The notes beneath the pieces were generated by a model that saw only the letters and a list, made by a program, of their open reading frames with translations, did no database searches and was not told the DNA's origin. Made by a program: the position numbers and the translations under genes. From NCBI RefSeq assembly GCF_001642935.1, contig NZ_CP016761.1:992001-1056000 (forward strand): 64,000 bases of DNA, in the 5' to 3' direction. Numbering within the stretch: position 1 is the first letter of the stretch; each line of letters opens with the position of its first letter. Shown here piece by piece: positions 1 to 64,000 of the stretch. The DNA comes from Fictibacillus arsenicus (GTDB taxonomy: Bacteria > Bacillota > Bacilli > Bacillales > Fictibacillaceae).

Positions 1-3000
1 AACTTATATCTGCGCCTCTTTCAAAATAATGATATCAAAGTAACTCCGCTATTAGGTGTTCGTTCAAATAGTTCAGTTACTCATACAGACAGCCAAGTGT
101 TCTGGAAAGGATCATTTGAAGGTGTTTCTTACACAGTTTCCTTTTCCTTATCAGAGAAAGGCATCTGGTTCTGGGATGTAGAGTTAGAAGGTTCTGATGT
201 AAGAGCCGACCTCATCTACGGGCAAGACGTTGGTCTTGCTCACAGAGGGGCAGTCCGTACAAATGAGGCCTTCATCGCTCAATATGTTGATCATCGCGTT
301 TTTGAAAAAGAAACATTAGGCTATGTAGTTTGTTCACGCCAGAACCAGCCGAACGGTACAGCATTTCCTTACCTGCAGCAAGGTTCACTGACAAAAGCAG
401 CAGGATATGCGACTGATGGTTTTCAATTTTTTGGCCGCTCTTACAAAGAAACGGATGTACCTGAAGCATTATATAAAGAAAATCTTCCAAATGAAGTCTA
501 TCAATACGAGTTTGCTTACATCGCTCTTCAGTCAGAAACGGTTGAACTGCAGGGGAAAGAGCAGTTTGTCTTTTATGGCTGCTTTAAGGAGGATCATCCA
601 GAAGCGATTACTTCCGTTGAATATACTTCAGAAGTGCTTGATGCCTGGAAAGACGTGCAATCTCAAAGTGTAGAAGAAACGATTTCTCTTCCAAAAGTGA
701 GCCTGAGCGAACAGTTTGCAGGAACATTAAAAACAGCAGATCTAACGATTGAAGAAGTAGATCAGCTATTCCCGGAAAGAATTTTAGAAGAATATGAAGG
801 AGACACGTTGCTGTCTTTCTTCACACCTACTTATGAACATATTGTTTTAAAAGAGAAAGAAAGAATCGTAGAACGTCCGCATGGTCACATTCTAGTAACA
901 GGCAACAACGTTCATTTAAAAGAAGATACGATCTCGACAACTTCATATATGTACGGAATCTTCAACTCTCAATTAGTTGTCGGAAACACTTCGTTTCATA
1001 AGATGATGACGAATGCCCGTAATGCACTAAATGTAATGAAAACTTCCGGTCAGCGTATTTACGTTGAATTCGAAGGCAAACTTCAACTGTTGACGATGCC
1101 ATCACTATTTGAAATGGGCTTCAACTATACACGCTGGTTGTATAAAACAGAAGATGAAATGTTTATCATCACAAACTTCACAACGGTTGATACACCTGAA
1201 GTAGAGCTGCAAGTGAAGTCAGAGAGCGGAAAGAAATACCGCTTCGTCGTTACAAATCAAGTATCCATGAACAATCAGGAATACGAAGTGCCGTTTAATA
1301 TGGAAAAAGAAGAGAATGTACTGACGTTCACTGCAGATTCTTCATCAGACAGCGCAAAAACATATGAAAACTTAAGCTATCGTATGAAAGTAACTGGGGC
1401 AGAAATGCAAGTGACGGATGAGACGATTTTCGGTGAGAACATCGAGTCTCTGTCAGCTTCGCTCGTTGTTTGTGATCTAGCTCCAGCAAGTGAATGGACG
1501 GTTACAGTTCAAGGACTCATTGACGGACAGGCGATTCCATTTACTGAAAAAGAAGCCGATATTGAAATTGAGCGATACCGTGAATTTATCCAAAATACGA
1601 ATCGCGGCTTCCATTTATCAAAGGGCGGGGAAGAAACAGCAGAACTTCAGAAGATGAACGCACTGGCACACTGGTATACGCATAACATGCTTATTCATTA
1701 TTCAGTTCCGCACGGATTGGAGCAATATGGCGGTGCAGCTTGGGGTACACGCGATGTTTGCCAGGGACCGACTGAATATTTCTTGGCCACACAGCATTAT
1801 GACGCAGTTAAAGAGATCTTGCTGACGGTATACTCACATCAATATGAAGAAACAGGGAACTGGCCGCAATGGTTCATGTTTGATCAGTATTTCAAGATTC
1901 AGCAGGAAGAATCCCATGGAGATATCATCGTTTGGCCGTTAAAAGCTGTGACTGATTATCTTGCAGCAACGCACGATTTTTCGATTTTAAATGAGGAGAT
2001 CCCTTATACGGAGAGCTCGTTCGGTTTTACAGAGAAAAAAGCTACTTTGATGGCTCACATACAAAAGCAGATCGACTATATGAAAGCGAATTTCTTGTAT
2101 GATACTCACTTGTCTTCTTACGGTGATGGGGACTGGGATGATACGCTACAGCCGGCCAATCCTCAGCTAAAAAAATTCATGGTGAGCTCTTGGACAGTCG
2201 CTTTAACGTATCAAGTGATGACACAGTTCTCAAGAATGGTGAACAATGTGGACGAAGAGAAGTCTCTCGAATTAGGGAAGCTTGCTGAAAACATTAAAGC
2301 AGATTATCAAAAATACATGCTAAGCCATGATGTGATTCCTGGGTTTGTCTATATGGAGAATGCAGATGAGCCAAAGCTTATGCTGCACCCAAGCGATAAC
2401 ACAACGGGAATCAACTACCGATTGCTGCCGATGACCCGCAGCATGATCGCTGAGCTGTTAACACCAGAACAAGCCGAACAGCATCTAAACGTAATCATGG
2501 ATAAGTTTTATTGTCCAGATGGTGTGAGATTAATGGATAAGCCTGCACATTACAAAGGCGGTGTCAGCACACACTTTAAGCGTGCTGAACAGGCTTCTAA
2601 CTTTGGACGTGAGATCGGACTTCAATACGTTCACGCACACATTCGTTTTGTAGAAGCAATGGCGAAACTCGGAAAGTCTGGGGAGGTTTGGAGCGGTCTT
2701 GAGAAGATCAATCCAGTCATGATTCAAGAAGCCGTTCCTAATGCAGAGAGACGCCAAAGCAATGCCTACTTCAGCAGTTCAGACGGCGATTTCAAAACGC
2801 GTTACGAAGCGCAAGAACGTTTCGGCGAGCTGAAAGAAGGCAAGGAGAAAGTAAAAGGCGGATGGCGTATCTATTCTTCAGGTCCTGGAATCTATATGAA
2901 CCAGTTGATCTCCAATTGTTTAGGGATCCGTCCGCATGGTGAAAATCTTATTATTGACCCTGTGCTTCCAGAAGATATGGACGGATTAGAGTTTGAATAT

Positions 3001-3195
3001 ATGCTTGATGAAAAGCCTGTAACGTTTATCTATCGTAATCGTGGAGAAGAAGGAAAGCGTCTTGTTGTTAACGGTAAGGAAGTGAGAGCAGAAATCTATC
3101 AAAACCTTTATCGTGATGGCGGATTAGTTGTGAATCGCTCCGAATTTGCCTGCGGATTAACTGAAGAGAAGAATACGGTAGAGATTTATTCATAA
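1..3195 (+). CDS. GH94 phosphorylase, probably 1,2-beta-oligoglucan phosphorylase (5' end outside window)
   Basis: The reading frame is open from the first base, so this is the 3' part (1064 codons visible) of a longer gene; the GTG at 97 is probably internal. Glycoside hydrolase family 94 enzymes split beta-glucosides with phosphate to give glucose 1-phosphate in the cytoplasm. The visible protein carries the family signature GDGDWDD near visible residues 708-714, where the second Asp is the expected general acid, TRDVCQGP near 583, and GGWRIYSSGPG near 953. The length and these motifs resemble the roughly 1100-residue sophorooligosaccharide (1,2-beta-oligoglucan) phosphorylases of Listeria and Bacillales rather than the shorter cellobiose phosphorylases; that substrate assignment is from memory of the family. 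A LacI-type regulator follows after 54 bp, as expected for a sugar-induced locus. Confidence 0.8.
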   Translation, partial: NLYLRLFQNNDIKVTPLLGVRSNSSVTHTDSQVFWKGSFEGVSYTVSFSLSEKGIWFWDVELEGSDVRADLIYGQDVGLAHRGAVRTNEAFIAQYVDHRVFEKETLGYVVCSRQNQPNGTAFPYLQQGSLTKAAGYATDGFQFFGRSYKETDVPEALYKENLPNEVYQYEFAYIALQSETVELQGKEQFVFYGCFKEDHPEAITSVEYTSEVLDAWKDVQSQSVEETISLPKVSLSEQFAGTLKTADLTIEEVDQLFPERILEEYEGDTLLSFFTPTYEHIVLKEKERIVERPHGHILVTGNNVHLKEDTISTTSYMYGIFNSQLVVGNTSFHKMMTNARNALNVMKTSGQRIYVEFEGKLQLLTMPSLFEMGFNYTRWLYKTEDEMFIITNFTTVDTPEVELQVKSESGKKYRFVVTNQVSMNNQEYEVPFNMEKEENVLTFTADSSSDSAKTYENLSYRMKVTGAEMQVTDETIFGENIESLSASLVVCDLAPASEWTVTVQGLIDGQAIPFTEKEADIEIERYREFIQNTNRGFHLSKGGEETAELQKMNALAHWYTHNMLIHYSVPHGLEQYGGAAWGTRDVCQGPTEYFLATQHYDAVKEILLTVYSHQYEETGNWPQWFMFDQYFKIQQEESHGDIIVWPLKAVTDYLAATHDFSILNEEIPYTESSFGFTEKKATLMAHIQKQIDYMKANFLYDTHLSSYGDGDWDDTLQPANPQLKKFMVSSWTVALTYQVMTQFSRMVNNVDEEKSLELGKLAENIKADYQKYMLSHDVIPGFVYMENADEPKLMLHPSDNTTGINYRLLPMTRSMIAELLTPEQAEQHLNVIMDKFYCPDGVRLMDKPAHYKGGVSTHFKRAEQASNFGREIGLQYVHAHIRFVEAMAKLGKSGEVWSGLEKINPVMIQEAVPNAERRQSNAYFSSSDGDFKTRYEAQERFGELKEGKEKVKGGWRIYSSGPGIYMNQLISNCLGIRPHGENLIIDPVLPEDMDGLEFEYMLDEKPVTFIYRNRGEEGKRLVVNGKEVRAEIYQNLYRDGGLVVNRSEFACGLTEEKNTVEIYS

Positions 3196-3212
3196 TCATT
3201 CGGTATAATAAA

Positions 3213-3226
3213 GGAAAACGTTTACA
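3213..3226. promoter_or_regulatory. cre-like / LacI-family operator
   Basis: GGAAAACGTTTACA matches the catabolite responsive element consensus TGWAANCGNTNWCA at 13 of 14 positions. It lies 3 bp downstream of TATAATA (3204-3210), which could be a -10 box, and 24 bp before the lacI-type start codon. It could be bound by CcpA or by the LacI-family protein encoded just downstream (autoregulation); the sequence cannot separate these. Confidence 0.55.
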
Positions 3227-3249
3227 GAAAGAGATAGGAGAGAATTTCG

Positions 3250-4215
3250 TTGGTAAGTATTAAAGACATTGCGAAAAAAGCAGGTGTTTCCATATCCACG
3301 GTCTCCTATGCCTTAAACGGAAGTCCGAAAGTAACGAAGGAAACATCTGAAAGAATTCAAGCAATCGCGAAAGAATTAAATTACATTCCGAGTGCCGCGG
3401 CACGTTCTTTGAAAAAAAGAGAAACAAAGATTATCGGAATCTATCTGACAAATTACAGCGGTGCTTTTTACGGGGAGCTGCTTCAGGGAATGATGGAAAC
3501 TCTCAGTAAAAACGGATATGAGCTGATCGTTTGCAGCGGTAAGGAATCACACCGGTTTTTGCCGGAGCGTATGATTGACGGCGCCATTATTCTAGATGCG
3601 ACATATGAGACGGAGGAATTGCTAAGTCATGCTGAGCGTGGCCACAAACTTGTGGTGATGGACCGAAGAATGGATCATCCAAACATTTCTCAAGTCCTGC
3701 TCGACAACAAAGCGGGTGCAACTCTTGCAATTGATCATTTGGCTGAAAAAGGCCATCGTAAAATTTATGTATTGAAGGGACCTGAAATATCCTTCGATGC
3801 CCGTCAAAGACTAGAAGCCGTACAAAAAGCCGTTCAGCGCTATTCCCAGATAGAGTATATTGAACTGGATGGAGATTTTAACAAGCCATCCGGTGAGGCG
3901 GCCGGAAAGAAGATTCACCAGGAATTTTCGGAACCAGTCGGAGTATTTTGTCTGAACGATGAGATGGCAATCGGCATGTATAACTATTTTAGCCGGACGA
4001 ACTTGCGTGTCGGAGAGGACGTCCATATTATCGGGTTTGATAATATTGAAGTGTCTCAATATATCCAGCCTAGACTCGCAACGATCAACTATTCTAAGCA
4101 CAAATGGGGATCGCTGGCATCAGAGCTTCTGATTAACCTGATCAAAAAGAAAAAGCCAGAACACGAACGGATTAATGTAAGCCTCATTGAAGGAGATTCG
4201 GTGAGGAACCGATAA
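3250..4215 (+). CDS. LacI-family transcriptional regulator
   Basis: A 321-residue DNA-binding repressor. Residues 3-23 (SIKDIAKKAGVSISTVSYALNG) are a textbook LacI helix-turn-helix, residues 24-56 hold the hinge region (AARSLKK), and the rest is a periplasmic-binding-protein-like effector domain typical of sugar sensors. The start is TTG at 3250, chosen because AGATAGGAGAG sits just upstream and the HTH begins within three residues. It is 54 bp downstream of the GH94 phosphorylase gene and probably controls that sugar-phosphorolysis operon, with a beta-glucooligosaccharide as plausible inducer (inference). A terminator follows directly. Confidence 0.9.
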   Translation: MVSIKDIAKKAGVSISTVSYALNGSPKVTKETSERIQAIAKELNYIPSAAARSLKKRETKIIGIYLTNYSGAFYGELLQGMMETLSKNGYELIVCSGKESHRFLPERMIDGAIILDATYETEELLSHAERGHKLVVMDRRMDHPNISQVLLDNKAGATLAIDHLAEKGHRKIYVLKGPEISFDARQRLEAVQKAVQRYSQIEYIELDGDFNKPSGEAAGKKIHQEFSEPVGVFCLNDEMAIGMYNYFSRTNLRVGEDVHIIGFDNIEVSQYIQPRLATINYSKHKWGSLASELLINLIKKKKPEHERINVSLIEGDSVRNR

Positions 4216-4227
4216 TAGGATAAGAAT

Positions 4228-4264
4228 AAAAACAGCTTGGGCCAGTCGCTCAAGCTGTTTTTTG
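4228..4264 (+). terminator. Intrinsic terminator after the LacI gene
   Basis: A 12-bp stem (AAAAACAGCTTG / CAAGCTGTTTTT) with an 11-nt loop and a T-run. Confidence 0.85.
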
Positions 4265-4275
4265 TCGAAAAATCT

Positions 4276-4398
4276 ATTACTACTTAGAAGTGAAAAATTA
4301 CGGCTTAGAAAAAATATTTACGGCTTATAAATAAAAATTACGGCTTATAAAATAAAATTACAGCTTACAAATTTAAATTACGGTCTAGAAATTAGAAA
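4276..4398. repeat. Word array A1, period 20-21 bp, word ATTACGGCTTATAAA
   Basis: Six degenerate units between two terminators. The C of the TTAC core falls at 4280, 4301, 4321, 4341, 4361 and 4381. The conserved part reads roughly TTACGGCTTA and is followed by an A-rich variable half. No ORF is present. Confidence 0.8.
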
Positions 4399-4410
4399 TC
4401 CTTAAAAATC

Positions 4411-4441
4411 AAAAAGCTTGGGCATATCGATCAAGCTTTTT
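4411..4441 (-). terminator. Terminator of the 4446-5725 gene group (bidirectional)
   Basis: A perfect 10-bp stem AAAAAGCTTG / CAAGCTTTTT with an 11-nt loop. It ends 4 bp from the stop codon of the minus-strand membrane protein gene. Confidence 0.8.
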
Positions 4442-4445
4442 GAAT

Positions 4446-4895
4446 CTAATGAGAACCGCGGTATCTTTTATCGCTCATTGGCTCTTCCGGTTCTGGCTCT
4501 ATTTTTCTTCTTCTTTTAAGCAGGGTATAACTGTAACAAAAAGCCACGGAACAGGCGATGCTGTAACCGAATATGGCAAAAAGATTGGATTCTGCGAAGT
4601 CCATCCAATAAAAGAGTGTGAATCGATAAAGAATGATGAATAATGCTGTTAATAGAATATATAAAATTAAGCGGATTCTAAGCCTAATCCAGAACTTCGT
4701 CGCAAGTCCTTCCACGATAAAAGCTGTTGGCAATGTGCAAAAAAGGAAGAAAGGCAGCGTTGTGATTATCCCGAAAAACAGGCTGAATAATACACCTTGC
4801 CACTCTACTTCTAACAAATTCCCACCGCCTGGGAGGGCGAAAAACACGAGAGCTCCTAAAAGAACAGATATAACTGATGCAATGATAAATCTCAT
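4446..4895 (-). CDS. Small multi-pass membrane protein of unknown function
   Basis: 149 residues with four predicted hydrophobic spans (about 3-22, 34-62, 73-92 and 102-125) and a basic, then acidic and Pro-rich cytoplasmic tail (RRRKIEPEPEEP). The start follows a GGAG ribosome site that overlaps the end of the upstream VOC gene. It is the last gene of a tight minus-strand trio with the VOC protein and the lipoprotein and is followed by a strong terminator. I do not recognise the family; nothing in it suggests an enzyme. Confidence 0.7.
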   Translation of the reverse strand: MRFIIASVISVLLGALVFFALPGGGNLLEVEWQGVLFSLFFGIITTLPFFLFCTLPTAFIVEGLATKFWIRLRIRLILYILLTALFIILYRFTLFYWMDFAESNLFAIFGYSIACSVAFCYSYTLLKRRRKIEPEPEEPMSDKRYRGSH

Positions 4896-4897
4896 GA

Positions 4898-5287
4898 CTA
4901 TCTCCTTACTATAAATTCAAGTTTTTCTTTCTTATATTCTTCATCTTTGTATTCAAACAAACCTAGCCGGTTACCCCAAGGGTCTGAAAAAGTAGCCCAT
5001 TTTACAGGAACTTCTTCACGTTCATGAATTTCGAACTCCTCAACTTTTAAAATATCCATTAAACGTTTCCTCTCAGCAACAAGATCAACGACACCCAAAC
5101 GAATCGGACCGTTGCCTTCTGTCGGAATACCTTCAGCAACTTGCAGCCAGCAGTTCGGGATCAGCTCCCATTCAGCAAATCCTTCATGCGGAGTGAAATC
5201 TGGCTGCCTGTTAAGCAGTGTTTCATAAAACCGCTGGCCTTCTATTATATCAGAAACACGAACTTGAACCGTCATTTCGTAGATCAT
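4898..5287 (-). CDS. VOC (glyoxalase/bleomycin resistance) superfamily protein
   Basis: About 129 residues. The N-terminal YEMTVQVRVSDIIEGQRFYETLL and the C-terminal FSDPWGNRLGLFEY are the two edges of a vicinal-oxygen-chelate fold, a small metal-binding domain used in isomerases, dioxygenases and drug-binding proteins. An ATG six codons upstream exists, but GGAGG lies inside that extension, so the start at 5287 (MIYEMTV), about 11 nt after GGAGG, is preferred. The substrate is unknown. It is probably cotranscribed with its lipoprotein and membrane protein neighbours. Confidence 0.8.
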   Translation of the reverse strand: MIYEMTVQVRVSDIIEGQRFYETLLNRQPDFTPHEGFAEWELIPNCWLQVAEGIPTEGNGPIRLGVVDLVAERKRLMDILKVEEFEIHEREEVPVKWATFSDPWGNRLGLFEYKDEEYKKEKLEFIVRR

Positions 5288-5305
5288 ATATATGTAAGCC
5301 TCCAA

Positions 5306-5725
5306 TTAATGAATTTTATTTTCTATTAAAAACGTTCTTAATGACTCAGAAGTTTCATAACAGACTTTTTTATTTTCTGTACAGATAATTTCTTTTTCAG
5401 AGCTATATAGCAGAGTTGCTTCTGTTTGCTCTCTGCTGTACTCCTCGCTTTCTTCAGTCGTTTTTATATGAAATAAATAATTAGGTGCAAGCTTATTCAC
5501 TGTAATCTCTTTCATTTTACCTAGGCTGTTAGAAAACAGTTCAGGATTTAATACATTAATTGTTTCTTTTTTCTTTAAATCTGTTACTATGACTTGATCT
5601 ATTAAACCAAATTTTGTCCCAAAAGCTTGGTTGATTTGAACTTCAACGTTTGATCTTAAGGGAGAAGGATCAGAACAACCTGTTAAAACGAAAAAACAAA
5701 TTATCAATAAAAATTTTGCTTTCAA
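5306..5725 (-). CDS. Small lipoprotein of unknown function
   Basis: About 139 residues beginning with a classical lipoprotein signal: Lys-rich start, hydrophobic FLLIICFFV and lipobox LTGC, after which Cys is expected to be lipidated. The TTG at 5725 is chosen over the ATG at 5737 because AAAGGATG lies at the proper distance from the TTG and gives the compact signal peptide MKAKFLLIICFFVLTGC. The mature part is polar, with a CTENKKVC pair near the C-terminus that could form a disulfide. No family recognised. It is the first gene of the minus-strand group that ends at 4446. Confidence 0.65.
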   Translation of the reverse strand: MKAKFLLIICFFVLTGCSDPSPLRSNVEVQINQAFGTKFGLIDQVIVTDLKKKETINVLNPELFSNSLGKMKEITVNKLAPNYLFHIKTTEESEEYSREQTEATLLYSSEKEIICTENKKVCYETSESLRTFLIENKIH

Positions 5726-5835
5726 ATGTATGATCATCCTTTAAGTATGTTTTACAATGAATACTTATTTCTCTTATTCAAGAACAGGATTCACCCATTC
5801 ACACATCACTTCATGGATAATTTTAACACATATAG

Positions 5836-5866
5836 AAAAGCTAACCCATTTTAGGAGTTAGCTTTT
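5836..5866 (-). terminator. Terminator overlapping the cyuA stop codon
   Basis: On the minus strand, AAAAAGCTAAC pairs with GGTTAGCTTTT. The stem-loop contains the TAA stop of the upstream gene in its loop. Confidence 0.7.
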
Positions 5867-7143
5867 TGCGGGGATTTTTTATTCACCATCATATCCAGAA
5901 GAACTTTGTCTGTTGTGCCTGATGTTTCGTTGCCAAGACGGCAGAAGTTTTCGATCGTTCGTTCAACGTCTTCTTCGATGAACCCGTTTGTGGAAGGAAT
6001 GCATAATCCTTGTGAGGCGAGAATAGCTGACTGTACTGCAGCGCTTGAACATGTCGCGACCTTCATCGCACATCCTGCTTTTGCTCCGTCACAAACCATT
6101 CCGCTGACATTACCTAATGTGTTCTGAATGGCAGCTTTAATTTTATTCAGATCGTCACTTAATAGGTAAGTGATCGCAGCAGATGCACTGGCCCCAGCAA
6201 CGGTAACTCCGCATAGTGCCGACAAACGGCCAAACTTAGACTTCATATAGATCGAGAGCAGATGGCTTAAGGTTACTGCTCTTAGCATTTTTTCTTCAGT
6301 TGCTCCGATTTTTTCGGCTGCTGCCACAACCGGCATCGTAACGGCGATTCCTTGATTTCCACTTCCGGAGTTCGCCATGACAGGCATGGTCGATCCAGCC
6401 ATCCGGGCATCTGAGCCAGCCGCAGAAAGAGCCATGCTGTAAGTTGCGAGATCGTCAGAAAGAATACCTGTTTTAGTTTGGTCATAAAGAGTCTTTCCAA
6501 CCTTTAAACCATAATCATTTGAAAGACCTTCTTCACAAATCGCCCGGTTCAACTCAACACTACTTTTAACGAGTTCCAATTTATTTAGTGGCACTTCCGT
6601 TACGAAAGTGTAAAGGTCATCAACCGAAAGCTCAGGGAACTTTTCTTGTTTTTGAGGTATGGATTTCATTGTGTCAGACTGATCCAGCAGGACTTCACCA
6701 TTAACTGAGATGTAACTCACATTCGTATGATCACCAGAAATGATTACCTTAATTTTTTCTGTTAGAGTTTCTAAATTAACCTCAATATACAATTTCTCTG
6801 GTGTGTCTGCTGTCTCCACTCGTACCTTGCCCTCGCGAACGAGTTGGATCGCAGCCTCTTCATCTGCTTTTGTAACTCCTTCTAAAACTCGAAGCTGTTT
6901 AGAAGCATCTCCAGCGACGACACCTAGAGCGGCTGTAAAATCAATACCGGTAAAGCTCATTCCAGGAATTCCTACAGACAATGCATTTTTAATGACATTG
7001 CCACTAGCAGAAACCGAGATCGAAGTGACATTTTTTTTCGTATATTTTTTTGCCGTAGCAGCAGCCAGTGAAATGGCAACAGGTTCCGTACAGCCTAAAG
7101 CTATCACCAGCTCTTTTTCAAGCAAGTTATAAATCCGCTCCAT
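5851..7143 (-). CDS. cyuA: L-cysteine desulfidase family protein (CyuA / UPF0597)
   Basis: About 430 residues, the normal length of this family. CyuA-type enzymes use an oxygen-sensitive iron-sulfur cluster to split L-cysteine into pyruvate, ammonia and sulfide in the cytoplasm. The expected cluster cysteines are present: GCTEP (Cys18), CDGAKAGC (about Cys350 and Cys357) and the glycine-rich SGSGNQG segment. The start at 7143 (MERIYNLL) is preferred over the TTG at 7185 because GGATGGAG precedes it by 9 nt and the family starts here. It is monocistronic. Databases often mislabel the family as serine dehydratase alpha subunit. Confidence 0.85.
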   Translation of the reverse strand: MERIYNLLEKELVIALGCTEPVAISLAAATAKKYTKKNVTSISVSASGNVIKNALSVGIPGMSFTGIDFTAALGVVAGDASKQLRVLEGVTKADEEAAIQLVREGKVRVETADTPEKLYIEVNLETLTEKIKVIISGDHTNVSYISVNGEVLLDQSDTMKSIPQKQEKFPELSVDDLYTFVTEVPLNKLELVKSSVELNRAICEEGLSNDYGLKVGKTLYDQTKTGILSDDLATYSMALSAAGSDARMAGSTMPVMANSGSGNQGIAVTMPVVAAAEKIGATEEKMLRAVTLSHLLSIYMKSKFGRLSALCGVTVAGASASAAITYLLSDDLNKIKAAIQNTLGNVSGMVCDGAKAGCAMKVATCSSAAVQSAILASQGLCIPSTNGFIEEDVERTIENFCRLGNETSGTTDKVLLDMMVNKKSPQKANS

Positions 7144-7286
7144 ACCATTCAGCTCCATCCAGATGTTTTTCTCTACTTCTAACAATAATGGGTAGAGATA
7201 GGAAAAGGGAAGAGGTAATTATGACCTAATTAAAATAAATAATTTGGATATTTATGTTAAAATTAAGAGGCTGAGGAGTGTGGTTT

Positions 7287-7418
7287 ATGGAATTCTTTAT
7301 ATTTATTATCTTACTTGTATTTATGTTTGATATGGCTAAATTCAGGAAACAAAATCAAACCATTATCGATCAAAATGAAAAAGTAATTTCCCTCTTAGAA
7401 GAAATTAAAACCAAGTAA
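7287..7418 (+). CDS. Micro-protein: one membrane helix plus coiled coil (43 aa)
   Basis: A short ORF with a GAGGAG ribosome site 10 nt upstream. It encodes a hydrophobic N-terminus (FFIFIILLVFMF) followed by a charged amphipathic stretch (KQNQTIIDQNEKVISLLEEI) likely to form a short coiled coil. It is 18 bp upstream of a second small membrane protein with the same design, so the two may be cotranscribed. The same architecture recurs at 20948. Function unknown. Confidence 0.6.
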   Translation: MEFFIFIILLVFMFDMAKFRKQNQTIIDQNEKVISLLEEIKTK

Positions 7419-7436
7419 GTGGTGGAGGCTAAATCT

Positions 7437-7655
7437 ATGGATAATCAGGTAGTAGTTTTTATTTTAACGATGATTGGCAGCATTCTTGTTTTTTTAACAT
7501 TTGGTGCTCTTGTAGGCGGAGAAAATATAGAATTTACTTATGTCACTTTATTCATTGTTCAATTTTCTTTTACAACAGCAATGCTCTTCAAAATTTACGA
7601 TAAGGTAAAAAAATTAGAAGAGAAGCAAGTTGAAAAGAAAAGAAAAACGATCTAA
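7437..7655 (+). CDS. Small two-helix membrane protein
   Basis: 72 residues from ATG 7437, chosen because GGTGGAGG lies about 10 nt upstream (the GTG at 7419 would place that site inside the gene). Two transmembrane helices (about 5-24 and 36-53) are followed by a Lys/Glu-rich coiled-coil tail. It sits between the 43-residue micro-protein and the DUF3977 gene. No family recognised. Confidence 0.65.
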   Translation: MDNQVVVFILTMIGSILVFLTFGALVGGENIEFTYVTLFIVQFSFTTAMLFKIYDKVKKLEEKQVEKKRKTI

Positions 7656-7679
7656 GTCCTGAAAAAAGGAGATCACGGC

Positions 7680-7916
7680 TTGAAATTTATTGAATTCGGA
7701 TTAGGAAACAAATGGTTTATAAGGACAGAAACAGAAATAAACAATGGTGCGGAATTCGAAGAAAAAGGAATCGTTTTGCCTATTAATCTGCAATCGATTT
7801 ATTTAAGGATCTGGATTAAGAAATCTGTTTTTATTTTGGACTCCAAAGAGGGATATAAAAAGATCAAAAAGAACCGAAAAGATTTCAAAATATTAATTGG
7901 AATTAGAAGTCTCTAA
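7680..7916 (+). CDS. DUF3977 family protein
   Basis: 78 residues starting at TTG 7680, eight nt after AAAAAAGGAG. The sequence pattern (FIEFGLGNKWFIRTE near the start, SIYLRIWI in the middle, DSKEGYKKIKKNRKDFK at the end) matches the DUF3977 proteins of Bacillaceae as I remember them. These are small soluble proteins of unknown role. The stop codon abuts the stop of the convergent gene on the other strand, leaving no room for a separate terminator. Confidence 0.75.
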   Translation: MKFIEFGLGNKWFIRTETEINNGAEFEEKGIVLPINLQSIYLRIWIKKSVFILDSKEGYKKIKKNRKDFKILIGIRSL

Positions 7917-8375
7917 TTAATCCACTACATACAAATTAAAAAACTGATAATGCCCATCTCCGGTGATCTTTAATATCAGGTTTTCACCGATGGGCTGTAA
8001 GAGCTTTTTCTCTTTAAACTGAAGTGATAATTCGTCTGGGAATGCGTCGAATGAAACGGTAAAGGAACCAATTAAAGTTTGTTTTTTATCACTACTAAAA
8101 GCTGTACTTAAAGTGAAGGAAAGCTCTTGGGGAAGTTCGGTCTTTGAAAGTTTATGTTTGAGTTTAAGCTGGTTCACCATATTCTTTGTGATGGAAAACT
8201 CTGCTTCCCAATAGTCATTTTCACCTTTAAATAAGACAGTGACATCTTTTATTGAGTGCTGTGTCTTTACTGTGGTTTCTGCTTTTTTTACCTGGGAATC
8301 TTGTCCTCTTAAAAACGTTGATGCGAAAGCGAATCCAAATAATAAAACAGCTGCTATAAGGAGTTTCTTCTTCAA
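7917..8375 (-). CDS. Secreted or membrane-anchored hypothetical protein
   Basis: 152 residues with an N-terminal signal or anchor helix (KKKLLIAAVLLFGFAFASTF) and no clear cleavage Cys. The mature part is predicted beta-rich and polar, ending in a hydrophobic strand (YQFFNLYVVD). No motif recognised. It is convergent with DUF3977 and divergent from the GNAT gene at 8475. Confidence 0.65.
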   Translation of the reverse strand: MKKKLLIAAVLLFGFAFASTFLRGQDSQVKKAETTVKTQHSIKDVTVLFKGENDYWEAEFSITKNMVNQLKLKHKLSKTELPQELSFTLSTAFSSDKKQTLIGSFTVSFDAFPDELSLQFKEKKLLQPIGENLILKITGDGHYQFFNLYVVD

Positions 8376-8474
8376 TTTAGATGCCTCCTGTATTCGAATG
8401 GAATATTAAAAGGTATTCTTCAATACAGATAAAATTCCTTGAGGTTATGATTTAGAAAGGGAGTAGTGTTCAAA

Positions 8475-8963
8475 ATGACACCGAATATTAAAGTGAGGCG
8501 GTTTGAAGATGCTGATTTTGAGACAATTAACCAGTACACTTTACCTGACGAGCAAGCGATCTATACATCCATCCCTTCTCTTATTGTAGAGACTTTTCGG
8601 GCAGATAAATGTAACGAGCCGTTTGTGATTTGTTCTGAAGGTCATGTCGTAGGCTGGTTTGCGTTGTACACAGATCAATCAGGAAATATCTACACGAATA
8701 ATGAAAAAGCTATTCTTTTAAAATCCTTATCGATTGATGCCCGTCATCAAAAGAAGGGCTATGCACTTGAGGCTTTGAGAGGATTGCCTAATTTAGTGAA
8801 AGAACAATACAAAGACAAAGACGAAATAATATTAACCGTTCATGAAACGAATTCACCTGCGATAAATTTGTACAAAAAAGCTGGATTTGTTTATAAAGGT
8901 GAGAATTACGATGGAGAGTATGGAATTGAATTGATTTTTCATCAAGATCTATTGAAAAAGTGA
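8475..8963 (+). CDS. GNAT-family N-acetyltransferase
   Basis: 162 residues. The acetyl-CoA binding segment is SIDARHQKKGYALEAL (about residues 88-103, Q-x-x-G-x-A type), followed by the C-terminal NSPAINLYKKAGFVYKG, the usual GNAT beta6-alpha4 motif. The ATG at 8475 is chosen over the GTG at 8466 because AAAGGGAG is at a usable distance only from the ATG. The acceptor substrate cannot be told from sequence. The gene is monocistronic with its stop codon inside a terminator hairpin. Confidence 0.85.
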   Translation: MTPNIKVRRFEDADFETINQYTLPDEQAIYTSIPSLIVETFRADKCNEPFVICSEGHVVGWFALYTDQSGNIYTNNEKAILLKSLSIDARHQKKGYALEALRGLPNLVKEQYKDKDEIILTVHETNSPAINLYKKAGFVYKGENYDGEYGIELIFHQDLLKK

Positions 8964-8986
8964 CGGGATATAATCTCGTCACTTTT
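8957..8986 (+). terminator. Terminator overlapping the GNAT stop codon
   Basis: A perfect 10-bp stem AAAAGTGACG / CGTCACTTTT with a 10-nt loop. It can also serve the convergent minus-strand gene ending at 8992. Confidence 0.8.
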
Positions 8987-8991
8987 CGTCG

Positions 8992-9663
8992 CTATTTCAT
9001 TTTTCTTCGATACAGATCTCTAGATTTATAACCTTCACCCAAGATGTCTTCCATCTCAAGCAATCGCTTTTCTTGTGTCTCTTCTCGTTGGGCACTGTAT
9101 ACATAACGCGCCCAATCTTTTTGGTATCCGAATGTTAAACTAGTGTAAAAACTTAATAATTCAGCATTTTTTTCTAAATACCTTTTAATATCATCGACAT
9201 GGACGATATAGTCATCTACGCATTGGCTTTTTTTCGAGGGAGAAGCTGCTTTCTTTTTCTCGGATTTTAAACCAACCACAGTAAAAACATCATTTAAACT
9301 GACCATCCTGGAAAACTTCAAATTGCTTTCCGCTACAAAACCATCCTCACCAACATTTATGTAAGGGAAAATCTGATCCCGTTCGATGTATTCTTTATAT
9401 TGTGGATTATTCTTTTTAGGATAGGCGAAAAAAAGATATCCTTTGTCACTGAGCAGTTGTTTCTCAATAACTTTATGCAACTCGTTTGAGAACTCTTCTA
9501 GATTGAACACAAAAGCAAAGATCAGGTCGTATTTTTCTTTTTGAATGGAAGCATCAAAATCAATTTCTTTAAATTCATTGATGTCCCCGGGGAGATTAAG
9601 AATCAGCTTGCTTGCATATTTTCTAAGATTTAATTTATCGACGATGGATTTTGTAGAGTTCAT
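8992..9663 (-). CDS. DUF3052-like / YdeI-OmdA two-domain protein
   Basis: About 223 residues. The N-terminal half resembles the methyltransferase-like DUF3052 fold (LILNLPGD, YDLIFAFVFN, GYLFFAYPKK). The C-terminal part (YQKDWARYVYSAQREETQEKRLLEMEDIL) is the YdeI/OmpD-associated (OmdA) helical motif. The start at 9663 follows GGGAGG by 7 nt; the TTG at 9678 would contain that site. It lies directly downstream of the HAD hydrolase and ABC exporter genes and may share their transcript. The role of neither domain is firmly known. Confidence 0.7.
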   Translation of the reverse strand: MNSTKSIVDKLNLRKYASKLILNLPGDINEFKEIDFDASIQKEKYDLIFAFVFNLEEFSNELHKVIEKQLLSDKGYLFFAYPKKNNPQYKEYIERDQIFPYINVGEDGFVAESNLKFSRMVSLNDVFTVVGLKSEKKKAASPSKKSQCVDDYIVHVDDIKRYLEKNAELLSFYTSLTFGYQKDWARYVYSAQREETQEKRLLEMEDILGEGYKSRDLYRRKMK

Positions 9664-9694
9664 GGTTAGACCTCCCAATTTTTTTGTTAATGAA

Positions 9695-10399
9695 TTACTT
9701 CAGCAATAAGTCTCTTATATCCTTCACATCTGACACAATGGCATGAGGGGAATGATCGGTTGAAGGAACAGCACCTCGTGAATTAATCCAGATCGCATCG
9801 ATTCCTGCATCAATGGCTCCTGCTACATCATGAATCCAAGAGTCTCCAATAAAGATCGTTTCATCTGGCTTTATGCCAAAAAATTTCAATGGTGCATGAT
9901 AAAGCTCCAAATCTGGCTTCCTTAACCCTAATTCTTCCGAACAAAAGATGGTTTCGATTGGAAACACTTTCGATAATCCCATTTGATGCACTTTTTGACG
10001 TGGATCATAAAGAGCGTTCGTCACAATGCCAAGTTCGTAATGATTCCTCAAATCCATTAGAAGCTGAATCAGAGATGGATCTTGGTTAATACATGAAAAA
10101 CCTTTTTGTAAAAACAGATTTTCTATTCCATTGATGATCTCATCGTCAGGTGTCATATCAAAATGAGAAAAGGCATGTTTCCACCGTGCTCTTCGAAATT
10201 CCTGAGGCGTAAATTCACGATTCTTAAGCTTTTCGATCAAGTGGGATGGAACACGCAACTTTTTCTCAAGGAAAAGAGCTGCGTCTAAATTTTTCGTTAA
10301 AGGATGTTCACTGAGTATTTGAATCAATCCTGTTTTAAACCAGTCTGAATTTAGAAGGGTATCATCTAAATCAAACAAGAGCAGTTTATACTTCTTCAT
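9695..10399 (-). CDS. HAD-family hydrolase (YjjG/YfnB-like phosphatase)
   Basis: 234 residues. HAD motif I is FDLDDTLLNS with the nucleophile and acid/base Asp pair near residues 9 and 11, motif II is in LGIVTNA, motif III in GLRKPD, and motif IV in IFIGDSWIHD. The helical cap between motifs I and II is of the YjjG type, a family that removes phosphate from non-canonical nucleotides and small metabolites. Its start codon overlaps the stop of the ABC exporter gene by one base, so translation is coupled. Substrate uncertain. Confidence 0.85.
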   Translation of the reverse strand: MKKYKLLLFDLDDTLLNSDWFKTGLIQILSEHPLTKNLDAALFLEKKLRVPSHLIEKLKNREFTPQEFRRARWKHAFSHFDMTPDDEIINGIENLFLQKGFSCINQDPSLIQLLMDLRNHYELGIVTNALYDPRQKVHQMGLSKVFPIETIFCSEELGLRKPDLELYHAPLKFFGIKPDETIFIGDSWIHDVAGAIDAGIDAIWINSRGAVPSTDHSPHAIVSDVKDIRDLLLK

Positions 10400-12126
10400 T
10401 ATGCACCAACTTCTAATGTTTTTTCCGCATAAACCAAACTTTTGTAAACGGTATTTCCTTGCATTAACTCTTCGTGAGTTCCTTGCTCAACTATTGAGCC
10501 GTTATCCATTACAAAGATGATATCCGCGTTTTTCACGGTAGATAGTCTATGCGCGATGACGATAGTCGTTTTCCCTTCTCTTACAAGGTCAAAGTTGTAT
10601 TGAACCAGTCGCTCAGTTTCAAGATCCAGTGCAGACGTTGCTTCATCTAAAATTAACACTTCTGGATTTGAGATGATTGCTCGTGCAAGAGCCAGGCGCT
10701 GCCGCTGTCCACCGGAGAGGGTGATGCCTCTTTCTCCAATTTCAGTATCATAACCTTCCGAAAGACCCTCAATGTATTCATGAATTTGAGCCATTTCACA
10801 AGCTTTAATCATTTTCTCATGAGAAATCTCTCTTCCTAATAATAGGTTATTCCTTAGTGTGTCTGGAAAAATGTATGGTTCTTGTGTAACGAAACCAATT
10901 CGCTTCGTCCAATCTGAGTATACGAGTTCATGAAGGGCATAGCTGTTTACTAAAATCTTTCCTTCTGATGGTTTAAAAAAGCGCATAAGAAGCTGAGCGA
11001 TTGTGGATTTTCCGCCGCCGCTTGTTCCAACAAAGGCAATCTTCTTTCCAGATGGAATCGTAAACGTTAGATCGTGAAGCACGTTGTTATCAGAATCCTC
11101 GCTGTAAGAAAAAGAAACACCACTAAAAGTAATTGATTCAATTTTTTCATTAAAAGGTAGAGAACCATCTTTTTCGGCCGGCGACTCAATCACGGAACGA
11201 AGCCTGTCAACGTTGGCATAAATGTTAGACAAATCCATCGAAAATGCAAATAAGCGATGAAGAGAATCCATCAGCTGCCCTGTGAATTGATAAACGATGA
11301 TAAACATACCGATCGTTAGATTTCCTTGGATAACACTATACCCGCCGTATCCTAACACGATTAGTGAAGCTCCCCATTTTAAAGGTTCACTCGCCAGGAT
11401 CTGTCTGTTGTTGATTTTGGCCTGCTTCATGACTGCATCAAAATATCGTTTGAAGTGGCGGTTATAGATTGAAGTTTCCCACTCAGTCCGGTTGTACGCC
11501 AGTACCTCACGTGTAGAGGAGATACCTTCTTCTATATGTATAAGCAGATCCGTTTTCCGGTCCTGAGCTTCTTTTCCGGCTTTACGAATCAACGGTGAAA
11601 AATGTCTGCCCATCATGATATATAATGCACTAAACAGTAAAATCGAAACTAACAGAACAGGGGAAGACAGGAAGATAATGACCGAAAGCACTGTAATCGT
11701 AACGAACAACTGGATAAGCCTTGGGATATATCCTCCTATCATGCCGGCTACTTGTGAAACATCATTTGATAAATAATGGACATACTTCGTCACACGTTCA
11801 TTATGAAAAGTCTTAACGGGAATGCGCTGCATATAGTTCATAAAATCTCTTGTCAGAACATCGATGATTCTCGCCTGAATGCGGTGAAAGGTGTGCGGTG
11901 CGATCGTAAAAAGAAGAGCATACGCTATGAAAGCACCAGCGAACATGAGCAAGATCGGAACGAGTTTATCGTATTGCCCGTTTATAAAAACGTCATCGAT
12001 GATGTATTTTTGCAGTGCTGTAGTCGCGATGATCGACATCGATTCTAAACATAACAACAATAGAGAAAGCAGAAAGAACCACTTAATCTTTTTAATATAA
12101 TGAAGAAGCCATTTTATATTATCCAT
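10399..12126 (-). CDS. ABC exporter half-transporter, subunit 2 (YfiB-like)
   Basis: 575 residues: six transmembrane helices in the first 310 residues, then an ATPase domain with Walker A GTSGGGKST (about 366-374), signature LSGGQ (about 467), Walker B VLILDEATSALD with an intact catalytic Glu, and H-loop IVIAHRLS. It is 14 bp downstream of a second half-transporter, so the two probably form a heterodimeric multidrug- or lipid-type exporter in the cytoplasmic membrane. Sizes and order resemble B. subtilis YfiB/YfiC. Both ATP sites look complete. Exported substrate unknown. Confidence 0.9.
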   Translation of the reverse strand: MDNIKWLLHYIKKIKWFFLLSLLLLCLESMSIIATTALQKYIIDDVFINGQYDKLVPILLMFAGAFIAYALLFTIAPHTFHRIQARIIDVLTRDFMNYMQRIPVKTFHNERVTKYVHYLSNDVSQVAGMIGGYIPRLIQLFVTITVLSVIIFLSSPVLLVSILLFSALYIMMGRHFSPLIRKAGKEAQDRKTDLLIHIEEGISSTREVLAYNRTEWETSIYNRHFKRYFDAVMKQAKINNRQILASEPLKWGASLIVLGYGGYSVIQGNLTIGMFIIVYQFTGQLMDSLHRLFAFSMDLSNIYANVDRLRSVIESPAEKDGSLPFNEKIESITFSGVSFSYSEDSDNNVLHDLTFTIPSGKKIAFVGTSGGGKSTIAQLLMRFFKPSEGKILVNSYALHELVYSDWTKRIGFVTQEPYIFPDTLRNNLLLGREISHEKMIKACEMAQIHEYIEGLSEGYDTEIGERGITLSGGQRQRLALARAIISNPEVLILDEATSALDLETERLVQYNFDLVREGKTTIVIAHRLSTVKNADIIFVMDNGSIVEQGTHEELMQGNTVYKSLVYAEKTLEVGA

Positions 12127-12139
12127 CTAACCCCTCCAA

Positions 12140-13918
12140 TTAAACGATTTCTTTTTCAGCAATAGGGAGCTGTGTCCCATGATGTCCTTCAGATAAATGA
12201 TAAAAGATGCCTTTTCGAGCCATCAATTCTTCATAAGTTCCTTTTTCAGCAGCCTTACCTTGCTCAATGACAACAATCTGATCATAATCTTGTACCGTTG
12301 AAAGGCGGTGAGCTACCGTGAAGGTTGTTTTTCCTTTTAAAAGGGTATCCAATGCACGCTGAACTTCAACTTCGCTCACGTTATCTAAAGCAGACGTAGC
12401 TTCATCTAACAGGATGATTTTTGGGTCCTTCAAAAACATTCTCGCAAGCGAGATTCGCTGCTTTTGTCCGCCAGAAAGTTTGATGCCCCGCTCACCAATT
12501 AAGGTGTCGTAACCATTCTCAAGTTCCAGGATAAAATCATGTGCATATGCCGCTTTGGCGGCGGCTTCAATTTGTTCATCCGTTGCATCAGGGTTACCGA
12601 AACGAATGTTTTCACGGATACTCGAACCGAAGAGATAAGTCTCCTGAAAGACATAGCCGATAGAATCACGGATTTGAGAAAGCTTCAAATCTTTTAAAGA
12701 AACACCGTCTAGTAAAATATCACCTTTGCTAGGGTCATAAAATCTGCCTAATAGTTTTAGAAGGGTTGATTTTCCGTTTCCGCTCGTACCGACAAAAGCA
12801 ATCCTTTCACCAGGTTTAACATTTAAATTGAATCCTTTTAAAATGTCGTCTGAAGCAGGATAGCGAAAATGAACGTCCTCGAACTCTACGTGTCCTTTTA
12901 CTTCTGATAATAATGATGGCCGCTCAGGATCGTTCACGTCAGGTTTAATATTGACCATTTGATAGATTTTATCCACTTGATACATGAGTACCCTTTGTTC
13001 AGTCATTGAGGTGATAACAGCGGTTAAGCGGTGCATAGCGGTAAAATAGTATAATAAAAATGCAGAAAACTCACCGACAGTAAGACTGTTAGAACGCACA
13101 AGGATAGACCCATAGATTAAGATCGCGATAGCCCCTGCATAATAGGATAGGCGACGGACGGTTCCACGGATATAAGCATAAAGATAGGCTTTAATCATGC
13201 TCTTGTTATAGGTAATTACTTTATCGTTCAGCCGGCCGTACTCCCATTTTTCAGAAGAATAGGCACGCACTTCGAGCAATGAGCTGATTGTTTCATAGAT
13301 TTTCTTGTTTAGTGCAATCCGGTTCGTACTTAATTCTTTACTAAGAAGGGATGCTTTTCGTTCAAAGCGCGGACCGATTAAATAATACAGAAGAAATGCA
13401 GGAATGATGATTAGTGCAAGTTTTACATTCATCGTAAAAAGAATAAAGATCGCGATAATTGAGAAGATAGCTTCTTGAATCATAAAAGGAATGAATTGGC
13501 GGTATAGATTTTGAACAGCAGTTACTTCTGTATTCATTAAGGAAAGGGTATCTCCGATAGGGGTCTTTTCAAAATAGGAAAACCCTAATTTTCTAAGATG
13601 CGAAAAAATATTGAAGTGTATGTCTCTTGAAGCTTTTTCTTGTACAATGCGCTGAAGGTTATTTCTTACTGTGCTGAGGTAGATCATGATCGCGAGCAAT
13701 CCAGTTGTTGCGCCTAAAAGTGAGAAGAATAGTTTAGTGTTCTTTTCTGGCACGATCACATCAATAAAATATTGAATGAATTTCGGGATTAAGAGTTCAA
13801 TTCCCGTGATAAAAATACTGCTAAGAATAACGAGAGAAAAAAGCCATTTATAAGGCTTCAAAAAAGATAATGTCCAAAGATACACTTTAAATAAATGAGA
13901 GGCTTTGAGCGTTTCCAT
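12140..13918 (-). CDS. ABC exporter half-transporter, subunit 1 (YfiC-like)
   Basis: 592 residues with a six-helix membrane domain (about 20-320), Walker A GTSGNGKST (about 376-384), signature LSGGQ (about 480), Walker B IILLDEATSALD and H-loop TFTVAHRLS. It is first in a minus-strand run with the second half-transporter, HAD hydrolase and OmdA-like gene. Degenerate catalytic residues, common in one subunit of BmrCD/LmrCD-type heterodimers, are not seen here. Confidence 0.9.
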   Translation of the reverse strand: METLKASHLFKVYLWTLSFLKPYKWLFSLVILSSIFITGIELLIPKFIQYFIDVIVPEKNTKLFFSLLGATTGLLAIMIYLSTVRNNLQRIVQEKASRDIHFNIFSHLRKLGFSYFEKTPIGDTLSLMNTEVTAVQNLYRQFIPFMIQEAIFSIIAIFILFTMNVKLALIIIPAFLLYYLIGPRFERKASLLSKELSTNRIALNKKIYETISSLLEVRAYSSEKWEYGRLNDKVITYNKSMIKAYLYAYIRGTVRRLSYYAGAIAILIYGSILVRSNSLTVGEFSAFLLYYFTAMHRLTAVITSMTEQRVLMYQVDKIYQMVNIKPDVNDPERPSLLSEVKGHVEFEDVHFRYPASDDILKGFNLNVKPGERIAFVGTSGNGKSTLLKLLGRFYDPSKGDILLDGVSLKDLKLSQIRDSIGYVFQETYLFGSSIRENIRFGNPDATDEQIEAAAKAAYAHDFILELENGYDTLIGERGIKLSGGQKQRISLARMFLKDPKIILLDEATSALDNVSEVEVQRALDTLLKGKTTFTVAHRLSTVQDYDQIVVIEQGKAAEKGTYEELMARKGIFYHLSEGHHGTQLPIAEKEIV

Positions 13919-14100
13919 AAATCAGCTCCTAACATATTTTGTTATTTTAAAATGAGCGGAAGTTTAATTTTACAACAAGTTTGACAGCGTTTCCATAACT
14001 ATTTTCTGATTTAGAAATGTTATAATCGATATCATATATATGGTGAGTTTAGGGAATGAAGGGGATAGATGAAACGAATTGCAAACAGGAGGTTTTAGTA

Positions 14101-14979
14101 TTGAAAGATGAAGCAGAATTAGTTTTGCCAGTGAAAGCCGATCTTGGCGAAGGGCCATGCTGGGACTCACAAAATGGTGTATTGTACTGGGTGAATATTT
14201 TAGGTGAAACAGTGAATATATACAATCCAGAGACGAATGAAAATAGAGAGATTGATGTGAATCAGTTAGTAGGGACCGTCGTTCCGAGGAAATCTGGCGG
14301 ACTTGCTCTTGCTTTGGAAAAAGGGTTTTATTTCTTGGACTTAGAGACCGAACAGTTAACTGAAATTGTTGATCCGGAAAGTCAGCTGCCAGAGAATCGA
14401 TTTAATGATGGAAAATGTGATCCGTACGGTCGGTTCTGGGCGGGGACATTGAGTTTGAGCGAAGAGCAAGGGAAGGGATCGCTTTACTGTTTACATTCGG
14501 ATTTTAAAGTGGAAAAGAAAGTAGGAGACCTTACGATATCCAATGGCCTTGCTTGGTCGCCTGATCATAAATTCATGTACTTAATCGATACGCCAACCAA
14601 GAAGGTAACTCGATTTGATTATGATGGGGAAACCGGAGCAATAGAAAATCCGGTTGCTGTCATCGAGTTTAAAGAAGGACAAGGATATCCTGATGGAATG
14701 ACGATTGATGATGAGGGAATGCTTTGGATAGCGCATTGGGCTGGCGCACAAGTCTCACGCTGGAATCCTGAGACTGGCGAACAATTGATCTCGATACCAA
14801 TTCCAGCACTGAATGTTACATCATGCACGTTTGGTGGTGCTGACTTGAAGACACTCTATATCACGACAGCAAGAAAAAATATGACGGAAGAGGAGCTGGA
14901 GAAATATCCGCTCACAGGAGGTCTCTTTAAAATAGAGATAGATGTAAAAGGAAGCCCCGCGTATTCATTTGGCGGTTAA
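14101..14979 (+). CDS. SMP-30/gluconolactonase-type lactonase
   Basis: About 292 residues forming a six-bladed beta-propeller of the SMP-30/regucalcin family, which hydrolyses sugar lactones using one divalent metal. Expected metal and active-site positions are visible: Glu in LGEGPCW near residue 14, Asn/Asp in NRFNDGKCDPYGRFWAG, NGLAWSPD and PDGMTID. The TTG at 14101 is chosen because AGGAGG ends 8 nt upstream; the ATG at 14056 would place this strong site inside the gene. It is divergent from the ABC exporter and followed by a non-coding stretch with array A2. Confidence 0.85.
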   Translation: MKDEAELVLPVKADLGEGPCWDSQNGVLYWVNILGETVNIYNPETNENREIDVNQLVGTVVPRKSGGLALALEKGFYFLDLETEQLTEIVDPESQLPENRFNDGKCDPYGRFWAGTLSLSEEQGKGSLYCLHSDFKVEKKVGDLTISNGLAWSPDHKFMYLIDTPTKKVTRFDYDGETGAIENPVAVIEFKEGQGYPDGMTIDDEGMLWIAHWAGAQVSRWNPETGEQLISIPIPALNVTSCTFGGADLKTLYITTARKNMTEEELEKYPLTGGLFKIEIDVKGSPAYSFGG

Positions 14980-15083
14980 AAACTAAATCATTTTTACAAG
15001 AAGTCAATAAGGTGAGCCGGTAGCAGATACTTTTGCGGTTTAACTTGTTGGCTTTTTACTTTGTAAAAACCTTTAGTATCTGT

Positions 15084-15240
15084 CTATGAGCCGAAACATA
15101 AGGTCTATGAACTTAACTAGTTACTCTATGAGTCAAGCTTTGGAATCTATGAGTCAAAATAAAAGCTCTATGAACCAAACGGATTTCTATGAGCCAAAAG
15201 GAATGCCCTATGAGTCAAACCGAACCGTCTATGAACTGTT
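15084..15240. repeat. Word array A2, period 21 bp, word CTATGAGYC
   Basis: Eight copies of CTATGA(G/A)(C/T)C begin at 15084, 15105, 15126, 15147, 15168, 15187, 15208 and 15229. All steps are 21 bp except one of 19. The 12 bases between words are variable, often starting AAA. The rest of 14980-15300 shows no ORF. Confidence 0.9.
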
Positions 15241-15311
15241 ATAAAAATGAAAATCAATTTACTCAATTTTCTAGGCAATAGCAAATAATTTAAAAACTTC
15301 TGAAAATTTTA

Positions 15312-15340
15312 TTTACTTTTTTACCCATATGAATTACAAT
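15312..15340 (+). promoter_or_regulatory. SigA-type promoter for the leader region
   Basis: TTTACT (15312-15317) and TACAAT (15335-15340) are separated by 17 bp. They lie 44 bp before the leader-peptide start codon. Confidence 0.6.
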
Positions 15341-15383
15341 GTTTTAGGTAAGGAAAATATTTCAAATGAAGGAGGCGTTGGAC

Positions 15384-15458
15384 ATGATTCAATTTAATTA
15401 TGAAACGATGAAAACAATTAACGTCCAATACACAACCTTCTATATGGTATCCGTTTAA
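15384..15458 (+). CDS. Putative leader peptide 1 (24 aa)
   Basis: A 24-codon ORF starting with MIQFNYETMK and ending YTTFYMVSV. It has an almost perfect ribosome site (AAGGAGG) 8 nt upstream and lies between a promoter and an intrinsic terminator whose stem begins 20 nt after the stop codon. The layout is that of a translated attenuation leader for the downstream 1039-residue GNAT fusion gene, but no peptide of this sequence is known to me. It could alternatively be a free small peptide gene with its own terminator. Confidence 0.5.
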   Translation: MIQFNYETMKTINVQYTTFYMVSV

Positions 15459-15478
15459 TTTTAGTTACGTGAATCGGA

Positions 15479-15513
15479 GCCCCAGGATGTGTATGCATTC
15501 TGGGGCCTTTTTG
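15479..15513 (+). terminator. Terminator/attenuator 1 of the leader region
   Basis: Stem GCCCCAG / CTGGGGC with a 14-nt loop that contains ATG/CAT pairing, followed by CTTTTT. It shares GCATTCTGGxGGCC with the next hairpin. Confidence 0.75.
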
Positions 15514-15532
15514 TGCATTTTTTAGTGTATCC

Positions 15533-15570
15533 AAAAGGTCATCAGCATTCTGGTGGCCTTTTTTATTTTT
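15533..15570 (+). terminator. Terminator/attenuator 2 of the leader region
   Basis: AAAGGTCATCAG pairs with CTGGTGGCCTTT (two G-U pairs) around a CATT loop, followed by a long T-rich run. It lies 20 nt before the second small ORF. Confidence 0.75.
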
Positions 15571-15589
15571 TATAAAAGGGGTGCTGACG

Positions 15590-15634
15590 ATGATACAGTT
15601 CAGAAAATCGCGTGATAAAAGGTGGAATCGCTAA
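15590..15634 (+). CDS. Putative leader peptide 2 (14 aa)
   Basis: A 14-codon ORF encoding a basic peptide that begins MIQF, like leader peptide 1, and continues RKSRDKRWNR. It has a weaker ribosome site (AAAAGGGGTG) and ends 36 nt before the start of the GNAT fusion gene. The shared first four residues suggest duplication of a leader element. Coding status is uncertain. Confidence 0.35.
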   Translation: MIQFRKSRDKRWNR

Positions 15635-15670
15635 AACATAGGAATTAAAAAACGACTGGAGGCAACAAAA

Positions 15671-18600
15671 ATGGAAGTAATAAAACAATCAGTAATCGAT
15701 CAAATTACAATCGTAGAATATGATCCTAGCTACGCGGGAAAAGTCGCTGAAATGTGGAACAACAGTCGTGACGGCTGGGGCGGCGGCAACACCATCAGAA
15801 CAGAAGAACAAGTCTTAAAACAAGAAGCAAACTCAACAAACCTCCATTTATACTTAGCCCTTGATGGCGATAAAGTCGTCGGTTATTGCAGCCTAGGTGA
15901 GTACCGCGAAGATGAAGGCGCGCTTTATATTCCTCTTTTAAACGTGAGTGGAGATTACCATGGAAAAAAGATAGGTAAGAAGCTTGTTCTAAAAGCACTT
16001 GAGAGAGCGATTGAAATGAAGTGGCCGCGTCTCGACCTTTATACGTGGCCCGGAAATACAAAAGCAGTTCCGCTTTATAAAAAATGCGGATTCTTTTGGG
16101 AAGATCGTGATGACACAACACACCTCATGAACTTCATGGCGTCCGTTATGCAAACCGAGGCAATAACAGATTTTTTCAATAAAGTTAACTGGTATGAAAG
16201 CAGCACCCGAAAGATTGAAGTTTTACCTGATGGAAATAAGGACAATAACTTCCATTATTATGAGTACTCTTGGGAAACAAAGAACCAAGAGAAATTAAGA
16301 ATGGAGTTTGAACGTTTTGGAAGGGGACTCCGATTAATTGAAACGGATGACTATCTGATCTCTGCTACAGTTGAAGACTTTAATCTTGTATTTGGTTCAG
16401 AATATAAGATCCAATATGGTGTTATCAATAAGTCAGGCAAACCATTAACGGTAGCGATTGAAGGGATGAACGACAAAAATATCGAGTTTCAGGTCTCTAG
16501 AGAGACAACGGTAAAAGGTGAAGAGACCATTGAAGTGCCTTTTACAGTAAATCCGATCGATGAAGAACAGAGCGTTTGGCGGACACATCCAACAGTATCT
16601 GCAATGCTGACAATCAACGGTAAAAAAGCATTGTTTAAAGTGGGTATCAGACCCAAATTCCCATTGAATCTGAGCTGTAAATTTTCAGATGCATTGACGT
16701 TTGCAGGGAACTCATCGACGTTCTATATGGATCTAGAAAATAATTTTAATGAAGAGGCAGCGTTTTCCTTTGAACTGCCTGAATCAGAATTAATCGATAT
16801 GGAAAACCGCAAATTCCTTGTTACGTTAGCACCGAACGCAAAACAATCCGTACCTGTGAATTTTTCATTGATCAAGCATGGATTCTATTCAGCTGATCTA
16901 GAGATTACAGCAACGAAAAAAGATGGAAGCTCTGTGGTTTTCTCAAAGAAAATAGGAACCGCCTTAAAAGGGATCGGAACAAAATTTACAGGAGAATGTA
17001 ATGATTATTATCACGTGTACAACAGTCAATATCATTTAATCCATGAGAAATTCAACAACTGGATCAAGCCTGGTAAAGGAAGTAAAGACTACAAACTGGC
17101 ATTGATGAGTCCGAAGCTCGGCAAACCATTTTCGGAAGAACTGTCACGCATTCGTCCCTTGCGTGTGGAGCCGATCTTGGAAGAGGGATATGCTGGTATG
17201 AAGGCTGTCTATCGTTCAAATGCATTTCCTGGTCTTGAGCTTGCTTCCATTGTGAAATTATTCAGTGAAGGTTTGGTTGAGCAGCATTTTGAGATCACGA
17301 ATACAGAAGACACAGAAACAGCAGAAGAAGTTTGGCTGAACAATCCAATTTTTAGCCGTCTCTTAGAGAGAGCGATAATGCCTTATGAGGGAGAAATTTT
17401 GGAACTTAACGATTCGATGGGATCTTTTCTGGACTATTGGAAAAGCCAAAATCTTTCTGAAAACTGGATCTTCTTAAGAGGACAGAACAATCCTCGAGGG
17501 ATCTCATGGTCAAAAGACGAAAGCATTCATTTTGCTTCATGGTTTATGTATTTTGAACACAACGCTGGAAAATTAGCTGCACATCAAACGGTACAGACCA
17601 AACCGGTTGTGTTTTCAATCGGTGCATTTCATGACTGGCAGTCGTTCCGTGAATACGCGGTGCAAAAGAGCAATATGCCTGCTACGAGCCTTACGAATCA
17701 TATGACGTTCTCCATCAATGATGGGAACCCATTTGTGAGCGGGACTGAAGTAAAGGCTGTAGTTAAAGATTATAAATCAGCGTTCTTTAACGGCATGATT
17801 GAAATTAAGCTGGACGATGAAATTCTGCAAAGCCACCTGTTCGCTTCAGATGAGGAGATGACGAGTGCATCGTTTGATATTCCGCTGGCTGCTGAGGAAC
17901 CGGTTCACGTTTTAACATCCAAAATGAGTTTAGATTCTATCGATGTTACGCGTCAAACTGCGGCTTTTGTCATGAAGGACACACAGGTTTATTACGAGAA
18001 GAGTATTAAGAGTGATTTAGAAGTTTTGTCTGTTGAAAACGGAGAAATTAAGATTTCAGCTTCTGGCCAATTTGCACCAAGTTTGTTTTCTCTAACGTAC
18101 AAAGGTCAGGAATGGATGGATTCACCATTTCCAAAACCGGCTCCGAAATCCTGGTGGAATCCATGGTTTGGAGGAATCGTAGGGCTTGTTGAAGGCACGA
18201 GTCTGAACTCTCTTTTAAAAGAGGAAAGTACCGTAGCGTTTGCTGAGAAAGAGGACAGCAAAGGAAACGTGTGGAAGGGCTTGAAGATATCCACAAAATA
18301 CGAAAAGCATGAAACCTTTAAGGGGCTTGAGATCCATCAGTACTTCTTAATGCTGCCGGGGGTTCCAGTTCTTTGCCACACTTCAGAAATTGTTCAAACG
18401 ATGGGTAATTATCTGCAGGGTAAGAATTTCTATACCGGATGCTTCTTAAATTCGGGACCTGAACTCACAAAGAACTGGGCCAGCTTCCAAAGTGAAACAG
18501 GTGAATGGGCGATGGTTTATGGAGGAAAAGGCGAACAGGAGATGGCGGTTGATCGAAGCGTTGTGTTCGGTAGTGATGATCACGAGAATCTTCTTCAAAT

Positions 18601-18790
18601 TGTAGCTAATAAAAACGCCACATTTGTGGATTCTTATATCAACAAAGAAGTAATTGAGCTTGGTTATGCTGAGAAACTTCACTTAGCGCATGGTTCTAAG
18701 CATTTTACAGCGCCAGTATTTTATCTTTTCAATAATAAGGTAGTTCCAGACACAGCTCTAGAAGATTTAAAGAAGATTCGTTTTTGCTAA
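15671..18790 (+). CDS. Giant GNAT acetyltransferase fused to a beta-rich domain (1039 aa)
   Basis: Residues 1-155 form a complete GNAT domain: YLALDGDKVVGYCSLGEY, the acetyl-CoA segment GDYHGKKIGKKLVLKAL, and TKAVPLYKKCGFFWE. Residues 160-1039 are predicted almost entirely beta: several Ig-like or NPCBM-like sandwiches in the middle, and a C-terminal part (about 760-1030, FSLTYKGQEWMDSPFPKP onward) resembling a galactose-mutarotase-like carbohydrate-binding fold. GNAT proteins are usually 150-200 residues, so this is an exceptional fusion. There is no signal peptide, so it is probably cytoplasmic. The start follows GGAGG by 8 nt. The amidohydrolase begins 21 bp downstream and is probably cotranscribed. 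The tandem terminators upstream suggest regulated readthrough. No substrate is proposed. Confidence 0.75.
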   Translation: MEVIKQSVIDQITIVEYDPSYAGKVAEMWNNSRDGWGGGNTIRTEEQVLKQEANSTNLHLYLALDGDKVVGYCSLGEYREDEGALYIPLLNVSGDYHGKKIGKKLVLKALERAIEMKWPRLDLYTWPGNTKAVPLYKKCGFFWEDRDDTTHLMNFMASVMQTEAITDFFNKVNWYESSTRKIEVLPDGNKDNNFHYYEYSWETKNQEKLRMEFERFGRGLRLIETDDYLISATVEDFNLVFGSEYKIQYGVINKSGKPLTVAIEGMNDKNIEFQVSRETTVKGEETIEVPFTVNPIDEEQSVWRTHPTVSAMLTINGKKALFKVGIRPKFPLNLSCKFSDALTFAGNSSTFYMDLENNFNEEAAFSFELPESELIDMENRKFLVTLAPNAKQSVPVNFSLIKHGFYSADLEITATKKDGSSVVFSKKIGTALKGIGTKFTGECNDYYHVYNSQYHLIHEKFNNWIKPGKGSKDYKLALMSPKLGKPFSEELSRIRPLRVEPILEEGYAGMKAVYRSNAFPGLELASIVKLFSEGLVEQHFEITNTEDTETAEEVWLNNPIFSRLLERAIMPYEGEILELNDSMGSFLDYWKSQNLSENWIFLRGQNNPRGISWSKDESIHFASWFMYFEHNAGKLAAHQTVQTKPVVFSIGAFHDWQSFREYAVQKSNMPATSLTNHMTFSINDGNPFVSGTEVKAVVKDYKSAFFNGMIEIKLDDEILQSHLFASDEEMTSASFDIPLAAEEPVHVLTSKMSLDSIDVTRQTAAFVMKDTQVYYEKSIKSDLEVLSVENGEIKISASGQFAPSLFSLTYKGQEWMDSPFPKPAPKSWWNPWFGGIVGLVEGTSLNSLLKEESTVAFAEKEDSKGNVWKGLKISTKYEKHETFKGLEIHQYFLMLPGVPVLCHTSEIVQTMGNYLQGKNFYTGCFLNSGPELTKNWASFQSETGEWAMVYGGKGEQEMAVDRSVVFGSDDHENLLQIVANKNATFVDSYINKEVIELGYAEKLHLAHGSKHFTAPVFYLFNNKVVPDTALEDLKKIRFC

Positions 18791-18811
18791 CATCGACAAG
18801 GGAGAGAGTCC

Positions 18812-19669
18812 ATGAAAATCATCGACGCACATATGCATTATTCGAACATTGAAAGCTTTAAACAAACAGCGAATGATCTGTCCAAACTGGACTATTCCTA
18901 TGACGGAATTATAAAAGAATATAAAGAAGCGGGCGTAGTGCTCGGCATAGCGATGGGCCTAACAGAGAAAGAAGTTGAGGGGTTTCCGGACCCCTTGACT
19001 GCTACACCGATGGGAATCGATTTAGAAGATAGAATTCCTGAGAACGTCGTGTACTGTGCAGGCATCAATCCGCATCATTTAGGTGAGAAGGAACTAGCAG
19101 AACTTGAAGAAACGGTGCAAAAGCCGGAAGTGGTCGGTTTAAAAATCTACTTAGGCTATTATCCATTCTATGCGTATGATGAAGTGTACCAGCCGGTGTA
19201 TAAGCTTGCGGCGAAATACGGTCTGCCGGTTGTGTTTCATACGGGGGACACATATTCAGAGCGCGGATTGCTGAAGTATTCTCATCCGTTAACGCTGGAT
19301 GAAATAGCTGTAATGCACCGCGATGTGAATTTTATGATGGCTCATTTCGGTGACCCGTGGACACTGGACGGAGCCGAGGTAGTTTACAAGAATCGCAACA
19401 TGTACGCGGATCTCTCCGGGCTAGTCGTTGGAACGAGAGACGATATTAATAGATACAAAGATTCTCCGAGGTTCTTTAACCACCTGAAGCATGCGCTGAC
19501 TTTTACGGATAACTATGAGAAGTTTTTGTTCGGAACAGACTGGCCCCTCGTGCCAATCCAACCGTACATCGATTTTGTGAAGGAGATCATATCTGAGGAG
19601 CATCATGAGGATGTTTTTTACAATACGGCGGTGAAAATTTTTCCGAAGATCAGGCCGTTTTTAAAATAA
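18812..19669 (+). CDS. Amidohydrolase 2 family metal-dependent hydrolase
   Basis: 285 residues forming a TIM-barrel hydrolase. Metal-binding HxH is in IDAHMHY near residues 7-9, further ligands are His in VVFHTGDTY (about 146) and MMAHFGDPW (about 176), and the catalytic Asp is in FGTDWPL (about 242). Family members hydrolyse or decarboxylate small cyclic or aromatic substrates. It starts 21 bp after the GNAT fusion gene behind GGGAGAG, so the two genes are likely one operon and perhaps act on one compound (inference). Confidence 0.85.
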   Translation: MKIIDAHMHYSNIESFKQTANDLSKLDYSYDGIIKEYKEAGVVLGIAMGLTEKEVEGFPDPLTATPMGIDLEDRIPENVVYCAGINPHHLGEKELAELEETVQKPEVVGLKIYLGYYPFYAYDEVYQPVYKLAAKYGLPVVFHTGDTYSERGLLKYSHPLTLDEIAVMHRDVNFMMAHFGDPWTLDGAEVVYKNRNMYADLSGLVVGTRDDINRYKDSPRFFNHLKHALTFTDNYEKFLFGTDWPLVPIQPYIDFVKEIISEEHHEDVFYNTAVKIFPKIRPFLK

Positions 19670-19692
19670 CTGATCGAGAGTGAGAGGGGGTG

Positions 19693-20328
19693 ATGTCTTT
19701 GGTATATGTTGTTGCTGGAATTTTTCAAAAGAAGTTTACTAGAAAACAAACAGAAAGAAGGGATCACCCCCATGATTACAGGGAAAAAGTAGAGTTGCGG
19801 CCGGTATCATTAGAAGACCATAAACGATCGTACCATTGGCGGAACGATGAAGAAACAGCAAGGCTGGAAGCGGGTTCTGGTATGTATCGATATAGTCATA
19901 CACCGCTCGAACAAATTGAAGCCAGCTATGAAAAAGATATTCGTACCATTGATAAGCGAGAGGTAGGAGAATTCTCGATTTATACCCTCGGAGAAGAATC
20001 GCGGCATATCGGTTCGATCGGGTATCGGAATCTTGATATTGTTTCACGGCGGTGCGTAGTCGGTCTTGGAATTGGAGAAAAAGAGCTGTGGGGCAAGGGC
20101 TATGGAACAGATGCGCTAAAAGCTTTAATCAACTATCTGTTTAAGACGATGAATTTAAGAAGGATTCAACTGGATACGTGGAGCGGCAACACGCGTGCGG
20201 TTCGTTCCTATGAAAAATGCGGTTTTACGATCGAAGGACGTCTGAGAGAAGATACTTTTATTGATGGAAAGTACTATGACACCATTGTGATGGGGCTATT
20301 AAGAGAAGAATTTCAATACGAATCTTAA
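19693..20328 (+). CDS. RimJ/RimL-type GNAT acetyltransferase, probable N-terminal frameshift
   Basis: The GNAT core runs from VELRPVSLEDHKRSYHW through GIGEKELWGKGYGTDAL (acetyl-CoA loop) to NTRAVRSYEKCGFTIEG, typical of ribosomal-protein or small-molecule acetyltransferases. The first 33 residues of the long frame (MSLVYVVAGIFQ...) do not look like the family. A better start lies in another frame: ATG 19772 behind AAGAAGGGAT gives MITGKK, then hits TAG after a run of five A (19784-19788). With six A the frame would continue as MITGKKVELRPV, a perfect family N-terminus. So either a one-base deletion or sequencing error occurred, or the ORF from GTG 19690/ATG 19693 is used. Confidence 0.75.
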   Translation: MSLVYVVAGIFQKKFTRKQTERRDHPHDYREKVELRPVSLEDHKRSYHWRNDEETARLEAGSGMYRYSHTPLEQIEASYEKDIRTIDKREVGEFSIYTLGEESRHIGSIGYRNLDIVSRRCVVGLGIGEKELWGKGYGTDALKALINYLFKTMNLRRIQLDTWSGNTRAVRSYEKCGFTIEGRLREDTFIDGKYYDTIVMGLLREEFQYES

Positions 20329-20330
20329 TC

Positions 20331-20420
20331 TCACATCAATTTTTCGGTTGATCACATAATTTTAGCGGCTCATCACATAATTTCTGCGGTCAATCACATA
20401 AAAAAGTGGCAACATCACAT
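20331..20420. repeat. Word array A3, period 21 bp, word ATCACATAA
   Basis: TCACAT occurs at 20331, 20352, 20373, 20394 and 20415, exactly 21 bp apart. The 12-base gaps are variable but three contain GCGG or GTGG. The array starts 3 bp after the GNAT stop codon region. Confidence 0.9.
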
Positions 20421-20445
20421 AATTTAACATAATGTGGGAATTGAA

Positions 20446-20465
20446 GGTGAGCGTTATAGCTCACC
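20446..20465 (+). terminator. Hairpin upstream of the deaminase gene
   Basis: Perfect 7-bp stem GGTGAGC / GCTCACC with a 6-nt loop. The tail (TCTTCCT) is only weakly T-rich, so it is either a poor terminator of the GNAT gene or a leader hairpin. Confidence 0.4.
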
Positions 20466-20490
20466 TCTTCCTATGAACAGGAGAGATAAG

Positions 20491-20919
20491 ATGCTGAGAG
20501 TAATAGATTTGGAAGAAAGAGATCACGAACTCATTCGTGCAGCTGAACAAGTCATCGAAAAAAATTACATATACGGCAAGCATCATATTGGAGCGGCAGT
20601 CCGTACAAAATCAGGAAGAATTCATGCAGGTGTTCACTTAGAAGCAAACGTAGGCAGAATTGCGGTTTGCGGTGAAGCGATAGCGCTAGGGAAATCAATA
20701 TCTGAAGGCGATCATGATATCGAAACGATTGTAGCTGTTGCGCATCCTCATCCGCACGAGGATATAGAAAAGTGTTGGGTCGTCGCGCCATGCGGAATGT
20801 GCCGTGAACTAATCAGTGACTATGGTAAAGACACGATGGTTATCTTGCCGTATCACGGAAAGAATGTGAAATGCAATGTGATGGAGCTTCTGCCGGAAAA
20901 ATATAACAGCGGAGATTAA
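20491..20919 (+). CDS. Cytidine deaminase-like zinc enzyme
   Basis: 142 residues of the cytidine deaminase superfamily. The zinc site is visible as CGEAIALG (Cys and catalytic Glu, about residues 54-56) and PCGMCREL (two Cys, about 92-95), with substrate-loop residues IGAAVRTKSG and HLEANVG. The pattern fits small homotetrameric cytidine or blasticidin-S-type deaminases. The ATG at 20491 follows AGGAGAG by 7 nt; the upstream ATG at 20434 lies before a hairpin and is rejected. It is probably not the housekeeping cdd gene, whose context differs. Confidence 0.8.
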   Translation: MLRVIDLEERDHELIRAAEQVIEKNYIYGKHHIGAAVRTKSGRIHAGVHLEANVGRIAVCGEAIALGKSISEGDHDIETIVAVAHPHPHEDIEKCWVVAPCGMCRELISDYGKDTMVILPYHGKNVKCNVMELLPEKYNSGD

Positions 20920-20947
20920 TAGTTTATTAAAGAAAGCAGATGATAAA

Positions 20948-21103
20948 ATGGATTACTTATTATTGATATTAATTTTTGCAGCCATGTTTGCCATTTATGA
21001 TGCAATTAGAAAAGTTAACAATAATATATTGAAACAGACAGAAGAAATTAAGAAACTGAATGAACATTTTATTCAAAGTACCAATAAGTCATCATCATTA
21101 TAA
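20948..21103 (+). CDS. Micro-protein: one membrane helix plus coiled coil (51 aa)
   Basis: A 51-codon ORF 28 bp after the deaminase. It has a hydrophobic N-terminus (YLLLILIFAAMFAIY) and a polar helical tail (VNNNILKQTEEIKKLNEHF). Its design is the same as the 43-residue protein at 7287. No strong ribosome site is visible (GAAAGCAGATGATAAA). It ends 19 bp before the phosphotransferase gene. Function unknown. Confidence 0.55.
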   Translation: MDYLLLILIFAAMFAIYDAIRKVNNNILKQTEEIKKLNEHFIQSTNKSSSL

Positions 21104-21122
21104 AAGGATTTTTAGAGGGGAA

Positions 21123-21677
21123 ATGAACAAGGGGAAAATTATTTTATTAAATGGTGTATCCAGTCCAGGAAAATCTACTTTAGCAAAAGAATTGGTAAAA
21201 AAGCTGCCGGATTATTTTCACTTCAGTATTGATGATTTTGACACCATTATCGAAAAGATGGAGGCCCGGGATAGCGATCATCTGATTCCGGTTCCAACCG
21301 AACATTTTTTTCATCGCAACATTGCGATGTTCTCTGATAAAGGCGTTAATCTAGTCGTTGATCAAATTTTACATAACGAAGATACAACAAAGGATTGTTA
21401 TGAAATATTGAAGGATTATCCTGTATTATTTGTCGGTGTTCATTGCTCACTTACTGAACTTGAAAAAAGAGAGAAAGACAGAGGGGACAGGCCGGTTGGA
21501 CAGGCAAAATCACAGCTGAACTATGTGCATAAGCAGGGTGAAGTTTATGATATCGAAGTGGATACGAGCGAAGGGATTGACTCTGCTGCTAATGCTATTC
21601 TTAATAAATTGCCCGGATCCAACTCCCAAATAGGATGGGAATCTACGCTTGAACAATATTTTGCAAAAAGCCTTTGA
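21123..21677 (+). CDS. Chloramphenicol phosphotransferase-like P-loop kinase
   Basis: 184 residues. The P-loop GVSSPGKST (about residues 11-19) opens an AAA-type small-molecule kinase of the chloramphenicol 3-O-phosphotransferase-like family; the acceptor-site region HFSIDDFDTIIE, the VVDQILHN strand and the REKDRGDRPVGQA lid also fit. The ATG at 21123 follows AGAGGGG directly and replaces the longer ORF start at 21060. Real chloramphenicol resistance is not implied. The -35 box of the downstream T-box promoter overlaps its stop codon. Confidence 0.75.
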   Translation: MNKGKIILLNGVSSPGKSTLAKELVKKLPDYFHFSIDDFDTIIEKMEARDSDHLIPVPTEHFFHRNIAMFSDKGVNLVVDQILHNEDTTKDCYEILKDYPVLFVGVHCSLTELEKREKDRGDRPVGQAKSQLNYVHKQGEVYDIEVDTSEGIDSAANAILNKLPGSNSQIGWESTLEQYFAKSL

Positions 21678-21702
21678 CATCTGTAAGAAATCTTCGTATA
21701 CT
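21674..21702 (+). promoter_or_regulatory. SigA promoter of the T-box/lysK unit
   Basis: TTGACA (21674-21679) and TATACT (21697-21702) with exactly 17 bp between them. The -35 box overlaps the stop codon of the preceding gene. Confidence 0.85.
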
Positions 21703-21711
21703 AATAAAAAT

Positions 21712-22024
21712 TTAACAATAATTGGCTATGAAGAGAACGAGTAATTAAGCTGTATTATTTCCAGAGAGCTCTTGGTTGGTGTGAAAGAGCAATAATCGTC
21801 TTAATGAAAAAAGCCTCCGAGCTTTGTACGGATGCGAGGGGAACCTTGCTGATACTACAACGGGATCTCTCGTTACAGAGATAGGGTATATGCGAGTAAT
21901 TATTTTTCATTGCCGTACCTGAAGAGGTTGGCATGGCGACATGTTAACAAACTGAGGTGGTACCGCGAATGCTTATAAGCTCTCGTCCTCAAGATGAACA
22001 ATCTTGGGGGTGAGGGCTTTTTTG
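21712..22024 (+). ncRNA. Lysine-type T-box leader
   Basis: The leader contains the T-box sequence AACTGAGGTGGTACCGCG (21950-21967), which pairs with uncharged tRNA acceptor ends. It also has the stem I features GAAGAGAACGAGTA, CAGAGAGCTC and GGTGTGAAAGAGC, and ends with a strong terminator (about 21976-22024, AAGCTCTCGTCCTC pairing with GGGGGTGAGGGCTT, then seven T). The 3' side of stem I reads GAAAAAAGCC (21806-21815), offering AAA/AAG as specifier, which agrees with the downstream lysyl-tRNA synthetase gene. Uncharged tRNA-Lys should promote readthrough. Confidence 0.92.
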
Positions 22025-22075
22025 TTGTTTCTTGGCAGGGTATCAAAGCGGTGAGTTTTGTCAGAATTAGTCGAC

Positions 22076-22165
22076 TTGTGGTTATTTTTAAAATAACGTG
22101 CGATTTTTGTAATTAACGTGAGAAAAAAGCCAATTAACGTGCGATTATTTCAATTTATCGTGGGA
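22076..22165. repeat. Word array A4, period 20-21 bp, word AATTAACGTGCGATT
   Basis: The core (A/T)CGTG recurs at 22096, 22116, 22137 and 22158, with a weaker first copy (TTGTG) at 22076. It lies inside the transcribed region between the T-box terminator and the lysK start codon, so readthrough transcripts contain it. Confidence 0.8.
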
Positions 22166-22245
22166 TTCCTTGTAGGAATACCCAGTGAGGTAATAGTAAA
22201 AGCCGGTTCCACTCATTGGAACTGTCACTAACGAGGTGATGAAAG

Positions 22246-23790
22246 ATGCATTGGGCATATCGAATAGCAGAAGAATTAATTAGAAAACATCCGAATCACG
22301 ATACTTTTGTTTGTGCTTCGGGAATCAGTCCATCGGGTTCCGTACACATCGGTAACTTTCGTGAAGTTGTTACAACATATTTTGTAGTAAAAGCATTGCA
22401 GCAGATGGGGAAGAAAACACGCTTCATTTTTTCATGGGATGATTTTGACCGTTTTAGAAAAGTGCCAAAGAATTTGGATCCCTCTTTTGAACAATACATC
22501 GGAATGCCATACGCTGAGATACCTTGTCCATTTGGATGCCATAGCACATATGCGGAACATTTTGAAAAAGAGTTTGAAGAGTCGCTCCTACAATTTGGTA
22601 TTGTTCCAGAATTCATTTATCAAAGCGAAGAATATCGAGCAAAAAGGTACAACGTTCAGATTTTGCATGTATTAGAAAACAGAAAACAGATCTACGATAT
22701 TTTGATGGCTTATAAAACGGCAAAGCCAAATGAACAGGAACGAGAAAACTTTTATCCTGTAAATGTGTATTGCGATCGCTGCCGAAAAGATACGGTGAGT
22801 ATTACAAGCTTTCAAGAATGTCATTTAAGCTATACGTGTTCATGCGGTCATTCGAACACAGTAGAGATCATGGAAGCAACCAATATGAAATTAAACTGGA
22901 AAGTAGACTGGCCGATGCGATGGATGGTTGAGAATGTTGTGTTTGAACCAGGTGGGAGAGATCACTCTTCTGAAACTGGAAGTTATCGGGTATCAAAGGA
23001 AATTGCCATTGAGATTTTTTACCACCAAGCACCCACTTATAAGCCTTATGAATTTATCAGTATAAAAGGGACTGGGGAGAAGATGTCGAGTTCATCAGGG
23101 AACAACATCACTCCTGAAGAATTATTAAGGGTATACACACCGGAAATCATTCTGTTCATGTTTGCTAAATATCAACCGAATTCTGCTTTTCATATTGGTT
23201 TGGATGAGGATGTCATTCGAAACTATACGGAATATGAGCGTTTTAGAGAAGTTGATCCAGCTCAATTAAAAGAAGAGATAAAGGCTGCTTTATATTTCTC
23301 GGTTAAAAAAGAAAAACTGTTAAACGGTCCAAAATTCGCTCAAGTAGCCAGCATCTTGCCCCTTGTAAACTTTGATGCATTGCTAGTAAAAGATGTGCTA
23401 AACAGAATAGGGGAAGCTTTTTCTTTAGATGAAATTCAGAAAGTTTGTGAACGAGCGGAGTATTGGCTGCGAAATTGGTGTCCAGAAAAAGTATTGAATA
23501 TCAATAATCAAAAATACCATGTTTATTATGAGATGTTGACTAGTGTGGAGAAAGAATGGGTGCATGGTTTTACCGAAGTGTTGAAAAATGGTCCAGCGCT
23601 AGACGAAGAATTGATGAGAAACGTGTACGATATTTGCCACGACGATAATCCAAAAGTGAAAAGAAACAACCAAAAAAGGTTGTTTCAAATCATTTATCAG
23701 CTCATTTTGAATAACAACAGTGGTCCTCGAATTCCATTGTTGGTGCATGCAGTAGGTAAAGAGCGGTTACTATCATTGCTTGACTTTTAA
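22246..23790 (+). CDS. lysK: Class I lysyl-tRNA synthetase
   Basis: 514 residues, the usual size of archaeal-type class I LysRS. It charges tRNA-Lys in the cytoplasm. The HIGH-like motif is SGSVHIGN (residues 30-37), the KMSKS-like motif is KMSSSSGN (about 279-286), and paired cysteines (CDRC, CSCG, about 175-200) form the family's zinc element. The start at 22246 follows GAGGTG by 7 nt. Most bacteria use class II LysRS. Some Bacilli carry this class I enzyme as an extra copy under T-box control, which fits the leader found here. Whether a class II gene exists elsewhere cannot be seen. Confidence 0.93.
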   Translation: MHWAYRIAEELIRKHPNHDTFVCASGISPSGSVHIGNFREVVTTYFVVKALQQMGKKTRFIFSWDDFDRFRKVPKNLDPSFEQYIGMPYAEIPCPFGCHSTYAEHFEKEFEESLLQFGIVPEFIYQSEEYRAKRYNVQILHVLENRKQIYDILMAYKTAKPNEQERENFYPVNVYCDRCRKDTVSITSFQECHLSYTCSCGHSNTVEIMEATNMKLNWKVDWPMRWMVENVVFEPGGRDHSSETGSYRVSKEIAIEIFYHQAPTYKPYEFISIKGTGEKMSSSSGNNITPEELLRVYTPEIILFMFAKYQPNSAFHIGLDEDVIRNYTEYERFREVDPAQLKEEIKAALYFSVKKEKLLNGPKFAQVASILPLVNFDALLVKDVLNRIGEAFSLDEIQKVCERAEYWLRNWCPEKVLNINNQKYHVYYEMLTSVEKEWVHGFTEVLKNGPALDEELMRNVYDICHDDNPKVKRNNQKRLFQIIYQLILNNNSGPRIPLLVHAVGKERLLSLLDF

Positions 23791-23916
23791 TCGCATTTTT
23801 TACAGGGGAATTCTAAATTCACCTTGGTATTAATGGGGTATCCGGGATATTCCGCAAAATATCCACATAACTAAATTTATCTGATTTTCGACAAACTACA
23901 ACCTAAGTAAGAACAC

Positions 23917-23948
23917 AAAAAAGATGACCCTGAAAATGAGGGTCATCT
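23917..23948 (-). terminator. Terminator of the formate dehydrogenase operon
   Basis: On the minus strand, AGATGACCCT pairs with AGGGTCATCT around a 7-nt loop, followed by T6. It lies 6 bp after the DUF1641 stop. Confidence 0.85.
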
Positions 23949-23953
23949 CTTCT

Positions 23954-24433
23954 TTATTTCTTCAATTCCTGTCCCATGCCTTTTAAGAAGTGAAGGCCAA
24001 AACCGATCGCTCGGTTAATATCAGGGTCTTTGAGTGATTTCACTAAATCGAATGCGCCAATCTTTTGTTCACTTTCCACAAAAGTTTCGCCTTGCTTCAA
24101 ACCGGATACGACGCTGTCGAGCAGTTTTGTTGTTGCTTCTGGATCCATCTTCGTTAAAACGCCAGCGGCACCCATCACGTTGTTGATCATGTTCGTTACC
24201 GGTTCGCGTGAAGCCTGGCCGAGTGCGATGCTGGCAATCTTGTCTTTTGCTTCAAGCATCGCATTCGCTGCTTCCAACGCACCGATTTTATCGAGCTCTC
24301 CAATAAAATCAAGCGCCTTTGTTAAGGCGGCATCTTTTTCAGCTAAGGCTTTTTGGAGTTCAGCGAGTTTTTCTTTCTGGATCTGTTCTTCTGTTTTCAC
24401 ATTCTTCTTAACGACTGTAATCGGTTGTGCCAT
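23954..24433 (-). CDS. yrhD: DUF1641 protein (YrhD-like), formate dehydrogenase partner
   Basis: 159 residues, helical, with an N-terminal coiled coil (KLAELQKALAEKDAALTKAL) and the C-terminal DUF1641 segment (PDINRAIGFGLHFLKGMGQEL). In B. subtilis the same gene pair is yrhE-yrhD. It starts 15 bp after the fdhF stop behind GGAGGA and ends at a strong terminator, so the two form an operon. Its role is unproven; it may be an accessory or small subunit of the formate dehydrogenase. Confidence 0.85.
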   Translation of the reverse strand: MAQPITVVKKNVKTEEQIQKEKLAELQKALAEKDAALTKALDFIGELDKIGALEAANAMLEAKDKIASIALGQASREPVTNMINNVMGAAGVLTKMDPEATTKLLDSVVSGLKQGETFVESEQKIGAFDLVKSLKDPDINRAIGFGLHFLKGMGQELKK

Positions 24434-24448
24434 ATTGAATCAGTCCTC

Positions 24449-27385
24449 CTATACTTCATCCGTCAGATGGACATAGCCAGGACGGTTCCATTTTCGCTGT
24501 ACTTCTGCGCCATTTTGAGGATGTCGCTTTTTATTCCTTGGATTATTGCCAGGGAGCTTCACTTCACCTTGACGGCTTATGATTTCCATCCTTACTTTGG
24601 TCTGCTTATAAGCAGGCGTATGCGTGCGGTGGTCAACGGCAGGTCCCGTCAAGAAGTTGATGGCACTTTCGTTATCCACCGAGTTCATAGGGAGGAAAAG
24701 CTCGTTATTTTTTACACGGTCAGTCACCAATGCATTTAATTTTACTGCACCAAATGGAGAGATGAGCCGGACAACTGAACCATCAATCAAACCGCGTTCT
24801 TCAGCAAGAGCAGGCGACACTTCAACAAAAACATCAGGCACTTTATGCTGAATGCCTTTCGATTTGTTCGTCAGATTACCTTCATGGAAGTGCTCGAGCA
24901 TACGTCCGTTGTTAATATTCAGATCGAACTCTTCAGGGAACTCTGCCGGCAGCATCCAATCAGAAAGGGCAAAGCGTGCTTTTTTATCAGGGAAGTTAAA
25001 GCCTTCTGTATAAAGAAGCGGTGTGCTCTTTCCGCTGAAGTCTCCCCAAAGGAAGCTGCCCCAGCCTTTAAGGGCTTCATAGTTCGCTTCACCAAACAAT
25101 GGAGCAAGTGATGCCATCTCAGCAAAAATCTCACTAGGATGTGAGTAGTTCCAATCCGCACCCATGCGAATTGCGATCGCCTGAATGATCTCCCAGTCTG
25201 GTCGTGACCCGCCAGTTGTAGGCAAGGCTTGATACAATCGCTGTACACGGCGTTCCGTATTCGTAAACGTTCCTTCTTTTTCTAGTGAAGGAGCAGCAGG
25301 TAAAATGACATCTGCATACTGAGCCGTCTTGGATAAGAAAATATCTTGAACCACGAAGAAATCAAGCTGTGACAGCATGTCATGGACATGGTTCGAGTTG
25401 GAGTCCACTAAAGCCATATCTTCACCGACTAAGTACATCGCTTTGATCTCGCCCTTCCCGATTCCCTCTACCATTTGGATGTTGTCTTTTCCTGGTTTAG
25501 CGTCGATCGATACACCATACGCTTTTTCAAATTTTGCACGGGCAACATCATCGGTAATGTGCTGATAGCCAGGCAGCCATGCTGGAAGGCTACCCATGTC
25601 ACAAGCGCCTTGAACGTTGTTATGTCCACGAAGCGGATAAGCTCCAGCACCAGGTCGGCGATAGTTTCCAGTTGCTAAAAGGAGGTTCGAAATGGCAGCT
25701 GACGTATCACTTCCGCCCGTGTTCTGTGTCACTCCCATGCCCCAAAGGACACATGTGCCATCCGCGTCACGAATCATTTTCGCTACGTCAATAAGCATCT
25801 CTTGAGATAGGCCAGTAATTTCTTCGGCGTATTCTAACGTGTATTTCTCTAAAACTTCTTTAAATTCATCAAGATAGTGAACGTTTTCGTCAATAAATTT
25901 CTGATCGTGCCAGCCCTGGTCAATGATGTATTTTGTTACGGCCATGAGCCACACTTGGTCGGTTCCTTGCTTTGGACTGATAAAAATGTCAGAGCGTTCA
26001 GCGAGTTCGTGTTTGCGAAGGTCAGCAACGATCAGTTTTTGACCATGAAGTTTGTGTGCACGTTTCACGCGAGTCGCGAGTACCGGATGCCCTTCTGTCG
26101 GGTTCGCACCGACTACGATCACAAGTCCAGCTTCAGCGATATCTTGAATCGTACCGGCATCACCACCCATTCCAACTGTACGGAATAAGCCGTCTGTTGC
26201 AGGCGACTGGCAATAACGCGAGCAGTTATCCACGTTGTTCGTTCCAAATACTTGGCGAGCGAGCTTCTGCATCAAGTAGTTTTCTTCGTTCGTAATTTTA
26301 GACGAAGATACAAAGCCTAGGGCGTTGCTTCCATAATCTTGTTTGATCTGACCCATCTTGCTCGCAATTAGGCTTAGTGCTTCATCCCACGTGGATTCAA
26401 CAAATACGCCGTCTTTACGGATAAGAGGTGTAGTCAGGCGTTCCTCAGAGTTAACGAAATCCCAGCCGAATTTCCCTTTTACACACGTAGAAATCGCGTT
26501 TACTGGACCTTCACTCGGCTCCACTTTTAATATTTTTCTGCCTTTCGTCCATACTTCGAACGAACAGCCAACACCGCAGAACGTACAAACCGTTTTCGTC
26601 TTTTTCGTACGCGTCTCACGCATAGCAGCTTCCACTTCAGACACAGCAAAAATACCGCTGTAGCCTGGTTCAACTTCTTTTACAAGTTCGACCATCGGCT
26701 CAAGAAGATCTTCCTTCAATCCGGTCATGAAACCGGCTTCACCGAGCATGGATTTTTCCATAAGTGCGTTACACGGACAAACCGTCACGCATTGGCCGCA
26801 GCTGACACAAGAGGACTCATCGATACTCGATCCAGCGTCCCAAATTACACGCGGGCGTTCACGTTCCCAGTCGATCGAAAGTGTCTCGTTTACCTGCAGG
26901 TTCTGACACACCTCAACACATTGTCCACACGTGATGCACTGGTTCGCATCATAACGGTAGAACGGGTGAGACATATCGATATCCACCGTTTCTTCTTTTG
27001 GCGAATAGGGAATAGACTGATGTTCGATTTGCATCAGTTCAGCCGTGTTATGCAATTTGCAGTTTCCGTTGTTGTTATCACAGACTGTGCAATAGAGAAG
27101 GTGATTTTCCAAGAGGCGGTCCATCGCCTGATTTTGTGCATCCTTCGCTCGAGAGGAGGAGCGCTCAATGCTCATGCCGTCTAGTGCCATCGTCGAGCAC
27201 GAACGCATCAGTTTGCCATCTACCTCAACGATACATGTGTCACACGTCTCGATTGGATCAACTTGAGGGGTGTAGCAGATTTGCGGATGAGGCAATTCGT
27301 TGTTGTTGATGATATCAAGAATAGATGTGCCTGACGGAGCTTCGTACGCCTTTCCGTCGATCTTGATTTGAATCATTTTATCCAT
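24449..27385 (-). CDS. fdhF: Molybdopterin formate dehydrogenase, alpha subunit (YrhE-like)
   Basis: 978 residues. It oxidises formate to carbon dioxide at a molybdenum or tungsten bis-MGD centre. In order: a [2Fe-2S] domain (Cys37, 48, 51, 63), a His-Cys-rich segment (CTVCDNNNGNC), two [4Fe-4S] ferredoxin clusters (CITCGQCVEVC about 148, CVSCGQCVTVC about 191), then the catalytic domain opening with its own [4Fe-4S] motif CTFCGVGC and the metal-ligating Cys in SRYCQSP (about 390; Cys, not selenocysteine). The start at 27385 (MDKMIQI) lies 6 nt after GGAAGG. There is no Tat signal, so it is cytoplasmic. The fdhD maturation gene is divergently encoded nearby. Confidence 0.93.
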   Translation of the reverse strand: MDKMIQIKIDGKAYEAPSGTSILDIINNNELPHPQICYTPQVDPIETCDTCIVEVDGKLMRSCSTMALDGMSIERSSSRAKDAQNQAMDRLLENHLLYCTVCDNNNGNCKLHNTAELMQIEHQSIPYSPKEETVDIDMSHPFYRYDANQCITCGQCVEVCQNLQVNETLSIDWERERPRVIWDAGSSIDESSCVSCGQCVTVCPCNALMEKSMLGEAGFMTGLKEDLLEPMVELVKEVEPGYSGIFAVSEVEAAMRETRTKKTKTVCTFCGVGCSFEVWTKGRKILKVEPSEGPVNAISTCVKGKFGWDFVNSEERLTTPLIRKDGVFVESTWDEALSLIASKMGQIKQDYGSNALGFVSSSKITNEENYLMQKLARQVFGTNNVDNCSRYCQSPATDGLFRTVGMGGDAGTIQDIAEAGLVIVVGANPTEGHPVLATRVKRAHKLHGQKLIVADLRKHELAERSDIFISPKQGTDQVWLMAVTKYIIDQGWHDQKFIDENVHYLDEFKEVLEKYTLEYAEEITGLSQEMLIDVAKMIRDADGTCVLWGMGVTQNTGGSDTSAAISNLLLATGNYRRPGAGAYPLRGHNNVQGACDMGSLPAWLPGYQHITDDVARAKFEKAYGVSIDAKPGKDNIQMVEGIGKGEIKAMYLVGEDMALVDSNSNHVHDMLSQLDFFVVQDIFLSKTAQYADVILPAAPSLEKEGTFTNTERRVQRLYQALPTTGGSRPDWEIIQAIAIRMGADWNYSHPSEIFAEMASLAPLFGEANYEALKGWGSFLWGDFSGKSTPLLYTEGFNFPDKKARFALSDWMLPAEFPEEFDLNINNGRMLEHFHEGNLTNKSKGIQHKVPDVFVEVSPALAEERGLIDGSVVRLISPFGAVKLNALVTDRVKNNELFLPMNSVDNESAINFLTGPAVDHRTHTPAYKQTKVRMEIISRQGEVKLPGNNPRNKKRHPQNGAEVQRKWNRPGYVHLTDEV

Positions 27386-27415
27386 TTTAGACCTTCCTTT
27401 CAATTATGAAAGTAC

Positions 27416-27476
27416 AAAAAAATCCACCACGAAAGCACAGATTCTATGAAGTACAGAAAATGTGTATCATGGTGGA
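27416..27476 (-). terminator. Terminator hairpin in the fdhF 5' leader (attenuator candidate)
   Basis: On the minus strand, TCCACCATGA...CACA pairs with TGTG...TCGTGGTGGA and is followed by T7. The T-run ends about 20 nt before the fdhF ribosome site and downstream of a promoter on the same strand, so it would abort fdhF transcription unless antiterminated. Confidence 0.65.
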
Positions 27477-27584
27477 ATAGTTTAATAGCAGGGCTTACTA
27501 TTGAGCCAGTCCAACATATTATGTAATTCGGTAAGAGGGAAGAAGAATAAAAAGGTTATTCCCGCATCCAACTTTTCTTCTCTT

Positions 27585-27613
27585 ATTATAGCGTTTTCAT
27601 AGAAAAAGAACAA
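27585..27613 (-). promoter_or_regulatory. SigA-type promoter of fdhF
   Basis: On the minus strand, TTGTTC (27613-27608) and TATAAT (27590-27585) with 17 bp between. It gives a leader of about 190 nt. Confidence 0.6.
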
Positions 27614-27682
27614 TGAATCTTCAAAACTCGTTATTTTTAAGTAGTGATATTACTTTGAACTACTTTTTAATGGAGTTTTTTC

Positions 27683-27844
27683 GGGTAAAGAGAGCCATGG
27701 GGCGAAAACAAGGGCGCATCGGGTGAAACGGATAAGTTTCGGGGTGGAAGTAAGTCATATTGGGTGGAACGAGCCTTCTGAAGGGTGAAACTCCACCTAG
27801 ACCGGGCGAACATGTAATAAATAAAAGAACACGTACCGTAAAAA
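27683..27844. repeat. Word array A5, period 21 bp, word GGGYGAAAC, with conserved 41-bp tail
   Basis: GGGTGAAAC-like words begin at 27683, 27700, 27721, 27742, 27762, 27783 and 27804. The last unit runs into a 41-bp tail (27804-27844) containing GAACACGTACCGTAAAAA. That tail matches the tail of array A6 (36098-36138) at 38 of 41 positions. The rest of the 573-bp gap 27386-27958 holds the fdhF promoter and leader. Confidence 0.9.
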
Positions 27845-27958
27845 GTATCTAGTCTCAAACAAAAAGCTGCATAGCAATAATAAGAATTTTTCACGTGCGA
27901 AAAGTAAGTACATCATGTATGATTAGTAAAAAATGGAGAAACAGTGGTGATGGTTTAA

Positions 27959-28303
27959 ATGTCTAAAAAGGTACACGACTTCAATGATATTATCCGAAAG
28001 CTGCGTAAGAACCTGTTAGGAAAAGGACCGGAGAAAATACATACGGTATTTATAGAAAATATGGCGATCTCAACTATGTACGGAAACTTGACTCCGACTG
28101 AGAAGTTTATTGCGAGAACATCTGAAGGCAAAGAGATGGTTCATGCGGCTAGAACGCGCCTGATCCAGGATATTTATGCAACAGCACCGCCTGAAGGATT
28201 AGAAGATGTGACGGGTGCAAAGTTTGTCTATCTGTTTTCAGATTTTAAAGTAGATGAGGACATGGCAGTATCCGTATTTGTTTTCGATAAACCCATCGCT
28301 TAA
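27959..28303 (+). CDS. DUF2294 domain protein
   Basis: 114 residues matching the DUF2294 pattern: IIRKLRKNLLGKGPEKI, then VFIENMAISTMYGNLTPTEKFIART and a central RLIQDIYATAPPEGLEDVTG. These small soluble Bacillus proteins have no established function. It starts behind GGTGATGG and ends 16 bp before fdhD, so it is in the fdhD operon and divergent from fdhF, pointing to a link with formate metabolism (inference). Confidence 0.8.
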   Translation: MSKKVHDFNDIIRKLRKNLLGKGPEKIHTVFIENMAISTMYGNLTPTEKFIARTSEGKEMVHAARTRLIQDIYATAPPEGLEDVTGAKFVYLFSDFKVDEDMAVSVFVFDKPIA

Positions 28304-28319
28304 GGAGGGAACGCGACTC

Positions 28320-29114
28320 ATGAAACCTGTTGTAACAAAGCGTGAAGTTTTTCATTTTAAAAATGGCGAGATGTCTCAAGTTGAAGACACCATTGTGACT
28401 GAACTTCCGGTGACTATTAAAATTAACGGGGAAGAATTCGTGACGATGGTTTGCAGTCCCGAATACATAGAAGACATGGTTGTCGGCTATCTCGCCTCTG
28501 AAGGCATTATACGAAACTATAAAGATATTAAAGACATCTGGGTGCAAGAGGATGGTAGCTATGTTCATTTGACGACGGACAAGCTCAATCCCCTTTATCA
28601 AAACCTGCAGAATAAAAGATACATAACCTCGTGCTGCGGGATGAGCAGACAAGGATTTGTCTTTGCGAATGATGCACTCACAGCAAAAAGCATGACCGAC
28701 GTCCGGGTGAGAGTGACGCCTGAGGACTGTTTTCGATTAATGAAGGAGATGCAGGGAACAGCTGGTGTTTTTCAAGAAACAGGCGGTGTTCATAACGCAG
28801 CACTTTGTGATGTGAACGGAATCGTGCTGAGCCGGATGGACATTGGACGCCATAATGCTCTTGATAAAATCTACGGCTATTGCCTGAAGAATGATATTTT
28901 CATAGGGGATAAGATCCTTGTTTTCAGCGGGCGAATTTCATCAGAGATCTTGTTGAAGGTAGCGAAGATCGGATGCGAGATCGTGCTGTCCAAATCTGCG
29001 CCAACAGAATTTGCCCTGCAGTCGGCAGAAGAACTCGGAATTACGACGGTTGGATTTATCAGGGGTGACTCGATGAATGTGTATACGCGGCCGGAGAGGA
29101 TTAGTACAGAATGA
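28320..29114 (+). CDS. fdhD: Formate dehydrogenase maturation sulfurtransferase FdhD
   Basis: 264 residues. FdhD carries sulfur from a cysteine desulfurase to the bis-MGD cofactor so that formate dehydrogenase becomes active. Conserved features: VCSPEYIEDMVVGYLASEGII, the sulfur-relay cysteine pair in TSCCGMSRQ (about residues 101-104), TGGVHNAALC, DIGRHNALDKIYG and the C-terminal FSGRISSEILLKVA. The start at 28320 follows AAGGAGGG; the ORF from 28254 overlaps DUF2294 and is rejected. It ends with an ATGA overlap onto the next small gene. Confidence 0.93.
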   Translation: MKPVVTKREVFHFKNGEMSQVEDTIVTELPVTIKINGEEFVTMVCSPEYIEDMVVGYLASEGIIRNYKDIKDIWVQEDGSYVHLTTDKLNPLYQNLQNKRYITSCCGMSRQGFVFANDALTAKSMTDVRVRVTPEDCFRLMKEMQGTAGVFQETGGVHNAALCDVNGIVLSRMDIGRHNALDKIYGYCLKNDIFIGDKILVFSGRISSEILLKVAKIGCEIVLSKSAPTEFALQSAEELGITTVGFIRGDSMNVYTRPERISTE

Positions 29115-29311
29115 AGAAGTTCTTTCAAAGATATTCACATTGGTTAGCTCTTTTTGTTATAAGTTTCAGCTTTCTTTCGATGTTTATTAATCTTGAATTA
29201 GAAAAACTAGATACGATAGCTATTATTTTTGGAGGTATCGGTTTTCTGTCTGTAGCCTATCTTGCCATTATGACCGAGCAGCATATTAGGAATAAGAGTA
29301 AAGAGAAATGA
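29111..29311 (+). CDS. Small two-helix membrane protein downstream of fdhD
   Basis: 66 residues, two hydrophobic helices (about 10-27 and 36-54), and a basic tail. Its ATG overlaps the fdhD stop as ATGA, a sign of translational coupling. A terminator follows at once. No family recognised. Confidence 0.7.
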   Translation: MKKFFQRYSHWLALFVISFSFLSMFINLELEKLDTIAIIFGGIGFLSVAYLAIMTEQHIRNKSKEK

Positions 29312-29342
29312 GCAGTCCACCGTTAGGTGTGACTGCTTTTTT
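29311..29342 (+). terminator. Terminator of the DUF2294-fdhD operon
   Basis: AGCAGTC-CACC pairs with GGTG-T-GACTGCT around GTTA, followed by T6. Confidence 0.8.
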
Positions 29343-29345
29343 GAA

Positions 29346-29714
29346 TTAATTGTGTACTTGGAGTTTATTTCCGCTAGGATCAAAGAAATGAAAATAGCTG
29401 TGCCCGTTGTCTTCTTGCATCTCATCTACTTTCACATTTTGATTTGTTAAATATGTATGCAGCTCCTTGATATTTGAAGATGTAAATCCGATAGAAAACT
29501 CGGCTTGTCCGTTTATGGTGAAATGCCCTCTGGAATCCGGGTCTCCCTGTACTAAAATCAGTAATGGACCGGACTTCAGTTCTATAACAGCAAGCTTTCC
29601 ATCGCTATGCCTTAATTGAAATCCTAAACATTCTGTGTACCATGTTATTGACTCTTGAAGGTCCAAGACAGGTATCCTAAAATAATGCATCTCATGAATT
29701 AATGATTTGCTCAT
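29346..29714 (-). CDS. VOC (glyoxalase/bleomycin resistance) superfamily protein
   Basis: 122 residues. MHYFRIPVLDLQESITWYTECLGF is the first betaalphabeta module and YFHFFDPSGNKLQVHN the last strand with the usual Glu/His metal site region. The start follows AAGGAGA. It is monocistronic, convergent with the fdhD operon. Substrate unknown. Confidence 0.85.
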   Translation of the reverse strand: MSKSLIHEMHYFRIPVLDLQESITWYTECLGFQLRHSDGKLAVIELKSGPLLILVQGDPDSRGHFTINGQAEFSIGFTSSNIKELHTYLTNQNVKVDEMQEDNGHSYFHFFDPSGNKLQVHN

Positions 29715-29782
29715 TGTTATCTCTCCTTATGAATTTCTAACAACATATTTCGGCAATATGTGTCTTATCCCTTCAAAAAAAT

Positions 29783-29818
29783 AAAAGCAGTTCTGCTACA
29801 AAAAGCAGAGCTGCTTCA
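29783..29818 (-). terminator. Terminator of the serine hydrolase gene
   Basis: On the minus strand, GAAGCAGCTCTGCT pairs with AGCAGAACTGCTTTT, followed by ATTTTTTT. Confidence 0.8.
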
Positions 29819-29823
29819 TGCTT

Positions 29824-31485
29824 TTACCAGCTGCGCTGTTCCCACTGGCTCTCGGTTACTTCTAATCTCTCTTTATTTCCTTCAGAATCCGTAGCGTACA
29901 CATCATCTACATACCAGCCTCTGCCGTTTACAGAACCGTCTGTTTGATAGAGGAAGCGAACGAATTGTGTTCCATCAGGAAGCTCTACTTTTTCGCGCGA
30001 CCATTTTTCATCCTTACCTGTGTAAACGTCAGGCAAGTTCGTCCACGTTTCACCGTCTTCAGAAACCTGAACCAGCCCTTTGTCACTGCCAGTTTCGATG
30101 CTGAACCAGTTTTGGAAGTGAAGTGTATTCTGATCCTCTTCAAGTTTAAAAGTTAAATTTTTTGCAAGTTTGTCGCCATACCCCGCAAACCATGCTTTAT
30201 CTTTTTGTCCCATAGCGACTGATATCGAATCTCCAGCTAGACGAGCCACTTCACGTCTGATTGGATTCATCGAAACGGTAGCACGAGATGGATGGACACG
30301 ATTTGTTAACGTTAAAACGATCATTTGATTTTTCGGCGATACGACCATTGACGTTCCTGTATATCCCGTATGACCAAGAGTCTCTTCGTTTGCTAACGAG
30401 TCCATGTACCAGCCTTGATTTAATTCCCAGCCGAGTCCGTGTGAGTTGCTAGGGAATTGAGGAAGCTGGTTTTCAGTTAATAAGCGAACAGTTTCTGGCT
30501 CAAGAATTTGAGTCGAACCATACTTTCCTTTTTGTAAAATCATGTGGCCAAAAACTGCGAGGTCTTTCGCAGTTGAGAAAACTCCGGCATGACCTGCTAC
30601 ACCGTCAAGGCTCCATGCGTTTTCGTCATGAACACTGCCCCAAACCATGCCTCGTCCGATGTTCGGCTGATATTCGGTAGCTGCCACCCGGTCACGAAGT
30701 TCAGCAGGAGGGTTGTACATCGTATCTTTCATTCCGAGCGGCTCAGTGATGTTTTCTTTTACAAACTCATCAAGTCTTTGACCAGACAATCTTTCAACTA
30801 AAACGCCAAGTGTGATTAAATTCAGGTCACTGTATGTATAAGTAGTGCCAGGCTGATTTTTTAACTGGTATTTTAACGCAATCTGCAACCTGTCTTCACG
30901 TTTCGTTCCCATGTTGTAAAGAGGTATCCACGCTGTGAAACCAGAGGTATGCGTCATGATCTGCCTGATCGTAACCGATTCTTTTCCGTTCTCGTTAAAC
31001 TCTGGAATATATTTTCCTACAGGATCATCCAGCTCGAATTTTCCTTGTTCATACAGCTGCATCGCTGCAGTTGTAGTAAAAAGCTTTGAGATGGAGGCGA
31101 TGTCGAAAATAGTATCCTTTTTCATCTCTACAGGGTTGTCCATCTCAGTAAACTGATCATCGGTATACAGAGCAGAGTACCCATAAACATCATGCTTTGC
31201 GATGCTTCCGCTGCGTGCAACAAGAACAACCGCACCTGGCATCGTCCGTTTCTCCATTTCACTCTCGATAAAAGAATCGATCTTCTGAAGCGGCTCTCTT
31301 TTGAGTGAAGCGCTTTCAGGTGTTCCCGGGTGAAGGACAGCAGACGGCTGAACAGGACGGTTCCAGTCTCCTGGTTTTATTTGATTGTTGATTGAAGAAT
31401 CTTCGGCAAAAATTGCAGGGGTTACACTGGATAAAAGCATGGCTGTACTTAGCATGGTACAAACTAAAACACGTTTTCCTCTCAT
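29824..31485 (-). CDS. Secreted class C beta-lactamase-like serine hydrolase
   Basis: 553 residues with a Sec signal peptide (about 1-28, cleavage after IFA). The beta-lactamase/transpeptidase fold carries SISK (S-x-x-K nucleophile, about 134-137), YSDLN (Y-S/A-N-like motif, about 218) and HTGYTG (K/HTG motif, about 359). A C-terminal region of about 130 residues (after LTNRVHPSR) adds a beta-rich module. Family members cleave D-amino-acid peptides, muropeptides or esters outside the cell. The start at 31485 follows AAGGAG by 8 nt; the GTG two codons upstream is less likely. Confidence 0.88.
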   Translation of the reverse strand: MRGKRVLVCTMLSTAMLLSSVTPAIFAEDSSINNQIKPGDWNRPVQPSAVLHPGTPESASLKREPLQKIDSFIESEMEKRTMPGAVVLVARSGSIAKHDVYGYSALYTDDQFTEMDNPVEMKKDTIFDIASISKLFTTTAAMQLYEQGKFELDDPVGKYIPEFNENGKESVTIRQIMTHTSGFTAWIPLYNMGTKREDRLQIALKYQLKNQPGTTYTYSDLNLITLGVLVERLSGQRLDEFVKENITEPLGMKDTMYNPPAELRDRVAATEYQPNIGRGMVWGSVHDENAWSLDGVAGHAGVFSTAKDLAVFGHMILQKGKYGSTQILEPETVRLLTENQLPQFPSNSHGLGWELNQGWYMDSLANEETLGHTGYTGTSMVVSPKNQMIVLTLTNRVHPSRATVSMNPIRREVARLAGDSISVAMGQKDKAWFAGYGDKLAKNLTFKLEEDQNTLHFQNWFSIETGSDKGLVQVSEDGETWTNLPDVYTGKDEKWSREKVELPDGTQFVRFLYQTDGSVNGRGWYVDDVYATDSEGNKERLEVTESQWEQRSW

Positions 31486-31588
31486 ATGCACATCTCCTTA
31501 TTCTGAAAATTCTTACACTTTATTACAGTATCAATCCAGAATAGGACTGTCCATCACTCAGAAGACCCACAGCACAAGGACCTATAGA

Positions 31589-31628
31589 ATTGTCAGAATT
31601 GTTTGGGGACTGTCCCGGGACAGACCCC
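31589..31628. repeat. REP-like palindrome, copy 1
   Basis: GGGGACTGTCCCGGGACAGACCCC (one mismatch to a perfect palindrome) occupies 31605-31628. It is preceded by TGTCAGAATTGTTT and followed by TTTTTATTTT. The left flank and core align with the longer copy at 40328-40382. With its T-run it could also terminate transcription. Confidence 0.8.
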
Positions 31629-31699
31629 TTTTTATTTTGAAGGAACATTTTGCCTTTTATCGAATTCTATATAAATGGCAAACTTGAAAGGAGATTATC

Positions 31700-32650
31700 G
31701 TGCTTCTACAGCTAACCCCTGCACTTATAACGTTTTTATTAACGGTTCTTATAGCACCTATGTTGATCTTCACTTTAAAGAAATTAAAATTAACACAGCC
31801 AATTAGAGTGGAACTCCCAGCAGATCATCAAGAAAAGAAGGGAACACCCCTCATGGCGGGGAGTGTGTTCTTCGTTGGAATCATAGTCGCTTTGTTTTAT
31901 TACACAAGTCCCAGCATGCTCTTTTTGGTAGGTACATTTATATTATTTAGTTTCATCGGTTTTCTTGATGACTTTTGGAAAGCGTCAAAACAAGATCCTG
32001 GCGGGGTGTCAGGAAGAACAAAACTTATCTTTCAATTTGGATTTACGATTTTGCTTTTATATATTGGAATCGATCTGTTCAACATTGATACAAGCATCAG
32101 GGTGACGGAATCCTTCCACATTGTCTTGCCATACATTCCTTACCTTGTGATTATCACACTATTTATTGTAGGTACCGCCAACGCGATCAATTTTACTGAC
32201 GGGATGGACGGGCTTCTGGGCATGGTAGCAATCCCTACATACTTCTTTTTCTTCGTGATCACGGAGAATATGGAAGTGAAAGCTTTTTGTCTAATGATGA
32301 TCGCGACCATTCTTGGTTTTTTGATCTATAACTTATATCCGGCAAAAGCGTTTATGGGGGATACAGGTTCTTTAGCGATAGGAGGGACGTTATCATTTCT
32401 CGCAATCATTGAAAACGTAGAAATCTTGATTCCAATCCTATTTATCATCTATCTTGCCGAACAGCTATCAGTTATCATCCAAGTAGCTTATTTTAAACGG
32501 ACGAAAAAGAAATTGTTCCGCTTTACTCCAATACATTACCATTACGGAATAAAATATGGCTGGTCCGAAAATATGATCGTCACCGTATTTGCTATGGTCT
32601 CATGGGCTGCGTGCGGAATATGCCTGTTCTATTTTGAAGTGTTTATGTAG
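31700..32650 (+). CDS. mraY: MraY-type phospho-MurNAc-pentapeptide transferase paralogue
   Basis: 316 residues and about ten transmembrane helices. MraY moves phospho-MurNAc-pentapeptide onto undecaprenyl phosphate to form lipid I. Family motifs are present: FLDDFWK (Asp pair, about 91), NAINFTDGMDGLLG (about 154-167), YNLYPAKAFMGDTGSLAIGG (about 214-233) and PIHYHYGIKYGWSE (the His-rich loop, normally HHH). The start is GTG 31700 behind AAAGGAG. It is far from any division/cell wall cluster, so it is probably a second copy or a relative acting on a different lipid-linked sugar. Confidence 0.8.
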   Translation: MLLQLTPALITFLLTVLIAPMLIFTLKKLKLTQPIRVELPADHQEKKGTPLMAGSVFFVGIIVALFYYTSPSMLFLVGTFILFSFIGFLDDFWKASKQDPGGVSGRTKLIFQFGFTILLLYIGIDLFNIDTSIRVTESFHIVLPYIPYLVIITLFIVGTANAINFTDGMDGLLGMVAIPTYFFFFVITENMEVKAFCLMMIATILGFLIYNLYPAKAFMGDTGSLAIGGTLSFLAIIENVEILIPILFIIYLAEQLSVIIQVAYFKRTKKKLFRFTPIHYHYGIKYGWSENMIVTVFAMVSWAACGICLFYFEVFM

Positions 32651-32672
32651 TTTGATAGATTTTAAGATTCAT

Positions 32673-32704
32673 ACCCCTTCTTTTTCCATACAGGAGGGGT
32701 TTTC
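32673..32704 (+). terminator. Terminator of the MraY-like gene
   Basis: ACCCCTTCT pairs with AGGAGGGGT (one G-U) around a 10-nt loop, followed by TTTT. Confidence 0.7.
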
Positions 32705-32739
32705 TGTATAATTGGAAATGGTTAGAAAAGGGGGATAAC

Positions 32740-33642
32740 ATGAGTGGAGAACTAATTGAGATCAGAGGAAAAAAACTTTATGTAGAATGCATTGGCTCGT
32801 TGGATAAACCACCTGTTCTATATCTTCACGGTGGTCCAGGAGAAAGCTGTCACGATTTTTCATATCATCAATCTAAGAGATTGGGAGAACATTTCAGATT
32901 GATAGCTATTGATCAAAGAGGCGTTTGCCGGTCAGAGATTATCCATGAGAACGAAGAATTTGGATTAAATGATCTTGTAGAAGATTGCGAAGCGCTGAGA
33001 GAGCACCTCAATATTGAAAAATGGTCAGTGATTGGACATTCTTTTGGCGGATTCCTTTCACTTTTGTACGTTTCAAAATATCCTGAATCTATAGACAAGG
33101 TGATTTTTGAAGGTCCTACCTTTGATTTTGAACTAACTTCGAGAAGTTTGATTAGAAAAACAGCCAGGTTATTAAAAGAACACGGGAAACCTGAATTGCA
33201 TGATAAAGGGTTAATTCTTGCAGAAAGTGATTTGTCCATTCGTGAACTAACAGAAAAATATATGGAACTAAGTGATGAACTGGGAGAAAACAGAATGGAG
33301 ATATATAGACATAATCATAACAATCCCACGGATTATTACTCGTTCTACTCGGAAAAAGAGTGGGATGAATTCTATGATCGGTCAGAAATACACTATAACT
33401 TATTAAGAGAAGAAGGGGAGATTTTCAAGTCTCTGCTTCCTAAAATTAAAGAGATAACGAACCCTATGCTGCTGGCTGTTGGAAAATACGATGCGGCTAC
33501 TTGTGAAAAACACTTCGAAATCTTTAGGAAAGATGCCATAGATGGGGAAGTTTATATCTTCGAAAATAGCGGTCATACTCCACACTACGAAGAAGCAGAT
33601 CTTTTTAAGGACATCGCAGTTGGATTCTTATCTCGCAATTAA
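32740..33642 (+). CDS. Alpha/beta hydrolase (proline iminopeptidase-like)
   Basis: 300 residues. The oxyanion segment LHGGPGE (about 30-36) is typical of proline iminopeptidase-like enzymes, the nucleophile elbow is GHSFGG (Ser about 100), the acid is near KYDAAT, and the catalytic His is in NSGHTPHYEE (about 280). Cytoplasmic. The start lies behind AAAAGGGGG. It precedes the DUF4256 gene by 32 bp. Exact substrate unknown. Confidence 0.85.
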   Translation: MSGELIEIRGKKLYVECIGSLDKPPVLYLHGGPGESCHDFSYHQSKRLGEHFRLIAIDQRGVCRSEIIHENEEFGLNDLVEDCEALREHLNIEKWSVIGHSFGGFLSLLYVSKYPESIDKVIFEGPTFDFELTSRSLIRKTARLLKEHGKPELHDKGLILAESDLSIRELTEKYMELSDELGENRMEIYRHNHNNPTDYYSFYSEKEWDEFYDRSEIHYNLLREEGEIFKSLLPKIKEITNPMLLAVGKYDAATCEKHFEIFRKDAIDGEVYIFENSGHTPHYEEADLFKDIAVGFLSRN

Positions 33643-33674
33643 AAATATGAGCTAAACAATAAGGAGGAACAAAT

Positions 33675-34247
33675 ATGACAACCACTACCGGTAAAAAGGA
33701 ATTGTCACTCGAACAGCGTGAAGAATTACTACAAACATTGAAAACCCGTTTTGAGAAAAACATGGACCGTCATAAAGATCTTGAGTGGGAAAAAGTCCAA
33801 GCAAAGCTGGAAGCTAATTCTGAAAAGCTGTGGTCACTCAATGAAATGGAAAGAACTGAAGGGGAACCAGATGTTGTTGATTACGATAAAAAGAATGATG
33901 AATACGTTTTTTATGACTGTTCGGCAGAGAGTCCTAAAGGCCGCAGAAGTCTTTGTTACGACCGTGAAGCACTGGAAGCGAGAAAAAAACATAAACCAGA
34001 AAACAGCGCTATTGATATGGCAGCTGAAATGGGCATTGAACTTTTAACGGAAGACCAATATCGAGCATTGCAGAAACTTGGAAACTTTGATAAGAAAACG
34101 TCCAGTTGGGTAGAAACCCCTTCAGATATAAGAAAACTAGGCGGAGCTCTTTTTTGCGATTATCGTTTCGGACATGTCTTCGTATACCACAATGGAGCTG
34201 ATTCCTACTATGCTGCAAGGGGTTTCCGCGGATTGCTAACAGTTTAA
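33675..34247 (+). CDS. DUF4256 domain protein
   Basis: 190 residues matching the DUF4256 family along its length (LEWEKVQAKLEANSEKLWSLNEMERTEGEPDVV, FYDCSAESPKGRRSLCYDREALE, and C-terminal ADSYYAARGFRG, each recognised from memory). Soluble, function unknown. A strong AAGGAGG site precedes it. It ends at a bidirectional terminator. Confidence 0.85.
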   Translation: MTTTTGKKELSLEQREELLQTLKTRFEKNMDRHKDLEWEKVQAKLEANSEKLWSLNEMERTEGEPDVVDYDKKNDEYVFYDCSAESPKGRRSLCYDREALEARKKHKPENSAIDMAAEMGIELLTEDQYRALQKLGNFDKKTSSWVETPSDIRKLGGALFCDYRFGHVFVYHNGADSYYAARGFRGLLTV

Positions 34248-34262
34248 ACCAAAAATAAAGTA

Positions 34263-34298
34263 AAAAAACGCTTGGATTTTTTAGTCCAAGCGTTTTTG
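34263..34298. terminator. Bidirectional terminator
   Basis: AAAAACGCTTGGA pairs with TCCAAGCGTTTTT around TTTTTTAG. It serves DUF4256 on the plus strand and the endonuclease gene on the minus strand. Confidence 0.85.
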
Positions 34299-34306
34299 CT
34301 ATTTGT

Positions 34307-35491
34307 TTACCAGATCTCCTCAACCCACTCCGGATGGTCGATGAACGGATTTCGGTTGTGCTGATAATCGTTATAGATGATGTTATTGCGATTGCGCTCC
34401 CAGTTATCAACAGGATCTTCTAAATGCCACTGAAGCAGTACAGACATTTTACCGTGATATGGAGCCGTTCCGTTGTTTACGTTGTTGTTTAATTCTAGCT
34501 GCGGCTCGCCGCTGTCGCCTTCATAACGTACTGCCATGTAGAACAGCATTCGTGCAACATCACCTTTTACTGCATCTCTCGGTTCCCACGAATCACTGTC
34601 ATAATAGTTTCCTAATGCTTCAGAATGCTGTGTGCCTCCATTGTCAAAATCAAGGTTGCTTCTTGAACTGTTTACCGTTACATCAGTCGGACGAAGGTGG
34701 TGGATGTCTGTTCCTGGTCCCATGGTCGTTCCGAAATCGCCATGAGATTTTGCCCAAACGTGTTCACGGTTCCAGTCGTTCACGTTGCCTCCGTTCGTTG
34801 TTTTGCTTTGAGAACGGCCAGTGTATAACAAAATTACGTTGCTGCTGTTGTTTGGATCTTCATCAGTCTCTTTTAATGCTTCCCAAACTTCAGAATAGGA
34901 AAGTTCAGTGTGATCGTCGATGATGTTGTGAAGAGCTGTTTTTAAAGCTGCACCTGTTTTTCCTCTGGCTGAATCATAATAAGAATCGTCATAAGGTGGC
35001 GGATCACCAGGATCTTCTGGGTCACCGGGATCTCCAGGGTCAGTACCTGATGCTTTTTCCATAGCAGTTGCGTTCTTTACCCCGGCGTGTGAAAAATAAG
35101 CGGTTAAGTTCCCGGTAACTTTAATCGATTGTCCTTTTAAATTTGGATTCGATTGTAAGCCGAATTCTGAACGGAACGATGAAGGAATTTGAACATACAC
35201 CATGTTGGCCGTGTTTGTTTCCGATGCACTGTCCGCTAGTGCGAGCGCATAGTCGTTCGGATAGTTGCTTGTTACGACGGTATTGGTAGCAGTAGGCTGC
35301 CCGACCACATAGCCTTGAACCGTTTTTACACTGTTGTTCTGATTGGAATTGGCTTGCGATACTGAGTACGGGCTTGACCAGGAACCATCACCGGCAGCCA
35401 GAAGAGGGGGAATGAATGCCAAGGTACTGATCACTAAAGCAATGACTACTGAAAAAAGAGAAAGAAACTTCTTGTTTCCATGTCTTTTCAT
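34307..35491 (-). CDS. Secreted endonuclease I with N-terminal DUF6359 domain
   Basis: 394 residues. A Sec signal peptide (about 7-32, ending LLAAG) leads into a DUF6359 OB-like domain (SPYSVSQANS...NLKGQSIKVTGNL, about 37-150), then an acidic Pro/Gly/Asp linker (DPGDPGDPEDPGDPPP), then an endonuclease I domain with NREHVWAKSHG (about 240-250) and DIHHLRP (about 261-267), the metal and catalytic His region. Such enzymes (B. subtilis YurI/Bsn relatives) degrade RNA or DNA outside the cell. The start MKRHGNKK (35491) is 8 nt after GGAGG; upstream ATGs are too close or contain that site. Confidence 0.88.
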   Translation of the reverse strand: MKRHGNKKFLSLFSVVIALVISTLAFIPPLLAAGDGSWSSPYSVSQANSNQNNSVKTVQGYVVGQPTATNTVVTSNYPNDYALALADSASETNTANMVYVQIPSSFRSEFGLQSNPNLKGQSIKVTGNLTAYFSHAGVKNATAMEKASGTDPGDPGDPEDPGDPPPYDDSYYDSARGKTGAALKTALHNIIDDHTELSYSEVWEALKETDEDPNNSSNVILLYTGRSQSKTTNGGNVNDWNREHVWAKSHGDFGTTMGPGTDIHHLRPTDVTVNSSRSNLDFDNGGTQHSEALGNYYDSDSWEPRDAVKGDVARMLFYMAVRYEGDSGEPQLELNNNVNNGTAPYHGKMSVLLQWHLEDPVDNWERNRNNIIYNDYQHNRNPFIDHPEWVEEIW

Positions 35492-35726
35492 CATCAACGC
35501 CTCCATTATTTTATTTTTCTATCGATGAACTTAAAACTGCTTTTATTTTACAATCATTCTATTAACTTCATTTTACAGACTTGTAAAAAATGAACCTAGC
35601 TACGAAGGTACGAACTATTTAGTTGGAAAAAACAGTTAGAAATGCCTATCTGTATACAAGATGCAGTAAGAAAGTTTGCAAATCTGATAGTATAGAGATA
35701 AAAAGGAATAAAAAATGGAGGGTTAA

Positions 35727-35942
35727 ATGGAAAGCCGAGGATATTTCAAAGAGAGTAAAGTATGTCCGATCTGTACCGGGGTAAATAACTGTGCGATCTC
35801 AAACGGTGAACAACCGGAATCATGCTGGTGCATGACGATAACCATTCCCTCCGAGCTTTTGGAAAAATCGCCGGATAATAGCCGTTGTATATGCGAAAAA
35901 TGTGTAAATGAGTACATAAGAGTAATTAATGATGAAAGCTGA
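35727..35942 (+). CDS. Cysteine-rich CWC family protein
   Basis: 71 residues with nine cysteines arranged as CPIC, NNC, CWC and CICEKC, a probable small zinc-binding protein of the cysteine-rich CWC family. Starts after GGAGGG by 4-5 nt. It stands alone between the endonuclease and array A6. Function unknown. Confidence 0.8.
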   Translation: MESRGYFKESKVCPICTGVNNCAISNGEQPESCWCMTITIPSELLEKSPDNSRCICEKCVNEYIRVINDES

Positions 35943-35992
35943 CCGAAACATCATGCTTGTTTGTGAGCTTTTTTAGTGGAAATAAGGTCTTT

Positions 35993-36138
35993 GGGCGAAA
36001 CTAAAGCTTCATCGGGTGAAACCAAAGAATGACAGGGCGAAACATCAGGTACTCGGGGTGCAACTCAAGGTAGTTGGGGCGAAAACCGAAACAATTGGGG
36101 CGAACGTGTAATAGATATAAGAACACGTACCGTAAAAA
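35993..36138. repeat. Word array A6, period exactly 21 bp, word GGGYGAAAC, same tail as A5
   Basis: GGG(C/T)G(A/C)AA(C/A) words begin at 35993, 36014, 36035, 36056, 36077 and 36098: five successive steps of exactly 21 bp. The final unit continues into the 41-bp tail 36098-36138 shared with array A5. Confidence 0.93.
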
Positions 36139-36141
36139 TAG

Positions 36142-36168
36142 AAAAAGCCGGCTTAGCAGCCAGCTCTT
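36142..36168 (-). terminator. Terminator of dctB
   Basis: On the minus strand, AGCTGGCT pairs with AGCCGGCT around GCTA, followed by TTTTTC. Confidence 0.7.
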
Positions 36169-36181
36169 AATCTATTCAAAT

Positions 36182-37243
36182 TTAAAAATCGCCATGTTTT
36201 GCTCGTAACTGCTTCATCTTCTTCATTAATTCGGTACCGATCTCCTCTTCAAACTCCTTCCAAACCGGCTCCCACTGATCTGACCATATCTTCCTCTCTT
36301 GATCTGTCAGGGTATTTATTTCAATGCCTGACTGTTTTTCAATCAAGCGCAGCTGCTCTTTGTTCATCTCAAACGAATGGGTCTGGTTCCACTCTGTCGT
36401 TTCTTTCATAGATTCAGAGAGGATTTCTCGTTCATCCTTAGAAAGTTTCTTCCAAAAATCCTCGTTCATGATAACGGCGTAGCCTAGGAAACCATGGTTG
36501 CTGAATGTAAGATGACTTTGAACATCAAAGAACTTTTTCGAGTAGATATTAGAAATCGTATTCTCTTCACCATTCAGCTCACCGGATTCTAGCAATTTGT
36601 AAGTTTCGTTAAAATCTAGGCCGACCGCTTTTGCGCCAGCCAGCTGAAACTGCTTTTCCAAGACAGGACTTGGCATGATACGGAGAGTCTGCCCTTTTAA
36701 ATCAGAGGGTTTTTTAATTGGTCCATCGTTCGTTGTTATCTGCTTAAAGCCATTCGTCCAAAAGGTGAGTCCTCTCATATTGTCTTTTTCAATAGACCGA
36801 AGAAGCGTTTTGCCGATGTCACCGTTTAATGCTTCAATAATGCTTTCATGGTTCGGCATTGCATAAGGGAGATCCAGCACCTGAAACTTAGGAGAGACTG
36901 TGCGTAGTTTCGTAGTGGCAGGTGCTATCATTTGAACATCTCCGCGCTTTAGGGCTTCAAGTTCTTCTTGATCCGAATACAGTCCGCCGTTTGGAATCAC
37001 TTCAACTTTTATCCGGCCATTGGATTTCTCATCAACAAGCTTTGCAAATCGCTGAGCGGCAAGCCCTTTAGGTGTATTCTCTGCAACAACATGGCTGAAC
37101 TTGATCACTACTTGATCATTAATTCCATTTTGATCATCGTCAAAAGGCAGTGTAACTTCTGAAAGCTTCGTATGAAAACCAATCCATATGGATACAGCCA
37201 AGCCGGCGATTAATAATAACGCAATACTTAAGAACGATTTCAT
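36182..37243 (-). CDS. dctB: C4-dicarboxylate-binding protein DctB (TRAP-type SBP)
   Basis: 353 residues: an N-terminal anchor helix (about 5-23), then a TRAP-family substrate-binding domain (VVIKFSHVVAENTPKGLAAQRFAKLV, the Arg-centred LKGQTLRIMPSPV, and GLDFNETYKLLESGELNGEENT). In B. subtilis DctB is an extracellular binding protein that works with the sensor kinase DctS rather than with a TRAP permease. The same layout is seen here: dctB is divergent from dctS, and no TRAP membrane subunit genes are nearby. Expected ligands are succinate, fumarate and malate. Confidence 0.9.
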   Translation of the reverse strand: MKSFLSIALLLIAGLAVSIWIGFHTKLSEVTLPFDDDQNGINDQVVIKFSHVVAENTPKGLAAQRFAKLVDEKSNGRIKVEVIPNGGLYSDQEELEALKRGDVQMIAPATTKLRTVSPKFQVLDLPYAMPNHESIIEALNGDIGKTLLRSIEKDNMRGLTFWTNGFKQITTNDGPIKKPSDLKGQTLRIMPSPVLEKQFQLAGAKAVGLDFNETYKLLESGELNGEENTISNIYSKKFFDVQSHLTFSNHGFLGYAVIMNEDFWKKLSKDEREILSESMKETTEWNQTHSFEMNKEQLRLIEKQSGIEINTLTDQERKIWSDQWEPVWKEFEEEIGTELMKKMKQLRAKHGDF

Positions 37244-37337
37244 CTTTTAAACCCCGAATCCGTCATTTTTTAAATAGTCTAACATATGCGGACCGTAATG
37301 ATACAATAGGGACAAGATCAAGGGAGGAAGCTTAGCC

Positions 37338-38933
37338 ATGAAGATGAAACGACTGCCTATTCGGACTAAAATCATGATACTAACATTTGGCATCATACTT
37401 TATGCCATCCTCATCGGCGGAGTCGTTATTATCGGCAAGATCCTTGACATTCAGGAAGAGGAGCTTGGCAAACGTGCCATGATTACCTCACGGACCGTTG
37501 CACAGCTTCCTGAGGTAAAGACAAATATCCAAGAAAATGATGGCTGGGAGACAATAGAACCAGTCGTTGAAAAAATTCGAGTGATAAATGAGGCAGATTA
37601 CGTTGTTGTCATGAATATGGAGGGTGTGCGATATTCTCATCCCGTAAGAGGTATGCTCGGCACTAAGTCGGAAGGCAAAGACGAGAGTGCCGCTTTTGCA
37701 GATCATACATTTATCTCTAAGGCAAAAGGGGAAATGGGAACAGCCGTAAGAGCTTTCGTTCCGATCAAAAATGAAAACCTTGAGCAGATCGGAGTTGTGG
37801 TGGTTGGTCATGTTATACCTGGTTTTAATGAAGTATTTCATGATCTAAAAGATGAAATGACCCTAATTCTTTTACTTGTGCTATCTTTTGGAATCATTGG
37901 TTCTTGGCTACTTGCACGGCACCTTAAGCAGCAAATGTTTTATCTGGAACCGCATGAAATCGTCCGCATGCTCCAAGAACGGACGGCAACCTTCCATTCG
38001 ATGCATGAAGGGGTTATTGCGATCGATAACAAGGAGCATATTTCTATCTTTAACGAAAAAGCAAAACGTATTTTTAATGTTTCTGGGGATGTAATCGGTA
38101 AACCGATCCGAGAAGTCATTCCGGATACACGGTTGCCGGAGATCATTGAGCTGAGCAGACCTGTCTATAACCAGGAGATTCGCGTAAGCGGGAAAGTTAT
38201 CATGAGTAACCGCGTTCCGATCAAAGTCAACGACCAGATAGTCGGTGCCGTAGCCATTTTCCAAGATCGTACGGAAGTTGCCAAAATGGCAGAAGAACTA
38301 ACAGGGGTAAAAGCTTTTGTTGAAGCACTAAGGGTTCAGAATCATGAACATATGAACAAGCTGCACACCATTGCAGGACTTCTTCAATTAGGAAAAATAA
38401 AAAAGGCGATGGAGTATGTTTTTCAAGTATCTGAAGAAAAAGGAACACTTACTAGATTTTTAAATCAGCGTATAAAAAATGAGAGTTTAGCAGGACTTTT
38501 GTTGAGCAAAGTCGGTCGTGGAAAAGAACTGGGGATAAAGGTTGCCATCGACAAGGAGAGCCGTCTTGAAGTGTTTCCGGAACATCTCGATCAACACGAT
38601 CTCGTGATGATACTTGGTAATTTAATCGAGAATGCTTTCGATTCTTTATCAGGAATCTCAAATGGACGAATTGATGTAAGTATTGCGCAAGATTCTGAGG
38701 TCTGTGCCATTTTAGTAGAAGATAATGGCTCTGGGATGACAGAGGACATTCAAGAGCACATATTCGAAAGAGGATACACGACAAAAGGAGACAACGGTTC
38801 TGGAATCGGACTTTTTCTTATTAAGCAGATCGTGGAAAAAGGAAAGGGTGAAATCGAGGTGACTTCCAAAGTGAATCAAGGAACCAGCTTCGTTATTGCG
38901 TTTCCGATGGGAGACAGGGGTGAAGATGTATGA
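37338..38933 (+). CDS. dctS: C4-dicarboxylate sensor histidine kinase DctS
   Basis: 531 residues of the CitA/DcuS family. TM1 (about 13-33), an extracellular PAS-like sensor (about 35-170, with the RYSHPVRG ligand loop), TM2 (about 175-195), a cytoplasmic PAS domain (about 212-310), the phosphoacceptor region VQNHEHMNKLHTIAGLLQLG (about 333-352), and an ATPase domain with N-box NLIENAFD, DNGSGM and GSGIGLFL. The start follows GGGAGGAAG. Its end overlaps dctR by ATGA. It controls dicarboxylate uptake with DctR and DctB. Confidence 0.92.
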   Translation: MKMKRLPIRTKIMILTFGIILYAILIGGVVIIGKILDIQEEELGKRAMITSRTVAQLPEVKTNIQENDGWETIEPVVEKIRVINEADYVVVMNMEGVRYSHPVRGMLGTKSEGKDESAAFADHTFISKAKGEMGTAVRAFVPIKNENLEQIGVVVVGHVIPGFNEVFHDLKDEMTLILLLVLSFGIIGSWLLARHLKQQMFYLEPHEIVRMLQERTATFHSMHEGVIAIDNKEHISIFNEKAKRIFNVSGDVIGKPIREVIPDTRLPEIIELSRPVYNQEIRVSGKVIMSNRVPIKVNDQIVGAVAIFQDRTEVAKMAEELTGVKAFVEALRVQNHEHMNKLHTIAGLLQLGKIKKAMEYVFQVSEEKGTLTRFLNQRIKNESLAGLLLSKVGRGKELGIKVAIDKESRLEVFPEHLDQHDLVMILGNLIENAFDSLSGISNGRIDVSIAQDSEVCAILVEDNGSGMTEDIQEHIFERGYTTKGDNGSGIGLFLIKQIVEKGKGEIEVTSKVNQGTSFVIAFPMGDRGEDV

Positions 38934-39613
38934 GTGAATTAAAAGTCTTATTAATAGAAGACGATCCTATGGTCCAGGAGATCAACAAGGCATTTATCGA
39001 AAAAGTAAAAGGATTTAAAGTAATTTCGTGTGCTTCCAACGGGACGGAAGGCATGGAACAAGTAAGAAAATTAAAGCCTGATCTTGTTGTCCTTGATATT
39101 TACATGCCTGGCCTGGATGGTGTAAAAACCCTCCAGCAGATTAGAAATGAAAAGATTCAAGTTGATGTCATCATTATTACAGCGGCAAACGATCTGGACA
39201 CAATACGGTCTATGCTGCAAAACGGTGCGTTTGATTATATCATTAAACCGTTTAATTTTGAGCGGATAAAAAAAGCGCTTGATAAATACAAAGACTTTCA
39301 CGCTACTATTTCTCCTTCAGGATCGGTTACCCAAAAAGATCTTGATAATCTTTTCTTTTCGGAAAAGAGGGACGCTCTAAATACGGCTGATCTTCCAAAG
39401 GGACTAAATGAGCTTACATTAAAACAGATTGAAGGTTTTCTAAATACACAAACAGAATCCAAATCCGCTGAGGAAGTGGCAGAAGGAGTGGGAATCGCGC
39501 GTGTTACAGCCCGGAGATACCTCGACTATCTCGTGAAAAACGGCAGCATTCAGATGGACATTCAATATGGCACAATAGGCCGCCCGGTTAATCGTTATTT
39601 ATTAAAAAAATAG
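38930..39613 (+). CDS. dctR: Response regulator DctR (CitB family)
   Basis: 227 residues. The receiver domain has the acidic pair EDD (10-12), the phosphorylated Asp56 in VVLDIYMPG, and Lys in IIKPF. The C-terminal part (ESKSAEEVAEGVGIARVTARRYLDYLVKNG) is the HTH characteristic of CitB/DcuR-type regulators. Translationally coupled to dctS. Expected target: the dctP promoter region downstream. Confidence 0.92.
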   Translation: MSELKVLLIEDDPMVQEINKAFIEKVKGFKVISCASNGTEGMEQVRKLKPDLVVLDIYMPGLDGVKTLQQIRNEKIQVDVIIITAANDLDTIRSMLQNGAFDYIIKPFNFERIKKALDKYKDFHATISPSGSVTQKDLDNLFFSEKRDALNTADLPKGLNELTLKQIEGFLNTQTESKSAEEVAEGVGIARVTARRYLDYLVKNGSIQMDIQYGTIGRPVNRYLLKK

Positions 39614-39692
39614 GATTCATTTTACTAGTTAATTGGATGGAAAAAGGATATTATTTACTATTGTGTGGGAAATCACGATAGGAGGATTATTG

Positions 39693-40217
39693 ATGTCAAA
39701 ACACAAAGCGGTAGTTCGTCTTGTACGAGTAGAAGATGCTGAAGCTGTCTTATCCATTCAGCGTGAAGTCGTTGGAGAAAGAGATTATTTTATTGCTGTT
39801 TCAGAAGAGTTTAATAAAACAACTGAAGAGCATCAAGAATGGATTCAAAAGATTATTGAGCACGAAAGAGAGACCATGTTTTTAGCAGAAGTTGAAGGTG
39901 AAGCAGCAGGTTGGATCGTCTTCAAATCACAAGAGCGTAAGAGAATGCATCACACAGGTTCTTTTGCGATCATTATTAAAAAAGATTACCGAAATAAAGG
40001 AATTGGTAAACTCCTAATCAACGAATTACTCCAATGGGCAGAAAAGCATCCCATCATTGAAAAAGTTTCATTAGGTACATTCTCGACGAATACAAGAGCA
40101 ATTGAACTATATAAGAAGCTAGGTTTTGTTGAAGAAGGACGTAAAATCAATGAGTTAAAGTTCAGTGAAAAGGAATACGTCGATGATGTTTTGATGTACA
40201 AGATGGTTAAGGGTTAA
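39693..40217 (+). CDS. GNAT-family N-acetyltransferase between dctR and dctP
   Basis: 174 residues. The acetyl-CoA loop is IIKKDYRNKGIGKLLINEL (about 90-108, R-x-x-G-x-G), followed by TNTRAIELYKKLGFVEEG. The start at 39693 follows GGAGG by 7-8 nt; the earlier ATG at 39633 is rejected. In B. subtilis dctP follows dctR directly, so this gene interrupts the known order. Substrate unknown. Confidence 0.85.
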   Translation: MSKHKAVVRLVRVEDAEAVLSIQREVVGERDYFIAVSEEFNKTTEEHQEWIQKIIEHERETMFLAEVEGEAAGWIVFKSQERKRMHHTGSFAIIIKKDYRNKGIGKLLINELLQWAEKHPIIEKVSLGTFSTNTRAIELYKKLGFVEEGRKINELKFSEKEYVDDVLMYKMVKG

Positions 40218-40273
40218 TCTGAGACCAAAAAGACCAAAACGTCCAATAAGTTCATAATATTCTAACAAAATAT

Positions 40274-40287
40274 TGAAAGCGTTATCA
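40274..40287. promoter_or_regulatory. Perfect cre (CcpA) consensus upstream of dctP
   Basis: TGAAAGCGTTATCA matches TGWAANCGNTNWCA at 14 of 14 positions and lies 121 bp before dctP, a gene that is glucose-repressed in B. subtilis. Its bases also form the left arm of a terminator-like hairpin (40276-40317), so it may be a cre site, part of the GNAT terminator, or both. Confidence 0.6.
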
Positions 40288-40317
40288 TTACATTACAAAT
40301 GTTGATAGCGCTTTTTT
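40276..40317 (+). terminator. Terminator of the upstream GNAT gene
   Basis: AAAGCGTTATCA pairs with TTGATAGCGCTTT (one G-U) around about 14 nt, followed by T-run. Confidence 0.7.
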
Positions 40318-40327
40318 ATTTTGAATT

Positions 40328-40382
40328 GTGTCTGAATTGACTGGGGTCTGTCCCGGGACAGACCCCAGTCAATTTCAGGCAC
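40328..40382. repeat. REP-like long palindrome, copy 2
   Basis: An inverted repeat of about 27 bp per arm centred at 40354/40355. The inner 18 bp per arm (TTGACTGGGGTCTGTCCC and its complement, 40337-40372) is perfect and has no spacer. The outer arms read GTGTCTGAA and TTCAGGCAC. It sits 26 bp before the dctP start and has no T-run. Confidence 0.9.
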
Positions 40383-40407
40383 TTATCACGAAAGGAGAAG
40401 AACAAAC

Positions 40408-41679
40408 ATGAAGAAGTTATTTAAGAACTTAACGTTTCAAGTATTAACTGCCATTGCAGTTGGTGTGCTTGTTGGATTGATATGGCCAGAAGTAGGAAAG
40501 CAGATGAAGCCTGTTGGCGATACATTCATCAACGCCGTAAAAATGGTCATCGCCCCAATTATTTTCTTAACGATCGTACTTGGGATCGCAAAAATGGGAG
40601 ACATGAAGAAAGTAGGAAAGGTTGGAGGAAAGGCTTTTATCTATTTTGAAGTCGTTACAACTTTGGCACTTGTTATCGGTCTAATCGTTGTTAATGTGCT
40701 TAAACCGGGTGCAGGACTTGATTTTGATAAACTTGAAAAAGGTGATGTTTCCGAGTATACGTCCGAAGGCGGCGGAAAGATCGACTGGATTGAGTTTGTC
40801 ACACACATCGTTCCTAGCAACATGGTTGACGCTTTTGCAAAAGGTGATATCCTTCAAGTGCTGTTCTTTTCCATCCTTTTTGGTGTAGGACTTACAGCAC
40901 TCGGAAACAGCGGGAAAATTATTATTGAGTTCTTTGAAAAACTACTCAACGTCTTTTTCAAAATCGTCGGCTATATCATGAAGGCTGCGCCTCTAGGTGC
41001 ATTTGGTGCGATGGCTTTTACAATTGGGAACTACGGGCTAGAGTCACTCGTTCCACTTGGAAAACTTATGATAGCCGTTTATACGACGATGTTCTGTTTT
41101 GTCTTTATCGTGTTGAATCTAATCTGTAAAATGTATGGCTTCAGTCTGTGGAAGTATTTAAAGTTTATTAAAGACGAACTTCTGATTGTTCTCGGGACAA
41201 GCTCTTCAGAATCCGTACTTCCTCGGATGATGAACAAGATGGAAAAGTTCGGATGCTCGAAGTCAGTAGTTGGTCTTGTTATTCCTACTGGTTATTCGTT
41301 CAACCTGGATGGTACATCCATCTATCTGTCGATGGCTGTTGTATTCCTTGCTCAAGTGTTTGGCATAGACCTTAGTTTGACTCAGCAGCTTACGATCATT
41401 GCGGTATTGATGCTCACGTCAAAAGGTGCGGCAGCTGTTACAGGCGGGGGCTTTATCGTACTTGCTTCAACTTTGACTGCAATGCAGGTTATTCCTGTAG
41501 AAGGTCTTGCCCTATTGCTCGGGGTTGACCGTTTCATGAGTGAAGCTCGTGCAATTGTTAACTTGATCGGAAACGGAATCGCAACAATCGTAGTTTCAAA
41601 GAGTGAGAATGAATTTGATGAAGGTAAGAGCGAGGAAGCGATCCAGGAAATGTATGAAAACAGAAAAATTGCCGTGTAA
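40408..41679 (+). CDS. dctP: C4-dicarboxylate/cation symporter DctP (DAACS family)
   Basis: 423 residues, the usual DctA/DctP length, with eight transmembrane helices and two re-entrant loops. The transport core is intact: [13 protein letters not shown] (serine-rich HP1, about 267-279), [14 protein letters not shown] (about 297-310), [18 protein letters not shown] (HP2, about 336-353) and [18 protein letters not shown] (about 373-390). It imports succinate, fumarate and malate with cations. The start lies behind AAAGGAGAAG. Expected to be induced by DctS/DctR and repressed by CcpA. Confidence 0.93.
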
Positions 41680-41686
41680 TACAAAT

Positions 41687-41724
41687 AGAGCTTTGGTCAA
41701 AACAGACTAAAGCTCTTTCTTTTT
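41687..41724 (+). terminator. Terminator of dctP
   Basis: AGAGCTTTGGTC pairs with GACTAAAGCTCT (G-U allowed) around AAAACA, followed by TTTCTTTTT. Confidence 0.8.
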
Positions 41725-41763
41725 GATATGATTTAGAAAAAGCATGTGGAGGGAGAGCAAGAT

Positions 41764-42828
41764 ATGATCTGTAAAAGACTCAACATCAAATACCCCATTA
41801 TCCAGGCAGGAATGGCAGGCGGTCCGACAACTTCGGAGCTTGTAGCCGCGGTCAGCAATGCAGGTGCTCTTGGAACATTAGGAGCGGGGTATATGACACC
41901 AGAAGATATACGAAATGTACTCTCACAAATTATGAAACTAACGAAAAAACCTTTTGCCGTGAATCTCTTTCTTCCACAAGTCTATGAAAAAAATGAACAG
42001 CAGATCTTGAGTATGCAGAAATACTTGAATAAGTACCGGAAACAGCTCGGCATTCCGGAAGTCTATTCTGTTCCGGATATCCAGGATCTTTTTGAACAGC
42101 AGCTTAACGTGGTGATTGAAGCGGAAGTGAAAATTGTAAGCTTTACGTTCAACAAACCTTCTGCTGGTTTAATAGAAAAATTGCATAATAGCGGAATTAC
42201 GGTGATCGCCACAGCAACAACTTTAAAAGAAGCGAAAGAACTAGAGTCACTCGGTGTTGATATGATCGTTGCACAGGGAAGTGAGGCGGGTGGTCATAGA
42301 GGAACGTTCTTGGATGTTGAAGACGAGGCGTTGATCGGCACGATGGCATTGGTTCCCCAAATTGTAGATGCTGTTCAATGCCCTGTAATCGCAGCTGGCG
42401 GCATAATGGACGGCAGAGGGATGGCGGCAGCCTTCTCGCTGGGAGCATCAGCTGTACAGCTAGGAACAGCATTTTTAACCGTTCAAGAAAGCGGGGCAAG
42501 CGAGATTCACAAGTCAGCCATCCTAACAAGCAAGGATACAGATACAAAAATAACCCAGGCGTTCTCAGGAAAAAGCGCAAGAGGATTTAAGAATGAAATG
42601 ATGTTGAGTTTAGAGAGCGCCCCCAGCTTGCCACCTTATCCGATCCAACACGTGTTAACATCAGACATCAGAAAAGAAGCGGCAAAGCAGGGAAACAAAG
42701 AGTTGGTTTCTATGTGGGCAGGGCAGGCATCTGCATTAAGCAAGAAACAAACTGCTAAGGAATTAATTGAATGCCTTGTACATGAGTACAGAACAACGAT
42801 TTCAAAGATTCTAACTGAATGGAACTAA
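41764..42828 (+). CDS. Nitronate monooxygenase (2-nitropropane dioxygenase type)
   Basis: 354 residues forming an FMN-binding TIM barrel that oxidises propionate-3-nitronate and other nitronates. Motifs: YPIIQAGMAGGPTTSELVAAVSNAGALG (1-35), VAQGSEAGGHRG (about 176-187, with the catalytic-site His), PVIAAGGIMDGRGMAAAFSLGASAVQLGTAFL (FMN phosphate site). The start at 41764 is 10 nt after GGAGGG; the GTG at 41746 would contain that site. Monocistronic with its own terminator. Confidence 0.9.
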   Translation: MICKRLNIKYPIIQAGMAGGPTTSELVAAVSNAGALGTLGAGYMTPEDIRNVLSQIMKLTKKPFAVNLFLPQVYEKNEQQILSMQKYLNKYRKQLGIPEVYSVPDIQDLFEQQLNVVIEAEVKIVSFTFNKPSAGLIEKLHNSGITVIATATTLKEAKELESLGVDMIVAQGSEAGGHRGTFLDVEDEALIGTMALVPQIVDAVQCPVIAAGGIMDGRGMAAAFSLGASAVQLGTAFLTVQESGASEIHKSAILTSKDTDTKITQAFSGKSARGFKNEMMLSLESAPSLPPYPIQHVLTSDIRKEAAKQGNKELVSMWAGQASALSKKQTAKELIECLVHEYRTTISKILTEWN

Positions 42829-42829
42829 G

Positions 42830-42864
42830 GCAGCATCACATATCGCGATGCTGTTTTTTATTTT
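42830..42864 (+). terminator. Terminator of the nitronate monooxygenase gene
   Basis: CAGCATC pairs with GATGCTG around a 9-nt loop, followed by T6 and ATTTTTT. Confidence 0.8.
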
Positions 42865-42941
42865 TTGCTGCTGTTCTTTTATTTAATCCATAAAAATATA
42901 TTGTGAATAAGCAGTACAATACAGTGAAAGGGGTGACAGTC

Positions 42942-43199
42942 ATGGATTTTGCGAGTATGGCAGCAGATTTTTCACCGTATGTCGGTCTGGCTGTGATTTT
43001 ATATGCGATTCGTCAAACAGAACGAGTGTCGAATAAATACATCCCCATTGTAGCTATCGTATTAGGAGTCCTTTATTCTTTTTGGGAATCTGGAGGAGCA
43101 AGTCCGGGTGCCACATTAGAAGGATTGAAATATGCACTGCTTGGAATCGGTACAGTTGCGGGTGTGAAGTATTCCATTGAAAACAAGTCAAAGAAATAA
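42942..43199 (+). CDS. Orphan holin-like small membrane protein
   Basis: 85 residues from ATG 42942. Two hydrophobic segments (about 12-25 and 32-49), a glycine-rich C-terminal helix (YALLGIGTVAGVKYSI), and a charged tail resemble phage holins of the Hol44/superfamily V type. The start lies behind AAAGGGGTG. No endolysin, tail or other phage gene is adjacent, so this may be a domesticated or non-phage homologue. It ends 8 bp before the left inverted repeat of the nucleosidase islet. Confidence 0.6.
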   Translation: MDFASMAADFSPYVGLAVILYAIRQTERVSNKYIPIVAIVLGVLYSFWESGGASPGATLEGLKYALLGIGTVAGVKYSIENKSKK

Positions 43200-43207
43200 T
43201 ATTAGAG

Positions 43208-43250
43208 CAGTACTGTATATATGTAACGGGTTCTCTTTTGGAGTACAAAA
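43208..43250. repeat. Left inverted repeat of the nucleosidase islet
   Basis: 43 bp beginning CAGTACTG and ending GGAGTACAAAA. The inner 27 bp (43224-43250) are identical to the reverse complement of 44467-44493. The outer part differs by a few bases and a one-base gap. Confidence 0.92.
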
Positions 43251-43656
43251 CAGAAAAAAGCAATACAAATAGCAAGCTAATTTGCATATGAATTAGCTTG
43301 CTTATTTTTGTTGCTATATCAATGTTTATTGGGTTTTTATGTTCGAATTAGCACCCTAATTCGCATAGCTTTTAGCAGGATGACAATAACTACGCTGCGA
43401 TTTGGTATGCGAATTCACTTGTTAAAAGACTTACCAATTTTGGCGGAAAAGGATTAGACGACGGCTAAATCGAATATATAATTAGATTAAAAGTATGCTG
43501 TTCTTATTCAACGTAGCAGGTTAGTAAAAAAGGATACTTACATATTAATAACCAATTGTTGATGAACAGAGTAAAGAAGAATAGTGATAAAAATGAAATT
43601 CAGACCGTGTATAGACATTCAATAGTGACAAATTATATTTGTAGGATGATAAGTCG

Positions 43657-44328
43657 ATGATAGGAATAAGCATAGCAACGAAGTGGGAATACGAAGCAAC
43701 ATTGGAATACTTTAGCATAAAAGATAACGAACGTTTTGGTTATCCATATGGCGAGTATTTCATAAGAACAATTAATGATACTGAACTTGTTTTTTATAGT
43801 ACAGGTGTAAGAAAAGTAAATGGTGTTGGTGGTAATCAGTATATGATTTCTAAATTTAATTTAACTAAAGTAATCGTTGCTGGAACATGTGCAGGAATAG
43901 ATGATAAGTTTAGTAATTTAGATATTTTTGTACCCGATAAAGCCGTTCAATATGATTGCACAGTAAAAGAAATCGAGCCTCTTATTAAACAATCCTTCAT
44001 AGTTAATTTTGATCTATCAAAATATGGAAATGATTTTTGTAACGGAACAATTGGCACCGCTGATAAAGCAGTAGTTATGTGGAAGGACTATTTAGAACTT
44101 AAAAAAAACGAAATAACAATAGCCGATACAGAAGCGGGTGCAATTGCTTATATCTGTAAGAAGAATGATGTTGAATGCATTATTATTAAAGGGATATCTG
44201 ATTTTCCAACAGATGAAAGAAACTCTGATAAATTCGAATCGAACATTGAACAAATTAATGTTTATTTAGAAAACACCCCCAAAGTTATGAACAAAATATT
44301 TGGCGAATATTTAAAAAGATTTATTTGA
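43657..44328 (+). CDS. PNP/MTAN-type nucleoside phosphorylase or nucleosidase
   Basis: 223 residues of the nucleoside phosphorylase superfamily, most like 5'-methylthioadenosine/S-adenosylhomocysteine nucleosidase. Visible elements: VIVAGTCAGIDDKFSNLDIFVPDKAVQYD (phosphate/ribose loop region), ADTEAGAIAYICKKNDVECIIIKGISDFP, which keeps the ribose-binding Glu and the catalytic Asp of the SD motif. It is more AT-rich in codon choice than its neighbours, consistent with transfer. The ribosome site is weak (GTAGGATGATAAGTCG). It is the only gene inside the inverted-repeat islet. Related domains occur as effectors in some phage-defence systems, but nothing here proves such a role. Confidence 0.8.
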   Translation: MIGISIATKWEYEATLEYFSIKDNERFGYPYGEYFIRTINDTELVFYSTGVRKVNGVGGNQYMISKFNLTKVIVAGTCAGIDDKFSNLDIFVPDKAVQYDCTVKEIEPLIKQSFIVNFDLSKYGNDFCNGTIGTADKAVVMWKDYLELKKNEITIADTEAGAIAYICKKNDVECIIIKGISDFPTDERNSDKFESNIEQINVYLENTPKVMNKIFGEYLKRFI

Positions 44329-44399
44329 AAAAATGTTATGAAGTAAAAGGGTGCGATTACGGAATGAAGCTCTGTCCAATTGCAATCAATAAAAATGCT

Positions 44400-44426
44400 A
44401 AAAGCACTGCGATTTGAGTGCTTTTT
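44400..44426 (+). terminator. Terminator of the nucleosidase gene
   Basis: AAAAGCACT pairs with AGTGCTTTT around GCGATTTG, with a T-run. Confidence 0.75.
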
Positions 44427-44466
44427 CGTTTGCTAATTTATATGCGATTCTCTATGTTTTTTAACT

Positions 44467-44510
44467 TTTTGTACTCCAAAAGAGAACCCGTTAGTATATA
44501 TGCAGTACTG
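44467..44510. repeat. Right inverted repeat of the nucleosidase islet
   Basis: 44 bp, inverted relative to 43208-43250, beginning TTTTGTACTCC and ending CAGTACTG. CAGTACTG, at both outer ends, is itself palindromic. Confidence 0.92.
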
Positions 44511-44563
44511 TTTTTTTGTTGCAATAATTAGCGGCTCGACCTGCAGATCGTATTTAGTAAAAC

Positions 44564-44654
44564 TCGCGGATATATAGTAAAAACTCGCGGAATTATTGCA
44601 ATAATTCGCGGGATTATGAATTAAACTCGCGGGAATATCACAAAAATTTCAGGA
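44564..44654. repeat. Word array A7, period 21 bp, word AAACTCGCGGAA
   Basis: TCGCGG begins at 44564, 44585, 44606 and 44627, exactly 21 bp apart. A decayed copy (TCAGG) follows at 44649. It begins about 50 bp outside the right inverted repeat. The remaining non-coding stretch to 44915 shows nothing I can name. Confidence 0.9.
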
Positions 44655-44915
44655 ATTATAGGTTTTGAAAGACAAAAACAAGCTTAGAGGACGTAAAACT
44701 GTCTACCTTTTATTAGATTTTGAAGCGAATCCACTCTGAATAGATATTTTTTATGATCATTTTCTTATGAATTGCATGTGTAGGTACAATGTTTGGCTTC
44801 GGTTTGTCATTCTTGCAAAAAACTAATCAACTAAGTTGCACAATAATTATACAAAGATTTAACAATGTGGTTATGGGGTAATGTAAAATAAATCTATGAA
44901 AAGGGTGATGCTGTT

Positions 44916-45254
44916 ATGAAACTGAAAAAAGAGTTAGATACTGAGCTCCTTGAAAGATTATTGTTTAAAGATCCTGAAGCTCTTAAACAATTAGTGAGTT
45001 CATACAGCACACTTCTATTTCAAATTGCCTTTCGAATAACTGGTGATCAAAAAGCTTCTGAAAAAATACTAAGTGATATATTCCGGGAACTTTGGGACAA
45101 GCCAAATAAATTTACTCAAACTGAAGATACATTTCATTCAAGTTACTTGATCAAACGCTGCAAAATCAAATGCGTTCAATTTGAAGAAACACATATTAAA
45201 TCCCTTTTGTCAAAAAAATCAAAAAATTATATTGCGGCTTGCCGTTCTATCTGA
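44916..45254 (+). CDS. Truncated ECF-type sigma factor (region 2 only)
   Basis: 112 residues. LLFQIAFRITGDQKASEKILSDIFRELWDKPNKF (about 32-66) is a recognisable sigma-70 region 2, which binds core RNA polymerase and the -10 box. ECF sigma factors normally have about 170-190 residues with region 4 for -35 recognition. Here the frame stops after region 2 and no region 4 is visible in the following 230 bp in any frame. It could be a decayed gene or a region-2-only regulator. GGGTGATG precedes the start. No anti-sigma gene is adjacent. Confidence 0.6.
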   Translation: MKLKKELDTELLERLLFKDPEALKQLVSSYSTLLFQIAFRITGDQKASEKILSDIFRELWDKPNKFTQTEDTFHSSYLIKRCKIKCVQFEETHIKSLLSKKSKNYIAACRSI

Positions 45255-45260
45255 TAACAT

Positions 45261-45274
45261 TAAAAGCGCTTACA
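45261..45274. promoter_or_regulatory. cre-like site upstream of the OFA transporter gene
   Basis: TAAAAGCGCTTACA fits the cre consensus at 13 of 14 positions. It lies 226 bp before the transporter start, but a terminator stands between them, so its target is uncertain. Confidence 0.35.
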
Positions 45275-45372
45275 ACTTTTGCAAACTTGAATGGAAAATT
45301 TGCATGATCTGCTTATTTTCTATTTATAAAATAATGATGAATGATTTCTCTGCACGAGTATGTAGAGATGTT

Positions 45373-45434
45373 AGGCAACATTCTTAAAAGACTTATCACT
45401 GTATAAGTTCTTTTGGATGTTGCCTTTTTATTTT
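45373..45434 (+). terminator. Long-stem terminator between sigma fragment and transporter
   Basis: AGGCAACAT...AAAAGACTTAT pairs with ATAAGTTCTTTT...ATGTTGCCT, an imperfect stem of about 22 bp, followed by TTTTTATTTT. It lies 65 bp before the transporter gene, so it ends upstream transcription or acts as a leader attenuator. Confidence 0.75.
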
Positions 45435-45499
45435 GTTTGCTTTAGGTGTAACAAGAAACAATACTTAACAAAATTAACTTTTTAGGGGGGATTTTTGAG

Positions 45500-46753
45500 A
45501 TGAAAAAGACAAAAAACCGTTGGCTTATTGCATTGTCGGCTGTTGGTATTCATATTTCAATCGGGTCTGTTTATGCGTGGAGCAACTTCACAAATCCATT
45601 AATTGATAAGTTTGGCTGGTCCGCGTCACAAGTACAGATGACGTTCAGTATCGCAATTCTTTTCTTAGGATTGTCAGCTGCATTTCTAGGGCATTTTGTT
45701 GAAAAGCATGGTCCGAAAAAAGCAGGTATGCTGGCTGCAATTTTCTTTGGGATTGGTATTGCCGGATCTGGGCTTGCCGTTAATATTGGCTCTTTGCCTC
45801 TTCTCTACATTTTTTATGGAGTGCTGGGCGGTATAGGACTAGGCGTAGGATACATCGCACCGGTTTCAACACTTATTAAGTGGTTCCCTGACCGCCGCGG
45901 GCTTGCGACTGGACTTGCAATCATGGGCTTTGGTTTTGCGGCCGCAATTAGCTCGCCGATCATGGACGCATTAATCAAGTCCGTTGGGGTAGCGAACACA
46001 TTCTTTATTTTAGGAATCGCTTATTTTGCAATTATGACACTTTCTTCTCTTTATTTAGAAAAACCAGAAGAGGGCTGGCTGCCGGAAGGATTTAAAGAAA
46101 ACGTTGAAAGCGGAAAGGTGAAGATCAAGAAGGATCTTTCACAGTTAACCGCTAATGAAGCTGTAAAAACACGCCGTTTCTATTATCTGTGGATCATGCT
46201 TTTTATTAACGTAACGTGCGGAATTGCCATTCTTTCCGCTGCAAAACCTCTTGCGCAAGAAAGTATCGGTCTTTCTACAGCAGAGGCTGCGGCACTTGTC
46301 GGGGTGCTTGGATTGTTCAATGGATTCGGGCGTATCGGCTGGGCTTCCATTTCGGATTACATCGGGCGTCCAAACACGTACACGACGTTCTTTGTTTTAC
46401 AGATTGCACTCTTTTTCATGCTGCCGCAAACAACATCATCAATCCTTTTCCAAGTGATGCTTGCGGTCGTTTACACATGTTATGGTGGTGGATTCGCATC
46501 GATTCCAGCTTACATCGGCGACTTGTTTGGTACAAAGCAAGTAGGTGCGATTCATGGGTACATCTTAACAGCATGGGCAGCGGCAGGTCTTGCAGGGCCA
46601 CTGTTCGCAGCATGGATCAAAGACACAACAGGGTCATACGCAAACAGTTTATCATTCTTCTCAGGACTGTTCGTTGTTGCACTCGTCGTTTCAATTTTAG
46701 TTCGTTTTGATATGAAACGATTAGCCGCGAAACAAGAGAAGTCAGTTGCATAA
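45500..46753 (+). CDS. OFA-family (oxalate/formate antiporter-like) MFS transporter
   Basis: 417 residues with 12 transmembrane helices. The first helix WLIALSAVGIHISIGSVYAWSNF and the loops IKWFPDRRGLATGLAIMGFG and FGRIGWASISDYIGRPNTY are signatures of the OFA family (OxlT, YhjX), which exchanges small mono- and dicarboxylates such as formate, oxalate, lactate or pyruvate. The start follows a GGGGGG-rich site. The ion pair and substrate cannot be read from sequence. A link to the formate dehydrogenase about 20 kb away is only speculative. Confidence 0.85.
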   Translation: MKKTKNRWLIALSAVGIHISIGSVYAWSNFTNPLIDKFGWSASQVQMTFSIAILFLGLSAAFLGHFVEKHGPKKAGMLAAIFFGIGIAGSGLAVNIGSLPLLYIFYGVLGGIGLGVGYIAPVSTLIKWFPDRRGLATGLAIMGFGFAAAISSPIMDALIKSVGVANTFFILGIAYFAIMTLSSLYLEKPEEGWLPEGFKENVESGKVKIKKDLSQLTANEAVKTRRFYYLWIMLFINVTCGIAILSAAKPLAQESIGLSTAEAAALVGVLGLFNGFGRIGWASISDYIGRPNTYTTFFVLQIALFFMLPQTTSSILFQVMLAVVYTCYGGGFASIPAYIGDLFGTKQVGAIHGYILTAWAAAGLAGPLFAAWIKDTTGSYANSLSFFSGLFVVALVVSILVRFDMKRLAAKQEKSVA

Positions 46754-46771
46754 TCAACTATTGTAAAAATG

Positions 46772-46804
46772 CAGTGCTTTCATTGGCGGGAAAGCACTGT
46801 TTTT
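46772..46804 (+). terminator. Terminator of the OFA transporter gene
   Basis: CAGTGCTTT pairs with AAAGCACTG around a 10-nt loop, followed by T5. Confidence 0.85.
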
Positions 46805-46882
46805 CTTTGTGTGAAATGCCTTCTTTTTGAGAAAATATGGTATTGTTAAGACGATACATAATTACAGTCAAAAGGGGAATTT

Positions 46883-47335
46883 ATGAATAACAAACTTGTA
46901 GAGATCGTGGAACTAAATGCAGAAAATTGGTATGAATGCTGCACGTTAGAAGTGTCTGAAGAGCAATTAGGTCACATTGAGCCTAATGCAGTTTCAATTG
47001 CTCAATCTAAATTTGAACCGACTTTAAAACCTTATGCAATTCATTTTGAAGGCAAAACAGTTGGCTTTCTCATGTTTAATACGATTGAAGAAGAGCTTGG
47101 CGGGTATTGGATTTATCGAATCATGATCGATAAGAACTACCAGCAAAAAGGGATAGGGAAAATCGCGACACAATTAATGATTGAAGAAATGAGTACGCTG
47201 CCTAATGTTAAAAGAATTGTAGTAGGTTATCATCCAGAGAATTTAGGAGCGCATCAGCTTTATAAAAGTATGGGATTTGTTGATAACGGCGATAGGTTCG
47301 GTAAAGAGATGGCCGTTGTCTTGGATATTAAATAA
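46883..47335 (+). CDS. GNAT acetyltransferase, spermine/spermidine N-acetyltransferase-like
   Basis: 150 residues. The overall pattern (EQLGHIEPNAVSIAQSKFEPTLKPYAIHFEGKTVGFLMFN, then YWIYRIMIDKNYQQKGIGKIATQLM and AHQLYKSMGFVDNG) resembles B. subtilis BltD/PaiA-type diamine acetyltransferases. Acetyl-CoA loop QQKGIGK at about 90. Starts behind AAAAGGGG. Monocistronic with its own terminator. The polyamine substrate is inference from similarity. Confidence 0.82.
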   Translation: MNNKLVEIVELNAENWYECCTLEVSEEQLGHIEPNAVSIAQSKFEPTLKPYAIHFEGKTVGFLMFNTIEEELGGYWIYRIMIDKNYQQKGIGKIATQLMIEEMSTLPNVKRIVVGYHPENLGAHQLYKSMGFVDNGDRFGKEMAVVLDIK

Positions 47336-47343
47336 AGTTTTTC

Positions 47344-47370
47344 GACTGCCTAATTTGGGCAGTCTTTTTT
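47344..47370 (+). terminator. Terminator of the BltD-like GNAT gene
   Basis: GACTGCC pairs with GGGCAGTC around TAATTT, followed by T6. Confidence 0.85.
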
Positions 47371-47526
47371 ATTGAACAAGGAAAATACAAATATAATTGA
47401 AGAAATTTTATTTAAAAGCAAAGAAGACTTTCTGTAGCAATTTCTTACAAAGCTTCTAATACCCTCATGTTTTTACTCCTTATTTACGAATATTTGTTGA
47501 GTGATTAAATGAGATTCATATTTGAT

Positions 47527-47556
47527 AGAACTCCTCATGTTGGAGTTCTTTTGTTT
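47527..47556 (+). terminator. Isolated terminator-like hairpin upstream of yrrS
   Basis: AGAACTCC pairs with GGAGTTCT around a 7-nt loop, followed by TTTGTTTTG. No gene ends just before it. It could end a small untranslated RNA or act in the yrrS leader. Confidence 0.5.
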
Positions 47557-47601
47557 TGTTTCAGTAATTGAGGGAACGGTATTTTAAGGAGTGATTTATA
47601 G

Positions 47602-48261
47602 ATGGGAAGATATAATCAAAAAGAAAAAAGCACGAAGAAAAGAAATGTTGTCCTTTTCAGTGCATTAGGTGCAGTTTTACTAGCTCTTTTGTTTTTACCG
47701 AAAGACGCACTATTAATGGGCAATGAAGAAGAAGAACCGGTTAAAAAAGAAAGTAAGGAACCAAAACATAAAGTTGTAAAGCTTCAGCCAGATAATGAAA
47801 GTGCATATGAAGATGATGAGAAGAGCACTGATTCTTCTCAAGCAGCGGAAGAAGAACAAGAACCTTCAGAAGAGATCGGCATAGATCCTGAAAAAGAGGC
47901 TGACAAAAAAGAGAAAGCCAAAAAAGCTGAAGAAGAGAAAAAGAAAAAAGCTGCAGAAGCCAAAAAGAAAGAACAAGCAGCTAGTCAGCCTAAAATTAAC
48001 GAGCCAATTGGAACATCCCAAACCGGAACGCATACATCAAGCTATGAGGAAGGCAGCGTAGACTGGAATGAGAAATTAAAAGCTATTCGTCTCGCTACAG
48101 GACTGGATGAAAACATGACCGTGTGGAAGATCGCAAATGGTGGTGGACCTCAAAAATCAGTTGCAGAAGTAAGTCCAGACGGAAAGCCCGGTGAAAGGTA
48201 TACGGTAAACCTTGAATGGGTTGACCAAAAAGGATGGAAAGTAACGAGCGTGAAGAAATAA
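47602..48261 (+). CDS. yrrS: YrrS-like DUF1510 membrane-anchored protein
   Basis: 219 residues: a basic N-terminus, one transmembrane helix (about 15-37), a long low-complexity extracytoplasmic segment rich in Glu, Lys and Ala (about 45-135), and a globular DUF1510 domain (SVDWNEKLKAIRLATGLDENMTVWKIANGGGPQKSVAEVSP, about 155-219). B. subtilis YrrS has the same layout and lies beside penicillin-binding protein gene pbpI. That neighbour is absent here. Probably a cell-envelope protein. Start behind AAGGAGTG. Confidence 0.87.
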   Translation: MGRYNQKEKSTKKRNVVLFSALGAVLLALLFLPKDALLMGNEEEEPVKKESKEPKHKVVKLQPDNESAYEDDEKSTDSSQAAEEEQEPSEEIGIDPEKEADKKEKAKKAEEEKKKKAAEAKKKEQAASQPKINEPIGTSQTGTHTSSYEEGSVDWNEKLKAIRLATGLDENMTVWKIANGGGPQKSVAEVSPDGKPGERYTVNLEWVDQKGWKVTSVKK

Positions 48262-48300
48262 AAAACGTCGGATTTCGCATGTGAACAAATTAATATAATG

Positions 48301-48348
48301 AAGCTGACTCCAAATAGGGATGAACCTATAATGGAGTCAGCTTTTTTT
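48301..48348 (+). terminator. Terminator of yrrS
   Basis: AAGCTGACTCC...AATAGG pairs with CCTATA...GGAGTCAGCTT, followed by T-run. Confidence 0.85.
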
Positions 48349-48353
48349 AATGA

Positions 48354-49115
48354 TTAATTTTTCTTAGCTTTTAAAATGAAACGATGTTGCTTTACATCAA
48401 AATAACCCTTCAATTGAATCATCTCATGAATTTTATAAAGCTGAGCTATATAGTTTTTACTTTTAAAGTCAGGAACCTGCCACGGTATTGCTTTTAAATA
48501 ATAGAGGAGAGCTCCAATATCATAAAAGCGCTGAATCGGAAATTCTTCTTTCGCTTCTAGAACTTCGAATCCATTTTCACATAATTCTTTCTCTGCATAA
48601 GCAAGCTCCCAATGTGAAAACTCATCATTTACGGGGGCACAAAGAGCATTATTAATATCTACATAATCTGAACCGCCAACCTGCTGAGTCAAAAAAATTC
48701 CATCATCCGTCATAATTCTGAGCACTTCATTTGGAGAATACGATTCATGTTTATTAATAATCAAATCAAACTGATTATTATCAAAAGGAAGCACGTCGTC
48801 CTCACCGATCTGGTATACTTCCACACCTAAAGGTTCAAGTCTTTTTCTGGCTACTGGAACATTCGGCGGATATCCTTCAGTTGCACATATTTTTTCAGGA
48901 AAAGGCTGGAGCTTCGATAAGAGCTCGCCACCGCCTGTCCCCATATCAAGCATTGAAGTTGATTTCTGTATGAGAGGTAAAATCATACTGCCATACGACC
49001 AAGAGAGCAAACTACTGCTCATCCTGTCGGTTTCAGTAATATATGAAAAATCCCATCCTGAAAAAGGCTTTTCAATATCTCTTAAGTAATTTTCAAATGA
49101 TTGATCTTTTAGCAT
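48354..49115 (-). CDS. Class I SAM-dependent methyltransferase
   Basis: 253 residues. The SAM-binding motif I is MLDMGTGGGELLSKL (about 55-69), with an acidic motif II after strand 2 (CATEGYPPN) and motif IV NQFDLIINKHESYSPNEVLRIM. The C-terminal ISKKVDEF-type target region is not diagnostic, so the methyl acceptor is unknown. The start follows CGGAGGTG. Convergent with yrrS. Confidence 0.85.
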   Translation of the reverse strand: MLKDQSFENYLRDIEKPFSGWDFSYITETDRMSSSLLSWSYGSMILPLIQKSTSMLDMGTGGGELLSKLQPFPEKICATEGYPPNVPVARKRLEPLGVEVYQIGEDDVLPFDNNQFDLIINKHESYSPNEVLRIMTDDGIFLTQQVGGSDYVDINNALCAPVNDEFSHWELAYAEKELCENGFEVLEAKEEFPIQRFYDIGALLYYLKAIPWQVPDFKSKNYIAQLYKIHEMIQLKGYFDVKQHRFILKAKKN

Positions 49116-49360
49116 TATTGCACCTCCGTGATTTTTTTATGGTTTATTAGAAGCATTCTTTCGGAGGCCCTCTGCAAAAATAGCGTTTTTATATGTCATG
49201 TTCAAATGAATTCATTATTTACCCCTTCCACACATGTTCTCATAGTTTAGTTATTCTCTTTAATAAGGCTTTTTCCTTTGATTAAGCAGGGTTTTGAATG
49301 TTTTTGTCGAAATATTGCAGACGCCTATTTATTGAGGAGCGAGTGGATGAAGGATGAAGG

Positions 49361-49933
49361 ATGGTTCTATTTGGAGCAGCTGCACTTATTCTGTTCATTT
49401 TGGTTGCTAGTCGAGGTGATCAGAGTTTTGCTCAATACATACGATCATTTGCGGACACAAAAATCTCAAATAAAGAAGTTCTATCGGATAACGAAATTAA
49501 AGAGCTCGCTTTTTTTTATGAGCATGTGATGAAGAAATCAAAGAAAGAAGCAACACAAACTGCCATTGATACTCTATTGAATGATAAAGCGATTCAACAC
49601 GAGGCAAAAAAACTGAAGCTGAGTGTTTTAGATGAAGAAGTTCAAAAGACCATCAACTTTCAAATTGAAAATGCAAAAAAGATAGATTCACCTGAACTTA
49701 CATCGCTGCTTGAAGGTTTAGATTTAACGATTGAGGAGTATTACCAAGATTACGCATATGAAAAAATCCGTGGAAAGCTAATAGAGAATAAGTTATTTGA
49801 TGAGGTTACAAAAGATATTCAAGATCCTGAAGAAAAAGGCAAGGTATGGAATAAGGAGAAACAAAAACTAATTAAAAAGTATATGGCCATGAATCATGTA
49901 GAAATCGAGCAGTTAAAAAAGAAGTATCTGTAA
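49361..49933 (+). CDS. Membrane-anchored hypothetical protein with SurA-N-like helical domain
   Basis: 190 residues. A short N-terminal hydrophobic segment (LFGAAALILFILVA) is followed by a charged helical region (ISNKEVLSDNEIKELAFFYEHVMKKSKKEATQTAIDTLLNDKAIQHEAKKLKLS), which resembles the N-terminal chaperone domain of SurA/PrsA-type proteins, but the peptidyl-prolyl isomerase domain is absent. The ATG at 49361 is the first after an in-frame stop; GGATGAAGG precedes it. The 245 bp upstream hold nothing else I can identify. Function not assigned. Confidence 0.6.
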   Translation: MVLFGAAALILFILVASRGDQSFAQYIRSFADTKISNKEVLSDNEIKELAFFYEHVMKKSKKEATQTAIDTLLNDKAIQHEAKKLKLSVLDEEVQKTINFQIENAKKIDSPELTSLLEGLDLTIEEYYQDYAYEKIRGKLIENKLFDEVTKDIQDPEEKGKVWNKEKQKLIKKYMAMNHVEIEQLKKKYL

Positions 49934-49961
49934 CTGAAAAAGAAATGAAGGAGGAGGATTA

Positions 49962-50468
49962 ATGACGCGGACTCATCATGCCATTGAAATGTTTGATTAT
50001 CACATTTGGGCAAATAAAACGTTGTTTAACCGTTTAGTAGAGCTTCAAAATGATGTTTATCATCAAGAAATTCAAAGTGTATTTCCGTCTATTTCTAAAG
50101 TAGTTTCACATATGTACATTGTGGATCAGTTATGGTTTCACATCATTTCTGGAGTAAGTATGAGTGAGGCCCTTGAAATTGAAAAAGTAGAAACGGATAC
50201 GAGGAGCATTGAAAAAATAGTTCTTATGTTTCAGGAGTTATATGATCGGTATAGAGACTTATTAAACAATCAAGTAGACTTGGACGAAGTGGTTGTGCTG
50301 GATACACCATGGGCGGGACGAAGAGAAACGAGTCTCTCTGAGATGGTGATGCACCTTGTAACTCATGGGTCATATCATCGTGGAAATATTACGGCAATGC
50401 TTCGTCAAATGGGCCACCCATCGGTTACAACTGATTTAACATCCTATTGGTACGCTGATAGAACTTAG
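49962..50468 (+). CDS. DinB/YfiT-type four-helix protein
   Basis: 168 residues with the metal-binding His triad of the DinB superfamily: His in VVSHMYIVDQLWFHII (about 47) and two in HLVTHGSYHRGNI (about 131 and 135). The N-terminal MFDYHIWANKTLFNRL is also typical. Relatives are thiol-dependent transferases or proteins of unknown role. Starts behind GGAGGAGG. Probably in one unit with the preceding gene (28 bp). Confidence 0.85.
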   Translation: MTRTHHAIEMFDYHIWANKTLFNRLVELQNDVYHQEIQSVFPSISKVVSHMYIVDQLWFHIISGVSMSEALEIEKVETDTRSIEKIVLMFQELYDRYRDLLNNQVDLDEVVVLDTPWAGRRETSLSEMVMHLVTHGSYHRGNITAMLRQMGHPSVTTDLTSYWYADRT

Positions 50469-50499
50469 ACACATAACGTTTTATCAAAAGGAGAAACAA

Positions 50500-51204
50500 A
50501 TGAAAAAGGTATTACTTATCACTGTAATTTCTGCTGTAGTGTTGCTAGCTATCTCATACAGTCTATTTAAAATAAGCGGATCAAGAGATTTTCAGTTTTA
50601 CGGCGGCCTTGTTACAAAAACGGAGACGACAGATAAGGTAGTTGCACTAACGTTTGATGATGGTCCTACAGATAACACAGATGAAATTTTATCGATTTTA
50701 AAAGATGAAGATGTTAAAGCTACATTCTTTGTTACTGGACGTGAAATAGAAGAGAATTTTGAAGAAGCGAAAAAGCTTGCGGAAGCTGGTCACGAATTAG
50801 GGAACCACTCTTATTCGCACAAAAGAATGGTCTTAAAGACACCATCCTTTATCGAAAAAGAAATCGAGAAAACAGACGAATTAATCCGGAAAGCCGGGTA
50901 TGAAGGAACGATCCAATTCAGACCGCCTTACGGAAAAAAACTCATCGGACTTCCTCGATATTTAGACAAACATAACAGAAAGACAATTTTATGGAACTTG
51001 GAGCCAGACTCCTATCCAGATATCGCCTCTGATTCAGAAAAAATCGTGAAGCATGTAAATGAGAGAATAGAACCAGGGTCCATCATACTTCTGCATGTCA
51101 TGTATGACAGCCGGGAAGAATCGATGAAATCAGTAAAAGGAATCATCAAGGACTTGAAGGCTCAAGGATATACGTTTCAAACCGTTTCAGAAATGCTGGA
51201 GTAA
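50500..51204 (+). CDS. Membrane-anchored polysaccharide deacetylase
   Basis: 234 residues: signal-anchor helix (about 3-22), then a NodB-type domain. Motif 1 TFDDGP (about 52-57, catalytic base Asp and metal Asp), motif 2 HSYSH (about 107-111, two metal His), motif 3 RPPYG (about 147-151), motif 5 near ILLHVMYD. Enzymes of this type remove acetyl groups from cell-wall or polysaccharide N-acetylglucosamine outside the membrane. Starts behind AAAAGGAG. Confidence 0.9.
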   Translation: MKKVLLITVISAVVLLAISYSLFKISGSRDFQFYGGLVTKTETTDKVVALTFDDGPTDNTDEILSILKDEDVKATFFVTGREIEENFEEAKKLAEAGHELGNHSYSHKRMVLKTPSFIEKEIEKTDELIRKAGYEGTIQFRPPYGKKLIGLPRYLDKHNRKTILWNLEPDSYPDIASDSEKIVKHVNERIEPGSIILLHVMYDSREESMKSVKGIIKDLKAQGYTFQTVSEMLE

Positions 51205-51208
51205 AAAG

Positions 51209-51240
51209 AGGAGCGCACTCTTGCTGAGTGGGCTCCTTTC
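51209..51240 (+). terminator. Terminator of the deacetylase gene
   Basis: GGAGCGCACTC pairs with GAGTGGGCTCC (one mismatch) around TTGCT, followed by TTTCC. Confidence 0.75.
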
Positions 51241-51255
51241 CTATATTTGCTGGAA

Positions 51256-51708
51256 TTATTTTGCGACAAGTACTGGCTGGTGTGCGTCGGATACGACTTT
51301 TTGACTGACGCTGCCTAGAAATAATTTTTTGAATCCGCTATGGCCTCGGTTTCCGATGACGATGAGATCGATGTTATGGGTATCCGCATACGAACAAATT
51401 GTCGCAGACGGGTCTCCATGCAGAATGGCTGACGTTGTCTTAATAGTGGGATCGACTCTTCTTTGCGCTTTATTCAGGATTTCTTCTCCATGACTTTGTT
51501 CGGTAATGGCGGCTTCTTTCACTTCAACAGTCGTGTTAGCCATACCTACAGGGTAAACGCCGCCATACAAGGGAAGAGTTACCTCATTCGTCACGTAAAG
51601 CAACGTTAATTCAGCACCCGTGTTTCTAGCAAACTCAATGCCATTGTGAAGTGCTACAAAGCTTCCTTCTGAACCGTCAACTGCTATGAGAATCTTTTTA
51701 TATAACAT
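51256..51708 (-). CDS. Universal stress protein (UspA family)
   Basis: 150 residues. KILIAVDGSEGSFVAL (start) and GNRGHSGFKKLFLGSVSQKVV (about 117-137) give the G-2x-G-9x-G(S/T) ATP-binding motif of UspA proteins. The start at 51708 follows AAAGGAG by 8 nt; the longer ORF from 51771 contains this site and is rejected. Monocistronic. Expected cytoplasmic stress or nucleotide-binding role. Confidence 0.88.
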   Translation of the reverse strand: MLYKKILIAVDGSEGSFVALHNGIEFARNTGAELTLLYVTNEVTLPLYGGVYPVGMANTTVEVKEAAITEQSHGEEILNKAQRRVDPTIKTTSAILHGDPSATICSYADTHNIDLIVIGNRGHSGFKKLFLGSVSQKVVSDAHQPVLVAK

Positions 51709-51892
51709 CACGTGATCTCCTTTCATGCAGATTTGGCAACTATTCTCAAAAAAAGTTACCTTATAAAACATTACCCCTTGAAATGTTATGTAAACAATTA
51801 CTCATCTCACTTTAAAGGGAATTTATTAGATGTTTAGAAATACACAAAGTAACCGATATAATAAAAAATTTATTAACAACACGGAGGTAAAC

Positions 51893-52456
51893 ATGAAACC
51901 AATCCTTCTAGACTTTCCAACAGAATTTAAAACAGACCGACTATTAATCCGCATGCCGATGCCTGGTGACGGCAAGGTTATGTATGAGGCAATTAATGCT
52001 TCTATCGAAGATCTAAAACCGTGGCTGCCCTTTGCTCATATAGATCAGACAGAAGAAGATGTAGAAGTGAATATTCGCGAGGCACATCTAAAATTTTTGA
52101 AAAGAGAAGATCTGCGTCTGCTCGTTTTTCTAAAAGATACTGGTGAGCTCATTGCATCATCTGGATTGCATCGGATTGACTGGGATATTCCAAAGTTTGA
52201 GATCGGTTATTGGATTGATTCACGTCACGCAGGAAAAGGCTATATGACAGAAGCGGTTCAGGGAATTTCTGATTTCGCAGTAAATGAGTTAAAGGCACGC
52301 CGCATCGAAATCCGTTGTGACACCAAAAATGTAAGAAGCGCTGCAATACCTGAACGGCTAGGCTTTACATTAGAAGGGATTCATCGGAACGACTCCCTTG
52401 CAGTAGGATCCACAACAATATTAAGAGATACGAGTGTTTATGTGAAAGTGTTTTAA
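51893..52456 (+). CDS. RimJ/RimL-type GNAT acetyltransferase
   Basis: 187 residues. FKTDRLLIRMPMPGDG at the start, IGYWIDSRHAGKGYMTEAV (acetyl-CoA loop, about 101-119), and NVRSAAIPERLGFTLEGI. The RimJ/RimL group acetylates protein N-termini or small molecules. The start at 51893 follows CGGAGGT by 7 nt; the ATG at 51830 is rejected. A HAD gene follows 16 bp later. Confidence 0.87.
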   Translation: MKPILLDFPTEFKTDRLLIRMPMPGDGKVMYEAINASIEDLKPWLPFAHIDQTEEDVEVNIREAHLKFLKREDLRLLVFLKDTGELIASSGLHRIDWDIPKFEIGYWIDSRHAGKGYMTEAVQGISDFAVNELKARRIEIRCDTKNVRSAAIPERLGFTLEGIHRNDSLAVGSTTILRDTSVYVKVF

Positions 52457-52472
52457 ATAGGAGGGCTTTCTT

Positions 52473-53153
52473 TTGATAAAAGCAGTTTTTTTCGACCTTT
52501 ATGAAACGCTTATAACCGAATGGGATGGCAATCAGAAAAAAGCGGTATATTCCACCGATGAACTTGGGCTTGATTCAAAGATTTTTAAAGCTGAGTGGGA
52601 TAACAGAAGAGAGCTGCGTATGAACGGAACCTATCCGGATCACCAAAGTGTATTAAAGGATATACTGAATTCCCATGGCAAGTCTTCAGATCGTGATATG
52701 ATTGAAAAAGTTCATCAAAAAAGAATCTGGGCAAAGACAGTGCCTTTTCAAGAAATGCATCCAGAAGTTATAGAATTACTCGCAACCCTTAAAGAAAAAG
52801 GCAAGAAACTTGGCCTGATATCAAACTGCGCACCTGAAGAAGTCTCTTCATGGAGTAGAAGTAAACTAGCAGATTACTTTGATGCTGTTGTTTTTTCTTA
52901 TGAAGAAAAGGTCGCAAAACCAAGTCCTGAAATTTATCATATAGCATCTAAAAAACTTGGGGTAACACCAGAAGAAGCTATATTCATTGGCGATGGTGGA
53001 TCGAACGAATTAGTAGGTGCATCTGAAGCAGGGTTAAAAGCTTATCATGCCACTTGGTTTTTACCCGAAACTATTAGTAAAAAGATAAATGGATTCCCGA
53101 AATTAAATCATCCATTAGAACTTCTTGATCAAGTTGAATTAGCACATCATTAA
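52473..53153 (+). CDS. HAD-family hydrolase
   Basis: 226 residues starting at TTG 52473 behind TAGGAGGG. Motif I FFDLYETLIT keeps the nucleophile Asp (residue 8), but the second acidic residue of DxD is replaced (D-L-Y), as in haloacid dehalogenases. Motif II LGLISNC, motif III KVAKPSPEIY, motif IV IFIGDGGSNELVGA. This suggests a haloacid dehalogenase-type or atypical phosphatase activity. Its stop codon overlaps the convergent MFS pseudogene end. Confidence 0.85.
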   Translation: MIKAVFFDLYETLITEWDGNQKKAVYSTDELGLDSKIFKAEWDNRRELRMNGTYPDHQSVLKDILNSHGKSSDRDMIEKVHQKRIWAKTVPFQEMHPEVIELLATLKEKGKKLGLISNCAPEEVSSWSRSKLADYFDAVVFSYEEKVAKPSPEIYHIASKKLGVTPEEAIFIGDGGSNELVGASEAGLKAYHATWFLPETISKKINGFPKLNHPLELLDQVELAHH

Positions 53154-53903
53154 CGTGCTAGTTCTTTTTGTTTTGAGGCAATTGCAAATGATTGATGTGA
53201 CAAATATGTGAGGAAGGTAAGGATGACAGCAGCCACTGTGATCAGCAGAGATACACCGATTACGATATGTTTTACACCGGCCATTTCACTCAGGAATCCA
53301 GCAATTACTATCGTGCAAATAAGTGAGACGCTTTGGAAAAAACCTAACGTAGCACCGATTCTGCCCATTTTCTCAGCGGGGATACTTTTTTGATAAAAAG
53401 TCTGAAACCCAGTATTAGCGAATGAGGAAAAGAAACCTAAGATGATAAAACCTGCACAGACAGGAAGAAAAGACTGTGAAAAAGCATAAATCAAATAGCC
53501 AAGGCTGAAGATTGCAGAACCAAAACCAATTAAATACGGAATAGGAATCTTACTTGCAAACACGGTCAAGAACAGCGAACCAGCTAAATAGCCAAGGCCA
53601 GTAATACTTACGAGTAAGCTGTACTGACTTTCGCTTAACCCGATAATAGATTGTGTAAAAACAACTTCTTGAGAGTCCAAGGCAATGGCGAAGGTCATGA
53701 TGAGTTGAAAGAGGACGTAGATTGATAGAAACATACGGTTTTCTTTTAGGAACAAAAAGCCCCGCAACGGCTGTAACAGAGTCAGTCTTAGAAAAAATAA
53801 ACAAGTTCAGTGCAACAAGATAGATGAAATCACCAACGTACGAAATGCCGACCGCTGATAACAGAAGACCAGGGTACTTCTAATCTTCAAATACTCGATT
53901 CAT
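53150..53903 (-). pseudogene. Decayed MFS transporter (internal deletion, frameshift and stop)
   Basis: The authentic start is probably ATG 53903-53901 (MNRVFED, behind GAGGAG and overlapping the regulator stop as TAATG), but TAG follows after seven codons. The same frame then continues as helix 1 of an MFS protein (LLSAVGISYVGDFIYLVALNLF). Near 53770 the sequence jumps, in another frame, to the loop before helix 7 (FLFLKENRMFLSIYVLF) and runs to the normal C-terminus at 53150. About five helices are missing. The intact part is a 205-residue C-terminal half. It belonged to an operon with the ArsR-like regulator upstream. Confidence 0.8.
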
Positions 53904-54340
53904 TACTTATTCTCCTCAAAAGTACATATAACTCGATATTCTTTTTTATCGTTATCTTGCGTGATCTGGCTTTCCCAACGCACAAAAAGCTGCTCGAGTT
54001 CTAAGAGAAACTGCTTCTTTTCATCATCGTTCAATAAAAGATTAGTAGATACTGAAGAAGGTGCTGCTGCGTTTTTGTCCTTTATTTCAAATCGGGTTGA
54101 TTTTGATCGGTAGTATTTTTCGATGATTCCGCCTTTCTTTTGTTCTCTTATAAGTTCAAGAATTCCCCCATTATAGAGAAGTTGGATGTGATAATGAACG
54201 GTCCCAGCAGTTTTACCCAATTGATCTGCGACTTCTTTTGCCGTATATTCTTGTTCATTTAACAAGTGGATGATCTGGATACGTGTGGCGTTGGCAAGCA
54301 ATTTTTGCTGATCAGCTGATATGGAAAGAGAAGTGGTCAT
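53903..54340 (-). CDS. ArsR-like winged-helix transcriptional regulator
   Basis: 145 residues. The winged HTH spans about 10-80 (LLANATRIQIIHLLNEQEYTAKEVADQLGKTAGTVHYHIQLLYNGGILELI), of the HTH_20/ArsR type, followed by a C-terminal dimerisation helix. No metal-binding Cys cluster is visible, so it is not a classical metal sensor. It overlaps the decayed MFS gene it presumably controlled. The start is at 54340 behind a GGAGGT site. Confidence 0.85.
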   Translation of the reverse strand: MTTSLSISADQQKLLANATRIQIIHLLNEQEYTAKEVADQLGKTAGTVHYHIQLLYNGGILELIREQKKGGIIEKYYRSKSTRFEIKDKNAAAPSSVSTNLLLNDDEKKQFLLELEQLFVRWESQITQDNDKKEYRVICTFEENK

Positions 54341-54445
54341 GATTGTAACCTCCTGATAATCTAATTTTATAAATCATTCTATTTTTTTAGAACAAATCCT
54401 TCTTGTTAAAAAAATAATAAATAACCGCACAATGGCGAGGTATGT

Positions 54446-54500
54446 AAACTCGTGGATAAAATACTAAAACTTTTGGATTCATCTATAAAACTTTTGGATT
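54446..54500. repeat. Word array A8, period 21 bp, word AAACTTTTGGATT
   Basis: Three units begin at 54446 (AAACTCGTGGAT), 54467 (AAACTTTTGGATT) and 54488 (AAACTTTTGGATT), exactly 21 bp apart. The first unit resembles the A7 word AAACTCGCGGA. Confidence 0.75.
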
Positions 54501-54597
54501 GAATTCATGTAGAATACATATTAGGAAGAAGTTAGCAAAAAAGGTTAAGAACGAATAGCTTTTCGTGGATATGATAGAAGCAGGGTAGGTGATGGGG

Positions 54598-55485
54598 ATG
54601 GATTATGAGGTTTGTATTCAGCGGACACTGGATTATATTGAGGAGAACTTGCACGAACGCATCACATTAGAGGAGCTTGCAGAGCTCGCTTGCTTCTCGC
54701 CTTTTCATTATCATCGGGTGTTTCATTTTCTAGTAGGCGAATCCGTCATGGACTATGTGAGAAAAAGAAGGCTCACGCATGCGGCCATCCGATTAATAGA
54801 TTCTGATGAGAAAGTGATCGATATTGCATTGGATCTAGGGTTTCAATATCAAGAATCGTTCAATCGTGCTTTTAAAAAGTTCTTTGGTGTCTCTCCTAGA
54901 CAGTACCGGAATACGACTTTTATTCCAAGGTCTCTTCATCAAAAAGCTTACCTGAATATGAGTAGTTTTACGGGAGGAATTTCAATGGAAATGAAATTAG
55001 TTACGAAACCTGCGTTCAACCTTATCGGATATGAACTAAAAACGAGAAACACAGACGGCGAAAACAACCGTGAGATCCCTAAGTTTTGGGTGAATTATAT
55101 TCAAAACAATTTAGGAGCAAAAATACCGAATCCTCTTAACAGAAATGAACTCGGGCTTTGCACAGATTACAACATGACGACAGGTGAGTTCGTATATATC
55201 ATTGGAATGGAAGTGGCGGAAGGGACACCGGCTCCTGAAGGCTTAACGTACAGAAGCTTCCCTGAAAAGGAGTATGCTGTTTTTACGACTCCTAAAGCGA
55301 CAGAAGAAAACTTCCCGTCAACGATTCAGTCTACATGGGTAGAGATCTACTCAAAGTGGTTCCCGAATTCAGGCTATGAGCAAGAAGGGACCCTTGAGTT
55401 TGAGTTGTATGATGAAAGATGCATGAACAATGAAAAGCAAATCGATATCTATATTCCGGTAAAAAAACAAAGAGTAAAAGCATAG
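54598..55485 (+). CDS. AraC-family regulator with GyrI-like effector domain
   Basis: About 295 residues. Two AraC helix-turn-helix units occupy 1-105 (TLEELAELACFSPFHYHRVFHFLVGESVMDYVRKRRL and VIDIALDLGFQYQESFNRAFKKFFGVSPRQYR). A GyrI-like small-molecule-binding domain follows (about 125-295, MKLVTKPAFNLIGYELKT ... FPEKEYAVFTTP). This Rob-like architecture usually controls multidrug or stress responses. Starts at 54589, 54592 and 54598 are all possible; 54598 has the best-placed GGTG site. Monocistronic. Confidence 0.87.
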   Translation: MDYEVCIQRTLDYIEENLHERITLEELAELACFSPFHYHRVFHFLVGESVMDYVRKRRLTHAAIRLIDSDEKVIDIALDLGFQYQESFNRAFKKFFGVSPRQYRNTTFIPRSLHQKAYLNMSSFTGGISMEMKLVTKPAFNLIGYELKTRNTDGENNREIPKFWVNYIQNNLGAKIPNPLNRNELGLCTDYNMTTGEFVYIIGMEVAEGTPAPEGLTYRSFPEKEYAVFTTPKATEENFPSTIQSTWVEIYSKWFPNSGYEQEGTLEFELYDERCMNNEKQIDIYIPVKKQRVKA

Positions 55486-55495
55486 GAACAAGTAA

Positions 55496-55528
55496 GGCAG
55501 CTGCAATTGGCTGTCTTTTTTCTTTTTA
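55496..55528 (+). terminator. Terminator of the AraC-type gene
   Basis: GGCAGCT pairs with GGCTGTC (two G-U pairs), followed by T6. Confidence 0.6.
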
Positions 55529-55592
55529 AAAAAGACTTTCTTATTTTTTGTCGAATTATAAAACAGACACACTTATTGGAAGGAAGTAGTAT

Positions 55593-56708
55593 ATGGAGTT
55601 TATAATTGCACAGAGTATTTTCAGCAAAGGTCTTTCTGATGTTAGTAAAGCAGTTTCATCAAGGACACTATTACCTATTTTATCTGGCATAAAGATTGTT
55701 GCAGAAGAAGATGGAATCACTTTGATCGGCAGCAACTCAGACATTATCATTGAACGAACCATTTCGGTAACTGATGAGAAAGTTGAGATACACAAGACGG
55801 GTAGCATGGTTGTCTCTGCAAAATATCTAACTGATCTTGTTAAAAAGCTGCCCGAACAAATTCACGTTAAAGCGGATAATAACCAAATACATATACAAGC
55901 AGGAACAATTAGCACCAAGCTTAGTGGGATAGATGCGGAAGAATATCCTTCAATTCCTATAATTGTGGGCGATTCTATACATATATCAGCAGAAGAATTG
56001 AAAGACGCCGTGAAAACAACGGGGTTTGCAGCAACAAAAAATGAAACAAGACCTGTCCTGACAGGAGTGAACCTCACTTTTGCAGAGAACTCTTTCACTT
56101 CAGTAGCCACAGACTCACAACGCTTGGCATTCAAGAGAAGTGACATTCAAAGCTCAGGTGAAGGAAGCTTTGTTGTCCCGAAATCGAGCATAGATGAACT
56201 AGCAAAACTCATAAAACATTATTCTGGCATGGTAGAGATACAGTCAGCGGAAGGCTATATCCATTTTAAAACAGATGAGATTTCCCTGTATTCAAGATTA
56301 ATTGCAGGGCATTATCCAGATACTTCTGCTCTGATTCCAAATGAAGTAAAAACGACCCTCGTGTTGTGCAAAGAGACACTGATTAAAGGAATCGACCGTG
56401 CGTGCTTGTTTGCTGGAGAGTGGAAGAACAATAATGTAGTGCTAAGTATAAATGAGCAAAAGCTGTCTATCTCATCTGGCTCATCCGAAATGGGCAGCAT
56501 TGAGGAACTTCAAGAAATAAAGGCGATTGAAGGAGAGTCGGACTTAAAGATATCAGTTGACGGTCATTTCTTGCTGGATTCCTTGAAGACAATTAATGAC
56601 GCAGAAATCAAGGTGAAATTTAGTGGTTCAATGAAACCAATCGTTATTGAATCTGCAAGAGAGGAATCAACCTACTTGCATCTGATCTCGCCAGTACGGT
56701 CCTATTAA
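55593..56708 (+). CDS. dnaN: Second DNA polymerase III beta clamp (DnaN paralogue)
   Basis: 371 residues with three successive clamp domains (about 1-125, 128-245, 246-371), the normal DnaN length of about 375-380. Motifs: SRTLLPILSGIKI (domain 1), KNETRPVLTGVNL and ATDSQRLAFKR (domain 2), and C-terminal HLISPVRSY, close to the canonical ending L(I/M)xPxR. The clamp forms a ring on DNA and tethers polymerases. There is no dnaA or recF neighbour, so this is a second, non-oriC copy, as also found in some other Bacillus. Starts behind GGAAGG. The next gene follows 10 bp later. Confidence 0.88.
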   Translation: MEFIIAQSIFSKGLSDVSKAVSSRTLLPILSGIKIVAEEDGITLIGSNSDIIIERTISVTDEKVEIHKTGSMVVSAKYLTDLVKKLPEQIHVKADNNQIHIQAGTISTKLSGIDAEEYPSIPIIVGDSIHISAEELKDAVKTTGFAATKNETRPVLTGVNLTFAENSFTSVATDSQRLAFKRSDIQSSGEGSFVVPKSSIDELAKLIKHYSGMVEIQSAEGYIHFKTDEISLYSRLIAGHYPDTSALIPNEVKTTLVLCKETLIKGIDRACLFAGEWKNNNVVLSINEQKLSISSGSSEMGSIEELQEIKAIEGESDLKISVDGHFLLDSLKTINDAEIKVKFSGSMKPIVIESAREESTYLHLISPVRSY

Positions 56709-56718
56709 GAGGTGCTCT

Positions 56719-57609
56719 GTGAAATTTAATAATGGTGAATATAAATTAAGTATTAATGGGATCAATCATTGGATAAAGATTGAAGGTTATGAGAACAAAA
56801 CAATGCCTTTAATTCTTATCCATGGCGGGCCAGGCGGTAATCATTATAATTTTGAACGAACTGTTGGACGCATTATTTCTAAAGAAAGAACAGTTGTGTA
56901 TTACGAACAAAGAGGATCAGGACGAAGTGATAAGCCAGAATCTGCTGATGACTACTCGATTGATTTGCTTGTGTCTGATTTAAAAGTGTTAAAAGATTTA
57001 TTAGGAATAGAAAGAGCTGACTTGTTGGGATACTCATTCGGTGGAGAGTTAGCACTTGAAATAGCTTATGCTTTTCCAAATGACATTAATAAGCTGGTAC
57101 TTTCTGGTCCAAGTTTAATGTATTCAAATATACAGCAGCTTATTCAGATACAGGGATTCATGTCTGTTGCTACTGACGCAATGCGAGATAGGATTGAATT
57201 TATTTTAAAAGAAAAAACATCACTAGAAGAAAAATTTAATCAAGTGTGGTCAATTGTAGACACTGAAACTGTAGATCACTTTTTGTTTGAAGATCAAAGT
57301 AATGCTGAACAAAATAGAAAGCTTTGGGAAGAAAGCGGACTGAAGAACACAGGACAAATGATGAAAGCATTGTATAAAAAACCGCCTCAAGTACCACTTA
57401 TATATAGGTTAAACAAAATAAAACACAAAACATTATTAATCACAGGAATACATGATAGAAATACTGGATTGAGTGTTTCAAAAATGGTAGATAGAGAGCT
57501 TAACAACAGCAGCTTGAAGTTGTTTTCTAATAGTGCCCACTTTCCTGAAATGGAGGAAACAGAGAAATTTGTAAGATTAACATTAGAATTTTTGAATACA
57601 AAAGATTAA
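56719..57609 (+). CDS. Alpha/beta hydrolase (proline iminopeptidase-like)
   Basis: 296 residues starting at GTG 56719 behind AAGAGGTG. Oxyanion segment IHGGPGGNHYNFE (about 34-46), YYEQRGSGRSDKP (typical of proline iminopeptidases), nucleophile GYSFGG (Ser about 105), and catalytic His in SNSAHFPEMEE (about 274). It is likely cotranscribed with the DnaN paralogue and the two GNAT genes that follow. Peptidase versus small-molecule hydrolase activity cannot be decided. Confidence 0.85.
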   Translation: MKFNNGEYKLSINGINHWIKIEGYENKTMPLILIHGGPGGNHYNFERTVGRIISKERTVVYYEQRGSGRSDKPESADDYSIDLLVSDLKVLKDLLGIERADLLGYSFGGELALEIAYAFPNDINKLVLSGPSLMYSNIQQLIQIQGFMSVATDAMRDRIEFILKEKTSLEEKFNQVWSIVDTETVDHFLFEDQSNAEQNRKLWEESGLKNTGQMMKALYKKPPQVPLIYRLNKIKHKTLLITGIHDRNTGLSVSKMVDRELNNSSLKLFSNSAHFPEMEETEKFVRLTLEFLNTKD

Positions 57610-57620
57610 GGAGTCATTCA

Positions 57621-58508
57621 ATGAACATCGTACCAACCTCAAAACTGAACAAAGTAAAAATTGATAGTTTTTTTATCGAGCATTGGGGAAGTTCAGATAT
57701 GGTTATTTCAAGCGGAACGTTTCAATGTAGTAAATTAGATGGTTTTGCGGTTTTAAATGAATCAGAGGAAATCATAGGGCTTATTACATATAAATTTCAC
57801 ACTGGAATATGTGAAATCATCTCCTTAGATAGTTTAGTAGAAAAGAGCGGAATAGGGTCTTCGCTGATTAATAAAGTGGAACAAACCGCAATTGAAAAAG
57901 GGACTTCACAAATAAAAGTCATTACGACAAACGATAATTTGCTAGCTTTAAGTTTTTATCAAAAGAGAGGTTATCAGATTGTTGAAGTATTAGCTAATGC
58001 AGTTGATCAGGCCAGGAAGATTAAACCTGAAATACCTCTTACCGCAGATAACGGAATTCCGATACGTGATGAAATCGTCTTGCAAAAGTGTTTAAGAATT
58101 GAACAAGAACTACGAGATGACATTAAGTATATCACCCCTGATAAATCCTTATCAGCAGAAGTGTTTTTATTGTTGGTTAATGATGTTTGGCCAGGAGAAT
58201 ACAAGGAATCATTTACCTTCGAGGCATTACAGAGAACGATTAATATAACAGCCTGGGAGAAAGGTAGATTGATAGGCTGTGTGCGAATATTATCAGATGG
58301 TTATTTTTTTGGAACGATTTCAGAGATTCTCGTACTTCCAGATTATCAAAATAGGGGTATAGGGAAACGACTGATGCAACTTGCTTGGGAAGCCAGCCCC
58401 ACCTCATTGTTCTTCGGGGCACAGCCAGGTAAAGAATCCTTCTTTGAAAAATTGAGTTATACAAGAGGAATTCAATCCTACCAAAAAAAGAAGGAACGGA
58501 GAAGATAA
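57621..58508 (+). CDS. Tandem (double) GNAT acetyltransferase
   Basis: 295 residues with two GNAT domains in one chain. Domain 1 (about 1-130): GFAVLNESEEIIGLITYKF, SLVEKSGIGSSLINKVEQ, ALSFYQKRGYQIVEV. Domain 2 (about 155-295): AWEKGRLIGCVRILSDGYFFGTISEILVLPDYQNRGIGKRLMQLAW, with Q-N-R-G-I-G-K as a complete acetyl-CoA loop; its tail SFFEKLSYTRG is usual. Domain 1 has a weaker loop (K-S-G-I-G). Starts behind AAGGAG. Substrate unknown; double GNATs are often antibiotic- or peptide-modifying. Confidence 0.8.
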   Translation: MNIVPTSKLNKVKIDSFFIEHWGSSDMVISSGTFQCSKLDGFAVLNESEEIIGLITYKFHTGICEIISLDSLVEKSGIGSSLINKVEQTAIEKGTSQIKVITTNDNLLALSFYQKRGYQIVEVLANAVDQARKIKPEIPLTADNGIPIRDEIVLQKCLRIEQELRDDIKYITPDKSLSAEVFLLLVNDVWPGEYKESFTFEALQRTINITAWEKGRLIGCVRILSDGYFFGTISEILVLPDYQNRGIGKRLMQLAWEASPTSLFFGAQPGKESFFEKLSYTRGIQSYQKKKERRR

Positions 58509-59096
58509 ATGGAGACGATCATGAAAAAACAGCTGCCGAAAGTATTTTTACGAGATTTAATAATGGAAGATGCAGATGACCGTTACAAATGGGGTATGGA
58601 TGAAGAGGTAACCCGACATCTCAACATGCCTGACAAATCACCACCATTTAGCTTGAATGAGACGAGGGACTGGATTGAAAAATGTATACATAAAACTAAT
58701 GGATATGAACAAAAAGCGATACTTGCTGAAGATGGCAAACATATAGGCTGGATTGATTTGAAGAACATTGACTCTCTTAATAAGCATGCAGAATTAGGAA
58801 TCACGATTGGAGATAAGAACTATTGGGGCAAGGGTTACGGCATTGCTGCTATGAATGAAATGTTAACATACGGATTTCAAGAGCTTGATTTAAACAAGAT
58901 TTGGTTGAGAGTAGAAGTGGATAATGAAAAGGCAATTAGATCTTATAAAAGCGCAGGGTATGTAGAAGAAGGAATTTTGAGGCAAGATCGATTAAGAAAA
59001 GGAACTTACATTGACAGGTTAAGGATGAGTATTCTAAAGGATGAGTTTTATAAGGTGTTAGATAATCGGAAAACGCAAAAATGCTCGGGATCTTAA
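58509..59096 (+). CDS. RimJ/RimL-type GNAT acetyltransferase
   Basis: 195 residues. LRDLIMEDADDRYKWGMDEEVTRHLNMP at the start, GITIGDKNYWGKGYGIAAMNEML (acetyl-CoA loop, about 97-119), EVDNEKAIRSYKSAGYVEEGILRQ (C-terminal motif). It starts immediately after the double-GNAT stop (58508), so translation is coupled. An internal ATG at 58521 is a possible alternative start. Confidence 0.85.
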   Translation: METIMKKQLPKVFLRDLIMEDADDRYKWGMDEEVTRHLNMPDKSPPFSLNETRDWIEKCIHKTNGYEQKAILAEDGKHIGWIDLKNIDSLNKHAELGITIGDKNYWGKGYGIAAMNEMLTYGFQELDLNKIWLRVEVDNEKAIRSYKSAGYVEEGILRQDRLRKGTYIDRLRMSILKDEFYKVLDNRKTQKCSGS

Positions 59097-59175
59097 AGGT
59101 GTTTTTTTCTCAATATTGACCTAGTAAGTATCGGTACTACATCACAATTTATTTATCATAAGAGAAGGTGAATAG

Positions 59176-60138
59176 ATGAATATTTCAGTTTTAGGATGCG
59201 GACGCTGGGGCACGTTTATCGCTTGGTATGTTAATAAAGTTGGACATAACGTAATGTTATGGGGAAGAGAAAACTCCAAAAATTACATAGGATTAAAAGA
59301 AAACCGGAAGAATGATTATCTTACATTACCTGAAGAGATTGAGTTAAGTCATTCCTTAGAAAATGCGATTTCACAAGCAGAAACTATCATTATTTCCATT
59401 AGTGCACAAGAGCTCCGTTCATTTGCTAAAAGGCTAAATTCCATAAATGAAATCGAGGGTAAAACGTTTGTTTTATGTATGAAGGGAATTGAAGCTGACA
59501 GTGGAAAAAGGCTTTCTCAGGTTATTGATGAGGAGATTGGGAAAAGGATTAACATTGCCGTGTGGGTAGGACCAGGGCATGTACAGGATTTTGTGAGAAA
59601 TATTCCTAACTGCATGGTGATCGGATCTGATGATGTTGAAGTGACGAAGAGACTTGCTTCAGAGCTGAACAGCGATTTAATCCGGTTTTATTACGGTCAG
59701 GACATGATCGGAAACGAATTAGGAGCAGCTACTAAAAATGTGATGGGTGTTGCCGCTGGAATGCTGGATGGATTACAGTATAGCAGCTTGAAGGGCTCAC
59801 TTATGGCAAGGGGAACAAGAGAAATATCACGTCTAGTCAGAGCGATGGGTGGAAATGATATCACCATTTACGGTCTAAGTCATCTTGGGGATTATGAGGC
59901 TACCTTATTCTCAGAGCATAGCCACAACCGCAGATTCGGACAAGCTTTTGTTGAGGGGCAAACGTTTGAAAAGTTAGCAGAGGGTGTTTCAACCGTTAAA
60001 GCTGTAAAAGAGTTATCTAACATGTATGAGGTAGAGCTTCCAATCTGTAATGCTTTGTATGAAATTTTGTTTGAAGACAAAAATGCAAAAGAAACGCTGG
60101 AAGACCTATTTTTAAGACCTGTAAAATTTGAATTTTAA
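59176..60138 (+). CDS. NAD(P)-dependent glycerol-3-phosphate dehydrogenase-like protein
   Basis: 320 residues related to GpsA (usually about 330-345). Rossmann motif VLGCGRWGTF (GxGxxG, about 5-14), LCMKGIE and VGPGHVQD (substrate-loop region), and the catalytic Lys in GAATKNVMGVAAGMLDGL (about 182-200). GpsA makes sn-glycerol 3-phosphate for phospholipids. The location away from engA/der, where gpsA normally sits in Bacilli, suggests a paralogue with perhaps a different substrate. Start behind AGAGAAGGTG. Confidence 0.82.
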   Translation: MNISVLGCGRWGTFIAWYVNKVGHNVMLWGRENSKNYIGLKENRKNDYLTLPEEIELSHSLENAISQAETIIISISAQELRSFAKRLNSINEIEGKTFVLCMKGIEADSGKRLSQVIDEEIGKRINIAVWVGPGHVQDFVRNIPNCMVIGSDDVEVTKRLASELNSDLIRFYYGQDMIGNELGAATKNVMGVAAGMLDGLQYSSLKGSLMARGTREISRLVRAMGGNDITIYGLSHLGDYEATLFSEHSHNRRFGQAFVEGQTFEKLAEGVSTVKAVKELSNMYEVELPICNALYEILFEDKNAKETLEDLFLRPVKFEF

Positions 60139-60144
60139 TTAGAA

Positions 60145-60178
60145 AAGAACTGACTTTCTTTAGGGAGTCAGTTCTTAT
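60145..60178. terminator. Bidirectional terminator
   Basis: AAGAACTGACT pairs with AGTCAGTTCTT around TTCTTTAGGG. It overlaps the stop codon of the minus-strand regulator. Confidence 0.75.
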
Positions 60179-61131
60179 TTGTATAGGGTGAGCACAGACT
60201 CCGCCATATTTTTAATTGACTCTATTAAAGAAACGGGTTGATTGATCCTGATTTGATCGCCGAACCCTAAAATATATGCCTTCGCTTCTTGTTCGGTATC
60301 AAAGGAAAGTTTAACAGGAAACCATCCATTCTCATTTGATGTTCCCGTGTTTAGAACCTGAACAAATCGGCCAGTAAACATTAAACGAGAAAGGATAGAA
60401 GGAGATACTTCAACATCCACTTCAAAAGCAGGAAGATTTTGAACAAAGCTTTGTTTGGACTGATTCCAATACTCAGCAAGTTTAAATCCTTGTGGTCTTG
60501 TAAATGACTCGTCAGTCATTTCGGCAGATTTAATCCGAGATACTCTAAAGTTTCTGAGGTCACCGTTTGAAAGAGCAATCAGATACCACGTTCGTCCTTT
60601 TGCGACCAGTCCCAATGGTTCAACGATTCTCTCTGACGTTTCTTTATTTGCTTTTTCGTATCCCATCTTTATTTTTCTTTCTTCCCAGATTGCTTGCTGC
60701 AAAGTGCTTAGTGCGGTAAGTTCTTGGCTGGACTGTCTCCAAGTATCTGTATCGATATGGACGCGGTTCCACATATCATCTGCTTGTGATTGAAGAGAGT
60801 TCGGAAGTGATGCCAAAAGCTTTTGCCGAGCTTCCTTCCAGTCCTTTGTGAAGCCAAGATCACTAAGCAGTTGAAAAGAAGGGGAAAGAAACAATGTTTT
60901 TAGCTCGTTGTCTTTTAATCCTGTTAGTTTTGTTCTGTATTGATCAACCAGCCGCCACCCGCCATGTTTTCCGCGCTCGGCCAGTACCGGAATTCCTGCG
61001 GCACTCAACGCTTCCATATCACGGTGGATGGTCCGTTCTGTTACTTCTAATTCTTCGGCTAATGCTTTCGTTGTCATCTTTTCATGATTTTGCAGCAGTA
61101 ATAAGATACTGATTAATCGGTCTGCTCGCAT
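60175..61131 (-). CDS. WYL-domain transcriptional regulator (YafY type)
   Basis: 318 residues. N-terminal winged HTH (RADRLISILLLLQNHEKMTTKALAEELEVTERTIHRDMEALSAAGIPVLAERGKHGGWRL, about 1-60), a linker, then a WYL ligand-sensing domain (about 135-215, WYLIALSNGDLRNFRVSRIKSAEMTDESF) and a C-terminal WCX region. The start at 61131 follows GGGAG by 6-7 nt; the ATG at 61170 is rejected. Divergent from the SDR gene, which it probably controls (inference). Confidence 0.88.
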   Translation of the reverse strand: MRADRLISILLLLQNHEKMTTKALAEELEVTERTIHRDMEALSAAGIPVLAERGKHGGWRLVDQYRTKLTGLKDNELKTLFLSPSFQLLSDLGFTKDWKEARQKLLASLPNSLQSQADDMWNRVHIDTDTWRQSSQELTALSTLQQAIWEERKIKMGYEKANKETSERIVEPLGLVAKGRTWYLIALSNGDLRNFRVSRIKSAEMTDESFTRPQGFKLAEYWNQSKQSFVQNLPAFEVDVEVSPSILSRLMFTGRFVQVLNTGTSNENGWFPVKLSFDTEQEAKAYILGFGDQIRINQPVSLIESIKNMAESVLTLYK

Positions 61132-61217
61132 AATTTTCTCCCATTTTCTTAATATGACATAAGGTGTCAACTTTAAAGGTTATACTAAAGATAATTTAAA
61201 AAGGGAGCGGATGCAAA

Positions 61218-62129
61218 TTGAAACCACTAGAAGGAAAAGTAGCACTTGTAGCTGGCGGAACAAGAGGAGCTGGACGCGGTATCGCGATGGAGTTAGGAGT
61301 TGCAGGAGCAACCGTATATATTTCGGGAAGAACAACACGTAAAGAAATATCTGAATACGGAAGACCTGAAACAATCGAAGGAACAGCCGATCTCGTAAAC
61401 GAATTAGGGGGTATCGGAATTCCGGTGCAAACAGACCATCTAGTACCAGAGCAGGTTAAAGCATTGATCGAAAAGATTGAAAAAGAACAAGGCAGACTAG
61501 ACATCCTTGTCAATGATATATGGGGTGGAGAAAATTTGATCGAGTGGGAAACACCCGTTTGGGAACATTCACTCGAAAAAGGGTTGCGAATGCTTCGTCT
61601 CGCTGTTGATACGCATCTTATAACCAGCCATTACGCACTTCCGTTATTAATTAAAAATAAAGGCGGACTGGTGGTTGAGATGACGGACGGAACAAAAGAA
61701 TACAATGATAAAAATTACCGGGTATCCATGTTTTATGATCTTGCTAAAAGTTCGGTAAACCGGATGGCAAAAGCTTTGTCTCATGAACTTTCATCTTATA
61801 AATGCACAGCGGTTTCGGTATCGCCAGGCTGGATGCGGTCAGAAATCATGCTTGAGGTATTTGGTGTAACCGAGGAAAATTGGCGGGAAGGAATAGAAAA
61901 AGACCCGCACTTTGCAATCTCTGAAACACCTCGGTTTGTTGGAAGAGCAGTGGCAGCAATAGCAGGGGATGAAGATCGTCATGTATTGAATGGTCAATCC
62001 TTTTCTAGCGGAGAACTTGCAAAAAAATACAACTTTTATGATTTGGATGGTTCACAGCCAGATTGTTTTCGTTATTTGGAGGAAGTAGTGGAAACGGGAA
62101 AACCAGCAGATATAAAAGGGTACAAATAA
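61218..62129 (+). CDS. Short-chain dehydrogenase/reductase (SDR)
   Basis: 303 residues starting at TTG 61218 behind AAGGGAG. Cofactor motif GGTRGAGRGIA (about 14-24, TGxxxGxG type), the NNAG-equivalent is unusual (VNDIWGG, about 98-104), and the catalytic tetrad region has Y-x-x-x-K as YDLAKSSVNRMAKAL (about 173). The extended C-terminus (60 residues beyond a classic SDR) ends DLDGSQPDCFRYLEEVVETG. Regulated probably by the divergent WYL gene. Substrate unknown. Confidence 0.87.
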   Translation: MKPLEGKVALVAGGTRGAGRGIAMELGVAGATVYISGRTTRKEISEYGRPETIEGTADLVNELGGIGIPVQTDHLVPEQVKALIEKIEKEQGRLDILVNDIWGGENLIEWETPVWEHSLEKGLRMLRLAVDTHLITSHYALPLLIKNKGGLVVEMTDGTKEYNDKNYRVSMFYDLAKSSVNRMAKALSHELSSYKCTAVSVSPGWMRSEIMLEVFGVTEENWREGIEKDPHFAISETPRFVGRAVAAIAGDEDRHVLNGQSFSSGELAKKYNFYDLDGSQPDCFRYLEEVVETGKPADIKGYK

Positions 62130-62132
62130 GAA

Positions 62133-62160
62133 ATAGGCGTATGTTGTATACGCCTTTCCT
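62133..62160 (+). terminator. Terminator of the SDR gene
   Basis: AGGCGTAT pairs with ATACGCCT around GTTGT, followed by TTCC. Confidence 0.65.
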
Positions 62161-62914
62161 ACTGCAAAGTTTTATTCATTTCTTTTAAAAAAGGAAACAA
62201 ATAATCAACGCTATCTCTCTTTTCGTTGCGAATGAATTCATCAATACTTTTATTATTGTTCTTTAACCACACTATACGTTGAAACTCTGGACTTTCACCT
62301 TTTGCCATTAAAGCTTTACAAAAGACTTTATATTGTTCATCAAGTTGTTCTAGCGTTAAGTTCAGCTGTATATGATATAGCACAGTTATGAAATCAAAAT
62401 CGCCACCAGTTTTCATATATTTCACAGTACATTCCTTAACGTCATTATTATCGATTATTCCTAATTCTTCGTGTAATTCTCTCAACAAACTTTTTTCTAA
62501 GTTGAAAACAGAATCTTGAAGATCATGTTCGCTTAACCCGCCGCCAACACATTGTAATCTTCCAGGATAAGCTGTGTTTTTTCCCATTTCTCCAAAGACA
62601 AAGAAAGAATCTGCTGTTTCAACTAATCCTGCACTATAAATTACTCTGCATCTTTCCATTTCGATTTGTTTGTTTCTAACAGAATAGAGATAGTATGCGT
62701 AATCTGATCTTTTTAAGATAACATTCAAAAAATCTTGGCTTTCTTCCACTGTATTAACATGAAAGACTTCACCACGAGTAAATCTATTGTCTTTATTAAT
62801 TTCACTCCAAAAATTTTCCACTTTATCTTGAAAAGGTTCAGGTAATTCTACCGGAATTTCATCAAGTTTAACTGAGAGAGGCTTGGTTACATAAGTTAAG
62901 ACTGCTGGTTTCAT
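62159..62914 (-). CDS. Nudix-family hydrolase
   Basis: About 251 residues. The Nudix box is VGGGLSEHDLQ...LEKSLLRELHEELGI (about 124-152), with REL-HEELGI intact and a slightly longer gap after the Gly. Nudix enzymes hydrolyse nucleoside diphosphate-linked compounds with Mg2+. N-terminal 90 residues (VTKPLSVKLDEIPVEL...) form an additional domain I do not recognise. The start at 62914 overlaps the upstream cupin stop as ATGA, so the two are translated together. Confidence 0.82.
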   Translation of the reverse strand: MKPAVLTYVTKPLSVKLDEIPVELPEPFQDKVENFWSEINKDNRFTRGEVFHVNTVEESQDFLNVILKRSDYAYYLYSVRNKQIEMERCRVIYSAGLVETADSFFVFGEMGKNTAYPGRLQCVGGGLSEHDLQDSVFNLEKSLLRELHEELGIIDNNDVKECTVKYMKTGGDFDFITVLYHIQLNLTLEQLDEQYKVFCKALMAKGESPEFQRIVWLKNNNKSIDEFIRNEKRDSVDYLFPFLKEMNKTLQ

Positions 62915-63285
62915 GATGAACAATCCGTTAATTTTTTCTCTGTCATAAACGAAGCAGGATCTAGTTTCTCACTTTCAATCACAATAGCAGTCAATCCGGT
63001 TTTTGTGGTAGTTTCATGGAATTCATCTTTTACCCAAAATGCAGCTTCCCCGGCTTTGATAGGATAGATTGCCTCATCCTCACCACGGACAAAACCTTCG
63101 CCGCTAACAACAAGAAGCAGCTGAGGAACAACAGCCTGGTGATAGCCGATGATGCCATCTTTATCAAGATGCATGCACCCAATATTTGCGGGCTTATCCG
63201 TTACCATAATGTGAGACATCACAAAATCAGAATCAAATCTCGTAATGTGTTTGCCGACCTCTTTACTAAAATCAAAAATTTTCAT
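62911..63285 (-). CDS. Cupin-fold protein
   Basis: 124 residues forming one small beta-barrel cupin domain (VVPQLLLVVSGEGFVRGEDEAIYPIKAGEAAFWVKDEFHETTTKTG). The metal-binding His/Glu set is partly present (HQA, and His in DEFHET). Coupled by ATGA to the Nudix gene. No enzymatic function can be claimed; such proteins are often sugar or small-molecule binding. Confidence 0.8.
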   Translation of the reverse strand: MKIFDFSKEVGKHITRFDSDFVMSHIMVTDKPANIGCMHLDKDGIIGYHQAVVPQLLLVVSGEGFVRGEDEAIYPIKAGEAAFWVKDEFHETTTKTGLTAIVIESEKLDPASFMTEKKLTDCSS

Positions 63286-63300
63286 ACTAAACCTCCATCT

Positions 63301-64000
63301 CTAGAACATATATGGACCAACAGTTAGGGATAAAAATGTAATGTTTATGGCTACAAAGTAACAAATGGAAACGATCATACTCCAGTCTTTCTTTTTACCG
63401 AACATTACCGCAGCTCCGCTGAATACAGCGAGAATCAAAGGAATGATAAATGAACTGCCAGAGAACGTGAGAAAGTCTGGTGCAAAATAATAATAATGCT
63501 CGTTAAATAATTTCTGAATAAAAATAAGCTGTACGCCAAGATAAAGGGCTAGGATCGTAAACATAACTCGTTTATCTTCATCTTCCATCAGTGAAATCTT
63601 AACCATATAGACTAGCAGAGCAAAAAGTACTGCTGGTGTGATCCAATATAAAGCACTCATGGCGAGTACCATGCCTTGGAATAAAGATAAAATAGTGGCT
63701 GAAATAGCTTGTTTATAGTCTTCTGTCGTTTTTACTAAACTCTTTTTAATAATTTCAGATTTACTAGAAGCTCCGCTAAACGTAAATTCCTTTTGTGAGA
63801 TCATGTTCATCCAAATGATTGATTTTTCATTTACCCAATGTGCATGCAGGGAGCCGTTATTCGTTGTGCTCCTTCTTTCTGTATGCCAAACATCGCCTTT
63901 CTGATAAGCCTCGTAAACATTGACTGCTTCTTTTTCATGAGATTTCATAGCGCGTGTAGTGAAAAGAACCTTTGCTTGGTTATTTTGATCCACACCGTAT
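63301..64000 (-). CDS. Multi-pass membrane protein, N-terminal part outside window
   Basis: The frame is open through the right edge of the window. The GTG at 63993 lacks a ribosome site and is read through as Val, so only the C-terminal 233 residues are seen. The first 95 visible residues are soluble and beta-like (VLFTTRAMKSHEKEAVNVYEAY, DVWHTERRSTTNNGSLHAHWV). Four or five transmembrane helices follow (about 100-225). No family recognised. Confidence 0.65.
   Translation of the reverse strand, partial: YGVDQNNQAKVLFTTRAMKSHEKEAVNVYEAYQKGDVWHTERRSTTNNGSLHAHWVNEKSIIWMNMISQKEFTFSGASSKSEIIKKSLVKTTEDYKQAISATILSLFQGMVLAMSALYWITPAVLFALLVYMVKISLMEDEDKRVMFTILALYLGVQLIFIQKLFNEHYYYFAPDFLTFSGSSFIIPLILAVFSGAAVMFGKKKDWSMIVSICYFVAINITFLSLTVGPYMF

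Follow-up and report, generated by a model that had tools for sequence, protein, structure and literature searches.

The window, a stretch of 64,000 nucleotides of the Fictibacillus arsenicus chromosome, contains eight intergenic arrays in which a short word recurs as a direct repeat. All eight lie between open reading frames of at least 100 amino acids, and the genes flanking them encode a LacI-type regulator, a gluconolactonase-like protein, acetyltransferases, a deaminase, a lysyl-tRNA synthetase (LysRS), an oxidoreductase and MpsC, endonuclease I, DctP and others. The arrays had been pointed out in an earlier note on this DNA, and all of them were confirmed by motif search or direct reading; with motif search and chain search taken together, a recurring word is present at eight of eight places. 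The elements are the following (steps in bp):

4276–4398, forward strand: six copies of ATTACGGCTTA-like words in a convergent gap, steps 21, 20, 20, 20, 20
15083–15241, forward strand: F1 element, eight words TCTATG(A/C)RYC(AAA), steps 21, 21, 21, 21, 19, 21, 21
20330–20424, forward strand: F4 array, five copies of ATCACATAA words, every step 21
22091–22166, forward strand: F5 array, four copies of AACGTGCGATT words from 22095, steps 20, 21, 21
27700–27811, forward strand: F3 array, six copies of GGGYGAAAC words, from chain search, steps 21, 21, 20, 21, 21
27808–27842, forward strand: end block of the F3 element, variant ACATGT..ACACGT
35993–36106, forward strand: F3 array, six copies of GGGYGAAAC words, steps 21
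36102–36136, forward strand: end block GAACGTGTAATAGATATAAGAACACGTACCGTAAA, common to F2, F3 and F10 elements
44561–44657, forward strand: F6 array, four copies of AAACTCGCGGA words and one decayed copy, steps 21
54446–54500, forward strand: three copies of AAACTYKKGGAT words, from motif search only, steps 21, 21

By word motif search the step is 19–21 bp and mostly 21 bp, and the constant 21-bp step of the earlier note therefore holds for the majority of steps and not strictly, as the array at 4276 uses mostly 20 bp and that at 27683 mixes 20 and 21 bp. One decayed word lies 5' of the F3 chain at 27700, and the motif search at 27683 gave the irregular steps 17, 12, 30, 20, 21 and 21. The second F3 array has five words by motif and a sixth at 36098 that merges into the end block, while the chain search recovered three only. 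The array at 54446 was not recovered by the chain search of the window; it is the weakest of the eight and on its own too short to convince. Because the words at 27683 and 35993 form one family and those at 44564 and 54446 are related as judged by eye, the words are family-specific and not locus-specific as had been claimed; they belong to several dispersed families of fixed anatomy.

The F5 array sits between a T-box leader (21719–21993) and the gene of a class I LysRS; this LysRS behind its T-box (21719–23790) finds a match in only 14 of the 18 genomes of the genus, one match being partial. The F3 array at 27700–27811 is absent in relatives as part of a larger missing block around 27640–27920, which by eye includes a terminator-like hairpin 5' of the array. 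Among the 16 genes beside the window arrays there is none of a replication or partition family, which remains compatible with a distant gene, and three of the 16 are ordinary regulators of LacI, ArsR and AraC types. A regulon was rejected for the window, as the flanking genes are unrelated.

The period and the word families

The period was scanned in 864 kb of the single-contig genome of 4,055,461 bases, made up of 464 kb including the window and a further 400 kb. The intergenic set comprised 469 pieces (133,062 bp), for which genes were called with the arrays masked, a procedure that biases arrays towards intergenic sequence. A chain was defined by at least four 8-mers with at most one mismatch, and with the 1-bp tolerance allowed a single array is counted at adjacent periods. 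Six chains were found at period 19, 42 at period 20, 37 at period 21, 13 at period 22 and eight at period 41; no other period between 10 and 60 had more than one. Dinucleotide-preserving shuffles (n = 20) gave a mean of zero chains at all nine periods tried. For the 864-kb sample the scan proposed in the earlier note thus bears out the periodicity, with a peak at 19–22 bp for chains of at least four word copies in both sampled regions; the peak lies at the same periods in sampled regions of other Fictibacillus. In this sample, window included, the scan lists 42 arrays, about one per 20 kb, of which at least two (3473707 and 3531868) look protein-coding and were kept out of the rate test described below. 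The repeat at 3531868–3531996 has a 21-bp unit and looks like a coding sequence with seven-residue repeats, a false positive for the class. Coding repeats were rejected as an explanation, as many steps of 19 or 20 bp would break the reading frame.

Sixteen genomes of other Bacillales, sampled in 17 stretches of 20 kb, yielded six period-21 arrays; these lie in two genomes (L241 and L248), and one of the six is an A-rich run. Some arrays are longer than those of the window: about 28 units by eye in L241:4990–5560, 27 units by chain in L241:11650–12220, more than 20 units by eye in L248:12490–12980 and 14 units in L200:207–479, the last made of nearly perfect units of exactly 20 bp; some long arrays contain higher-order block duplications. 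F2-type arrays in L144 and L167 alternate TTGAGCGAAAA and GGTTCGACAAG word types with a super-period of about 41 bp, which may bear on the period-41 peak.

At least eight word families were grouped by eye in the sampled genome. The words are TCTATGNRYCAAA in F1, TTTGAGCGAAAC in F2, GGGYGAAAC in F3, TGCGTGAAAC in F10, TTACTGTCCACTTT in A and TAATCTGTCCAATT in B, and AT-richer families have the words ATCACATAA, ATCCCACGTTA, AAACTCGCGGA, TTACGGCTTA and others. With words of 9–14 bp in units of 19–21 bp, the arrays differ from CRISPR arrays, which are recognised by a long repeat and unique spacers of at least 20 nt, and the likening of the gaps to miniature CRISPR-like spacers found no support.

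Several families are elements of fixed size and not open-ended repeats. F1 has exactly eight words in 16 of 27 arrays (fetched loci, orthologues included), and of these 16 copies 14 have the 19-bp step in the fifth gap and the other two have it in the fourth; the step vector 21, 21, 21, 21, 19, 21, 21 is exact in 12 of the 27 arrays, orthologues included, and these 12 copies, some of them orthologues, have a mean identity of 45% in the spacers and 77% in the words. F2 has exactly six words in 65 of 95 arrays with a mean step of 20.4 bp, and the step is 21 bp in 90 of 91 cases for A arrays and in 79 of 80 for B arrays, orthologues being included in each of these counts. The family counts are not a census, since many loci were fetched for holding an end block or a word pair. 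In the unit profiles of F1, A and B the word is followed by five to eight columns of 0.0–0.4 bit. Outside the words, the 16 eight-word F1 copies show only scattered A or T columns, one above 0.9 bit, and in 64 F2 copies the left flank is without conservation and the right end block is conserved.

Elements of F2, F3 and F10 terminate in this common block, which is close to GAACGTGTAAYARATNNNAGAACACGTACCGTAAA. It contains ACGTGT-N13-ACACGT (36102–36136, 27808–27842 and many relatives), varies little among copies and among several word families, and from its sequence looks like a palindromic, putative protein site. Its core occurs with zero mismatches in 14 of the 18 genomes of the genus, and a scan of named genomes gave 108 stretches, all from Fictibacillus. 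The sampled genome has 23 end-block matches, of which 18 point with the replication forks on the assumption that the contig start is the origin, a figure given as a count only. Genes, too, generally point with replication forks, and replication polarity was set aside as an explanation.

A and B arrays are often composite, with two inverted arrays flanking a centre of about 85–110 bp. In composites with GTGGACAGTA and TAATCTGTCC words (L270:1560–1880, L282:1840–2150, L273:1660–1930 and L276:1950–2230) the outer flanks are partly complementary by eye, so that the whole could form a long hairpin. At 3549547–3552411 of the sampled genome, two arrays of the same word lie in opposite orientation about 2.7 kb apart; in the sister strain BK138 the first of these two places is occupied by another word.

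Divergence and turnover of words

Divergence was counted separately in words, spacers and flanks. From 50 array/relative pairs, 30 were dropped before counting, namely 13 at locus 1019700 and one at 3461122 (array absent or different), 11 at 1014093, two at 1012331, one as coding and two for length; six of the other 20 were dropped for an array difference above 30%. In the resulting 14 orthologous pairs (13 loci) the words differ at 19 of 624 positions (3.0%), the spacers at 105 of 793 (13.2%) and the flanks at 435 of 2983 (14.6%), and the words are less diverged than the spacers in 14 of 14 pairs (Fisher's test, words versus spacers 2.2e-12, spacers versus flanks 0.36). Since the words in this test had been found by similarity inside their own genome, the count was repeated with words defined in the relative, which was possible for 12 pairs and gave 20 of 552 for words, 86 of 711 for spacers and 354 of 2548 for flanks. 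With the six very different pairs kept, the counts are 108 of 853, 246 of 1073 and 745 of 4219, and the words are slower in 18 of 20 pairs. A second species group, formed by the species with A and B words and thus grouped by words and not by tree, gave 14 of 528 for words, 127 of 1131 for spacers and 149 of 1994 for flanks (eight pairs, three loci); here spacer divergence (11.2%) is higher than flank divergence (7.5%), possibly due to gene ends within the flanks. Given 3.0% divergence in words against 13.2% in spacers and 14.6% in flanks, the words look like selected sites and the spacer sequence looks close to neutral. The rates of short indels in arrays and flanks were 0.0035 and 0.0067 (p = 0.28) and, in a further comparison, 0.0036 and 0.0055 (p = 0.47), with no significant depletion, and the constancy of spacer length therefore rests on the period scan and the step counts.

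The words also change as whole sets. A comparison between strains, which the earlier note had likewise suggested, shows different words at orthologous sites in BK138 and in relatives: at three orthologous sites, six-word TTGAGCG arrays of the sampled genome stand against TGCGTGAAAC-type arrays in BK138, followed by the same end block. The gap behind the LysRS gene holds an array in 10 of 12 relatives, five with TACTGTCCAC and five with TAATCTGTCC, and L190, which has the TAATCTGTCC word, shares its right flank CCATTCGA.AA with the species of the TACTGTCCAC word. One convergent gap is occupied, depending on the species, by F10, by F2/F3, by A, by A+B, by nothing or by an unrelated repeat, and a second gap by F1, by A+B, by nothing or by the unrelated repeat. 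Whole word sets thus differ between orthologous sites, with which new insertion and concerted change in place are both compatible. Another dispersed repeat, with CCGCGGGGC and CGGTGAGCC motifs, fills the same gaps in L299, L308, L309 and L190 around 9500–9800.

The spread of words differs between families. The F2 pair pattern was found in five of 299 genomes of the order, all of one genus, yet it is common to several species. The F1 word pair pattern was found in seven of 249 Bacillales genomes, in only two genera of two families (among 105 genera), and a reversed F1 control pattern had no match in the same 249 genomes. In the other family one genome has 170 matches to the F1 pattern, a second has 14 and a third of the same genus has none. 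The presence of the 12-bp F1 word, similarly spaced, in families so distant suggests joint transfer or common descent of the word and its putative reader.

The arrays recall REP and MITE elements in being dispersed, intergenic and near gene ends. They could be non-autonomous mobile elements of this type, with the words as sites of a transposase or recombinase and with copies that spread into tolerated gaps beside terminators. The change of occupant in one gap from F10 to F2/F3, A, A+B or none by species would fit, as would an F1 array that is missing in a relative with 97–98% identical flanks, the inverted arrays of the A+B composites around a centre of about 100 bp, and the common spacers of many F2 copies, which imply a fairly recent spread. 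However, beyond their words the 16 F1 copies with eight words have no terminal sequence in common, and the empty sites inspected show no clear target-site duplication, the only candidate being an ambiguous TAA at the empty F1 site. Unlike what is expected of REP/MITE elements, where a dead copy should decay, the words are conserved at fixed places and look selected there. A plasmid search with one F1 array and one composite and a phage search with one F3 array gave no match, which for these three arrays speaks against a plasmid or phage origin, and a loose F1 pair pattern in viral contigs gave 62 stretches, possibly by chance. Taken together, we consider an origin of the arrays as mobile elements unlikely.

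Genomic place, direction and RNA fold

Of 103 arrays, a set that includes orthologues and 26 arrays of no named family and is therefore not independent, 36 lie in convergent, 55 in tandem and 12 in divergent gaps, compared with 63, 221 and 102 among 386 background gaps of at least 100 bp from the sampled genome only. Arrays are thus enriched in convergent gaps and scarce in divergent ones. In tandem gaps 29 arrays point with transcription and 14 against it (p = 0.03); by family, the counts are four and four for F1 and 15 and seven for F2. By eye, many arrays lie 3' of a terminator and not 5' of it.

The mean fold z in sense and antisense direction is −0.55 and −0.07 for F2 (n = 12), 0.34 and −0.75 for F1 (n = 8) and 1.08 and −0.39 for the LysRS arrays (n = 3). 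A z of −2 or below was found in seven of 68 strand folds (five of 34 single arrays on a strand) and a z above 2 in one, and the strongest single-array fold is that of the window array at 44564 (z −3.36). On average the RNA fold of single arrays does not go beyond that of shuffles, and nine inverted composites have a mean fold z of −3, as implied by their inverted arms. An Rfam search of the window and of seven loci, run at gathering thresholds, found only the T-box, the arrays being without a match.

These data bear on a role at the RNA level, in which transcribed arrays would act as sponges or as 3'-UTR sites for an RNA-binding protein or a small RNA. The arrays are situated behind genes, and one of them follows the LysRS stop codon and precedes the terminator of that gene in 10 of 12 relatives. 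The direction of arrays in tandem gaps leans with transcription, the fold of a few single arrays is stronger than in shuffles, and the 52-nt repeats of B. coagulans are stated to be transcribed (PMC8161180). The lean of F2 (15 versus seven) is likewise what an RNA role would predict. On the other side stand the mixed direction of F1, the many arrays that follow a terminator, mean fold values near zero and the Rfam result, and we regard a function as RNA as quite improbable. Because array direction is only weakly tied to transcription, DNA is favoured over RNA, and on balance place, direction and fold favour sites on DNA and disfavour promoter control.

Neutral minisatellites, in which slippage would favour units of two helical turns and the words would just mark the duplicated unit, fit the eight of eight array indels of at least 15 bp that are 20, 21 or 42 bp long and the long regular arrays of relatives, such as those of 14 units in L200 and of 27 units in L241, but they are disfavoured by the word/spacer rate contrast, as even divergence would be expected and the words are about fourfold slower than the spacers, as well as by the nearly fixed unit number and odd 19-bp step of F1 and by the 12-bp F1 word in a second bacterial family, which makes them very improbable.

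Known repeats and a proposed reading

The earlier note knew of no described family of this form. Subirana and Messeguer (2021) describe bacterial tandem repeats of constant 20–21 nt size, variable sequence and unknown function in Bacillus (PMC8161180), and the arrays reported here belong to that kind of repeat. According to that study, 176 Bacillus genomes contain 781 arrays of 20–21 nt units and 1886 of 51–53 nt units, the repeats are generally non-coding and form species-specific families with short characteristic signals, and the authors point out the two helical turns and propose nucleoid proteins or small RNAs (PMC8161180). The unit of 20–21 nt is shared with the Fictibacillus arrays, to which F1 adds a regular 19-bp step, and so are the several families of the same size per genome, the conserved short word per array and the non-coding location; the signal TCGCGG listed for the 21-nt repeats of B. 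weihaiensis (Table 2 of PMC8161180) forms the core of the word found at 44564 in the window. Relative to the text of PMC8161180 covered here and to the literature searched for the array words and for Fictibacillus intergenic repeats (PMC6749651 in part), several features of the arrays are new: the contrast of rates between word and spacer, an anatomy in which the copy number is fixed and one step is off-phase, the common end block, the composites of inverted arrays, and the different words that orthologous sites carry. Marine Beggiatoaceae and others have TAACTGA direct repeats that are likewise numerous, intergenic, built on a short word and of unknown function (MacGregor, 2015; PMC4679880). 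They consist of one heptamer that in the main genome lies mostly just upstream of start codons, unlike the many words of Fictibacillus with few arrays in divergent gaps.

The arrays may well be rows of direct sites for cooperative, sequence-specific DNA-binding proteins as candidate readers, a reading to which we give an even chance. Each array would offer about four to eight sites on which a protein would assemble head to tail, with one protomer or dimer per two helical turns; the word of 9–14 bp would be read by the protein and the remainder of the 21 bp would set the distance only. Different word families would be read by different, probably related, proteins, so that one sequence would be common to all words within an array and within the copies of that array elsewhere. 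Plasmid iterons and partition-site repeats are direct repeats that are read by a cooperative DNA-binding protein. By analogy, the arrays are proposed to work like these; they are, however, chromosomal, dispersed and present in many copies, none of the eight in the window is flanked by a gene for replication or partition, and the two arrays tried are without a plasmid match. As the arrays lie mostly behind genes and many are beside terminators, a role as chromosome-scale or 3'-end anchors, concerned with nucleoid, topology or domains, would be more likely than promoter control.

The scaffold for a cooperative DNA-binding or nucleoid protein suggested in the earlier note fits the apparently selected words and near-neutral spacers; the protein reader itself, its action on DNA, its cooperativity and its role we infer from the observed period, the fixed anatomy, the slow words and flank-like spacers, the scarcity in divergent gaps, the average lack of a single-array fold and the differences of whole word sets. 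That all words face one side of the helix agrees with the phasing near 21 bp and does not hold strictly, given the mean step of 20.4 bp in F2 and the relative with 14 units of exactly 20 bp, as steps of about 20 bp let long arrays drift round the helix.

A bolder form of the DNA-binding reading, which we put forward tentatively and think rather doubtful, is an order-wide family of fast-diverging, lineage-swapped DNA-binding proteins. Each of them would have its own word and would build, at gene 3' ends, a nucleoprotein body of constant size. The bodies together would form a dispersed system comparable to a centromere or boundary, in which selection would keep the sites in place and a change of the protein would bring new letters to the whole set. 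The bodies would then comprise eight sites with one off-phase joint, six sites with an end block, or two inverted arms.

For repeats of constant size and variable sequence it has been an open puzzle whether the length alone is meaningful or the letters are too. The rate contrast suggests that the letters matter in the words, as functional sites, whereas the spacers act as rulers. The F1 element, with its eight words in about 160 bp, is a defined unit short enough to serve as bait for the putative reader. If the reader is indeed a family of cooperative DNA-binding proteins, the arrays would represent an unrecognised layer of Bacillales chromosome organisation.
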